From positions 1 through 48,195 of the forward strand of contig JAFYQH010000002.1 of the NCBI GenBank assembly GCA_017547205.1: 48,195 nt of DNA, written 5' to 3'. The notes beneath the pieces are model-generated. The model saw nothing but the letters and a program-made list of their open reading frames with translations. It did no database searches and had not been told where the DNA came from. This document shows positions 1 through 48,195 of the stretch, one piece after another; position 1 is the stretch's first letter, and the number at the start of each line of letters is the position of its first letter. This DNA is from Bacteroidaceae bacterium (lineage in GTDB: Bacteria; Bacteroidota; Bacteroidia; Bacteroidales; Bacteroidaceae). The translations under genes were made by a program, and so were the position numbers.

Positions 1-1
1 C

Positions 2-144
2 AATAATATAGATGTTGACCCAGCAATGTCATCCCGACAGAGCAAAGCGACGAGGGATCTCTAGCAACAATATACGAGATATCTCACGTTCGTTCGATAT
101 GACATCAACGCGTTTTTAGTATGTGGGTCAACTGCTATATTATT
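2..144. repeat. Family A inverted-repeat element, copy 1 (MITE-like)
   Basis: The outer arms at 2-22 and 124-144 are inverted copies of each other (19 of 21 positions). A second, inner pair begins TGTCAT on each side: one arm starts near 28, and its imperfect inverted partner ends near 104. The element is about 143 bp, has no ORF and can fold into one long hairpin. A second copy of almost the same size lies at 33030-33173. It ends 23 bp before the umuD start codon, so it forms the umuD upstream region. Mobility is inferred from the shared structure only. Confidence 0.72.
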
Positions 145-167
145 ACCTAAATAAATGTTACATACTT

Positions 168-596
168 ATGGACAACCGTATAGACCTGTTCACTCCCGAT
201 GAAGGCTACGGAATGGAACTTCCCATGTCGAACGAACGCGTCACGGCAGGTTTTCCCTCACCTGCCGAGGACTACACATCGCTTAACCTCGACCTCAACA
301 AGGAACTTATCAGGAACCCGGCATCGACATTCTATGCAAGGGTAAGCGGGCTCTCCATGGCTGACGAAGGAATAAATGACGGCGACCTGCTTGTCATAGA
401 CAAGAGTATAGAGCCATATGACGGTTGCCTTGCCGTTTGCTATATCGATGGTGATTTTACACTAAAGAGATTCGAGAAGCACAAGGACTACGGTATGCTT
501 GTGCCAGCCAACAAGGATTTCACACCCATAAAGGTTACATCGGAAAATGACTTCTGCATATGGGGTATCGTAACCTATCTTATAAAGAAAGTATAA
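168..596 (+). CDS. umuD: UmuD-like S24/LexA-family self-cleaving protein
   Basis: This 142-residue protein is the accessory subunit of a translesion polymerase. By family knowledge, RecA-stimulated self-cleavage gives the active UmuD', which binds UmuC. The cleavage site is A27-G28. The nucleophile is Ser63 in GLSMADEG and the general base is Lys100 in FTLKRF; these sit three residues later than the E. coli equivalents, so spacing is conserved. The ATG at 168 was preferred to an in-frame GTG at 123 because the longer form would add 15 residues encoded partly by the repeat arm. The next gene starts three bases after the stop, so the two are cotranscribed. No operator could be recognised. Confidence 0.93.
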   Translation: MDNRIDLFTPDEGYGMELPMSNERVTAGFPSPAEDYTSLNLDLNKELIRNPASTFYARVSGLSMADEGINDGDLLVIDKSIEPYDGCLAVCYIDGDFTLKRFEKHKDYGMLVPANKDFTPIKVTSENDFCIWGIVTYLIKKV

Positions 597-599
597 GAG

Positions 600-1880
600 A
601 TGCACTCCAACCCATTCCCGATGTTCGGACTATGTGACTGCAACAATTTCTTCGTTTCATGCGAAAGAGTCTTTGACCCTTCGCTGAATGGTAGGCCAGT
701 CGTTGTATTAAGCAACAACGACGGTTGCGTTGTGTCCCGGAGCAACGAGGCCAAAGCGTTGGGAATAAAGATGGGGCAACCACTGTACCAGATACGCGAT
801 TTCATAAATAAATACGAAGTAAAGGTATATTCAAGCAACTACCACCTCTACGGCGACATGTCGCAGCGCGTAATGGCAACACTCAAGCAACATGCTCCGG
901 CTATTGAGATATATTCCATTGACGAAGCATTCCTTCTGCTGGAAGGAGACTCAACGGAAAAATTGAAGAGATACGGGGAAGAACTTGCACGCACGGTAAG
1001 GCGCAACACTGGCATACCTGTAAGCATAGGCATGTCACAGACAAAGACACTCGCCAAGATTGCCAGCAAGCTCTGCAAGAAATACCCCAAGCTCAACAGT
1101 GCCTGCCTCATGTACAAGGAAGAGGACATTACAAAGGTCCTGGACAAGTTTGCCATAGGCGATGTATGGGGAATAGGTCGCAGACATGGCAAGATGCTTG
1201 CCGAATGTGGTATACATACTGCTGCACAGTTTACGGCACTGAGCGAAACATGGGTACAGAACAGGATGGGGATAACCGGTGTACGCACCTGGCTTGAACT
1301 GAAAGGCACTCCCTGCATTGAGTTCAGCCACGAAGACTCCGACAAGCAGTCAATAACCGTTTCGCGCTCATTCTCGAAAGAGCTTTACGAGTTTGAGGAG
1401 GTAAAGGAGACCGTCACTACATTCGCAAGCATAGTCGCCGAGAAACTGCGCAGACAACATAGCGTCGCACAGGAACTGCAGGTATATATAATAACCAACC
1501 GTCACCGCAATGATAAGCCGCAATACTACGAATGCGGACAGATACTGTTTCCCACTGCCACAGACAGCACACTGGAGATTGTAAAGGCAGCAACAGCAGA
1601 GCTAAAGAGAATTTTCCGCAAGGGGTATGGGTACAAGAAAAGCGGAGTAAGAGTAGGCCGCATATCCCCGGCAAACACCGTACAGGCAACACTGTTTGAT
1701 ACTATTGACCGCCCAAAGCATAAAAGGTTGATGGAAACCATCGACCGCATAAATGCAGGGATGGGACGGGAAAGCATAAGGCTTGTAACGCAGGGAACCA
1801 TTACAGACCATACGAACCGCGAACACCTGTCACCACAATACACAACAAAATGGGACGAGATACTGGTAGTGAAGGTCTGA
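600..1880 (+). CDS. umuC: UmuC-like Y-family DNA polymerase (Pol V catalytic subunit)
   Basis: The 426-residue protein is an error-prone polymerase that copies damaged DNA together with cleaved UmuD. The N-terminal palm carries [10 protein letters not shown] (residues 9-18), and the second metal-binding site is YSIDEAF with Asp108 and Glu109. The segment [19 protein letters not shown] is the typical Y-family finger/palm boundary, and a helix-hairpin-helix region with [10 protein letters not shown] follows. The C-terminus contains [15 protein letters not shown], characteristic of the DUF4113 tail of UmuC proteins. Length is normal for the family and no break is seen. It lies directly behind umuD as one operon. 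Confidence 0.95.
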
Positions 1881-1969
1881 GACTGCGGCCATAAGGTAGA
1901 CGGAAGGTGCCATTTCTAAAAAAATCCTATTTTTACGACTAGCAGCATTAATATATTAATATATTAATT

Positions 1970-1977
1970 TATCTTTG
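1970..1977 (+). promoter_or_regulatory. Probable -7 element of the beta-galactosidase gene
   Basis: TATCTTTG matches the Bacteroidetes -7 consensus TAnnTTTG and lies 62 bp before the chosen ATG. No clear TTTG was found at -33. The 159-bp gap between umuC and this gene is otherwise AT-rich without a strong hairpin. Confidence 0.55.
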
Positions 1978-1982
1978 TATAA

Positions 1983-6065
<4,083 letters not shown>

Positions 6066-6078
6066 CCAGGAGATTAAC

Positions 6079-6121
6079 CATACGAGAATGGAGCGGCCGA
6101 CAGCTGCTCCATTCTCGTATG
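6079..6121 (+). terminator. Hairpin behind the beta-galactosidase gene
   Basis: A perfect 16-bp stem (6079-6094 with 6106-6121) closes an 11-base loop, 13 bases after the stop codon. There is no T-tract, so it may end or protect the transcript without being a classic intrinsic terminator. Confidence 0.6.
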
Positions 6122-6342
6122 CAAGCTATACGTTTCTGATGGCCTGCACCTACCGAGAAGAGAAAAGGATGCCACCAAAAGTAAACCTCCACTTCGAAAA
6201 CATTTAGTTACAAGTGCACTGCTAGACACATATACCCCGCCCATGGCTTAAATCATAGCGCAGTACACACCCAACCAAAAGGCATAGACAACAACTATGC
6301 GCTGACCAGACTGGAAGGTTCTGCCAAAACGCCTGCAAAAAT

Positions 6343-6390
6343 ACAAACAAGTAACGCGGCCCTGGATTAGGGGCCGCGTTACTTGTTTGT
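6343..6390 (-). terminator. Terminator of the malQ-FNT operon
   Basis: A perfect 20-bp GC-rich stem (6343-6362 with 6371-6390) has an 8-base loop. Read on the minus strand it is followed by a T-rich run, which suits the operon ending at 6408. On the plus strand the trailing sequence is also T/G-rich, so it may act in both directions. Confidence 0.8.
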
Positions 6391-6407
6391 GTATACAGCA
6401 AAAAGCA

Positions 6408-7028
6408 CTATGCTTTAGGCGCAACAAAGCGATAGAAATTACATCCTATGAAATTACCCACAACCAGACAAGGATACAGCACTGCAACATCCGTAATGTG
6501 CTCCAAAGTATATGCTGTAGGTACTGTCATATAGTAGAATGCATCGGCAAGACAGTGCGGGAAACCGCAATTGATGAAAAGCGGCACACCGAAAAGCAGA
6601 ACCAGCGGCTTGCCTTCGCGCGCAAAGGTAACGACGGTGGTCATGATGAAACCACATCCTATTGCAAGCAGACCTGCACGTAACGGCCCTATGGCAAGGC
6701 GTGATTCCAGTATCTTCTGCGCCGATGCACCCAAATCCAGAGGCGACATACGAGTCAGCAACGAAACCAGCAGACAACCTACGATATTGGCCAAAAGAAT
6801 AACTAGAAGCTCACCTATCGCCTTCATCCATCGGGAACGTCCGTCATCATAACGGAGTTGGACAAAACCGGCAGTACCAGTATAAAGCTTCAACTTATAG
6901 TTTACGACAGTCAAAAGACCGAAGGAGAACAACACTCCTCCTATTATGTTGGGAAAGGCCAGATAGCCCCAACCGGCAATGGCAACCGCCACGCCTGACA
7001 GAATTGCTGAACGGAATGTATTTTGCAT
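6408..7028 (-). CDS. Small formate/nitrite transporter (FNT) family membrane protein
   Basis: The 206-residue protein is a run of hydrophobic helices ending in two FNT-like signatures: FINCGFPHCLADAFYYM, which resembles the conserved GFEHS-AN-F motif with the central channel histidine, and VVGNFIGCNFYRF, which resembles the last-helix LGN-GG motif. Family members form pentameric channels for formate, nitrite or related small anions. It is shorter than FocA (about 280 residues). The start ATG lies 30 bases behind the glucanotransferase stop, so both are probably one transcript. Formate export would fit a fermentative cell that also has NifJ, but the anion is not evident from sequence. Confidence 0.72.
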   Translation of the reverse strand: MQNTFRSAILSGVAVAIAGWGYLAFPNIIGGVLFSFGLLTVVNYKLKLYTGTAGFVQLRYDDGRSRWMKAIGELLVILLANIVGCLLVSLLTRMSPLDLGASAQKILESRLAIGPLRAGLLAIGCGFIMTTVVTFAREGKPLVLLFGVPLFINCGFPHCLADAFYYMTVPTAYTLEHITDVAVLYPCLVVGNFIGCNFYRFVAPKA

Positions 7029-7058
7029 AATTCAAATATTTGTTCGTTAGAATATCAA

Positions 7059-9746
7059 TCAGCCCAAGCGGCCCGAATCCGCGACCATACCGCGTATCGT
7101 ATCGTTCAGGGCACGTTCTTCCATAAGCTGTTCAAGCGGTATATGCATGCGGTAACACCACTGGTGGTCGCGATTGGAAGGCACGTTTATACGCTCATCA
7201 TCGGGATTGCCACGACGAAGACGTTCATCCATCGCCATCCAATCCTGCCATGCAAAGAGCGCAAATGCCGATGGCGACTGCAGGTGTTGTACAAGAATTG
7301 CGCGTGCCACCCTACCGTCCATTTCGACAGGAGCCTTACCCTCAAAGCCCAGGACATTATTGTAGAACTGTTGTGACAGAGCCTCATCCTCGCGCCACCA
7401 GCCACGCAGCGTACTCATATCATGCGTAGAGGGGGTGGCAACAGAAAGATAAGGATACTCCCAAGTGCGGGCGAATGTCTCACCGTATAGTTTAGGCATG
7501 CGCTGTATTTCGAGAGATAGAATCTGTAGATTCTTCATTACCCATGGCACGCATGCAGGTATCATTCCAAGATCCTCACCACAAGCAGTCATGGTTGTCG
7601 ACGCAAGAAGAGGCGCAATCTTGCGCATGCCCTCATGGTACCAGAACATCGTATGACGGTTATAATAATAGTCCTCATAAATGTGGTCATAAGCGATGCG
7701 GTCACCGAACGCAAGCTGTGCATAGGCTCCCGTATCGCAACCGAGAATACGTGGAACGAATTTACCCTCTTCGTGCAGGTCTCGCATGAAAAGCACATCC
7801 CCATACAGGCGCAGAAGAGCCTCCTTCATGGCAGCCGGCAACTTCGGAGCGCGTTCATAAATATAATATGCAAGAAGGTTCGCATTCTCCATTTCGGGCT
7901 TGAAGCGGAATGTTCCGTCCTGCAACTGATCGAGGAAAGCCTCTATAACCCGCTTTACCTTGCGCGGGAAAAGTTTCTTCAACAAAGCCTCATCTATGTA
8001 CGGCTTTGTATGCAGTTCCTCGTCGAACCCGAAACCCGCAGCCTCCAATTCGGCACGGGCAAGAGGCTTGTTCGGCGAAAAGCTGCCCGCAAGACCGCTC
8101 TTCGCAGTACGCGGTATCTCCCAAATACGAAAGAAACCGAGTACATGGTCTATGCGGTAGGCATCAAAGAAGCGCGACATGTACTGAAGTCGACGGCGCC
8201 ACCATGAATAGCCGTCCGCATCCATAACCTGCCAGTTGTATGTAGGGAACCCCCAGTTCTGCCCATCGGCCGAGAACATATCGGGGGGAGCACCGGCCGA
8301 AACCGAAAGGTTAAATTGGCTGCGGTCGCACCACACGTCCACGCCATTAGGGGCAACACCTATGGGAATATCACCTTTTAGTGCGATTCCTTTACCGTTA
8401 GCATAAGCATGAGCCTCACTCAACTGGGTAAACAGTATATACTGCACGAACGAGTAGAATTCTATTTCACGTGCTGCATCGGGGTATTCGGCCGAAACCC
8501 TGTCCCATGTGGCACTGTCATAATAGGGATAATCCTTCCATTCCCACATGTTGCTGTGCAGCCTGGTTGAAAGGAAGCGGTAGATACAATAAGGCTGCAG
8601 CCATTGCGCCTGCTCCCTTGCAAACGAGATGTAGCCGTCACTGCCGAGAATATCGGACGAAACCTCGTCGAACAACTCACGCAGATATTTTATCTTGAGC
8701 CTGTATACCGCTGCATAGTTGACGGTAGGCAACGCGTTCAGAGCCTCGCGCTCCTTCTGATAGTAAGCATTGCGCTTTGCGCTTGTGAGAACGGGAAGCG
8801 TGGACATATCGGTATATACAGGATTCAAAGCAAATACCGATACACAATTATAAGGATAGGAATCCTCGTTGCCGCCACACACCGTGGTATCGTTCAACGG
8901 AAGGAGCTGTAGGATGTTCTGCCCGGTAGCTGCAAGCCAGTCGGCCATGAGTTTTATATCACCGAAATCACCGATTCCCCACCCATGCGCCGAGCGCATT
9001 GAGAACAAAGGTATAACGGTTCCTGCCACACGCAGCGACGGTGCATCAAAGCGCAGTTCGCCGAGTTGGTAGAAATAGTTGGTCGCAGCCTCGAAATCAG
9101 GTAGCATGATATGGCGGTTCTCGCCCTGCTCCCAACGTACAGCCCCATCCTCACCGACAGCTATGAATTTGTAGTGAAGACTCCCGCTCCAGAGATTGGC
9201 AACATCAAAGGTAACGCTCCACCTGTTAGGTACACGCTGCTGCATTGGCAAGGCCTTGGACGGATCCCAGTTTCCGAGAACAGCCGCATCACCTGCAAGG
9301 TGCAGCCTTTCACCCTTTGCCAACCCGGTGACATAGAGTGAAAATGTCACACTGCGGTTATACCAGTTGATACTCGGCTCGTCGAGAGAAAGACCGCGCT
9401 TGTCAAAGAAACGGAACAGGTTGGTCTGCTCATAGTAACCGGTTGGAGAGTTGAGCCACATGTCATAGACAATATAGTTGTCATTGACGCAGTTGAAACG
9501 CAGACGGTGAGGCGTATCGTCCCACTCACGACAAGTACTCCTTCCGTCAGTGAGCAGTTCGTAACCATACTGTATGTGGTCGTAATCCTCACTTACTTCC
9601 ATCGAACCCTGCCACCATCCGCGCTGCACCTCACGCAAAGAGAGCACGCCATTGGTAATGTTCCCGTTATCCTCTAGGACATAGCGTATATACATCACAC
9701 TGCTGTCGTCTACGTTATATCTTATATTGAATTCAATGAATTTCAT
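7059..9746 (-). CDS. malQ: 4-alpha-glucanotransferase (GH77) with two N-terminal CBM20-like domains
   Basis: This 895-residue cytoplasmic enzyme moves alpha-1,4-glucan chains between acceptors in maltodextrin and glycogen metabolism. Two starch-binding modules lead: one at about 1-110 and one at about 125-240 (LAGDAAVLGNWDPSKALPM is typical CBM20). The catalytic barrel follows, with GWGIGDFGDIK, the nucleophile Asp533 in YRIDHVLGFF, the acid/base Glu724 in CGEDLGMIP and Asp776 in STHDMSTLRG. No signal peptide is present. The extra CBM20 pair and this length are normal for Bacteroidetes and plant DPE2-like enzymes. It is the first gene of a minus-strand pair with the FNT protein. Confidence 0.95.
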   Translation of the reverse strand: MKFIEFNIRYNVDDSSVMYIRYVLEDNGNITNGVLSLREVQRGWWQGSMEVSEDYDHIQYGYELLTDGRSTCREWDDTPHRLRFNCVNDNYIVYDMWLNSPTGYYEQTNLFRFFDKRGLSLDEPSINWYNRSVTFSLYVTGLAKGERLHLAGDAAVLGNWDPSKALPMQQRVPNRWSVTFDVANLWSGSLHYKFIAVGEDGAVRWEQGENRHIMLPDFEAATNYFYQLGELRFDAPSLRVAGTVIPLFSMRSAHGWGIGDFGDIKLMADWLAATGQNILQLLPLNDTTVCGGNEDSYPYNCVSVFALNPVYTDMSTLPVLTSAKRNAYYQKEREALNALPTVNYAAVYRLKIKYLRELFDEVSSDILGSDGYISFAREQAQWLQPYCIYRFLSTRLHSNMWEWKDYPYYDSATWDRVSAEYPDAAREIEFYSFVQYILFTQLSEAHAYANGKGIALKGDIPIGVAPNGVDVWCDRSQFNLSVSAGAPPDMFSADGQNWGFPTYNWQVMDADGYSWWRRRLQYMSRFFDAYRIDHVLGFFRIWEIPRTAKSGLAGSFSPNKPLARAELEAAGFGFDEELHTKPYIDEALLKKLFPRKVKRVIEAFLDQLQDGTFRFKPEMENANLLAYYIYERAPKLPAAMKEALLRLYGDVLFMRDLHEEGKFVPRILGCDTGAYAQLAFGDRIAYDHIYEDYYYNRHTMFWYHEGMRKIAPLLASTTMTACGEDLGMIPACVPWVMKNLQILSLEIQRMPKLYGETFARTWEYPYLSVATPSTHDMSTLRGWWREDEALSQQFYNNVLGFEGKAPVEMDGRVARAILVQHLQSPSAFALFAWQDWMAMDERLRRGNPDDERINVPSNRDHQWCYRMHIPLEQLMEERALNDTIRGMVADSGRLG

Positions 9747-9788
9747 TGTTGCCTGTTTTTAGGACTGCATATTCTTTTATAAACCTTG

Positions 9789-9796
9789 CGAAAATA
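9789..9796 (-). promoter_or_regulatory. Possible -7 element for malQ
   Basis: On the minus strand this reads TATTTTCG, a one-base variant of TAnnTTTG, about 43 bases before the malQ ATG. No clear -33 match was seen. Confidence 0.35.
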
Positions 9797-9962
9797 CAAA
9801 AAAATACGTGTCGCACAACATCTCGCGGCAACATTTTCGGGCACAAACCAGAAATGGACAAAAAGCATAATGACCGTAAAGGCTTTTGCAACATTCAAAA
9901 ACAGCTGCCATTTCATTTTTTTACTTTTTTATAGAATAAAACTCCAAATAGGAGTGTATACC

Positions 9963-9993
9963 TTTGTGTTTAGCTCAAAATGAACTAAATTTG
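9963..9993 (+). promoter_or_regulatory. Bacteroidetes-type promoter of the amidase-MCE operon
   Basis: TTTG at 9963-9966 and TAAATTTG at 9986-9993 are separated by 19 bases, an exact match to the -33/-7 arrangement of the phylum's primary sigma factor. Transcription should begin near 10000. That leaves only about 8 bases before the ATG at 10008, which favours the ATG at 10029 as the start. The rest of 9747-9962 shows no gene. Confidence 0.78.
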
Positions 9994-10028
9994 CGCTTGA
10001 ATGCCTAATGGCAGAACACCCAGAACAG

Positions 10029-11159
10029 ATGAACTACAGACTGCTTCTAATAAGAATCCCGTTGCTCATGCTACTGCTTTTTGCAGCGGCACACACTGCT
10101 ATTGCCCAGAACGGCAAGAAAGCATTCACGGTTGTTATTGACCCCGGACATGGCGGTGTCGACCCGGGAGCATTGGGAAAGGAATCAAAGGAGAAGAACA
10201 TAAACATGAGCGTGTCAAGGCTACTTGCCGACATGATAAAGGATAAATACCCCGAGGTAAAGGTCATTTTCACACGCACGAAAGATGTAAAGATACCGCT
10301 TGCAAGACGTGCCGACATTGCCAACAACGCCAATGCCGACCTGTTCATATCCATTCACTCGAATGCAAGCAAATCGAGGAGCGCGAACGGCTGCGAGACA
10401 TTTACGTTAGGTGCCGGCAGCAGTGCCGAAGCAAAGAAGGCCGCGATGTACGAGAACGAAGTAATCCTCTCCGAGGAGAACTTCGAGGAACTTTACAAGG
10501 GATTCGACCCCCGCTCAAGCGAGAGCTATATAATATTCGAGCTGATCAGGAGCCACGACATGGAGTTGAGCGCAGACCTCGCACAAATGGTACAGAAAGG
10601 CATGGTCAAGCATGGCAAACTGGCCAACAGGGGCGTTTCGTCGGCAGGATTCCTGGTTCTCCACAGAACTGTCATGCCAAGCATTCTTGTAGAGCTCGGT
10701 TTCATAACCAACAGCAATGATGAGGACGTGATTGCATCCAAGGAAGGACAGAAGAAACTCGCAAGGGGCATATTCGAAGGGTTCTCAAACTTTTACAGCA
10801 CATATCACAACGGTGCAAAATTGGAGAGCATTTACAGCAATGACGTTGTTATTGAAGAAGAGAGCGCTGCAGCCAAGGCCAAACCGGCCGAAGGCAAGCC
10901 CGTATTCAAGGTACAGATCCTTACATCGGGCAAGAAGCTCACCGGCAACGACAGGAGGCTGAAAGGCGTCAAGGCCGAATACTACAAAGAAAACGGAACC
11001 TACAAATACACTTATGGCGCAAGCGAGGATTATAACATTATTGTCAAGAAAAGGAATGAGATTTCCAAAAAGTTCAAGGAAGCCTTCATTGTCGCGTTCC
11101 TGAACGGCAAGAGGATAAACACTCAAGAAGCCATAAGAATTTTCAAAAACTCAAGATAA
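10029..11159 (+). CDS. N-acetylmuramoyl-L-alanine amidase (Amidase_3) with SPOR-like C-terminus
   Basis: The 376-residue exported enzyme cuts the bond between N-acetylmuramic acid and the stem peptide, a step in septal wall splitting. The chosen start gives the signal peptide MNYRLLLIRIP...AIAQ; an ATG seven codons earlier (10008) is possible but lies very close to the expected transcript start. Zinc-site and catalytic residues are visible: His41 in DPGHGG, His110 in SIHSNA and Glu222 in LVELGF. The C-terminal 80 residues (FKVQILTSGKKL...YTYGASEDY) resemble the SPOR fold that binds denuded glycan at the division site. Its stop overlaps the next start by one base (TAATG). Confidence 0.92.
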   Translation: MNYRLLLIRIPLLMLLLFAAAHTAIAQNGKKAFTVVIDPGHGGVDPGALGKESKEKNINMSVSRLLADMIKDKYPEVKVIFTRTKDVKIPLARRADIANNANADLFISIHSNASKSRSANGCETFTLGAGSSAEAKKAAMYENEVILSEENFEELYKGFDPRSSESYIIFELIRSHDMELSADLAQMVQKGMVKHGKLANRGVSSAGFLVLHRTVMPSILVELGFITNSNDEDVIASKEGQKKLARGIFEGFSNFYSTYHNGAKLESIYSNDVVIEEESAAAKAKPAEGKPVFKVQILTSGKKLTGNDRRLKGVKAEYYKENGTYKYTYGASEDYNIIVKKRNEISKKFKEAFIVAFLNGKRINTQEAIRIFKNSR

Positions 11160-12070
11160 TGGAAAAGAACAAAACTTTCACGAGGGAACTTTGGGTTGGA
11201 CTGTTGGGTATACTGGCACTTCTTGTAATATACCTGCTGATAAACTTCTTTAAAGGAATAAACGTCCTTAACGAAGGAGACAAGTACTATATAAAATTCG
11301 ACAACATCGGCGAGATTGTAAAGACAAGCCCCGTATACCTCAACGGCTACAAGGTGGGCAACGTAAGCAACATAAGTTACGACTTCAGCGCGACAGATGC
11401 CGTCATAGTGGAGATAAGCGTAGACAAGCGCCTGCAGATTACCCAAGGCAGCTATGCCGAGGTAAACAACAAGATGCTTGGCAGCAGCACCATAAGCCTC
11501 ATGCTTAACAAAGACAATAAGAGGATAATTGCAGGAGATACCATTTACGGATACCTCAATGGCGGCGCTATGAAAGAAGCCGGAGAGATGCTGCCAAAGG
11601 TTAACGCAATGATTCCGAAAATCGACTCCATACTAATATCGCTCAACAGCATACTGGGCAACCCTTCGATAAACAGATCTATTGACAATGCGGCACACCT
11701 GTCAAGCGAACTGACAAGAACTACAGCTATGCTCAATTCCATATTGAAGGAGGACATACCAGTTGCCACCGAGAAACTGATAAACCTCGAGAACGACATG
11801 CTCGCTGTATCCTCGCAGCTAAAGGAGATTGATTACAGAAAAATGTTCGCAACTCTGGAAGAGAGCGTCAACAACATGAAGTCTATTACAGAAGCTCTCA
11901 ACAGCGGAGATGGTACGGCCGGACTGCTATTGAAAGACAGCACGCTGTACAACAACCTCAATAACGCCAGCAAGGCGGCAACCGCATTATTGGAAGACCT
12001 CAAGAAGAACCCCAAACGATACGTTCATTTCTCATTGTTCGGCAGAAAAGAGAAGAACCAGGGAAATTGA
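11159..12070 (+). CDS. MCE/MlaD family lipid-transport substrate-binding protein
   Basis: The 303-residue protein has one N-terminal membrane anchor (about residues 10-30). An MCE domain follows at about 37-115, with YYIKFDNIGEIVKTSPVYLNG and VGNVSNI typical of the family. The remainder is helical. MCE proteins form rings in the periplasm that carry phospholipids between membranes. No permease or ATPase partner is beside it, so those must be encoded elsewhere. Translational coupling with the amidase through TAATG suggests a joint envelope role. A terminator-like hairpin follows 100 bases later. Confidence 0.88.
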   Translation: MEKNKTFTRELWVGLLGILALLVIYLLINFFKGINVLNEGDKYYIKFDNIGEIVKTSPVYLNGYKVGNVSNISYDFSATDAVIVEISVDKRLQITQGSYAEVNNKMLGSSTISLMLNKDNKRIIAGDTIYGYLNGGAMKEAGEMLPKVNAMIPKIDSILISLNSILGNPSINRSIDNAAHLSSELTRTTAMLNSILKEDIPVATEKLINLENDMLAVSSQLKEIDYRKMFATLEESVNNMKSITEALNSGDGTAGLLLKDSTLYNNLNNASKAATALLEDLKKNPKRYVHFSLFGRKEKNQGN

Positions 12071-12089
12071 CCATAAGAGACAAAGAGAT

Positions 12090-12151
12090 AAAGAAGCTGA
12101 CTAAAAATAGCTCTTTTTATTCAACTTCTTACAAACGAGGGTGTCCCTTTA
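12090..12151. repeat. Family B repeat, left part of a split and internally deleted copy
   Basis: The 62 bases match 41599-41744 with an 84-base gap. The join falls exactly at a CTAAAAA that occurs twice in the longer copy. The remaining sequence folds as a stem (12092-12107 with 12114-12129, 14 of 16 pairs). Similarity stops after GTGTCCCTTTA and resumes at 13507. Confidence 0.75.
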
Positions 12152-12169
12152 CAAAAAGGGTTGCACTTT

Positions 12170-12198
12170 TTCGGCGGTAAATTATTTTTACCGCCGAA
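12170..12198 (+). terminator. Terminator behind the amidase-MCE operon
   Basis: A perfect 12-bp stem (12170-12181 with 12187-12198) with a 5-base loop is followed by TTTATTTATA. It lies 100 bases after the MCE stop codon, inside the segment that seems inserted in the repeat. Confidence 0.7.
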
Positions 12199-12283
12199 TT
12201 TATTTATACACAAGGTATTATTCTTTTGTATTGTGAAACGACTTTGCTTGTAAAATCGTTTGAACTCTAATTTATTTTTGGCG

Positions 12284-12300
12284 TGTAGTCTTCTATGTAG
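12284..12300 (+). repeat. 17-bp direct repeat, left copy
   Basis: TGTAGTCTTCTATGTAG occurs here and again at 13426-13442, on either side of the MerR-type gene. Within the unit, TGTAG itself is repeated. Confidence 0.8.
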
Positions 12301-12405
12301 TCTAAAATAGGACCCAATACAAGTGCGACATATAATATTGCCTATTTTTAATTTTCTGCTGAAAATATTTCATTTTTCTCTTGACTCGTCCCTAAGGGCA
12401 TATAT

Positions 12406-12413
12406 TAACTTTG
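12406..12413 (+). promoter_or_regulatory. Probable -7 element of the MerR-type gene
   Basis: TAACTTTG matches TAnnTTTG. A weak TTGA lies 21 bases upstream (12381-12384) as a poor -33 match. The start codon follows 28 bases later. Confidence 0.5.
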
Positions 12414-12441
12414 CACTCGCCAGCAAATGAATCGTACGATT

Positions 12442-13269
12442 ATGAGTAAATTAACAAAGTTAAAAATCGGAGAGTTCTCAAAGATGATGCAAGTAACAGT
12501 TAAGACTCTGCGCCACTACGAACAAAAAGGGTTGCTATTTCCCTGCGAAGTAGACGAGTGGACAGGCTATCGTTATTACAACGTCGAGCAAATGCAGCGG
12601 TTGGGCACCATTCGTGGACTCCAACGGCAAGGTTTCACGCTTGAAGAGATCAAAGAACTATTAGAGGATGGTGCGCAGATACCAAGCATTGACCAGCTGA
12701 CTCAAAAGATAGAGGAGACAGAGCGACAATTGCAACTGCTGATGGAGCGCCGTAGTCAATTGCTTAAATGGGTGGACTCTCAAAAACAGATCAAAAAAAT
12801 GGGAAAATTTAGTATTCAAGCCTTGCCCGAGATTATTGTGGCAAGCCATCGTGAAGTGATTTCTAATTACGCTGCTCTTGGACAATTGTGTGTAGAGACA
12901 ATTGGTCCCGAAATGCACCGCCTCGGATGCAAATGTACAGAGCCAGGCTATTGCTTTACCATTGAGCACAACAAAGAGTATCGCCCCACTGACATTGACA
13001 TCGAGTATTGCGAACAGGTGGAAGAAATGGGCACAGACAACGATATCATACAATTCAAGCGTTTTGCTGCTGTGCCCAAGGCGCTATGTATGAAACATAT
13101 TGGTCCTTATGAACGCTTCCACGAGTCATTCACCGAAGCTTTTGCTTATATGGAAGAGCAAGGCTACAAACTTGCTGGGCCTCTTCGTACCTCCTACATT
13201 GACGGAGTATGGAATCAGGAAGACCCAGAACAATGGTTGTCGATAATTCAGATTCCTATTGAGGCATAA
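12442..13269 (+). CDS. MerR-family regulator with GyrI-like effector-binding domain
   Basis: The 275-residue protein has a winged-helix N-terminus (KIGEFSKMMQVTVKTLRHYEQKG, about residues 5-27) and the usual YRYYNVEQMQRL. A dimerising coiled coil follows at about 75-110. A GyrI-like domain fills the rest (VPKALCMKHIGPYERFHESF and the final WLSIIQIPI). Such BmrR-type proteins sense small, often cationic or hydrophobic compounds and remodel a promoter. No transporter or enzyme target is adjacent; the gene is followed by a hairpin. The ATG at 12442 starts the conserved part; an upstream ATG at 12427 adds five residues. Base composition is lower in G+C than its neighbours, and it lies inside a split repeat, both signs of later insertion. 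Confidence 0.88.
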   Translation: MSKLTKLKIGEFSKMMQVTVKTLRHYEQKGLLFPCEVDEWTGYRYYNVEQMQRLGTIRGLQRQGFTLEEIKELLEDGAQIPSIDQLTQKIEETERQLQLLMERRSQLLKWVDSQKQIKKMGKFSIQALPEIIVASHREVISNYAALGQLCVETIGPEMHRLGCKCTEPGYCFTIEHNKEYRPTDIDIEYCEQVEEMGTDNDIIQFKRFAAVPKALCMKHIGPYERFHESFTEAFAYMEEQGYKLAGPLRTSYIDGVWNQEDPEQWLSIIQIPIEA

Positions 13270-13274
13270 ATTGA

Positions 13275-13315
13275 GTGGCGTATGTAGTGAACATTGTAGT
13301 TCGCTCATACGCCAC
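13275..13315 (+). terminator. Hairpin terminator of the MerR-type gene
   Basis: A perfect 10-bp outer stem (13275-13284 with 13306-13315) continues inward with further pairs including a G-U, six bases after the stop codon. It is followed by a T-rich stretch. Confidence 0.65.
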
Positions 13316-13425
13316 CTTAGTTTATTCACAATGCATCTCTGGAAGATGCTTGATTTCAGTGCTTTACTTTCAAAAGTTTTATATGCCTTTGCATTTGTAG
13401 TTTTTTGGCTTAATTACGATCTTCA

Positions 13426-13442
13426 TGTAGTCTTCTATGTAG
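13426..13442 (+). repeat. 17-bp direct repeat, right copy
   Basis: Identical to 12284-12300. A looser similarity (CTTTGC, then a T-run and TTGGC) extends about 45 bases upstream of both copies, so the repeats may be remnants of a longer duplication. Confidence 0.8.
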
Positions 13443-13506
13443 GATATCGCAATTTTCGTAAAACCCAATACTGAAAATCAATTAGTTAAAAATTAAAAGG
13501 CCTCTC

Positions 13507-13527
13507 CTTTTTGGGTCATCCTCTTTA
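13507..13527. repeat. Family B repeat, right part of the split copy
   Basis: Twenty of 21 bases match 41748-41768, the distal end of the intact family B copy. Together with 12090-12151 it brackets the MerR-type gene. Confidence 0.6.
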
Positions 13528-13528
13528 T

Positions 13529-15190
13529 TTATCTTGCGAACAGCTTTGAATCGACCAGTGCACCATGCCGGTCATATACCTTTATCATGTAATAACCGGG
13601 GGCAAGACCTACCGTACTTAGCCTACAACTGTAGCGGCCATTGTATATAACCCTGCCATACGTGTCGCTTACCACAACCCTATAGCCCCATCCGTGAAGT
13701 TCCGGAAGCTCTACCACGTCAACAAATGCCTGTTCTGCACCGAACGTTACGACAGCCGGCTCACTCTCGATGCCATACGCATTGACAGCTGTAACGGCGA
13801 CACTCATCACCGACCTCGTTGAACAATCCCAACGGAAAGATGTCGTGTCCACCGCCGATGACAGAAGATTCCCTATATTGTCAATATCAACAACACTGTC
13901 AAGCGCACCATACACATTGTACCTTATTGCAGGGAAGCCATCTTCAGCATCCATCCTGTCCCATTCCACTGATATGCCGTTCCTATCCCTGAGCGCCTTC
14001 AGTCCCGACGGACTGACTGGAGCATTGCCAGCCCAATCCATTGGTGGCACAAGTGCCGGAGCAGCATACACCCTACTATAGACAGGAGCACCCAAAGCAA
14101 GCAGCTGCTCGACCCTGAACATCGCAGTTCCCGCCGTACCGGCACTCCTCGAAGTGTTCAGTTGGCGCTCTATCTCAATCTGAGGCCACCCGCCGTACTG
14201 TTTCATCAGACGATAGATTCCTATTCCTGGGACTATATGACGGCCGCAGGAATTCTCCTGCCAATCGAGCACGAATGGATAGAAATTGTTGCCGTCGAAA
14301 TATATCATTGGGAATAGCGCATCCATAATACCATCGCGCACCCACGCCTGCGCATCCTGATATACAGCATTATAGGCATCCCATCCCAATGACCTGTAGC
14401 GTGCCAGGTTATTGTACTTGCCGAGAGGTGCACAACTGACACGTACCCAGGGCTTGAGTTCCTTGACACACCGGTAAAGAGCCGAGGCAATTGCCGTTAT
14501 GTTGTCACGGCGCCAGGCCGCAAGAGTGCGTCCCTTGCCATACTTGCGGTGCAATACCGCATCGGGATACCCATTAGTGCGGTCGGGATAACGTATGTAG
14601 TCGAAATGTACACCGTCAACATCGTAGCCAGAAACAATCTCCCTGACGAGATTCACAAGATAGGGGGCCACTGCCGGATTACCCGGCTCCATGAACCATT
14701 CACCTTTGTAATGGGTACAGAGTTCCTTGCTTTTACGGGAGAGGGCCAGTTTCCCCTGGCGGCGTATATGTTCGTCCTTACCCAACGGCATGGTAACTAT
14801 CCACGCATGGAGCTGCATTCCCCGCTTGTGGCACTCCTCAATAGCAAAAGCCAGAGGATCGTAGCCTGGAGATCTGCCCTCCACTCCTGTAAGCACATGC
14901 GAGAAAGGCTCTATCAATGAAGGATATATGACATCGCCACGCACACGTGTCTGCAGCATAACCGTATTCACATTGAGATCCTTCAACGAGTCGAGCAGAA
15001 CAATAAGTTCTTTCTTTTGTTTTGGAATATCGGACGAGGACTTTACCATCGTATTTGGCCAGTCAAGATTCTCGACCGTAGTAAGCCACACTGCACGATA
15101 TTCATATTTAGGCGTATTGCATAGCTGTGCGTATAACGGCACAGCGCACAACAGCATCATTGACAGGAATATGTAAAATTCTTTTTTCAT
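13529..15190 (-). CDS. Exported GHL10 (DUF187) glycosidase with T9SS-like C-terminal tail
   Basis: This 553-residue protein starts with a signal peptide ending AVPLYAQ. The GHL10 barrel (about 28-340) shows EYRAVWLTTVENLDWP, NTVMLQTRVRGDVIYPS, VDGVHFDYIRYPDR and MDALFPMIYFDGNNFYPF, which are family hallmarks. The E. coli relative DigH/YddW cleaves denuded peptidoglycan glycan, so a wall role is plausible here. A fibronectin-like part (about 380-470) follows. The end, with GLAPGYYMIKVYDRHG and DSKLFAR, resembles the type A sorting domain recognised by the type IX secretion system. It is transcribed alone; the upstream gene diverges. Confidence 0.85.
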   Translation of the reverse strand: MKKEFYIFLSMMLLCAVPLYAQLCNTPKYEYRAVWLTTVENLDWPNTMVKSSSDIPKQKKELIVLLDSLKDLNVNTVMLQTRVRGDVIYPSLIEPFSHVLTGVEGRSPGYDPLAFAIEECHKRGMQLHAWIVTMPLGKDEHIRRQGKLALSRKSKELCTHYKGEWFMEPGNPAVAPYLVNLVREIVSGYDVDGVHFDYIRYPDRTNGYPDAVLHRKYGKGRTLAAWRRDNITAIASALYRCVKELKPWVRVSCAPLGKYNNLARYRSLGWDAYNAVYQDAQAWVRDGIMDALFPMIYFDGNNFYPFVLDWQENSCGRHIVPGIGIYRLMKQYGGWPQIEIERQLNTSRSAGTAGTAMFRVEQLLALGAPVYSRVYAAPALVPPMDWAGNAPVSPSGLKALRDRNGISVEWDRMDAEDGFPAIRYNVYGALDSVVDIDNIGNLLSSAVDTTSFRWDCSTRSVMSVAVTAVNAYGIESEPAVVTFGAEQAFVDVVELPELHGWGYRVVVSDTYGRVIYNGRYSCRLSTVGLAPGYYMIKVYDRHGALVDSKLFAR

Positions 15191-15205
15191 GTCTAAAAAT
15201 AATTA

Positions 15206-15213
15206 CAAATGTA
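15206..15213 (-). promoter_or_regulatory. Probable -7 element of the GHL10 gene
   Basis: On the minus strand this reads TACATTTG, matching TAnnTTTG, 16 bases from the start codon. No -33 match was found. Confidence 0.5.
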
Positions 15214-15256
15214 CTTATTTTCATGCGTTTTTATAAAGACGTTCCCAAATATTTTG

Positions 15257-15264
15257 TATTTTTG
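15257..15264 (+). promoter_or_regulatory. Probable -7 element of nifJ
   Basis: TATTTTTG matches TAnnTTTG and would give a leader of about 90 bases. A T-run lies upstream but is not at the usual -33 spacing. Confidence 0.45.
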
Positions 15265-15362
15265 TATGATTTCGACCCGGCATTACATGATACCGGTCTT
15301 AATCACAGAAAACCATTTGTTCTAAAATAACGATAATACAAATTCATAAAATCATTTGCATT

Positions 15363-18300
15363 ATGACAAAAGCAAAAAAATTTATCACTTGTGACGGAAA
15401 CCAGGCAGCAGCGCACATTGCCTACATGTTTTCCGAGGTAGCAGCCATCTACCCTATCACACCATCTTCGACAATGGCAGAGTACGTTGACGAATGGGCA
15501 GCACAAGGCCGTAAGAACCTCTTCGGCGAGACAGTGTCGGTGCAGGAGATGCAGTCAGAGGGCGGTGCAGTCGGCGCACTTCACGGCTCATTGCAGGCAG
15601 GAGCCCTGACAAACACCTTCACCGCATCGCAGGGTCTTTTGCTTATGATTCCCAACATGTACAAGATTGCCGGTGAGAAACTGCCTACCGTATTCCACGT
15701 TTCGGCACGTTCGCTGGCCGGAAACTCACTCAGTATTTTCGGCGACCACATGGACGTCATGGCTTGCCGCCAGACAGGTTTCGCAATGCTCTGCGAAGGT
15801 TCGGTACAGGAGGTAATGGACCTTGCAGCAGTGGCACACCTCTCTACACTGAAGAGCCGCATTCCGTTCTTGAACTTCTTTGACGGATTCCGCACATCAC
15901 ATGAAATACAGAAAATCGAACTAATAGAGCAGGAGGAGATAGCTCCGCTTGTTGACTGGGACAGCATACAGGCGTTCCGTGACAGGGCGTTGAGCCCAAG
16001 CTCACCTGTTGTACGCGGTACAGCGGAGAATCCCGAGACATTCTTCACACACAAGGAGAGCGAGAATCCCTTCTACAACGCGGTTCCCGACATCGTTGCC
16101 GACTACATGAAGGAGATTTCTGCCATAACAGGCCGTAACTACGCCCCGTTCACATACTACGGTGCTGAGGATGCCGACCGCGTAATAATCGTGATGGGTT
16201 CGGCAACCGAAGCTGTAAAGGAGGCTATCGACTACATGAGCGCAAGAGGCGAAAAAGTCGGCCTCGTGAGCGTACACCTCTACCGTCCGTTCTCGGTGAA
16301 GTACCTTGCAGCCGTTATGCCAAAGACAGTGAAGCGCATTGCAGTCCTCGACCGCACCAAGGAGCCCGGCAGCCATGGCGAGCCGCTCTACCTCGATGTC
16401 ATGGAGGCATTCAACAGCACACCTGAGCTGAAGGAGATAAACCCTGTAATCGTCGGTGGCCGCTTCGGCTTGAGCTCGAACGATACCACTCCGTCCATCA
16501 TCATGGGCGTATACGAGAACCTCGCCCTGCCCGAGCCGAAGAACCACTTCACTATAGGTATTATCGATGACGTAACCTTCCTTTCATTGCCAAAGAAGGA
16601 GGAGATTGCAGTTGTCGACGGCATGTTCGAGGCGAAGTTCTATGGTCTTGGTGCCGACGGTACCGTAGGTGCCAACAAGAACTCTGTAAAGATCATCGGT
16701 GACAACACAAAGAAGCACTGCCAGGCATACTTCTCATACGACTCGAAGAAGTCGGGCGGTTTCACATGCTCACACCTGCGTTTCGGTGACAAGCCAATAC
16801 GCAGCACATATCTTGTGAACACCCCGAACTTCGTAGCCTGCCACGTACAGGCATACCTTCGCATGTATGATGTGACACGCGGCCTTCAGAAGGGCGGAAC
16901 ATTCCTGCTTAATACAGTATGGGAAGGCGATGAACTTGCAAAGAACCTGCCCAACAACATAAAGAAGTATTTTGCCGACAACAACATCACAGTCTACTAC
17001 ATCAACGCAACTAAGATTGCTCAGGAAATTGGCCTAGGCAACCGCACCAACACCATTCTGCAGAGTGCATTCTTCCGCATCACACAGGTCATCCCTGTTG
17101 ACCTTGCAGTAGAGCAGATGAAGAAATTCATCGTGAAGTCATACGGCAAGAAGGGCCAGGATATTGTCGACAAGAACAATGCTGCTGTTGACCGCGGTGG
17201 CGAATACCGCCAGATGGCAATCGACCCCAACTGGTCGAAGCTGCCGGCTGATGTCGAGGAGAAGAAGAACGAACCCGAGTTCATTACAAAAATAGTACGC
17301 ACCATCAACGCACAGAAGGGTGCCGACCTCCCAGTTTCAGCATTCAAGGGACTCGAGGACGGTACATGGCCTGTAGGAACATCGGCATACGAGAAGCGAG
17401 GTGTAAGCGCATTCGTTCCCACATGGAACGCCGAGAACTGTATACAGTGTAACCGATGTGCATTCGTCTGCCCCCACGCTGCAATACGTCCGTTTGTAAT
17501 GGACGAGAAGGAGGCTGCCGGAATCAACGCCGACAAAATCGAGATGAAGGCACCTCTTGCCATGAAGGGCATGCAGTTCCGCATTCAGGTAAGCGTTCTC
17601 GACTGTCTTGGCTGCGGTAACTGTGCCGACATATGCCCGGGCCACCCGAAGACAGGAAAGGCACTCACCATGGTTCCACTGGAGCAGGAGAGACACGAAG
17701 CTGCAAACTGGGACTACTGCGTGGAGAATGTAAAGAGCAAGCAGTCACTTGTAGACGTGAAGAGCAACCCGAAGAATTCACAGTTCGCTACCCCGCTCTT
17801 CGAATTCTCCGGTGCATGTTCCGGCTGTGGAGAGACACCATATGTCAAGTTGCTCACGCAGTTGTTCGGTGAGCGTGAGGTTGTCGCGAACGCGACAGGA
17901 TGTTCGTCAATATACACCGCATCAGTACCATCAACGCCATATACTACCAACGAGAAGGGCGAGGGCCCGGCATGGGGCAACTCATTGTTCGAGGACTTCT
18001 GTGAGTTCGGTTTGGGTATGAAGCTTGCCGAGAAGAAGATGCGCGAGCGTCTTGAGAGGTTGCTTGCCGAGATACAGACATACCGCAGCTGCCCCGAGGA
18101 GATGAAGGAACTTGCACAGAAGTGGATAGACAACAAGGAGAATGCTGATGTGACAAAGGAGATTACTCCTGCTATAATCAAGGCGTGCGAGGAATTCGAG
18201 AGCGACACCAGCGAACAGATTCTTGCAATCAAGCAGTACCTCGTGAAACGTTCACAGTGGATAATCGGTGGTGACGGTGCATCATACGACATTGGTTACG

Positions 18301-18926
18301 GAGGTCTCGACCATGTAATAGCATCGGGTGAGGACATTAACATCCTTGTCCTCGATACCGAGGTATACTCAAATACGGGTGGACAGTCATCAAAGGCAAC
18401 CCCGCTTGGTGCCATTGCGAAGTTTGCCGCAGCCGGTAAGCGCATACGCAAGAAAGACCTTGGTATGATTGCGACAACATACGGTTACGTATACGTTGCC
18501 CAAATAGCAATGGGCGCAAGCTACGACCAGTGTCTGAAGGCTATTCGCGAGGCCGAAGCTTATCCAGGACCGTCACTTGTAATTGCATACGCTCCATGTA
18601 TCAACCACGGCATCAAGAAGGGCATGGGCAAGGCTCAGGCCGAGCAACAGGCTGCCGTAGAGTGCGGATACTGGCACTTGTGGCGTTACAATCCGACACT
18701 TGAAGAGGAGGGCAAGAACCCGTTCACTCTCGACAGCAAGGAGCCACAGTGGGAGAAGTTCCAGGAGTTCCTGCAGGGCGAGGTGCGCTACGCATCACTG
18801 GCAAAGCAGTTCCCGTCCGAGGCACACGAGCTATTCGCAGCAGCTGAAGGCATGGCGAAAAAGCGCTATGCAAGCTACCAGCGCATGGCTAAGCTCGACT
18901 GGAGCACTGAGGAGACCGCAGAATAA
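15363..18926 (+). CDS. nifJ: Pyruvate:ferredoxin (flavodoxin) oxidoreductase, single chain
   Basis: This 1187-residue cytoplasmic enzyme converts pyruvate and CoA to acetyl-CoA, CO2 and reduced ferredoxin, the central step of anaerobic fermentation. The fused domain order is visible: N-terminal domain with IYPITPSSTMAEYVDEWA, gamma-type domain from about 415, a two-cluster ferredoxin domain with CIQCNRCAFVCPHAA (about 693) and CLGCGNCADICPGHP (about 747), and the thiamine-diphosphate domain with CSGCGETPYVKLL (about 819) and GGDGASYDIGYGGLDHV. All cysteine clusters are complete. Length is typical. It stands alone between its own promoter and a terminator. Confidence 0.97.
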   Translation: MTKAKKFITCDGNQAAAHIAYMFSEVAAIYPITPSSTMAEYVDEWAAQGRKNLFGETVSVQEMQSEGGAVGALHGSLQAGALTNTFTASQGLLLMIPNMYKIAGEKLPTVFHVSARSLAGNSLSIFGDHMDVMACRQTGFAMLCEGSVQEVMDLAAVAHLSTLKSRIPFLNFFDGFRTSHEIQKIELIEQEEIAPLVDWDSIQAFRDRALSPSSPVVRGTAENPETFFTHKESENPFYNAVPDIVADYMKEISAITGRNYAPFTYYGAEDADRVIIVMGSATEAVKEAIDYMSARGEKVGLVSVHLYRPFSVKYLAAVMPKTVKRIAVLDRTKEPGSHGEPLYLDVMEAFNSTPELKEINPVIVGGRFGLSSNDTTPSIIMGVYENLALPEPKNHFTIGIIDDVTFLSLPKKEEIAVVDGMFEAKFYGLGADGTVGANKNSVKIIGDNTKKHCQAYFSYDSKKSGGFTCSHLRFGDKPIRSTYLVNTPNFVACHVQAYLRMYDVTRGLQKGGTFLLNTVWEGDELAKNLPNNIKKYFADNNITVYYINATKIAQEIGLGNRTNTILQSAFFRITQVIPVDLAVEQMKKFIVKSYGKKGQDIVDKNNAAVDRGGEYRQMAIDPNWSKLPADVEEKKNEPEFITKIVRTINAQKGADLPVSAFKGLEDGTWPVGTSAYEKRGVSAFVPTWNAENCIQCNRCAFVCPHAAIRPFVMDEKEAAGINADKIEMKAPLAMKGMQFRIQVSVLDCLGCGNCADICPGHPKTGKALTMVPLEQERHEAANWDYCVENVKSKQSLVDVKSNPKNSQFATPLFEFSGACSGCGETPYVKLLTQLFGEREVVANATGCSSIYTASVPSTPYTTNEKGEGPAWGNSLFEDFCEFGLGMKLAEKKMRERLERLLAEIQTYRSCPEEMKELAQKWIDNKENADVTKEITPAIIKACEEFESDTSEQILAIKQYLVKRSQWIIGGDGASYDIGYGGLDHVIASGEDINILVLDTEVYSNTGGQSSKATPLGAIAKFAAAGKRIRKKDLGMIATTYGYVYVAQIAMGASYDQCLKAIREAEAYPGPSLVIAYAPCINHGIKKGMGKAQAEQQAAVECGYWHLWRYNPTLEEEGKNPFTLDSKEPQWEKFQEFLQGEVRYASLAKQFPSEAHELFAAAEGMAKKRYASYQRMAKLDWSTEETAE

Positions 18927-18948
18927 GCATTTGCCTAACATTTGAACA

Positions 18949-18984
18949 GGAGCGGGAGCATCGACGGATGTTCCCGTTCTTTAT
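18949..18984 (+). terminator. Terminator of nifJ
   Basis: A 14-bp stem with three G-U pairs (18949-18962 with 18967-18980) and a 4-base loop is followed by TTTATT. Confidence 0.75.
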
Positions 18985-19008
18985 TCATGATGAACCAACA
19001 AGGTATAT

Positions 19009-19059
19009 ATATTGTTATCCATACACTGATTACAAACCTTTAAAAACGGATAACAATGT
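19009..19059 (+). promoter_or_regulatory. Inverted repeat covering the start codon of the GadC-like gene
   Basis: Bases 19009-19020 can pair with 19048-19059 over 12 positions, ten of them consecutive perfect pairs plus one G-U and one A-U. The 3' arm includes the ATG at 19056. If it forms in the mRNA it would hide the start codon. No effector is known. Confidence 0.45.
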
Positions 19060-20507
19060 CAACATTAACAAAAAGCGTAAGACTTGGCGTAGCAACACTC
19101 GCCATAATGAACGTAACAGCAGTGGTATCATTGCGAGGACTGCCTGCAGAGGCTGAATACGGAATAAGTTCGGCTTTCTACTACCTCTTTGCCGCATTGG
19201 TATTTCTTATTCCAACATCTTTTGTTGCGGCAGAACTTGCCGCAATGTTTCAGGACAAGCAGGGCGGCGTATTCCGCTGGGTAGGAGAGGCGTTCGGAAA
19301 GAAGACTGGTTTCGTAGCCATATGGCTACAGTGGGTAGAGAGTACCATATGGTACCCGACAGTACTAACCTTCGGTGCCGTATCACTGGCCTTCATAGGC
19401 ATGAATAGCACAAGCGACATGTCACTCGCATCGAACAAGCTCTACACCCTTGTAATTGTACTTGCCATATACTGGGGCGCTACATACATCTCGCTCAAGG
19501 GTATGGGCTGGGTAAGCAAGGTTGCGAAGATAGGAGGCCTCATCGGCACCATAATACCTGCAGCCCTGCTGGTAGTGCTCGCCATAATATACCTTATAGG
19601 CGGCGGTAAGTCTCAGATGGATTTCGGCGGCAGCTTCTTCCCCGACATAACAAAGCTCGACAACCTTGTTCTCGCATCGGGCATATTCCTTTTCTATGCA
19701 GGAATGGAGATGACCGGCATACACGTTAAGGAAATGGAGAATCCAAGCCGCAACTACCCGCGTGCCGTATTTCTGGGAGCCATAATAACCGTGCTCATAT
19801 TCGTGCTGGGAACATTCGCATTGGGTATAATAATTCCGCAGAAGGACATAAACCTGACACAGAGCCTTCTTGTAGGATTTGACAATTACTTTAAGTTTGT
19901 AGGCATGTCATGGCTATCCCCGATAATAGCCATAGCCCTTGCATTCGGCGTGCTCGCGGGCGTTCTCACCTGGGTGTCGGGTCCATCAAAGGGTATCTTC
20001 GCCGTGGGAAAGGCCGGTTACCTGCCACCGTTCATGCAGAAGAGTAACAGCATCGGCGTACAGAAGAACATTCTCATGATACAGGGCGGAATAGTAACAC
20101 TGCTGAGCCTGCTTTTTGTCGTAATGCCATCGGTACAGAGCTTCTACCAGATTCTCTCACAGTTGACCGTGTTGCTGTATCTTATAATGTACCTGCTCAT
20201 GTTCGCGGCAGCGATATACCTGCGCTACAACATGAAGGACGCGCCGCGCCCGTTCCGACTGGGCAAAAGCGGCAACGGAGTGATGTGGATTGTGGCAGGA
20301 GTGGGATTCCTTGGCAGCCTGCTGGCATTCGTACTCAGTTTCATCCCCCCGGCACAGATTGCAGTAGGCAGCAATGCCGTATGGTATGCAGTGCTATTCA
20401 TTGGCTGTATTGTGGTAGTCGGTGCACCTTTTATAATATATGCCATGCGCAAGCCTCATTGGGTCGACAAAGAGTCCACATTCGAACCGTTCCATTTCGA
20501 GAAATAA
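19056..20507 (+). CDS. GadC-like glutamate/GABA antiporter (APC family)
   Basis: The 483-residue inner-membrane protein has about twelve hydrophobic helices. It follows the GadC pattern closely: FVAAELAAMFQDKQGGVFRWV, FFPDITKLDNLV, AGMEMTGIHVKEMENPSRNYPRA and GVLTWVSGPSKGIF. GadC exchanges external glutamate for internal GABA in acid resistance. No glutamate decarboxylase or glutaminase gene is adjacent, so the substrate is uncertain and another amino acid exchange is possible. The start codon lies inside a potential hairpin. A strong terminator follows the stop. Confidence 0.85.
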   Translation: MSTLTKSVRLGVATLAIMNVTAVVSLRGLPAEAEYGISSAFYYLFAALVFLIPTSFVAAELAAMFQDKQGGVFRWVGEAFGKKTGFVAIWLQWVESTIWYPTVLTFGAVSLAFIGMNSTSDMSLASNKLYTLVIVLAIYWGATYISLKGMGWVSKVAKIGGLIGTIIPAALLVVLAIIYLIGGGKSQMDFGGSFFPDITKLDNLVLASGIFLFYAGMEMTGIHVKEMENPSRNYPRAVFLGAIITVLIFVLGTFALGIIIPQKDINLTQSLLVGFDNYFKFVGMSWLSPIIAIALAFGVLAGVLTWVSGPSKGIFAVGKAGYLPPFMQKSNSIGVQKNILMIQGGIVTLLSLLFVVMPSVQSFYQILSQLTVLLYLIMYLLMFAAAIYLRYNMKDAPRPFRLGKSGNGVMWIVAGVGFLGSLLAFVLSFIPPAQIAVGSNAVWYAVLFIGCIVVVGAPFIIYAMRKPHWVDKESTFEPFHFEK

Positions 20508-20521
20508 AAGCAATGAAGATG

Positions 20522-20568
20522 AAAATATGCAGTGCCTGGATAGAATTTCCGGCACTGCATATTTTTTA
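20522..20568 (+). terminator. Terminator of the GadC-like gene
   Basis: A perfect 15-bp stem (20522-20536 with 20551-20565) with a 14-base loop ends in a run of Ts. It separates the antiporter gene from the mannosidase gene. Confidence 0.85.
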
Positions 20569-20569
20569 C

Positions 20570-20577
20570 TATATTCG
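20570..20577 (+). promoter_or_regulatory. Possible -7 element of the GH92 gene
   Basis: TATATTCG, a TTCG variant of the -7 element, lies 19 bases before the GH92 ATG and directly behind the preceding terminator. Confidence 0.4.
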
Positions 20578-20595
20578 CGGACAAACAGTATTGCC

Positions 20596-22764
20596 ATGAA
20601 AAATACACTTGCCATATTTACCGCTGCACTCATGCTTGCATGCACACCCGAAAAGGAAGCAGATTATGCATCGCTCGTGAACCCGCTTATAGGCACTGAC
20701 TACAAGGGGAATGTATACCCCGGAGCACAGGCCCCGTTCGGCATGGTACAGTTGAGTCCCGACAACGGACAGCCCGGATGGGACTGGATTGCCGGTTACT
20801 TCTACCCCGACAGTACCATCGCCGGGTTCAGCCACACCCACCTCAGTGGAACCGGAGCCGGTGATCTCTATGACATAAGCTACATGCCAGTGACCTACCC
20901 ACTGCGTGAGGTTGCTGCACCGCTGGGAGTACACTCAATATTCAGCCACAACCGCGAGAAGTGCGAAGCCGGGTACTACCGCGTGCACCTCGACAGCTAC
21001 GGAATAGATGTGGAATTGACAGCCACAGAACGCTGCGGAGTACAGCGCTACACTTATCCCACAGCCGAAGCAACCGTCCTTCTAAACCTTGGCAAGGCCA
21101 CCAACTGGGATGCCACAACAGATACATATATAAGAAAGGTTGACAGTGTGACCATTGAGGGCTACCGCCACTCCACCGGCTGGGCAAGAGGACAGCAAGT
21201 CTATTTCCGCAGCCGTTTCTCGCGCCCCATTACAACCATGCAGTGCGACAGCATAACCATTGCAGCAGATATGACAATAAAGAAAGCTGTGGGCAAGATA
21301 CGCCTTGACTTTGCCCCGTGTGATAGCCGCCACCTTGTAGTAGTAACGGCACTCTCCGGTACAGGCCTCGAAGGTGCAGCAAAGAACCTTGCTACCGAAG
21401 CATCACACAACGATTTCGACCGTTACCGCAACGACACGCGCTCGCAGTGGAACAGCCTTCTGTCGCGCATAGAGGTTAAAGGCGGCACACACGACGAGCA
21501 GGTTTGTTTCTACACCGCACTCTACCGCACCATGATAGCCCCCACGCTCTACTGCGACGTTGACGGAATGTACAGGGGAGTAGACGGCAAGAACCACCTG
21601 AGCGAAGGATGGCAGAACTACTCCACATTCTCGCTATGGGACACCTTCCGCGCCGCACACCCGCTGTTCACATACACTGCACCCGAGCGTGTGCCCGACA
21701 TGATAAACTCATTTATAGCCCACTATGAGCAACACGGCCGCTTGCCGGTATGGAACATGTGGGGAAGCGAGACCGACATGATGATAGGCTACCACTCCGT
21801 GCCAGTCATTGCCGATGCTTACCTAAAGGGATTCCGCGGTTTCGATGCCGAGAAAGCACTTGAAGCTTGCGTATCCACAGCCAATGACGACAATTACCGC
21901 GGAATAGGGTTCTACAAGCAGCATGGCTACGTACCGTACGATATAACAGACCCCTACAATGCCGACAACTGGAGCATGTCGCGCACGCTGGAATATGCCT
22001 ACGACGACCACTGTATTGCACGCATGGCCGAGGGCCTGGGGCAAGACAGTATTGCCGAGGTGTTCTACCGCCGTGCCGAGAACTGGCGCAACCAGTACAA
22101 CCCTGCAACCACATTCATGCAACCACGCGACAGCAAGGGGGATTTCCAGCCGCAGTTCAGCCCCGACGGATATACCCCGCACATATGCGAGAGCAATGCA
22201 TGGCACTACATGTGGAGCGTACAGCACGACATCGACGGCCTTATAGCCCATGTGGGCAGGGAGAGGTTCGCGCAGAAGCTCGACAGCATGTTCACCTACT
22301 CCCCTGCCTGGAATGCCGACCTGCCGATATTCAGCACAGGCATGATAGGCCAGTATGCACACGGAAACGAGCCGAGCCACCATGTGGCCTACCTGTTCAA
22401 CCGCATAGGCAAGCCCGAAAAGACACGGCAGTATGTGACACAGATAATGCGTGAGATGTACCGCAACGCGCCCGACGGCCTATGTGGCAACGAGGATTGC
22501 GGGCAGATGTCGGCATGGTACGTCATGTCTGCCATTGGGTTCTACCCCGTTAATCCTTGCGGCGGCGAATACGAGCTTGGCATGCCGCTGTTCCCCGAGG
22601 TGACACTGCACCTTGCGAATGGAAAGAGATTTACCATTGTCTGCCATTTTTCGGAGCAAAATGAAGAATCACTACACAAAGTACTGCTCAACGGCAAGGA
22701 GCTCAATGGTACTACCATCACCCACCGCGACATAATGAACGGAGGAACGCTAGAGTTCAAGTAA
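20596..22764 (+). CDS. GH92 alpha-mannosidase, probable surface lipoprotein
   Basis: This 722-residue exo-mannosidase is expected to trim alpha-mannose from N-glycans or yeast mannan in a calcium-dependent, inverting reaction. The ATG at 20596 starts a lipoprotein signal with LMLAC, so Cys16 is lipidated; the acidic residues soon after it resemble the Bacteroidetes surface-export signal. GH92 marks include LVNPLIGTDYKGNVYPGA, PFGMVQLSPDN, GFSHTHLSGTG, HGNEPSHHVAYLFN and CGNEDCGQMSAWYV, where Glu633 is the likely catalytic acid. An open extension of the frame to 20440 overlaps the upstream gene and was not used. The specific linkage cleaved is not evident. Confidence 0.94.
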   Translation: MKNTLAIFTAALMLACTPEKEADYASLVNPLIGTDYKGNVYPGAQAPFGMVQLSPDNGQPGWDWIAGYFYPDSTIAGFSHTHLSGTGAGDLYDISYMPVTYPLREVAAPLGVHSIFSHNREKCEAGYYRVHLDSYGIDVELTATERCGVQRYTYPTAEATVLLNLGKATNWDATTDTYIRKVDSVTIEGYRHSTGWARGQQVYFRSRFSRPITTMQCDSITIAADMTIKKAVGKIRLDFAPCDSRHLVVVTALSGTGLEGAAKNLATEASHNDFDRYRNDTRSQWNSLLSRIEVKGGTHDEQVCFYTALYRTMIAPTLYCDVDGMYRGVDGKNHLSEGWQNYSTFSLWDTFRAAHPLFTYTAPERVPDMINSFIAHYEQHGRLPVWNMWGSETDMMIGYHSVPVIADAYLKGFRGFDAEKALEACVSTANDDNYRGIGFYKQHGYVPYDITDPYNADNWSMSRTLEYAYDDHCIARMAEGLGQDSIAEVFYRRAENWRNQYNPATTFMQPRDSKGDFQPQFSPDGYTPHICESNAWHYMWSVQHDIDGLIAHVGRERFAQKLDSMFTYSPAWNADLPIFSTGMIGQYAHGNEPSHHVAYLFNRIGKPEKTRQYVTQIMREMYRNAPDGLCGNEDCGQMSAWYVMSAIGFYPVNPCGGEYELGMPLFPEVTLHLANGKRFTIVCHFSEQNEESLHKVLLNGKELNGTTITHRDIMNGGTLEFK

Positions 22765-22783
22765 AATGCCGCACAAGTACACC

Positions 22784-22829
22784 AATAAACACAAATGGAT
22801 GAAGTTCGCTTCATCCATTTGTGTTTATT
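22784..22829. terminator. Bidirectional terminator between convergent genes
   Basis: A perfect 21-bp stem (22784-22804 with 22809-22829) is capped by a TTCG loop. It ends inside the stop codon of the minus-strand antiporter and follows the GH92 stop by 20 bases. Runs of A and T at both ends suit either direction. Confidence 0.85.
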
Positions 22830-24858
22830 AATGCGTTTCACCACCCTCAACCTTGTAGCCGTTAGGATAGATGAGCAACACACTGGTATTGGGATAGTCG
22901 CGCTGCAACTGCACGAATACGTGGTCGAGCGACGGACGGAAGGAAATTGAACCCTTGCGAGCGCTCACCACAATGAGCAGATGGTCCTCGTGTATTATCT
23001 TTGAGAGACGCTTCAGGTCGTTGCCGCCATCGGTCTCAAAGAAGCTTGCCGCAATAGGCGGATAACCCTTGAGAAGTTCCTTTATCCTACCCATTGTTTC
23101 GGGGTGTCCATGATACATCATTTTGCATCCCAAGCCACTGGACATGCGCGCGGTCTCCTCTACCCAATATGAGAAACCGGCCTCGTACTCGGCCTTGGCC
23201 GGGAAAGTTATATGTATGGTACGCACGGTGTTCAACGGGATGTTCATACGAGCCATTACGACCTGGCAGTCTAGTGCATTGAGTACCTCGGGGAGCACAT
23301 GGCCGAGAAATGTATCGTTAGCGGTCTCCTTCTTGTGGAAGCCCAGTATAAGCTCTCGGTAGTCGTTCTCCTTCACCTCGTGTATGATACCGTGCGCAAG
23401 ATTGGTTGTAAGGCGTATTTTAGTAAGCAACGGCACATTAACAGAAGCAGCAATATTGGCGGCGGCATCAAGGACTTTCGTTCCGCGTGCCTGGCGGCTC
23501 TTGTCCTCGTCAAGCACGACCGTGATGGCCGAAAGAGGTATCTTGCTGTTATCCTTACGCACTAGCAGGGCAAGGTCCATCAGTTTGTCAACCATATTAG
23601 GGTTAGCGAGGGCAAGCAGGGTCTTCTTCGACGACGTAGATGACGGCATATCAAGTATACCATCGGACACGACAAGCTTGCGCGATGCCCTGTCGGAGAC
23701 TATGGAACTGACTATGCATGTAACAAGGATAAGAAGGATTGTCCCGTTGAGCACATCATCACTGAGCAGACGTGAACCGTCGGACAAAACAATACCATGG
23801 CCGACGATGGCAGCAGCAAGAGTAGCAGCAGCCTGTGATGTACTGAGACCGAACATCAAGTTCTGCTCGTTACCCGACATTCTGTATGTCTTCGCCACCA
23901 GGAACGAGGCAAGCCACTTACCAGCCAGAGCTGTTGTAACCATCGCCCCGGCCACGACGAGCGAATCACCTCCGTTGAAAAGGACGCGCACATCTATCAT
24001 CATGCCCACGCCTATGAGGAAGTATGGAATGAATATGGCATTTCCCACAAAGTCAATACGTCTCATGAGCGGTGACGAGTGAGGGATAAGGCGGTTCAGT
24101 ACAAGGCCGGTAATGAAGGCACCCAAAATGCCCTCCATTCCTGCAAGTTCCATCATACCCGCACCCAGGAAAAGCATCGCAAGCACAAAAATATACTGTA
24201 TGACACTGTCGTTGTATGTACGGAAGAAGTAGCGTGCTATACGCGGGAACAGGAATATTATTAGCCCGGCTATGGCGATGAGCTTCACAAGCATGAACAG
24301 CACGAACCATATGCTGGCTTCGCCGGTAAACGTACCGGCCACAACTGCAAGCACAAAGAGTGTGAGCGTGTCGGTGATAATGGTACCACCCACGACAACG
24401 TTTACACAACGCAGACGCGAGAGGCCGTATCTTGCCACAATCGGATAGGATATGAGCGTGTACGAGGCATACATGCTGGCAAGCAGCAGCGATGCAATGA
24501 AACTGAAACCTAGGATATAAATGTTGGTCACCATGCCCAATGCTATGGGTATGAGGAACACGGAAAGTCCCATAAGGATAGCACCTCCCTTGGCCTGCTT
24601 CATCTCCTGCATGTTTATCTCGAGACTGGCTAGGAACATTATGTAGTAGAGTCCCACCTTTCCAAAGAGCTCGAAGCTATCGTCACGTACAAGAATATTG
24701 AAGCCGTTAGGTCCTATGAGCAGACCTGCCAATATCATACCGATGATATGCGGCAAGCGCAGTTTGTTGAATAGCAACGGTGCGAAAAGAACAATACAGA
24801 GCACCCCCAGGAATATCCATGTGGGTTCTGTTACGGGAAAGAGGGAACTGAAATTCAT
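22828..24858 (-). CDS. CPA2-type cation/proton antiporter with C-terminal USP-like region
   Basis: The 676-residue inner-membrane protein has 12-13 hydrophobic helices up to about residue 400, with LRLPHIIGMILAGLLIGPNGFN, MFLASLEINM and GAFITGLVLNRLIP, the usual Na+/H+ exchanger/KefB pattern. The C-terminal 260 residues are soluble and resemble two universal-stress-protein units (ALANPNMVDKLMDLAL and ITVVLDEDK). In place of a TrkA-N domain, this arrangement is common in Bacteroidetes antiporters. Ion choice (Na+ or K+) is not evident. It starts 19 bases after the DUF3078 stop, so both genes form one operon. Confidence 0.88.
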   Translation of the reverse strand: MNFSSLFPVTEPTWIFLGVLCIVLFAPLLFNKLRLPHIIGMILAGLLIGPNGFNILVRDDSFELFGKVGLYYIMFLASLEINMQEMKQAKGGAILMGLSVFLIPIALGMVTNIYILGFSFIASLLLASMYASYTLISYPIVARYGLSRLRCVNVVVGGTIITDTLTLFVLAVVAGTFTGEASIWFVLFMLVKLIAIAGLIIFLFPRIARYFFRTYNDSVIQYIFVLAMLFLGAGMMELAGMEGILGAFITGLVLNRLIPHSSPLMRRIDFVGNAIFIPYFLIGVGMMIDVRVLFNGGDSLVVAGAMVTTALAGKWLASFLVAKTYRMSGNEQNLMFGLSTSQAAATLAAAIVGHGIVLSDGSRLLSDDVLNGTILLILVTCIVSSIVSDRASRKLVVSDGILDMPSSTSSKKTLLALANPNMVDKLMDLALLVRKDNSKIPLSAITVVLDEDKSRQARGTKVLDAAANIAASVNVPLLTKIRLTTNLAHGIIHEVKENDYRELILGFHKKETANDTFLGHVLPEVLNALDCQVVMARMNIPLNTVRTIHITFPAKAEYEAGFSYWVEETARMSSGLGCKMMYHGHPETMGRIKELLKGYPPIAASFFETDGGNDLKRLSKIIHEDHLLIVVSARKGSISFRPSLDHVFVQLQRDYPNTSVLLIYPNGYKVEGGETH

Positions 24859-24877
24859 CTTCTACAACTATTAATTC

Positions 24878-26158
24878 TTACCAACTGTATGTAAGACCCA
24901 GAGTCATGAGTTCCTTGAACTGCCAATAGCCATAATCGGCATCATATAGCCCCGGAGCACTGTCATCGAAGCGAGCATACATGCTTAGAGAAGCCGAGAA
25001 ATAACGTGTAAGGGCAATATCGAACTTGGTTTCCATATGAAAGAAAGCTCTGGCATAGTTAGTATAGTACTCGGCCTTTGCCCAGAAATTGACTATATTG
25101 AACAGTTTCATGGACGGAACGGTAACCACCAGTTGTGTACCGAAATCCTCCTTGTGATGGCGTCCCTCCTTTATGCCGTAACGCCCTGCAAGATGTCCAT
25201 AACGCACAAACTTGTAGTTATATGCCGACAAAGGTGCCAAATATATATCGAGTGTAAAATTCTTCCATTTTGGCTTGTAATTGAGACCGACCGAGAAATT
25301 GGCATCGAAAGGAGCCAAGAGTTTTGATACGAAGTCGTAACTATTAACCGGATAGTTGGGAAACATTTGAGTTTCCAGCGTCATACGCGCAGCAACATCA
25401 AGATTCTTCATGAGCCTGTAACCAAACTTTGACTCCAGCCTAAGCCTGTCGGTATTAGTTCTGAAACTATGCAGTGTGTCGGCCTTCGATGTAGCAAAGC
25501 CAAGGTCGACATCTATATGATTGGTCATATTAATGCGGTTCTTGTCGTCATATTTAAGATCAAGATCAACCTCGCCCAGCATGGTCTTGTTGCTCTCACC
25601 GCCCTGATACCAGTTATCCGATATGTAGTTCTGTGAAAAGCGCAGTGCCACCTTGCCATTGAAAGTCCAATAATTGGGCCTTACAACTGTTGTCTTCATG
25701 TCACCGGCAACGTTCTGGGGCATATCAACTTTATCGATAATTACAGCCGGTGTCCTCATTCTCGTATCGTTGGACACAGGCTTTGCCTTTCGGAGATCGG
25801 CTTCTGTCATGGCAACAGCTTCGGGATACGTCCTGTAAAGGTTCATCATCACGCCATTGATTACTGCAGCACGTTTGCTGTCGAGCGCAAGAGCATCGTT
25901 GTCGTCCGTAGCCTCCGCATCGCCCTGCACACTGAATGCATCACTAATAATACCACTGTACAAGACTGGAGAGAAGAACATTTTCGCAAAAACAGGATTT
26001 GTCCTGTCCTCATCACTCTCTACAGCCATCTGTTTCGAAGCTGCAACCAGACTGTCGAGTTCCGCATTGAAATGTTCCGATACTGCCGAGAATTTCTGGG
26101 CAGGAATATCAAAGCACGCAAATATAAGGAACAATATAACAAGTAAAGTTGTTTTCAT
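24878..26158 (-). CDS. DUF3078 outer-membrane beta-barrel protein
   Basis: The 425-residue protein begins MKTTLLVILFLIFACFDIPAQ, a signal peptide; the ATG at 26158 was chosen over an upstream one that would precede it by 11 residues. From about residue 165 the sequence alternates in barrel style (FSQNYISDNWYQGGESNKTMLGEV, NRINMTNHIDVDLGF, KFGYRLMKNLDVAAR) and ends in an aromatic strand (TLGLTYSW), as outer-membrane proteins do. This matches the Bacteroidetes family DUF3078, of unknown function. It leads the operon with the antiporter. Confidence 0.85.
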   Translation of the reverse strand: MKTTLLVILFLIFACFDIPAQKFSAVSEHFNAELDSLVAASKQMAVESDEDRTNPVFAKMFFSPVLYSGIISDAFSVQGDAEATDDNDALALDSKRAAVINGVMMNLYRTYPEAVAMTEADLRKAKPVSNDTRMRTPAVIIDKVDMPQNVAGDMKTTVVRPNYWTFNGKVALRFSQNYISDNWYQGGESNKTMLGEVDLDLKYDDKNRINMTNHIDVDLGFATSKADTLHSFRTNTDRLRLESKFGYRLMKNLDVAARMTLETQMFPNYPVNSYDFVSKLLAPFDANFSVGLNYKPKWKNFTLDIYLAPLSAYNYKFVRYGHLAGRYGIKEGRHHKEDFGTQLVVTVPSMKLFNIVNFWAKAEYYTNYARAFFHMETKFDIALTRYFSASLSMYARFDDSAPGLYDADYGYWQFKELMTLGLTYSW

Positions 26159-26177
26159 AGTATACGAATTGCTTGTG

Positions 26178-26185
26178 CGAAGATA
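26178..26185 (-). promoter_or_regulatory. Possible -7 element of the DUF3078-antiporter operon
   Basis: On the minus strand this reads TATCTTCG, the TTCG variant, 19 bases before the start codon. Confidence 0.4.
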
Positions 26186-26292
26186 ATACAAAAAGACCGT
26201 TTATTAAAATAAATATTATTTTAGAACTATCCACACACCTTCTCAGCTGAAATTTATATTCCACAAATAGCCTTTTATATCTTTATTTTTAC

Positions 26293-26300
26293 TAACTTCG
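26293..26300 (+). promoter_or_regulatory. Possible -7 element of yidC
   Basis: TAACTTCG, a TTCG variant of TAnnTTTG, lies 54 bases before the yidC start codon. Confidence 0.4.
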
Positions 26301-26354
26301 CGCCGAATTGCGCACTATTGCGGAAACCCACAAACAAAAGATACAGGAACAGAC

Positions 26355-28271
26355 ATGGATAAAAGAAGCATCATCGGATATGTACTCATTGGTATTGTAC
26401 TCATTGGTTACTTCATGCTCAACCAGCCCAGTGCCGAGGACATGGCAAGACAACAGAGATACAATGACTCGATAGCAATCGTACTCAAAAACAAGGAACT
26501 TGCCGAGAAGGCACAGGAGCAGATAAGGCTCAATGAAATAGAAGCACAGAAAAACGACTCCACCGACATACTGTTCAATGCTCTGAACGGAACGGAGGAG
26601 ACCATAATATTGTCCAACGACCTTGTAAAAGTAAACATATCCACACTCGGAGGTACCGTATCATCGGTCATACTCAAGGAATACAGAAACCAGCAGGGAA
26701 GCGAGCTTGTCATGTTCGACAAGAACGACAAAGTTGCCGGTAAGGAAAGAAACACGCTTAACTTTGTATTCGAAGGCAAGCAGGGTGTAAGGAATATAAG
26801 TACCGACAACCTATATTTCACCGCATTGGACAGGAACGAAAATTCCGTAACGATGCGCCTGGCGCTTGGCACCGACAAGTATGTTGACTTCAGATACAGG
26901 CTCAACGGCTACATGCTCGACATGCATATCGACGCCCATAACATGGACGATATTCTAAGTACCAAGAAAGATGTCGAAATCGAGTGGAGACAGTATGCCC
27001 GTCAGCATGAGCCGGGATATGAGTTTGAGCAGCGATATACAAACATAACATACAAGCCAACGAACGACGACAGCGATTACCTGAGCGAGATGCAGGACGA
27101 GAGCGAGAAGTTCACGGAGCCTATGAAATGGATTGCGTTCAAAAACCAGTTCTTCTCATGCATAATGATTGCCGGGAACGAGTTCAGTGACGTAAATCTC
27201 GATTCCAGAAAGATTGAGAAAGGACAGGACATGCTCAAGAGCTTCTCGGCAAGTATGAACGCCCCTTTTGACCCTACAGGACGCGACGCAACAGGCATAC
27301 AGTTCTACTTCGGTCCTAACAGGTTCGGTACACTACAGGAGTGTAGCGGCATGTCACTAAACGCCGGTGACGACCTTGAGCTGGAGGAGATAATCTACTT
27401 TGGATGGCCTATTGTACGCTGGATAAACCGCTACTTCATCATGTACCTGTTCGACGGTCTCTCGGGCCTTGGACTGAACATGGGTCTCGTACTCATACTG
27501 CTTACCATAATCGTAAAGGTCATCGTATACCCCTTTACAAAGAAGTCATATGTTTCATCGGCAAAAATGCGCGCACTCAAGCCGTACATCGACGAGATAA
27601 ACGCCAAGTACACTAAGAAGGAGGATGCTCTGAAGAAACAGCAAGAGATTATGGGACTCTACTCCAAGTATGGTGCAAGCCCCATGGGCGGATGCCTGCC
27701 GATGCTCATACAGATGCCCGTATTCATCGCTCTTTTCAACTTTGTCCCCAACGCAATTGAACTGCGACAGGAAAGTTTCCTTTGGGCGCATGACCTTTCG
27801 GCCTACGACTCGCTGATAAGTTGGGACCAGCCGATATGGCTCATAGGCAACCACATAAGCATTTTCTGTCTCCTGTTCTGCGTAACACAGATAGTGAACA
27901 CTTACTACACAAGCCGCATGCAGCCGAGCATGGGAGGCTCCGAGATGGAACAGCAGCAGAAGATGATGCGCTGGATGATGTACCTCATGCCGGTAATGTT
28001 CTTCTTCATGTTCAACGACTACTCATCGGGACTCAACTTCTACTATTTCGTATCCACCCTCATCAGTGTCGGCATATTCATCTACCTGAGACGCGCCATC
28101 AAGGAGGATGAACTGCTCAAGAAGATGGAGGCATACGCAGTGAGCAACAAGAACAATCCTGCAAAGAAAAGCAACATGATGGCACGCCTCGAAGCACTCC
28201 AGGAGCAGCAGAGAAAACTTGCCGAAGAGCAGGAGAGAATGAGAAACGCAAGAAAGAACAAGAATAAATAA
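26355..28271 (+). CDS. yidC: Membrane protein insertase YidC/Oxa1
   Basis: The 638-residue inner-membrane protein inserts and folds membrane proteins, alone or with Sec. An N-terminal anchor (IIGYVLIGIVLIGYFML) is followed by a large periplasmic domain (about 60-340). The conserved insertase core begins near 350 (FDGLSGLGLNMGLVLILLTIIVK) and includes MGGCLPMLIQMPVFIALF and FYYFVSTLISVGIFIYLRR. The basic, charged C-terminus is typical of ribosome-contacting tails. It overlaps nothing; the next start is seven bases after its stop. Confidence 0.97.
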   Translation: MDKRSIIGYVLIGIVLIGYFMLNQPSAEDMARQQRYNDSIAIVLKNKELAEKAQEQIRLNEIEAQKNDSTDILFNALNGTEETIILSNDLVKVNISTLGGTVSSVILKEYRNQQGSELVMFDKNDKVAGKERNTLNFVFEGKQGVRNISTDNLYFTALDRNENSVTMRLALGTDKYVDFRYRLNGYMLDMHIDAHNMDDILSTKKDVEIEWRQYARQHEPGYEFEQRYTNITYKPTNDDSDYLSEMQDESEKFTEPMKWIAFKNQFFSCIMIAGNEFSDVNLDSRKIEKGQDMLKSFSASMNAPFDPTGRDATGIQFYFGPNRFGTLQECSGMSLNAGDDLELEEIIYFGWPIVRWINRYFIMYLFDGLSGLGLNMGLVLILLTIIVKVIVYPFTKKSYVSSAKMRALKPYIDEINAKYTKKEDALKKQQEIMGLYSKYGASPMGGCLPMLIQMPVFIALFNFVPNAIELRQESFLWAHDLSAYDSLISWDQPIWLIGNHISIFCLLFCVTQIVNTYYTSRMQPSMGGSEMEQQQKMMRWMMYLMPVMFFFMFNDYSSGLNFYYFVSTLISVGIFIYLRRAIKEDELLKKMEAYAVSNKNNPAKKSNMMARLEALQEQQRKLAEEQERMRNARKNKNK

Positions 28272-28278
28272 TACATAA

Positions 28279-28908
28279 ATGGGACTTTTCAATTTTTTCA
28301 AGAAAAAAGAATCGGCTGAACATGTCGGAGGCATGGAGGACTTCATGACCCTCATACGTGTATATTACCAGTCGGTACTTGCATCGAACCTCGGTATAAC
28401 AAACGTGAACATGCTCCCCGACCTGGCGACATTCAAGCGCACGCTCAAGGTCGCAACGCAGAACAACAAACTGGGCGTAGCTGAGAAAAGCCGCTGCAGG
28501 AAGATGCTCGAGCAGATATACGGGCTCAACGAAACATTCTTCAAGGAGATAGACCTTTCGGTAAAGAAGAACTGCAAGAAGATGCAGGATGCACAAGCCT
28601 ACCTCTTTGCAGTACAGGGCTTCAACAACGACCTCATGATGCTCGTAGGCAACCTCATGAAATGGAAGTTCCGCGTACCGGGCTTCATGCACAAGCTGCT
28701 CCGCGGCATGACCGAGAAGATCATCAACGACATCCTCACAAAGAACAACTGGAAGGACGAGGCTACGTTCCGCACCGTATATGCGGTACGCCAGTACAGA
28801 GAAAAGCTGGGACACAGCCCCGAGTGGATGACCGAATATGTGTACAACATTGTGATGCTTGCAAAGAAAGAGCCACGCCCCAAGACAGAGGAGCTGGATA
28901 AGAAATAA
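28279..28908 (+). CDS. Unknown protein cotranscribed with yidC
   Basis: The product of 209 residues was not recognised. It has no signal peptide or membrane helix. The N-terminus MGLFNFFKKKE is amphipathic and basic, which could lie on a membrane surface. The rest is strongly helical and rich in Lys, Met and Asn, with four conserved-looking Trp/Tyr segments (MKWKFRVPGFMHKLL, NNWKDEATFRTVYAVRQYREKLG). Starting seven bases after yidC it is almost certainly on the same transcript. A role in membrane biogenesis would be inference from position only. Confidence 0.8.
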   Translation: MGLFNFFKKKESAEHVGGMEDFMTLIRVYYQSVLASNLGITNVNMLPDLATFKRTLKVATQNNKLGVAEKSRCRKMLEQIYGLNETFFKEIDLSVKKNCKKMQDAQAYLFAVQGFNNDLMMLVGNLMKWKFRVPGFMHKLLRGMTEKIINDILTKNNWKDEATFRTVYAVRQYREKLGHSPEWMTEYVYNIVMLAKKEPRPKTEELDKK

Positions 28909-28911
28909 CCA

Positions 28912-28951
28912 GAAGAGGGCGACTGAAAAGAAATTTTTGGTCGCCCTCTTC
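28912..28951 (+). terminator. Hairpin behind the yidC operon
   Basis: A perfect 12-bp stem (28912-28923 with 28940-28951) with a 16-base A/T-rich loop begins four bases after the stop. No T-tract follows, so read-through into the DUF2156 gene is possible. Confidence 0.65.
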
Positions 28952-28973
28952 CGTGTTGAAAGTGAATGAAAAG

Positions 28974-29882
28974 ATGGAATTCAAGCCTGTCACTATATCA
29001 GCAATAGAAGAGTTACTGCCGTTTGCCAAGGCATGCCATACACGGTCGTGCGACTACACGCCGGGAAACCTTGTCATGTGGGCACGGTTCATGGATTACA
29101 GATATGCCATTGAAAACGGGACGCTGTTCATAAGATGCAAGTCACAGCACGACATGGAAAGCAGCGCATTCCTTGCCCCAATAGGCTCCATGCCCATGGT
29201 TGAGTCATTGCGGATGCTACAGGAACACTGCTGCGAAAAAGGAGAGAACCTGCGCCTGACAGCCGTGCCAGAGGAGATATACACGGTACTGCATGCCGCA
29301 TTGCCCGACCACCAGGCAACAACGCTCGACAACTGGAGCGACTACATTTACAGTGCCGCTTCGCTCGCAACCCTCAAAGGCAAGGCGCTGAACAAGAAAC
29401 GCAACCGCTACAACAAGTTCATAGCAGAGAACCCCATACACAATTACAGCCGATGCACAGCCGATGACATAAAGGATATTGTACGTTTTCTCGCAAGCAA
29501 CCGTGACTGCCAGAACAACCGCGAGGACAACATGCGGTGCTATGAACAATGGCAGTGCATAGCAACCGTGCGCAACCTTACTCTCTACAGCCAACATGCA
29601 GGCATACTGAGGGTTGACGGCAAGATCGCTGCCTTTACTCTTGGCGAGATATTCGGCGATACTCTATATGTCCATATCGAAAAAGCCGACCACAGCATTG
29701 CCGGAGCAAGCGAAGCCATAAACCGCATGTTCGTGAGCGACATGCTTGCCGAACACCCTGGTATAATATACGTAAACCGCGAAGAGGATCTCGGCGACCC
29801 CGGACTGCGCCAGGTAAAACGGGCATACAACCCCACCATGATGCTGCACCGCTACGAGATGCTTCCACCCGAAGAAGAGTAA
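28974..29882 (+). CDS. DUF2156 (GNAT-fold, LPG-synthase C-like) protein
   Basis: The 302-residue soluble protein resembles the C-terminal acyl/aminoacyl-transfer domain of phosphatidylglycerol lysyltransferases. Typical stretches are CDYTPGNLVMWA, LKGKALNKKRNRYNKF, GILRVDGKIAAFTLGE and IYVNREEDLGDPGLRQVKRAYNP. The membrane half of MprF is absent, so it may modify another amine or lipid substrate. The ATG at 28974 was preferred to GTG at 28953. It ends 21 bases before the purine permease start; the two are probably cotranscribed. Confidence 0.82.
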   Translation: MEFKPVTISAIEELLPFAKACHTRSCDYTPGNLVMWARFMDYRYAIENGTLFIRCKSQHDMESSAFLAPIGSMPMVESLRMLQEHCCEKGENLRLTAVPEEIYTVLHAALPDHQATTLDNWSDYIYSAASLATLKGKALNKKRNRYNKFIAENPIHNYSRCTADDIKDIVRFLASNRDCQNNREDNMRCYEQWQCIATVRNLTLYSQHAGILRVDGKIAAFTLGEIFGDTLYVHIEKADHSIAGASEAINRMFVSDMLAEHPGIIYVNREEDLGDPGLRQVKRAYNPTMMLHRYEMLPPEEE

Positions 29883-29903
29883 AACATTATAATAGACACG
29901 ACC

Positions 29904-31196
29904 ATGTTAAAGAAACTATTCGGTCTCAACCCCAATGAGACAAACCTGCGCACAGAGATTATTGCAGGTATCACTACATTCCTCACGATGTCATACATCC
30001 TGGCAGTGAACCCAAGCCTTTTCAGCACGCTCGACGGCATGCCTGTCGGCGCAGTATTCACCGCCACAGCCCTTGCTGCGATAATAGGTTGCGTTGTAAT
30101 GGCTTTATGGGCCAAGTTGCCATACGGCCTTGCACCGGGCATGGGACTGAACGCATTCTTTGTATTCACCATTTGTGGAGTAATGGGCTACTCATGGCAG
30201 TTCGCCCTTACAGCAGTGCTCATTGAGGGACTTATCTTTATCCTGCTCACACTCACCAACGTGCGCGAGGCCATCGTGAACGCTATTCCTCTTAACCTGA
30301 GATATGCCATCGGTGGCGGTATCGGCCTCTTCATCGCCTTCATCGGACTGCAGAGCTCAGGCCTTGTAGTAAACAGCGACGCGACACTTGTAAACATGGG
30401 CGACATCACATCGGGAATAGCCCTCCTGGCTATCATCGGCCTTGTAATCACAAGCGTACTCTACATAATGAATGTACGCGGTGCCATGCTCATCGGTATC
30501 CTTGCAACAACCGTCATAGGTATTCCTATGGGCATAACCGACTTCAAGGGAATCGTTTCAATGCCCGAATCCATAGCACCTATATTCTGCAAGTTCGAGT
30601 GGGAGAACGTATTGTCACTCGACATGCTTGTAGTAGTGTTCACACTGCTTTTCATTGACATGTTCGACACCATCGGCACCCTCGTTGGAGTGAGCACCAA
30701 GGCCAACATGATCGACGAGCAGGGCCGCATCAAGAACATCAGGGAAGCTTTCATGGCCGATGCCATTGCCACAGCGGCAGGTGCTTGCCTTGGAACATCT
30801 ACAACCACCACATACGTGGAGAGCGCATCGGGCGTCGCCGCCGGAGGACGTTCGGGATTTACCGCATTCACCATAGCGATATGCTTCGGTATTGCAATCC
30901 TGTTCTCGCCATTGTTCCTCTCAATTCCAGCGGCAGCTACAGCACCGGTGCTCATCATCGTGGGCTTGCTCATGCTTGAGCCAATCACAAAGATAAACTT
31001 CACCGACTTCAGCGAGGCGATCCCTTCATTTGTATGCCTCATAATGATGCCTATGACCTACTCGATTTCAAACGGTATATTGTTGGGTATCATTTCGTAC
31101 GTTGTATTGAACGCATTGTGTGGCAAATTCAAGAAGCTCACACCTACAATATGCATTCTTGCAGTACTGTTTGTCCTGAAGTATATATTCATCTGA
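29904..31196 (+). CDS. AzgA-type purine (hypoxanthine/guanine/adenine) permease
   Basis: The 430-residue inner-membrane protein belongs to the NCS2 AzgA-like family, which imports purine bases with protons. Marks are the N-terminal TEIIAGITTFLTMSYIL, LPYGLAPGMGLNAFF, IGLFIAFIGLQ, FIDMFDTIGTLVGV and the glycine/threonine-rich CLGTSTTTTYVESASGVAAG. Length and about twelve helices are as expected. Which purine it prefers is not evident. The next gene, a secreted protease, starts only 30 bases later with no promoter of its own visible, so read-through may supply part of its transcript. Confidence 0.93.
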   Translation: MLKKLFGLNPNETNLRTEIIAGITTFLTMSYILAVNPSLFSTLDGMPVGAVFTATALAAIIGCVVMALWAKLPYGLAPGMGLNAFFVFTICGVMGYSWQFALTAVLIEGLIFILLTLTNVREAIVNAIPLNLRYAIGGGIGLFIAFIGLQSSGLVVNSDATLVNMGDITSGIALLAIIGLVITSVLYIMNVRGAMLIGILATTVIGIPMGITDFKGIVSMPESIAPIFCKFEWENVLSLDMLVVVFTLLFIDMFDTIGTLVGVSTKANMIDEQGRIKNIREAFMADAIATAAGACLGTSTTTTYVESASGVAAGGRSGFTAFTIAICFGIAILFSPLFLSIPAAATAPVLIIVGLLMLEPITKINFTDFSEAIPSFVCLIMMPMTYSISNGILLGIISYVVLNALCGKFKKLTPTICILAVLFVLKYIFI

Positions 31197-31226
31197 TGTT
31201 CCCCGACATCGCAGAAGAACAGTAAT

Positions 31227-32969
31227 ATGAAAAGAAAGAACCTTTTACAGGCACTGTTTGCAGCCACGCTACTCGTTTGTTCTACAGCCACAGCGCAGGA
31301 GAGCAAGGCTGGTGCCGACGAGAATACATACGGTAACATTGTAGTATATCTTGAGACCGCCGAATGGGGACAGGGGTACCCCTATAACCAGTTGTGCTTC
31401 ACCACAAAAGGAGCTCAGGCAAAGACAGGATGCGTACCGACAGCCTACGCAATTCTCATGAACTATCACAAATGGCCACAAAGTGCAAACGAAAAGAAGG
31501 TCTATCATTCCGGTACAGGGGAAAGCATCACGCTCGGTCACGAATACGACTGGGAGAACATGCTCCATAACTACAGTGCAAGCTACAACGAAACAGAAGC
31601 TACAGCTGTTGCAACACTCATGCGTGACCTCGGATACGCCTACCAGGTTGAGTACGGCACCGGAAGTACCGTTTCGGGCGGCGGTGGAGAAGGTGCAGCA
31701 AAGCTCATAGAAATATTCAAGTACAAGAGTGAGTCCCCCAACATACAATCGGCTACAATGGCAACAGGCCGAGATATCCTTGGCAACGACGAACTTTGGG
31801 TACAATACATCAAAGAGAGCCTCGATGCAGGCTGTCCCATCCCCTATTCATCCACAACAACAGGTGGAGGACGCCACATTTTCATCCTTGACGGCTACAC
31901 CGACAATGGCTATTTCCATTTCAACTGGGGCTGGGGTGGACAGGGCAACGGTTGGTTCAAGCTCGACGAGATGAAGCCCGACGCATATAGTGACTACTCA
32001 AAATCGCACAAAGCATACTTCATGCTAAAACCAGACAAGCCAGAGGATATTGAAGATGATAACAACAGCGGTGATAGCGAAGACAATACAGAAACAGAAA
32101 GTGTCCCTGCTGAAGTTACAATAAAGACAGAAGCAACCATAGGTGGCACAGCCACTGTAAACAGCGACAAAGAGACAACTGCACCTGTAGGCAAGATACT
32201 TTCACTACTTGCCACCCCCGATGCAGGATACACCTTTGTTGAATGGAGAGTGGGCACTGAAGTTATAAGCACTGATGCGTTTTTCTCCACCACAGCACAT
32301 AACGACAGGCTATACACCGCAATATTCGTTGAAAACGGCGAAACAACGACTGTAGAGGTCAAAGGTAGCGGCGGCTACATGTATGTCGGCAGTGGGAGCA
32401 ATAGGAAGCTCGAAGTCCCAATAGGCGACACAACCTTCATACGCGCCGAGGCTCTTGAAGGTAGCGGCAAGAAGTTTGCATATTGGTCAATCGGCAACAC
32501 CATAGCCAGTGGCAGAGGAACAATATTCACAAACGAGAACCCCTACTCGTTCACTGTAACGGGAAAAACCGTTTTCTATGCAAATTTTGTAGCAGAAGAC
32601 GTTGACCTCGATGTAACCGTCAAGGCAACAGCAACAGCAGGTGGCAAGGCCACCATCTATGGTGTACAGGAGCAGACTATCGCATTGGGCAGCAAGCTTA
32701 TACTGGAAGCAAAGGCCGACAGCGGATACCATTTTGTCAACTGGACATGCGGTACCGAAGTCGTGAGCACAGAGCCTGTCTATAACACCGTTGCAAGGGA
32801 AGCATGTACCGTCACGGCCAATTTTGCAAAGATTCAGAGCACCGGCATCGAGAACGTTGCAGAGACAGCCAAAGAGGGCGATATCTACGACCTCCAAGGC
32901 CGCAAGACCGGAAAAATCACCAAACCGGGCATATACATCATCAACGGCAGAAGTGTCATGGCAAAATAA
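31227..32969 (+). CDS. Secreted C10 (streptopain-type) cysteine protease with three InlB-like repeats
   Basis: The 580-residue protein begins with a signal peptide (LLVCSTATAQ, residues 1-24). The C10 domain follows at once (about 30-270): Cys69 in AKTGCVPTAYAILMNYHKWP is the nucleophile and His217 in GGRHIFILDGY the base, with YFHFNWGWGGQGNGWF completing the site. A streptopain-type pro-domain is missing. Three glycine-rich beta repeats of the divergent InlB B type lie at about 296-370, 372-457 and 460-537 (TPDAGYTFVEWRVGTEV, GKKFAYWSIGNTI, KADSGYHFVNWTCGTEV). The end (YDLQGRKTGKITKPGIYII) is shared with the next gene. Likely role: cleavage of host or dietary protein outside the cell. Confidence 0.92.
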   Translation: MKRKNLLQALFAATLLVCSTATAQESKAGADENTYGNIVVYLETAEWGQGYPYNQLCFTTKGAQAKTGCVPTAYAILMNYHKWPQSANEKKVYHSGTGESITLGHEYDWENMLHNYSASYNETEATAVATLMRDLGYAYQVEYGTGSTVSGGGGEGAAKLIEIFKYKSESPNIQSATMATGRDILGNDELWVQYIKESLDAGCPIPYSSTTTGGGRHIFILDGYTDNGYFHFNWGWGGQGNGWFKLDEMKPDAYSDYSKSHKAYFMLKPDKPEDIEDDNNSGDSEDNTETESVPAEVTIKTEATIGGTATVNSDKETTAPVGKILSLLATPDAGYTFVEWRVGTEVISTDAFFSTTAHNDRLYTAIFVENGETTTVEVKGSGGYMYVGSGSNRKLEVPIGDTTFIRAEALEGSGKKFAYWSIGNTIASGRGTIFTNENPYSFTVTGKTVFYANFVAEDVDLDVTVKATATAGGKATIYGVQEQTIALGSKLILEAKADSGYHFVNWTCGTEVVSTEPVYNTVAREACTVTANFAKIQSTGIENVAETAKEGDIYDLQGRKTGKITKPGIYIINGRSVMAK

Positions 32970-32988
32970 CTGCAACCGCAGTTTCAGC

Positions 32989-33025
32989 AGAGTGTGGAAT
33001 CCCATGGGTTCCACACTCTTTTTTT
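32989..33025 (+). terminator. Terminator of the first C10 gene
   Basis: A GC-rich stem of up to 14 pairs with one bulged T (32989-33003 with 33006-33019; the innermost pairs around the ATG of CCCATGGG may be open) leads into a run of seven Ts or more. Confidence 0.8.
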
Positions 33026-33029
33026 AGCA

Positions 33030-33173
33030 ACAATACAGCAGTTGCCCCAAGCGTAGATTACTCTGTATTGTGTCATATCGAACAAAAGTGAGATATCTCT
33101 AAAACTGCAATAATGAGATCTCCCACACAAGGTTCGAGAATGACAGACCACATTGGGTCAACTGCCATATTAT
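33030..33173. repeat. Family A inverted-repeat element, copy 2 (MITE-like)
   Basis: The outer arms 33030-33049 and 33154-33173 are inverted with 16 of 20 matches, and the right arm shares TGGGTCAACTG and ATATTAT with copy 1. Inner arms beginning TGTCAT are again present (33071-33099, and inverted ending near 33146). Size, 144 bp, is nearly that of copy 1. It lies just behind a terminator and ahead of the protease-sialidase promoter. Confidence 0.72.
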
Positions 33174-33274
33174 CCCCAAAGTGTTTTTGGATTGAAAATA
33201 TCGCCACTGAGACAAAAATCGCCACTATAAGAGTTAAAACTCTTATTATTACAACAACGAATCATTTTTTTAAC

Positions 33275-33282
33275 TATTTTTG
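33275..33282 (+). promoter_or_regulatory. Probable -7 element of the protease-sialidase gene
   Basis: TATTTTTG matches TAnnTTTG and lies 57 bases before the start codon. It gives this gene transcription independent of the first C10 gene. Confidence 0.5.
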
Positions 33283-33339
33283 CAAAATATTGGATATATT
33301 ATACATACCCGACAAAAATATTAAAACAATACAATAACC

Positions 33340-36300
33340 ATGAAAAACTTTTTACGTGTAGCAGCACTCGCCATTTGCGCCATTCTGATGACCGCAAATG
33401 CCAGCGCGCAAGGCACTTACGACCAAGCGACAATGGGAGCCAAAGTCGTAGAGATGGAAACAGCCAGTTGGGGACAGAACTCCCCATTCAACAATTACTG
33501 CTGGAGTGAATACGGCGGTAGTACACACGCAAAGGCAGGTTGCGTACCTGTAGCCTTTGCAATTGTAATGCGTTACCACGGATTCCCTGCAGAAGGAACT
33601 TCAAGCACATTGTACAACTGCCAGGCATCCACTTATGTGGAAGTCACTGACAGGACATACGATTGGGAGAAGATGCCTCTTACCAATGGCTCCGGCTGGA
33701 CAACAGAGCAGCAGAACGAGGTTGCAAAACTCATCTCGCATCTTGGACACGCTTTTGGAGTAAGCTACGGTGTAAGCCAGACATCTGTCTCAATTGGAGA
33801 TTCACAGACTGAAAGACTTACAAAATATTTCAATTACAAAGCCGCATCAGCAACATCCCAATATCCAAGCAACAACAATTTGGAGAATTGGAAGCAGAAA
33901 ATCAAGGAGAGCCTTAACAATGGCTGTCCTGTACCTTATGCTGCAAACAACACTGGAACAGGAGACTCACGTCATATGTTCGTGATTGACGGATATACAA
34001 GCAACGACTATTTCCACTTCAACTTCGGTTGGAACGGCAGTGGCAACGGCTGGTTCAAGCTCGACAACATCACACCGGCGCAGGGCGATAATTATTCTTG
34101 GTCGGATGACGGCGATGGATATACCTCAAAGCACCAGGCATTCTTCAACTTGATGCCAAACAAGACACCACGCACCGTTACAGCAACTACAAACTCATCA
34201 AGTATGGGTACTGTGTCTATCAACGGCGGCACTGCCGGCAACAGTGTAAGCGCAGAGGTGACAGAAGGTACAAAGGCTACCCTCACAGCGCACCCTGCCG
34301 ATGGTTATGCCCTTGCAAGCTGGACAAAGAACGGCGTTATTGTAGGCACAAAGAGCCCCATTCAGGTAACTGTGGGCGAAAGCGGCAACGACTATGTTGC
34401 AAACTTTGACGATGCTGCAAATGTGCAGATTGAGAAAACTTGCACATTCAATATTTCGAATGTAACCACAAGCGGAGTCAATGAAAAATATTGCAGCACC
34501 TGGACAACAAGCGACGGTATAGTATTGAGTTGTTCAAAAGGTTCAGAACCGGCATACGCCCTTTCTACAACCGTCAATACATTCTTCGCAAAAGCAGGCC
34601 TAGCCAGTACCCCCGAAACTTTGGTATCAGACATCACCTATACATTGACCGCACCCGAAGGTTTTGTGATAAAAAGCTATAGCTTCAAAGGCAAAAGCCC
34701 CAGCAGCTCTTATACCATAGATGTTACAGTTGGAGGAAATACAACAAACGTAACCAATGCCAGTGCGGGTGTTGTAATTTCAACATCAGACATCAATTCA
34801 AAAAGCACTTCATTTGTATTGGGTTCAACCTATACTGGACGTGCCGGCTTGTCCATTATGGAAGACGGTGTCACTGTAACCATCGTATCAGAAGGCGGTG
34901 CCTCTACCCCAACTCCCGACCCAGAGCCGGAGCCGGAGCCAACCCCAACAACCTACAACATCACAGCCGAGGCTTCGCCACAAAACGCCGGCAAGGTTGC
35001 CATCAACGGTGGTGCACAATCTACCATTGCCAACATTGATGTCACAAGCGGTTCAACAGTTTCTTTGCAAGCATACCCCAACAGTGGTTATGAATTTGCA
35101 GGATGGTACAATGGAACAACAAAGGTTAGCAACAACAACCCTTATTCTATTACTGCAACAGCGGATGTCAGCTACATTGCAAGTTTCCAAGAGGTTCAGC
35201 AGGGCGGTAGCTCAAGCAACGACCTCGCCGGCCGCTATTTCCGTTTGAAAACAACCGTTAATAGTGCAGCGAAGTATTTGAATGTTGCAGACAACAACAC
35301 ACACACAGCAGGAGCTTATGGTGGTGTAAATGTTGCAACCTTGGACGAAAGTAGCAATGCGCAAATCTTCTACTTTGAGGCAAGCGGCGATGGATATAAG
35401 CTAAAGGACAAAAACGGTTATTATATCAAGGGGCAAGAATGGAATGTTGATGCCAATTCAACAGTTGCCGCAAACGGTTCAGTTCTTCTGTTCGAGGAGA
35501 CTGATAATATCAATGAATACTACATTAAATGGAACAACACGACCAAAGGTGGTATAAGATATTTCAAGGTAGGTCTTGGCCAGAATACCAGCAACTATTA
35601 CCCATATGGAGACGAGGCAAATAAAGCAAGCGCTGCCGTTTGGGTTCTCGAAGAGGTTATCCCTTCTAACGAGAAGACTTTGAATGTGACATACTCAGGT
35701 GCTACTTGGAACAATGAAGCAAGTGGATGGTGGGTTTCTGTTGTAACAAATACCACTCCGGCCATTACAGTAAAGACCACAGATGGCACAGCGAAGATTG
35801 GTTACAGCACCTTTAATGGAATAAGACACCCATACCTGCTCGACGGTAACAGCTTCACAATCTCAGTTCCTGCAAATTGTAAGATTAAAGGTTATAGACT
35901 GGGTTATAAGGCTCACAACTTGGTTTCAAAGACAGTCACATATACCAATGGCAAACAGAGCACAGGTACATTAACCATAGCCCAGAGTGATGAAGAAAAC
36001 ACCCTTACAGTTACAGAACTTGACAATAGTGAAATAGCCATTAGCGTAGCTGACCAATCATCACAGGCCGGTTTTATTATTAAATCACTTGAAATCACAT
36101 ACGTTGAGAATGAATTCACTCCACTGCCATTCAAGGCCGAGATTGAGGGTTGGAGAAATGATAACCCCAACACTCATTTGGGTACAATAACCATTGGCGG
36201 AACAGCAATGAAGCTCACTCCTGCTCACCAAACAGCAAGCGAGCTTACAATGCCGCTTGCAGAGGGTACAGCACTTGCATTCACACGCAAGTACCGTGGC

Positions 36301-39093
36301 TTCGAGTTCAACGGTTTCTACATTGGTTCAACTTCACTTGGCGAGAACCCGACACTCACCGCAGAGCACGTTGCTGCTATCAACGAAACAACACCGCTCG
36401 TTGCAAAGTTCAAAGCAACCGACGATGTGACTCTGTTCTACGATGATGACCAGTACTCTTACCGCATCCCTGCTATTGCAAAGACCGGTAACGGTATGCT
36501 TGTTGCAGTAAGTGACTACCGTCATAACCTTGATGATATTGGCCGTGACAATCACGGAACAGGTACAAAGCGTATTGACCTTGTAATGCGTACAAGTACC
36601 GACAACGGCGCTACTTGGAGCGAAACAAAGACCATTGCAGCCGGTGACAACAGCAAAGCAGGCAGTTACTTGCGTGCATTCGGCGATGCAGCCATTGCAG
36701 CAGTTGGACAGAACATCGTTGTTATGGCGGCAGCCGGTGATGTGGTTTACACTGCTGGAACAACAAGCAGTCCCAACAAGATGGCACGTATATACAGTAC
36801 CGACAACGGTGCTACCTGGACCATTGAGGAGATGACAACAAAGATGTACTCACAGAGCACCAGTCTCATCCCAAGCGGTGGTTCGGCATTCTTCGGTAGC
36901 GGTAAATTGGCTGTTGACCCCAATTTCAACGGCACAGGCAATGCGCGCATATATGGTGCTTTGCTTGTGAGAATTGGTACAGATGGCTACAATAACTTTG
37001 GTGTATTCAGCGATGATCTTGGTGCTACCTGGAAAATTCTTGGTGGTGACAACACAAACCCGGTAGCAAAAGGCGACGAGCCAAAGGTTGAGATTTTGCC
37101 TAACGGACAGATTCTCCTGAGTGCACGCCGTGGTGGTGGCCGTGTGTTCCGCATATTCACATACGGCGACGACAAAGCCAATGGCGCAGGCTCTTGGGGC
37201 GATGCAGCTGTCAACGGTTGCGACAACGGCGGCAGCAACGCCACAAACGGCGAAATCATCTGCCTCGATGCAAAGAAACCCAACGGCAAGCCTACAAAGA
37301 TTCTGTTGCAGTCACAGCCAAAGGGCGGTAGCGGACAGTATGACCGTTACAATGTAACTATCTGGTACAAGGAGGTAAGCGCGAATGAGACATATACAGC
37401 TGCTGAAATTGCAAGCGGTTGGACACAAGGCCTTGAGGTAAGCCCAGCAGATGTGAAGAGTGCATACAGTGCAATGTGCTTGCAGGAGAATGGCAAGATT
37501 GCTTTCTTCTTTGAGGAGGCTCCTTGCTACGGCGATGACCACACAAAGGGTTACTCAATGGTATATGTTCCATTGACAATTGAGGAGATTACAGAGAACA
37601 ATTTCCTCAACCCCAATGCCGATGTTGAATATGTACCAACTGAATTCAGCATTGTGTTGACTGATACACTGGGTAATGAATACCGCGAGACACTCGACTA
37701 CATCCCGAACAATGTAGCTGCAGTAGAAAGCTACCTGACAACAACATACCCATTCATCACACTGGGTAACGTTGGAGCTATAGCCGACAACAAATACGCC
37801 AACACCGTTACATTGCCATTCAAGGTAAGTAACGCAGAGAACGCTTACTGGCACAATATCTACTGGCCGGCAAACGGTACATCTGCAGGAGAGTTCTACC
37901 CCATTTATATGATGGCAAATACAGACAATGCAACAAATGTTGCCAAAATTACCGAGAAGGTTCATTACGGTAACAGCCAGTACAACACTCTTGCTTACGC
38001 CGACAAACTTAGCTGGGCTGTATATAGCGTAAACAACACACTAACATTCAAGTTCAAGAACAAGTTGACAGGCAACTTTATGGCAGTCAATGGCGTTGTA
38101 AGTAGTGGCAATGAAAACAATGTTATATACACCGATGAAGCAAATGCAACCGCGTTTACTCTTACAAAGAACCCCGGCACAAATAACAACTGGAAAGGCG
38201 ACTATGCAATAACGTCAGTATATAATAGTACAACCGGTTATGTATGCAACACATCTGCCAATTATGCAAATGCCACCAACTACGCAAGCTACACTCACCC
38301 TGGTGCTTGGGCTAAATTCGTTGAAGCCCCCGACTATGCGGCATTGATTGAGGAAGTGAAAGCGGCTCTTGCAAAGTTCGGCGATGCTGCAGGGCAATAT
38401 ACACCAAACTCTGAGGATAAAAATGATATTGATGCTGCCAGAACAGCAATGGACAACAGCGGTAGTTTAGTTCTTAACGAACTGAATGGGTACAAGGCTT
38501 TGGCGACTGAGGCTTTGGCGCGTGCTACAGAAAATTACACCCTTTATGTAACCAGTGCCGGTTATGCGACCATGTATCTTGGCTATCCCGCTGCTATCCC
38601 CGCAGGTGTCGAGGCCTATACAGTAACATCTGTCAGTGAAAGCCATGCTGCTTTGACACCGGTTACAGGTGTTCTGCCTGCAAACACAGGTATCATTGTA
38701 AAGGCTGCTGAGGGCAACTACACATTTGCTTATTCAAAAGAAACTCCAGCCACTGTTGCGGGCAACCTCTTGGAGGGTACTGTTGATGCAACAGAAATTA
38801 ATGTAGAAGCTTACGTTCTTGGTATTGTTGACGGTGAGGTAGGTCTTTACAAGGCAAAGATGACTGATGGCAAGTGGTTGAACAACGCCAACAAGGCATA
38901 CTTGCCTGCAAGCGCAGTACCTAACAAGACTGTTGCATTCTACGGCTTTGATTGGGATGGCACAACAGGCGTTGAGAAAGTAGAAATCAGAAATGAGAAA
39001 GAAGAAATCTACGACCTCTGCGGACGCCGCATTGAATCAATAACCTCACCGGGCATTTATATTGTGAACGGCAGAAAGGTTCTGGTAAAATAA
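33340..39093 (+). CDS. Exported fusion of a C10 cysteine protease and a GH33 sialidase
   Basis: This 1917-residue protein has a signal peptide (1-23) and a C10 domain (about 28-278) with Cys68 in AKAGCVPVAFAIVMRYHGFP and His212 in SRHMFVIDGY. Then come an InlB-like repeat (279-357), a beta domain (360-520), a Pro/Glu linker (521-537), a second repeat (538-617), a trefoil-like domain (625-773), a second beta domain (777-926) and a third repeat-like segment (927-1027). A GH33 sialidase spans about 1030-1415: Arg1042 in YRIPAI, Arg1061 and Asp1065/1066, Asp boxes at 1086, 1153 and 1224, Glu1251, Arg1263/1264, Arg1336 and Tyr1376. After it lie a second trefoil-like region (about 1495-1660), helices (1665-1730), a beta domain and a tail shared with the preceding gene. 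All catalytic residues appear intact. It should cut protein and release sialic acid from glycoproteins. Confidence 0.93.
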   Translation: MKNFLRVAALAICAILMTANASAQGTYDQATMGAKVVEMETASWGQNSPFNNYCWSEYGGSTHAKAGCVPVAFAIVMRYHGFPAEGTSSTLYNCQASTYVEVTDRTYDWEKMPLTNGSGWTTEQQNEVAKLISHLGHAFGVSYGVSQTSVSIGDSQTERLTKYFNYKAASATSQYPSNNNLENWKQKIKESLNNGCPVPYAANNTGTGDSRHMFVIDGYTSNDYFHFNFGWNGSGNGWFKLDNITPAQGDNYSWSDDGDGYTSKHQAFFNLMPNKTPRTVTATTNSSSMGTVSINGGTAGNSVSAEVTEGTKATLTAHPADGYALASWTKNGVIVGTKSPIQVTVGESGNDYVANFDDAANVQIEKTCTFNISNVTTSGVNEKYCSTWTTSDGIVLSCSKGSEPAYALSTTVNTFFAKAGLASTPETLVSDITYTLTAPEGFVIKSYSFKGKSPSSSYTIDVTVGGNTTNVTNASAGVVISTSDINSKSTSFVLGSTYTGRAGLSIMEDGVTVTIVSEGGASTPTPDPEPEPEPTPTTYNITAEASPQNAGKVAINGGAQSTIANIDVTSGSTVSLQAYPNSGYEFAGWYNGTTKVSNNNPYSITATADVSYIASFQEVQQGGSSSNDLAGRYFRLKTTVNSAAKYLNVADNNTHTAGAYGGVNVATLDESSNAQIFYFEASGDGYKLKDKNGYYIKGQEWNVDANSTVAANGSVLLFEETDNINEYYIKWNNTTKGGIRYFKVGLGQNTSNYYPYGDEANKASAAVWVLEEVIPSNEKTLNVTYSGATWNNEASGWWVSVVTNTTPAITVKTTDGTAKIGYSTFNGIRHPYLLDGNSFTISVPANCKIKGYRLGYKAHNLVSKTVTYTNGKQSTGTLTIAQSDEENTLTVTELDNSEIAISVADQSSQAGFIIKSLEITYVENEFTPLPFKAEIEGWRNDNPNTHLGTITIGGTAMKLTPAHQTASELTMPLAEGTALAFTRKYRGFEFNGFYIGSTSLGENPTLTAEHVAAINETTPLVAKFKATDDVTLFYDDDQYSYRIPAIAKTGNGMLVAVSDYRHNLDDIGRDNHGTGTKRIDLVMRTSTDNGATWSETKTIAAGDNSKAGSYLRAFGDAAIAAVGQNIVVMAAAGDVVYTAGTTSSPNKMARIYSTDNGATWTIEEMTTKMYSQSTSLIPSGGSAFFGSGKLAVDPNFNGTGNARIYGALLVRIGTDGYNNFGVFSDDLGATWKILGGDNTNPVAKGDEPKVEILPNGQILLSARRGGGRVFRIFTYGDDKANGAGSWGDAAVNGCDNGGSNATNGEIICLDAKKPNGKPTKILLQSQPKGGSGQYDRYNVTIWYKEVSANETYTAAEIASGWTQGLEVSPADVKSAYSAMCLQENGKIAFFFEEAPCYGDDHTKGYSMVYVPLTIEEITENNFLNPNADVEYVPTEFSIVLTDTLGNEYRETLDYIPNNVAAVESYLTTTYPFITLGNVGAIADNKYANTVTLPFKVSNAENAYWHNIYWPANGTSAGEFYPIYMMANTDNATNVAKITEKVHYGNSQYNTLAYADKLSWAVYSVNNTLTFKFKNKLTGNFMAVNGVVSSGNENNVIYTDEANATAFTLTKNPGTNNNWKGDYAITSVYNSTTGYVCNTSANYANATNYASYTHPGAWAKFVEAPDYAALIEEVKAALAKFGDAAGQYTPNSEDKNDIDAARTAMDNSGSLVLNELNGYKALATEALARATENYTLYVTSAGYATMYLGYPAAIPAGVEAYTVTSVSESHAALTPVTGVLPANTGIIVKAAEGNYTFAYSKETPATVAGNLLEGTVDATEINVEAYVLGIVDGEVGLYKAKMTDGKWLNNANKAYLPASAVPNKTVAFYGFDWDGTTGVEKVEIRNEKEEIYDLCGRRIESITSPGIYIVNGRKVLVK

Positions 39094-39105
39094 AGATAAC
39101 TCTTC

Positions 39106-39139
39106 AACGAAAAAAGCTCCTCAGGGAGCTTTTTTCGTT
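39106..39139 (+). terminator. Terminator of the protease-sialidase gene
   Basis: A perfect 15-bp stem (39106-39120 with 39125-39139) with a 4-base TCAG loop carries a T-run in its 3' arm, 12 bases after the stop codon. Confidence 0.85.
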
Positions 39140-39246
39140 ATAACCCAAGTTGCAACAGTAGATACTGTCACAACAAAAATTATCCCCAAAGGAACAACTG
39201 AGCATAAAAAACGACGAAAAGTTTTCACATTTACCGAAAATTCCCC

Positions 39247-39254
39247 TATATTTG
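39247..39254 (+). promoter_or_regulatory. Probable -7 element of the zapA-rny locus
   Basis: TATATTTG matches TAnnTTTG; TTTT at 39222-39225 lies 21 bases upstream as a near -33. The expected leader (about 39261-39333) contains a 7-bp stem (39279-39285 with 39296-39302) and a 10-codon open frame that ends on the next start codon. Confidence 0.55.
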
Positions 39255-39304
39255 CGGTAATTCACGGATTTACCTTACATATGCCGTAGAAGCAAGGCAT
39301 ATCA

Positions 39305-39337
39305 ATGGAGTTCCATGAAAAGCACGTTGTATTATGA
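39305..39337 (+). CDS. Possible 10-codon leader ORF upstream of the coiled-coil gene
   Basis: ATG at 39305 opens MEFHEKHVVL, and its TGA overlaps the next ATG as ATGA. It sits directly behind a small leader hairpin. Coupling by overlap is possible, but an ORF this short could be chance. Confidence 0.25.
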   Translation: MEFHEKHVVL

Positions 39338-39627
39338 CCGGGAAGGACAGAACGATAATTGCAGATTTCGAGAGCAAGCTCCATAGGCTGGTATACGAAT
39401 ACAAGCAGAAGGAGGAACTGGTTCGTGAGCTATCGCTCAGGATTCAGGAGAAGGAGAACCTGCTTCAGGAACTGCAATTGCGCTGTACCGCTCTTGAGAA
39501 GAGCTACAACGACTTAAAGCAGGCAAGGGTCATCAGCCTTAGCGACGCTGCAATTGGCGATACTAAGGAGAGGATATCCAAGCTGGTGCGTGAAATCGAC
39601 CGATGCATCGAGTCGCTTAAGAAATAA
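39334..39627 (+). CDS. Small coiled-coil protein upstream of ZapA
   Basis: The 97-residue soluble protein is nearly all charged heptads (LHRLVYEYKQKEELVRELSLRIQEKENLLQEL, split over residues 17-50), then a short break with ISLSDAAIGDT and a last helix IDRCIESLKK. It was not matched to a named family by eye. Its stop overlaps the zapA start as TAATG, so translation is coupled. A cell-division partner like ZapB would be a guess from position and coil. Confidence 0.8.
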   Translation: MTGKDRTIIADFESKLHRLVYEYKQKEELVRELSLRIQEKENLLQELQLRCTALEKSYNDLKQARVISLSDAAIGDTKERISKLVREIDRCIESLKK

Positions 39628-39941
39628 TGGAAAGGGCCATGCATATGGAAGATAGAGATTTGGGAATAAACCTTATAATAGACGGCATATCGTACCCGCT
39701 GACCGTGAAAGCCAGCGAGGAGCCATACTACAGGCAGGCTGCACGCATGGTAAACGAAAAATTGTCACTATATAAAGAGCTGTTCGGCAGCCAGGACGGT
39801 GTCAGAGTCACCATTATGGCAGCCCTTGATATCGCATTCAATTCGGTAAGAAGCACCGATGAAGCCGGTTCGGCCGAAGTGATGCGCAAGATAAAGGAAC
39901 TGGCATATCTGGTCGACAGCACACTCGAGACCAAAAAGTAA
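39627..39941 (+). CDS. zapA: Cell division protein ZapA
   Basis: The 104-residue protein binds FtsZ and promotes its bundling at midcell. Family features are the N-terminal INLIIDGISYPLTVKASEEPYYRQAARMVNEK split across residues 14-45, then VRVTIMAALDIAFN and a C-terminal coil. The length is normal. The first ATG overlaps the previous stop; a second ATG seven codons on (in MEDRDLG) is also usable. It is followed after 97 bases by rny. Confidence 0.88.
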   Translation: MERAMHMEDRDLGINLIIDGISYPLTVKASEEPYYRQAARMVNEKLSLYKELFGSQDGVRVTIMAALDIAFNSVRSTDEAGSAEVMRKIKELAYLVDSTLETKK

Positions 39942-39967
39942 TTCCCTGCTCTAACAATCGCAGTTTC

Positions 39968-40015
39968 ACGCATTACAGTGTTCATGCCATGCATGGACAA
40001 TGTGGTGCGTTTTAT
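39968..40015 (+). terminator. Possible hairpin between zapA and rny
   Basis: Arms around 39968-39986 and 39990-40010 pair imperfectly (GTTCATGC with GCATGGAC, ACGCA with TGCGT), then TTTATTATAT follows. It might attenuate transcription into rny; the stem has several gaps. Confidence 0.35.
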
Positions 40016-40038
40016 TATATAAAAATTTATAACAAACT

Positions 40039-41583
40039 ATGGAGGGAATTACAACACTACTCATCGGATTGGCTGTAGGACTGCTCATTGGCTGCGTCGT
40101 ACAGTATCTGATCAACAAGTTCGGTCTGAAGGCTAAACGCCAGAGCATTATTGACGACGCACACAAGGAGGCCGAGGTAATAAAGAAGAACAAGCTGCTC
40201 GAAGTCAAGGAGAAGTTCCTTAACAAGAAGGCAGAGCTGGAGAAGGAGATTTCACAGCGCAACAACAAGATCCAGCAGGCAGAGCATAACCTCAAACAGC
40301 GAGAGGTGCAGTTCAACCAGCGCAACGAGGACCTGCAACGCCGCAAGAACGAGCTCGACGCATACAAGGATAACCTTGAAGCACAGAAGGGCACTCTCGA
40401 TCGCAAACAGGAAGAACTTGACAAACTCCATGCACAGGAGCTCGAGAAACTCGAGACAATAAGCGGCCTGTCGGCCGAAGAGGCAAAGGAGCGACTTGTA
40501 GAGTCACTCAAGGAAGAGGCCAAGAGCGAAGCTGCATCCTACATCAACGACATAATTGACGATGCGAAGATGACAGCAAACAAGGAGGCAAAGAAGATTG
40601 TGATACAGACAATACAGCGTGTTGCGACAGAGACAGCCATCGAGAACTCTGTCACGGTATTCCACATCGAGAACGACGAGATGAAAGGACGCATCATTGG
40701 CCGCGAAGGACGCAATATACGCGCGTTGGAAGCTGCGACAGGAGTGGAAATCGTTGTTGACGATACACCCGAGGCTATCGTGTTGAGCGCATTCGACCCC
40801 GTACGCCGCGAGATTGCACGCCTTGCTTTGCACCAGCTCGTTGCAGACGGACGCATCCACCCCGCACGTATCGAGGAGGTTGTGGCAAAAGTCAAGAAAC
40901 AGATTGAGGAGGAGATTATCGAAACAGGTAAGCGCACCACAATCGACCTTGGTATCCACGGCATGCACCCTGAACTCATACGCATCATAGGAAAGATGAA
41001 ATACCGCTCATCATACGGACAGAACCTACTGCAGCACGCACGTGAGACCGCCAACCTCTGTGCGATAATGGCCGCAGAACTTGGTCTCAACCCCAAGAAG
41101 GCAAAACGTGCCGGACTTTTGCACGATATAGGAAAAGTGCCCGACGAGGAGACCGAACTGCCACACGCAGAGTATGGTATGAAGATTGCCGAGAAGTTCA
41201 AGGAGAAACCCGACATATGCAATGCCATCGGTGCACACCACGACGAGGTTGAGATGACAAGCCTCATCGCCCCCATTGTGCAGGTATGTGACGCAATTTC
41301 AGGTGCACGCCCAGGCGCACGCCGTGAGATTGTCGAGGCCTACATCAAGCGTCTGCACGACCTTGAGCAGCTTGCAATGTCATACCCTGGCGTAACAAAA
41401 ACATATGCCATACAGGCCGGTCGCGAGTTGCGCGTGATTGTGGGTGCCGACAAGATTGACGACAAGCAGACCGAGCTGCTGTCGGGTGAGATTGCAAAGA
41501 AGATACAGGACGAGATGACCTACCCCGGACAGGTGAAGATTACCGTCATCCGCGAGACACGTGCCGTAAACTACGCACGATAA
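40039..41583 (+). CDS. rny: Ribonuclease Y
   Basis: This 514-residue membrane-bound endonuclease starts mRNA decay. One N-terminal helix (about residues 5-25) anchors it, a long coiled coil follows (about 30-190), then a KH domain with [19 protein letters not shown] and an HD domain with His362-Asp363 in [12 protein letters not shown] and [10 protein letters not shown]. The end, [20 protein letters not shown], is a hallmark of the family. Length is typical. It is the last gene of the coiled-coil/zapA group. Confidence 0.97.
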
Positions 41584-41598
41584 TAAATTCTACGATAC

Positions 41599-41768
41599 AA
41601 AGAAGCTGACTAAAAAGGCTATTTTGTTGTTGCACTCGCCCTCAAAATGCTCATTTACGCTTAGTAAACTGCGCTTTTTCGGGCTTCGCAAGCCTAAAAA
41701 TAGCTCTTTTTATTCAACTTCTCACAAACGAGGGTGTCCCTTTAATACTTTTTGGGTCACCCTCTTTA
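41599..41768. repeat. Family B repeat, intact copy
   Basis: Arms at 41599-41625 and 41696-41722 are near-inverted repeats of 27 bases around a 70-base core. A second hairpin follows (41730-41740 with 41754-41764, 10 of 11 pairs) with a short T-run. Parts of the same sequence occur at 12090-12151 and 13507-13527. It fills the gap between rny and the HD gene and ends 11 bases before that gene's ATG, so its second hairpin could act as a terminator or attenuator. Confidence 0.75.
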
Positions 41769-41779
41769 AGTTTATAATT

Positions 41780-42418
41780 ATGGGAAAGAACAACCTTACA
41801 GCAGAACTTATAACATTCGTAGAGGAGGAGATAATGCCGCGCTACGAGAAATTCGACAAGGCACATGACCGCCGGCATGCCTTTACCGTAATGTCGCAGA
41901 GCCTACAGCTGGCAAAGGACCTTGACGTTGACATGGCTATGGTATATGCCATTGCAGCATACCACGACCTGGGACTGGAGAACGGACGCGAGAACCACCA
42001 CACACGGTCGGCACAGATTGTCCGGGACGACAAGCGGCTAAGAGAGTTCTTTACAGCGGAGCAGATTGAGACAATGGCCGATGCCGTTGAAGACCACCGC
42101 GCCTCGAACAACAAGCCGCCGCGCACCATATACGGCCGCATCGTTGCCGAAGCCGACCGCCTGATAGACGACAGCACCATAATGACACGCACAATACAAT
42201 ACGGACTCGCCAACTACCCCACACTTACAAAGGAGGGACATATTGAAAGAGCTGTACAACACATAAAGGAGAAATACGGCAGGGGCGGATACCTGAAGCT
42301 ATGGATTTCAGAATCACCGAATGCCGAAAGACTCAACAAGTTCAGGGTACTCATCGAGAACGAGCCATCGCTCCGCGAAAGGCTCGGAACCATATACAAT
42401 GAGGAGATTTTGCAGTAA
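41780..42418 (+). CDS. HD-domain phosphohydrolase
   Basis: The 212-residue soluble protein has the HD pattern: His34-type start in DRRHAFTV, His62-Asp63 in AAYHDLG, VEDHRAS and a final Asp in VAEADRLID. Such proteins hydrolyse phosphate bonds of nucleotides or signalling molecules; the substrate is not evident. The frame stays open upstream to 41624, but that part is repeat sequence, so the ATG at 41780 was chosen. Confidence 0.85.
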   Translation: MGKNNLTAELITFVEEEIMPRYEKFDKAHDRRHAFTVMSQSLQLAKDLDVDMAMVYAIAAYHDLGLENGRENHHTRSAQIVRDDKRLREFFTAEQIETMADAVEDHRASNNKPPRTIYGRIVAEADRLIDDSTIMTRTIQYGLANYPTLTKEGHIERAVQHIKEKYGRGGYLKLWISESPNAERLNKFRVLIENEPSLRERLGTIYNEEILQ

Positions 42419-42439
42419 ACGACAAAAAGAATATCTTTG
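42409..42439 (+). promoter_or_regulatory. Bacteroidetes-type promoter of mntP-ccsBA
   Basis: TTTG at 42409-42412 and TATCTTTG at 42432-42439 are 19 bases apart, an exact -33/-7 match. The -33 lies in the last codons of the HD gene. The mntP start is 21 bases beyond. Confidence 0.8.
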
Positions 42440-42459
42440 CACACGTATAAACTTGATAT

Positions 42460-43044
42460 ATGACACATATCGAAATTTGGTTCTTGGCGCTTGCGCTGGC
42501 TATGGACTGCTTTGCGGTATCGATAGCGAGCGGAATAATATTCAAGAGAGTCGCATGGCGCCCCATGCTCACAATGGCACTGCTGTTCGGCCTGTTTCAG
42601 GGCCTAAACCCGCTGATTGGATGGTGGGGAACCGAACTTTTCAGCAATATGTTGGAGTGCATAGACCATTGGATAGCATTTGGCACACTTGGTTTTCTTG
42701 GAGCACGCATGATAATGGACTCATTCAAAGCCGAGGAGGAACGACGTTTCAACCCGCGCCGCTACAAGGTGATATTCACGCTGGCCATTGCCACAAGCAT
42801 CGATGCGCTGGTGATAGGCATTTCATTCTCGTGCATGGGATATGACCATGTAGCACCGCTCCTCTACCCTATTGCCGTCATTGGTGTCGTTTCGTCAGTA
42901 ATGTCACTTGCAGGACTGGCCATAGGCCTTAAGTTCGGCAAAGGCATTGCTAAACGCCTAAAGGCCGAACTGTGTGGCGGAATAATACTTATCATTATCG
43001 GCATAAAAGTTCTTGCCGAGCACCTATTGGAACACGGGCTATGA
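42460..43044 (+). CDS. mntP: Putative manganese efflux pump MntP
   Basis: The 194-residue inner-membrane protein has six helices in two repeats. The family marks are ALAMDCFAVSIASG in helix 1 and ATSIDALVIGISF in helix 4, each with the Asp needed for Mn2+ export. No yybP-ykoY-type manganese riboswitch could be seen in the short leader. Its stop overlaps the ccsBA start by four bases (ATGA). Confidence 0.93.
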   Translation: MTHIEIWFLALALAMDCFAVSIASGIIFKRVAWRPMLTMALLFGLFQGLNPLIGWWGTELFSNMLECIDHWIAFGTLGFLGARMIMDSFKAEEERRFNPRRYKVIFTLAIATSIDALVIGISFSCMGYDHVAPLLYPIAVIGVVSSVMSLAGLAIGLKFGKGIAKRLKAELCGGIILIIIGIKVLAEHLLEHGL

Positions 43045-44441
43045 ACAGGCACCTACTGCGCAGCATATCATTCGTCACGCTTTTACTGCTTGCAATGCTG
43101 CTCATTGCAGCCACATTCATGGAAAAGTACTATGGCACGGCCATAACAACAAGCCATGTATACCATTCTCCCCTATTCATTGCCACATGGGCGGTATTGG
43201 CATTGTCGGCAATGGCATATATCGCATGCGTTTCAAGGCAAGCCACTCTTATAATGCTGCATGTATCTTTAGTAATAGTACTGCTTGGCGCATTCACTTC
43301 GTTCATGACGTCGAAACGCGGAGAACTGCAGCTCTCGAGGAATGCCGTACCAGCATCGATGTTCACCACTGCCGACGGTGACCTGGAGAAACTGCAGTTC
43401 AGAATTACCCTTGAGCAAATTGAGATTCACCGCATAGAAAGTGAGGTGACCGATTACCATGCACAGATAGCAGTGCAGGACGACGAGCATGAGCACATAA
43501 TGAGAGTATCGCTCAACAGCCCTGTCACCATAGACGGTCACTCATTGTGTATAAAGAGTGTATCGGATGGACATGTATCGCTGATGGTATCGTACGACCC
43601 CTGGGGTGAACCCATAAGCTATATGGGATATGTGATGACCCTAGCATCGTTCATTGCATTATTATTCGACAGGAAAAGCCAATGGAAAAGCCTGTTAAAA
43701 AGACTTGGAAGGAAAGAGAGGAAAAAGAAGAACAACTATACCATATCAAAAATAAGAAGAAGCGCGGCTATCGTTTTCGCACTCACAATCTTAGGCATTA
43801 TACGTTGGTACAATACCGGGCTGTTCCCTGTCACAAACGGCAAAGAGAGTATGCTCTTTTTTATTTGGATTTCATTACTGCTGGCAATAGTTGCCACATA
43901 CAGAAAGGAGCTTAAATCCATTGCTGCGACATTCTTCACACTTGGCGGAATCGCTCTTTTTGCCATGCTTCCTACGTGGGATAGCGATGGAGGAGAGATT
44001 GCGCCCATTCTGCGTACACCGCTGTTGAGCATTCACGTGACAACCATAATTACAGCATACGTCCTGCTGGGCTGTACTGCCATGAATGCATCCATTGCAC
44101 TGTTCCTGGGAGTTGCAAGGCACAACAGTGAGAAAATGGAAAAGATGGCTGTTACAGGACGCATTCTGCTCTACCCTGCTACGCTGCTGCTCATGACGGG
44201 CATCTTCATTGGAGCCGTATGGGCGAACATATCATGGGGACGCTACTGGGGGTGGGACCCTAAAGAGGTGTGGGCACTCATAACGCTCATAATATGCTCA
44301 ATAGCGTTCCACGCACGCTCACTGCCTTTCATGGGTAAGGCCGTGAACTTCCACATATTCTGCCTTGTAGCCTTTCTTGCCATGCTGTTCACATTCTTCG
44401 GTGTGAACTACCTGTTCGGCGGGCTTCATAGTTACATGTAA
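43041..44441 (+). CDS. Fused ResB/CcsA-type cytochrome c synthase (CcsBA-like)
   Basis: This 466-residue membrane protein joins a reduced ResB-like half (about 1-230: four helices and a periplasmic domain with LQFRITLEQIEIHRIESEV) to a CcsA/ResC half (about 245-466). The haem-handling motif reads YWGWDPKEVWAL near residue 401, and HVTTIITAYVLLG and FHIFCLVAFLAMLFTFFGVNYL carry the expected external histidines. Such proteins export haem and attach it to CXXCH cytochromes. No cytochrome gene is adjacent. The start ATG overlaps the mntP stop, so both are one operon. Confidence 0.9.
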   Translation: MNRHLLRSISFVTLLLLAMLLIAATFMEKYYGTAITTSHVYHSPLFIATWAVLALSAMAYIACVSRQATLIMLHVSLVIVLLGAFTSFMTSKRGELQLSRNAVPASMFTTADGDLEKLQFRITLEQIEIHRIESEVTDYHAQIAVQDDEHEHIMRVSLNSPVTIDGHSLCIKSVSDGHVSLMVSYDPWGEPISYMGYVMTLASFIALLFDRKSQWKSLLKRLGRKERKKKNNYTISKIRRSAAIVFALTILGIIRWYNTGLFPVTNGKESMLFFIWISLLLAIVATYRKELKSIAATFFTLGGIALFAMLPTWDSDGGEIAPILRTPLLSIHVTTIITAYVLLGCTAMNASIALFLGVARHNSEKMEKMAVTGRILLYPATLLLMTGIFIGAVWANISWGRYWGWDPKEVWALITLIICSIAFHARSLPFMGKAVNFHIFCLVAFLAMLFTFFGVNYLFGGLHSYM

Positions 44442-44483
44442 GCTAAAAAAACATAAAGAATTGCAGATACAAAAAATTTGCGG

Positions 44484-44491
44484 TATCTTCG
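44484..44491 (+). promoter_or_regulatory. Possible -7 element of ssrA
   Basis: TATCTTCG, a TTCG variant of TAnnTTTG, ends 15 bases before the tmRNA 5' end. Confidence 0.45.
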
Positions 44492-44506
44492 CAATCGTAA
44501 ATACCT

Positions 44507-44901
44507 GGGGCTATCTGGATTTGACAGCGGGTAGAAAAGGTATGTAAGCACGCAGTGCCTCGTTGGTTCGCACTATAATCTGAGCCCGCAAAGAATTATC
44601 TGGCAATAACAATTACGCTCTTGCTGCTTAATCGAAGTACAGTAGATTAGCTTTATCCTGGCACCAGGTGCCGGGACGAGACATCACCCGGACGCTGTTG
44701 TTCCGAAGCAATCCGAAATGGTGGTGCAGGCAAATCGGAACTAACCGTTGCAGGCCTCGATGCAATGGCGACATTTTAGAGGATAAGGCATTGGTTGGTG
44801 GTCGCAGTCTTGCCCATGCCCGACAACTCCACTGCAGACTAAGCGTGTAGAAAGCATATGGTTTCCCTGTTTGGACGAGGGTTCGACTCCCTCTAGCTCC
44901 A
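44507..44901 (+). ncRNA. ssrA: tmRNA (ssrA)
   Basis: The 5' end GGGGCTATCTGGATTTGACA and the 3' end GGTTCGACTCCCTCTAGCTCC form the tRNA-like half; the first seven bases pair with the last seven before the discriminator A. The tag frame is at 44602-44631 and encodes GNNNYALAA then TAA; an Ala from the charged tmRNA precedes it. Pseudoknot-forming GC-rich segments follow. The CCA end is not encoded. It frees stalled ribosomes and tags the incomplete protein for proteolysis. Confidence 0.94.
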
Positions 44902-44916
44902 CAAACAAATCATTTG

Positions 44917-44967
44917 AAAGAATAAAACTACTGATTATCAACAACAAAGCAGTTTTATTCTTTTATT
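44917..44967 (+). terminator. Terminator of ssrA
   Basis: A 13-bp stem (44917-44929 with 44951-44963) is followed by TTTATTTAT, 16 bases after the tmRNA end. Confidence 0.8.
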
Positions 44968-45042
44968 TATGCAGGTATCTTCTTGTGCGAGTTAAGGAAT
45001 CAGGGCTCGTCCGGGCTCACTTTCTGACGAGCCATATCATAT

Positions 45043-45089
45043 CAAATCATCCCTGCAGGTTCAAATAAATAACTCACAGGGATGATTTG
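45043..45089 (-). terminator. Hairpin at the end of sppA
   Basis: A perfect 13-bp stem (45043-45055 with 45077-45089) lies 21 bases beyond the minus-strand sppA stop. No T-tract follows on the minus strand. A second, 8-bp stem is at 45004-45011 with 45026-45033. Confidence 0.5.
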
Positions 45090-45110
45090 TAGCATATGTG
45101 GCAAAGATGC

Positions 45111-46877
45111 CTATCTCATATTCAGTTCAAACGGCATACGGGCCTGGACGGGATCATAATTCCTTATATTACGGACAAACCTGATACAACCATAGTAATC
45201 TCCGAAGGTCTTGCGGGCTAGAGTCTCCATATAATCATCTTCATTCGCCTCCAAAAGCTTCGTCATAAAATTGCCAGCATCGGGACAAGCCCTCACATGA
45301 TACTCTGTCAGCCCCGCCTTTTCGGCAGCTATGCCAATAGCCTTATCAAGGTCTCCTATTTCATCCACAAGGCCCAGCTCCTTCGCTCTGCTTCCGGTCC
45401 ACACGCGACCCTGACCGACCTTGTCAATATCCTCTACGCTCATACCGCGACCGTCGGCACAACGCTTCAGGAACAGGTCGTAGCCGTCATTGACGTAATT
45501 CTGCATTACAGCCTTCTCTTCCTGGTTGAAAGAGCGCGAGAAGGAACCCAAATCGGACATTTTGTTCGTTTTTACAACATCAAAGTCCAGGCCGGCCTTC
45601 TCTTTCAGCAGTTTCTCGGCAACAGGGAACATTCCAAAGATACCTATCGAACCGGTAAGCGTAGTACTGTTTGCGACAATGCAGTCTGCAGCACATGAGA
45701 TATAGTATCCGCCCGATGCTGCATAATCGCCCATGGAAACGACAACCGGCTTTGCTTTTTTCAACAGCACGACCTCACGCCATATCTGCTCCGAACCAAA
45801 CGCACTTCCACCGGGAGAATTCACGCGCAGTACCACAGCCTTCACGTTCTTGTCCTCGCGCAGTTCGCGCAGCTCCTTCATCACCTTTTTCGAATTTATA
45901 CCCTCTTCGGTCGACATAGATGCATCAATCTCGCCGAAAGCATAGTAAACGGCGATTTCATCCTTTCCAATACTGCCGACAGCATTGTCAACCTTTATTT
46001 TTTCCTTCACATCATCCAAGGTCGCAAGTTCAAGTTTTTCATCAGACCCGGCACCAACAAGTCCTTTCAAATACTCCATCACACCGTCCTTGTAGAGCAA
46101 TGTATCGGCCAAACCGCACTTTATATACTCCTCGGCCTGGCAGAAATCCATATATCTGTCTGCATATCCGTTAAGTTCTTTGGGGGATATATTGCGCGAC
46201 TGTGCCACCGCATTGACCATATCGTTCCATGTAGAGCCCACATACTCGGCTACCTGCTCGCGGTTGGCATCACTCATTTCGGTAGCTATGAACGGCTCCA
46301 CAGCCGATTTGTATGTACCCACCTTGAATATCTGCATCTCTACACCAAGTTTATCCAGCAAACCCTTGAAAAAAACCGGCTGCGCAGCAAGTCCATGCCA
46401 CCCGATACTTCCCTCGGGATTCACAATAAGTTTGTCGGCCACCGTCGCCAGATAATAAAGTCCCTGGGAATACTGGTCGCCATAAGCCACCACAAACTTC
46501 CCGCTCTCCTTGAACGAAGCAAGCTCCCCGCGTATCTCCTCCAGCGATGCAGGAGAAGCCTCCATGAGACCGGCCTGCAGATATATTCCCTTTATACTTG
46601 AATTCCTCTTTGCCTCCTTTATCGAAGCCAGGATGTCGTCAAGGCCATAGACTTTCAGTTTATCACCCATCACAGATGCAAAGGGATTTTCGTCGGCACG
46701 TTCACTTACCGCACCATCAAGATCGAGAAAAAGAACGGAATTCTCTTTGATTCCAGTATCCTCGCCAACCATTGACACTGCGGCTCCAATCATGGAAATC
46801 AATCCGAAAATAAATAAAAAGCCTGCAATGATAATACCTACCAGACAGGCAAGAACTGTTTTAAGAAACGATTTCAT
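45111..46877 (-). CDS. sppA: Signal peptide peptidase SppA (protease IV), long form
   Basis: The 588-residue protein cuts leftover signal peptides in the inner membrane. An N-terminal anchor (about 5-38) is followed by two ClpP-like halves. The catalytic Lys190 lies in GTYKSAVEPF of the first half and the nucleophile Ser388 in DYAASGGYYI of the second, as in E. coli SppA. VLRVNSPGGSAFGSEQIW and TGSIGIFGMFP are family motifs. Length is usual for the 67-kDa type. It is transcribed alone on the minus strand. Confidence 0.95.
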   Translation of the reverse strand: MKSFLKTVLACLVGIIIAGFLFIFGLISMIGAAVSMVGEDTGIKENSVLFLDLDGAVSERADENPFASVMGDKLKVYGLDDILASIKEAKRNSSIKGIYLQAGLMEASPASLEEIRGELASFKESGKFVVAYGDQYSQGLYYLATVADKLIVNPEGSIGWHGLAAQPVFFKGLLDKLGVEMQIFKVGTYKSAVEPFIATEMSDANREQVAEYVGSTWNDMVNAVAQSRNISPKELNGYADRYMDFCQAEEYIKCGLADTLLYKDGVMEYLKGLVGAGSDEKLELATLDDVKEKIKVDNAVGSIGKDEIAVYYAFGEIDASMSTEEGINSKKVMKELRELREDKNVKAVVLRVNSPGGSAFGSEQIWREVVLLKKAKPVVVSMGDYAASGGYYISCAADCIVANSTTLTGSIGIFGMFPVAEKLLKEKAGLDFDVVKTNKMSDLGSFSRSFNQEEKAVMQNYVNDGYDLFLKRCADGRGMSVEDIDKVGQGRVWTGSRAKELGLVDEIGDLDKAIGIAAEKAGLTEYHVRACPDAGNFMTKLLEANEDDYMETLARKTFGDYYGCIRFVRNIRNYDPVQARMPFELNMR

Positions 46878-46951
46878 TATATATAGAATTTTAAATATTC
46901 AAGTACAAAGCGTACCGGCAAAGGCAAACACCGACAGATGCTCCCGTCCCG

Positions 46952-46959
46952 CAAAAATA
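46952..46959 (-). promoter_or_regulatory. Probable -7 element of sppA
   Basis: On the minus strand this reads TATTTTTG, matching TAnnTTTG, 75 bases before the start codon. Confidence 0.45.
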
Positions 46960-47064
46960 ACAAAACATCCAATCAAACACAATGAAAACCACAAAAACAG
47001 CAACTGAACAATCCATCAGACACCGGCCTGAAAACGAAAGCAAGCAAAAAAAGGGTGGAAGGGC

Positions 47065-48000
47065 TTACAGCCCCCTGCTTACGGACCTGCCGTATATCCT
47101 TGCAACAACCGCACCGCTTATATTATGCCAAACACTGAACACTGCACCCGGAACAGCCGCAAGAGGATACATTGCAAAGTGCATCGTAGCCAAAGAAGAT
47201 GCCAAACCGCTGTTCTGCATACCCACCTCAATTGACAAGGCCGCACGTTTCTCCAGGGGAAGCGAGAGAAGTGCCCCCACTCCATAGCCCAGAAGCAAGC
47301 CGAGTACATTATGCAGTGCTACCACAAGAAGGACCAACAATCCGCCTGAAAGAAGCCTTTCGGCAGTATGGGCAACAATTATGGCCACAACAAAGGCTAT
47401 CACCAACGACGAGAAGGCAGGGAGATAAGGCAAAACCCTGCGCGCTATACAAGGCGCGAACCTCTGCACCGCCAGACCACCCAAAACAGGAGCCAGCACC
47501 ACATATACAATGGACAGAAGCATTGCAGCGGCATCAATATCCACATAAGCACCGGCAAGAAGCAGAGTAAGCAAAGGGGTAAGCAACGGAGCAAGAAGAG
47601 TGGAAGCTGCTGTCATACCGACAGAAAGGGCCACATCCCCTTTGGCCAAATAAGTTATGACATTTGAAGCCGTACCGCCAGGGCAACAGCCTACAAGTAT
47701 AACCCCGACGGCAAGGTCGGCCGGCAACGAGAAAAGGTGCACCAGAACCCATGCAAGCAGAGGCATGCATATGAATTGCGCAGCGCATCCTAAAAGGACA
47801 TCCTTCGGGCGGCTCAGCATCACGCGGAAATCACCGGGAGAGAGCGTAAGCCCCATTCCGAACATTATCACGCCAAGCATAGGGTTAATCGCCTGCATCC
47901 TTACAGGCTGCAGCAACTGCGGTACAAGCAACGATAAAAGCCCGGCGAAAAGCACCACGACACCCATATATCGGGATATGAAATCACAAATTTTCTTCAT
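47065..48000 (-). CDS. Bile acid:sodium symporter (BASS) family protein
   Basis: The 311-residue membrane protein has nine or ten helices with the BASS pattern: MLGVIMFGMGLTLSPGDFR, GVILVGCCPGGTASNVITYLAKGD and IEVGMQNSGLASSLA, in which the crossed-helix sodium and substrate residues lie. Bacterial members move bile acids, pantoate, pyruvate or other organic anions; the substrate here is unknown. The ATG at 48000 was chosen (MKKICDF); the frame is open to 48051 but that part is close to the intron boundary. Its promoter may have been displaced by the intron just upstream. Confidence 0.85.
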   Translation of the reverse strand: MKKICDFISRYMGVVVLFAGLLSLLVPQLLQPVRMQAINPMLGVIMFGMGLTLSPGDFRVMLSRPKDVLLGCAAQFICMPLLAWVLVHLFSLPADLAVGVILVGCCPGGTASNVITYLAKGDVALSVGMTAASTLLAPLLTPLLTLLLAGAYVDIDAAAMLLSIVYVVLAPVLGGLAVQRFAPCIARRVLPYLPAFSSLVIAFVVAIIVAHTAERLLSGGLLVLLVVALHNVLGLLLGYGVGALLSLPLEKRAALSIEVGMQNSGLASSLATMHFAMYPLAAVPGAVFSVWHNISGAVVARIYGRSVSRGL

Positions 48001-48055
48001 AAGACACATTCTGTAATATTCCGGCTTGACATACAAGACACCCCGTGTCATTTCA

Positions 48056-48195
48056 ATCGAGTAGGTCGGGAAACGAAGGTTTTCTGACCTATTTTCGTTT
48101 CCTTTCCTCTCACACCACCGTACGTGCCGTTCGGCATACGGCGGTTTAACTTGTTTTCAAAGAGTGTCTAATCAAATAATAATCCAAGCAACTAA
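48056..48195 (-). mobile_element. 3' end of a group II intron (domains V and VI), cut by the window edge
   Basis: On the minus strand, 48145-48114 forms a domain V hairpin: ACCGCCGTA pairs with TACGGTGGT, then a 2-base CG bulge, TGCC with GGCA and a GAAC loop. The CGC triad lies in the lower stem. A domain VI hairpin follows (stem 48069-48077 with 48094-48102), and the sequence ends CCTACTCGAT at about 48056, a typical 3' end. The body and any reverse transcriptase lie beyond the window. Confidence 0.8.

Follow-up and report, generated by a model that had tools for sequence, protein, structure and literature searches.

The locus described here raises the question of whether a single polypeptide of a Bacteroidaceae bacterium could combine the removal of sialic acid with the cleavage of a protein backbone, and whether this combination would serve a joint purpose. 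Mucin breakdown is usually portrayed as the work of separate enzymes acting in relay, which often originate from different species, and sialic acid caps protect mucin-type proteins. In the analysed stretch of 48,195 nucleotides (termed the window), which corresponds to the whole of contig C12 (JAFYQH010000002.1) of a metagenome-assembled genome (MAG) of 2.23 Mb on 83 contigs with a completeness of 83% (GCA_017547205.1), an earlier note had proposed that a C10 cysteine protease and a GH33 sialidase are encoded in one uninterrupted frame. This part of the proposal holds, as the open reading frame at positions 33340–39093 of the forward strand, on which all features of the window with positions given below are located, starts with ATG, contains no internal stop and encodes a fusion protein of 1917 residues.

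The protein shows a modular organization. A signal-peptide-like N-terminus, which was read from the sequence by eye (residues 1–23, positions 33340–33408), is directly followed by a domain of the C10 (streptopain) family of cysteine proteases (residues 24–275, 33409–34164). The succeeding part contains a first InlB-type B-repeat region, whose limits were set by eye and not by Pfam (residues 276–355, 34165–34404), the domain X1 without family match (residues 375–535, 34462–34944), a second B-repeat (residues 553–619, 34996–35196), which is the best of the two stretches matched by the Pfam family Flg_new_2, and the domains X2 (residues 630–770, 35227–35649) and X3 (residues 771–925, 35650–36114), the latter being modelled with beta structure. 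The GH33 sialidase module (residues 925–1425, 36112–37614) precedes the domains X4/X5 (residues 1440–1725, 37657–38514) and a C-terminal region common to other frames of the genome, which is probably a type IX sorting tail (residues 1731–1917, 38530–39090). With the C10 domain ending near residue 275 and the propeller starting near residue 1033, the spacing of about 760 residues given previously is accurate. Among the intervening domains, X2 is also found in the fusion protein L027 and, at 36–39% identity, in the GH20-sialidase L034 and four similar frames, and our guess would be that it resembles a trefoil lectin. X3 is confined to the five C10-sialidase fusions described below (E 1e-6, ORFs of the loci L001–L067), and X4/X5 have counterparts in further fusion proteins as well as in L030, a GH20-sialidase.

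The assignment of the protease is supported by a match to the Pfam family Peptidase_C10, which extends over the entire profile (residues 44–239, positions 1–194 of 194, 162.4 bits compared to a cut-off of 26, E 2e-47), and by a search of solved structures, which relates the N-terminus to interpain A and streptopain. Its site appears intact, as claimed earlier, since Cys68 (codon 33541–33543) and His212 (codon 33973–33975) occupy the same alignment columns as the Cys and His of both proteins, which we take to be the catalytic pair of C10 proteases, and the respective columns are invariant in an alignment of seven sequences. The residue following the Asn of the site is Phe in the window protein (NFGW) compared to Trp in interpain A and streptopain (NWGW). 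Although they belong to the same family and share the aligned Cys and His, interpain A and streptopain, unlike the window protein, contain no sialidase, and both carry an inhibitory prodomain that is missing here: the I69 (Spi) prodomain was not detected by Pfam in the window protein, whose C10 domain directly follows the signal-peptide-like stretch. Within the six long C10 chains scanned, I69 is found in L026, L027, L029 and L031 and is missing in the window protein and in L028. It is likewise absent from the short C10 protein encoded next to the fusion and from L045, and we have thus not treated it as a requirement for membership in the family. Elsewhere in the same genome, I69 is located at three places, in frames that agree in length and contig with other C10 matches.

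The sialidase is less readily captured by family profiles. Pfam BNR_2 reaches 29.3 bits on the window protein, which is below the gathering cut-off of 31.4. Since this cut-off is reached in only six of 16 other sialidase-bearing relatives, with nine scoring below (17.5–31.2 bits) and the sialidase of L033 showing no BNR_2 match at E 0.01, this profile is ill-suited as a test among these proteins. We have thus dropped Pfam alone as proof of a sialidase and relied on solved homologues and a structure model instead. The NCBIfam profile NF052328 (TDE0471 equivalog) matches residues 949–1422 with an E-value of 1.5e-66 and 225 bits compared to a cut-off of 900, and the window sialidase, as judged from its sequence, is therefore a relative of this equivalog and not the equivalog itself. 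Decisive for the assignment are the match of residues 941–1418 to the solved sialidase TDE_0471 of Treponema denticola (E 3e-52 with the whole chain and 4.2e-53 in a domain search) and the modelled fold. TDE_0471 and PG0352 of P. gingivalis are the nearest solved relatives of the module and, unlike the window protein, their solved chains encompass about 500 residues without a protease.

For PG0352, the residues Arg194, Asp219, Glu382, Arg398 and Tyr488 have been named (PMC10553830), which upon alignment correspond to Arg1042 (codon 36463–36465), Asp1066 (36535–36537), Glu1247 (37078–37080), Arg1263 (37126–37128) and Tyr1376 (37465–37467) of the window protein. Arg1336 (37345–37347) has an Arg as its counterpart in TDE_0471, whereas in PG0352 it is found opposite a Gly, a few places from an Arg pair, and the assignment of this third Arg thus rests on TDE_0471. 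The column of Asp1066 is occupied by Ala in the mutant chains TDE_0471 D165A and PG0352 D219A. Together with three Asp boxes (S-x-D-x-G-x-x-W) at residues 1086, 1153 and 1224, the RIP motif, the Arg triad, the Asp acid/base and the Tyr/Glu pair are all present by alignment, and both the sialidase and the C10 site look complete at the level of their residues. The site listed in the earlier note is confirmed with respect to Arg1042, Arg1263, Arg1336, Tyr1376 and the Asp boxes and has to be amended in other positions: the catalytic Glu is placed four residues from the proposed Glu1251, the alignment to PG0352 supports Arg1263 rather than Arg1264, and the acid/base Asp1066, which is found by alignment to both PG0352 and TDE_0471, had been left out.

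The structure of residues 770–1430 was modelled from 37 aligned rows with a mean pLDDT of 90.6, and the best 31 of the 50 PDB matches shown in a Foldseek search with this model are sialidases. The comparison with TDE_0471 (Foldseek E 1.7e-30, TM 0.51/0.67, rmsd 12.1) implies a different domain arrangement, and a TM-score of 0.76 on the target was obtained for the catalytic-only sialidase 1eur. A single-sequence AlphaFold model of residues 273–1429 was unusable (pLDDT 32.9). The genome of the window contains six sialidase-like matches, all below the cut-off of NF052328 and five of them in frames exceeding 1100 residues, which for a genome of 2.2 Mb amounts to a strong investment in sialoglycans. 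Besides the fusion, five of these sialidase-like matches and four other C10 matches (two of which probably represent one gene) are encoded elsewhere in the genome.

With respect to its localization, the protein had been described as exported, which is in line with its signal-peptide-like start, with the presence of the T9SS translocon SprA in the genome (TIGR04189, 2642 bits; the sole T9SS component searched for) and with its shared tail, although no sorting-domain model of Pfam or NCBIfam matches the C-terminus at E 0.01. The C-terminal 187 residues find 26 matches in the same genome, itself included, of which 24 extend to residue 184 or beyond and 17 span just the last 43–75 residues. Export by the T9SS is thus likely.

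The fusion gene is located in a slot bordered on the left by yidC (26355–28271) and a lysyltransferase-like gene and on the right by a zapA-like gene (39627–39941) and the gene of RNase Y (40039–41583). In between, the fusion is preceded by a second C10 protease of 580 residues without sialidase and I69 (31227–32969). A terminator-like hairpin of 14 pairs between the two C10 genes (32989–33019; one found compared to 0.5 expected in shuffled sequences) suggests that they reside on separate transcripts. The content of the slot differs between genomes: in G021, the left border is followed by a C10 protein of 641 residues and a fusion before the contig ends, in G007 a C10 protein of 658 residues and a C10 protein of 2358 residues without sialidase precede the right border, and in G036 a C10 protein of 562 residues is found alone between both borders. 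A short C10 protein and a frame whose beginning is similar to the GH20 proteins lie behind the fusion in both G025 and G005. The giant C10 protein at L031:4034-11107, which with its 2358 residues precedes zapA and the RNase Y gene in a position corresponding to the slot of the window, lacks a sialidase. It contains 11 B-repeat stretches and, in addition, segments that are 31–36% identical to the post-sialidase parts of the window protein.

A C10 domain and this sialidase are found in one frame in five of 44 genomes of the genus, with each species represented by one genome. Besides the window protein (1917 residues), the fusions comprise 3166 residues in G021, 3446 in G025, 3233 in G005 and 3140 in G037, and these four Bacteroidaceae MAGs, which belong to one RGIG series, were obtained from the rectum of sheep and yak and from the colon of water buffalo and dairy cattle. 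We infer that the genome of the window also originates from a ruminant hindgut. In G006 (L040), only the sialidase end is present at the edge of a contig, which might represent a sixth fusion. No fusion was found in the other 39 genomes among the matches listed, with up to ten candidates per genome and many of the MAGs being incomplete. In a search of the order, which covered 119 genomes with a C10 protein in at least 80 of them, none of the eight frames of 1290 or more residues among the matches listed, all of which belong to other families, contains a sialidase (37-row profile, E 0.1). A search of 399 genomes of the family, which scored at most two candidates per genome in the rows shown and which fusions with other sialidase clades could thus escape, revealed no match to the C10 region from another genus among the matches listed. 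As a separate observation, a sialidase frame occurs twice in G042, as inverted copies of identical score and length about 400 bases apart (G042:C59:131747-132877 and 133266-134396), which may be an assembly artefact.

The two ends of the fusion proteins differ in their history. The sialidase tree comprises 37 modules, with modules of 330 or fewer residues (including G006, L066 and L067) and duplicates left out. The five fused modules form one clade with a support of 99/99, and they are 67–90% identical to the module of the window protein. Conversely, the fused C10 domains are scattered among proteins without sialidase in the C10 tree, which comprises 26 domains, eight of them as outgroup rows, and leaves out duplicates, short pieces and the split C10 domain of L071. 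Monophyly of all five fused C10 domains, a group set by architecture and tested after the tree was seen, is rejected (p-AU 3e-8). A grouping of the four remaining after exclusion of L027, a set that was chosen after seeing the tree, gives p 0.001, and the label of being fused requires a minimum of five changes on the C10 tree. The same mosaic organization is manifested in segment identities. Relative to L027, the window protein reaches 95% identity in the first B-repeat region and 90% in X1, which directly succeed the C10 domain, compared to 41–43% within the C10 domain and 67% in the sialidase. For the remaining three fusions, the identity to X1 is 32–35%, with the domain covered in part or in full. 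Compared to L028, residues 20–47 are identical, yet the C10 domains share only 41–45% overall. In the simplest reading of these sequences, the protease end would have been exchanged with paralogues while the pairing was retained, with the tree being unable to separate gain from loss.

Kin of the window sialidase are also found behind a GH20 hexosaminidase (L030, L063), and in three MAGs a GH20 domain, the sialidase and an M12B-like metalloprotease reside in one chain of about 2800 residues (L059:38-8566 from dairy cattle, L064:5033-13504 from water buffalo and L065:5075-13498 from roe deer). The M12B-like domains score 79, 69 and 53 bits with Pfam Reprolysin_4 (cut-off 22) and contain an intact HExxHxxGxxH motif (HELGHMFGAxH), and it is on these two features that the assignment rests, since the domain of L059 showed no match to a solved structure at E 0.01. 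L063 lacks the metalloprotease although it is placed among L059, L064 and L065 in the sialidase tree. A more distant sialidase of another clade, which is matched by our own profile and not by BNR_2, is combined with a full GH95 enzyme in a chain of 2856 residues (L033:1641-10208). As far as can be judged from sequence, kin of one sialidase have thus been combined with two unrelated proteases, with the C10 domain placed at the N-terminal and the M12B-like domain at the C-terminal end.

On balance, we favour by a modest degree the view that the window protein is a bifunctional enzyme of (ruminant) hindgut Bacteroidaceae, which is secreted, probably retained at the cell surface, and would desialylate mucin-type glycoproteins and cut their exposed backbone, and a joint action of both sites on mucin appears plausible. 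We infer in this case the host, the export route, the activity, the substrate and the cooperation between both sites. The GH33 module would release the terminal sialic acids of mucins and other O-glycosylated host proteins, thereby uncapping either the backbone or glycans that serve as ligands of the intervening domains. The C10 domain of the same chain would cut nearby peptide, with the repeats and the unassigned domains acting as spacer, which might bind glycans and hold both sites on one substrate. This assignment draws support from the catalytic residues, the GH33 model, the recurrence in five of 44 genomes, the different descent of the C10 domains, the GH20 and M12B-like kin and SprA, as well as from the precedents of HC11 and SiaBb3 (see below), in analogy to which the window protein would first uncap and subsequently cut one and the same molecule. 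It is weakened by the lack of a match to a sorting domain, the missing I69, the NFGW sequence, the C10 protein without sialidase in G007 and the fact that no fusion was seen in 39 of 44 genomes among the matches listed.

C10 proteases and other proteases exported by the T9SS are capable of self-processing, and since C10 enzymes often cut themselves free, the two ends of the chain may separate. It is thus conceivable, if rather doubtful, that the C10 domain mainly matures the chain after export by freeing itself from the sialidase and the repeats, and that both enzymes then act apart or remain associated non-covalently, in the manner of gingipains. Such processing would agree with the long repeat-bearing linkers between both domains and with the absence of an I69 prodomain, but no cleavage site was identified, and with other C10 and sialidase-like frames in the genome, a joint gene would not be needed merely for making both. 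We regard it as unlikely that the target is not mucin but sialylated immune proteins, such as IgA, complement or serum glycoproteins. Published work describes the desialylation of complement factors by the GH33 relative PG0352 (PMC10553830) and the degradation of multiple immune components by streptopain (PMC4936053), but the joining of the sialidase kin to a hexosaminidase and of a more distant sialidase to GH95 would better fit a stepwise breakdown of O-glycans. That the pairing is a by-product of domain shuffling without joint function, originating from readily recombining repeats and C-terminal tails, appears improbable. Its strong mosaicism, the variation of the slot between species, which holds a C10 protein with either the fusion or the giant C10 protein or a short C10 protein alone, and the additional fusion of sialidases to GH20 and GH95 would all be expected from such shuffling, but against it stand the C10 partner of all five modules of one sialidase clade despite their differing C10 descent (with the G006 fragment being too short for inclusion in the tree), the confinement of X3 to these five proteins and the unrelated protease joined to kin of the same sialidase. 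Finally, although the window is a single contig of an incomplete MAG with some apparent redundancy, where the C10 frames on C19 and C74 agree in length and score, we have in practice ruled out the assembly join or frameshift that had been named as a concern, since four additional genomes, which originate from different samples, show the same domain order within a single frame and the frame of the window is free of stops, which leaves an artefact with a vanishingly small probability. The two C10 frames concerned (G000:C19:68162-68743 and G000:C74:991-1572) are probably one gene found twice and likely reflect redundancy of the genome.

Both domains belong to known families and we thus place the window protein with the multimodular sialidases. 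Their combination was not known to the earlier note as a described enzyme, and neither a C10-sialidase nor any other protease-sialidase enzyme was found among the papers listed from an open-licence library. Several characterized systems share individual features. The M60-like mucinase HC11 of Bacteroides fragilis requires the prior action of a sialidase for cleaving native mucin (PMC13003899), as proposed for the window protein, but the sialidase is a separate protein and the protease belongs to another family than C10. In SiaBb3 of Bifidobacterium bifidum, GH33 and GH123 are joined in one chain and act on mucin glycans in an ordered manner with the GH33 step needed first (PMC12856340), whereas the second enzyme is a glycosidase instead of a protease and the protein originates from a different phylum with a divergent sialidase. 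Finally, SiaA of Tenacibaculum maritimum (CE6-CBM40-two GH33-T9SS tail) is, like the window protein, a multimodular Bacteroidetes sialidase with predicted T9SS export, but its partner is an esterase and the C10 protease of this organism, MARIT_2328, is encoded by a separate gene (PMC5561996).

A chain that contains both the desialylating and the backbone-cutting step would permit a cheap and direct test of whether their joining in cis matters, and it would offer a tool for glycoproteomics, by which sialylated proteins are uncapped and cut in a single step. The different descent of the C10 domains under one sialidase clade constitutes a natural experiment in module evolution. Single chains of protease and sialidase could represent a recurrent design of ruminant gut Bacteroidaceae, where an N-terminal C10 and a C-terminal M12B-like protease were joined separately and where paralogues took the place of the C10 end without loss of the linkage, a proposal that we consider a realistic possibility and put forward tentatively. 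If true, the linkage itself would be under selection, as a mucinase that uncaps and cuts its substrate within one molecule.
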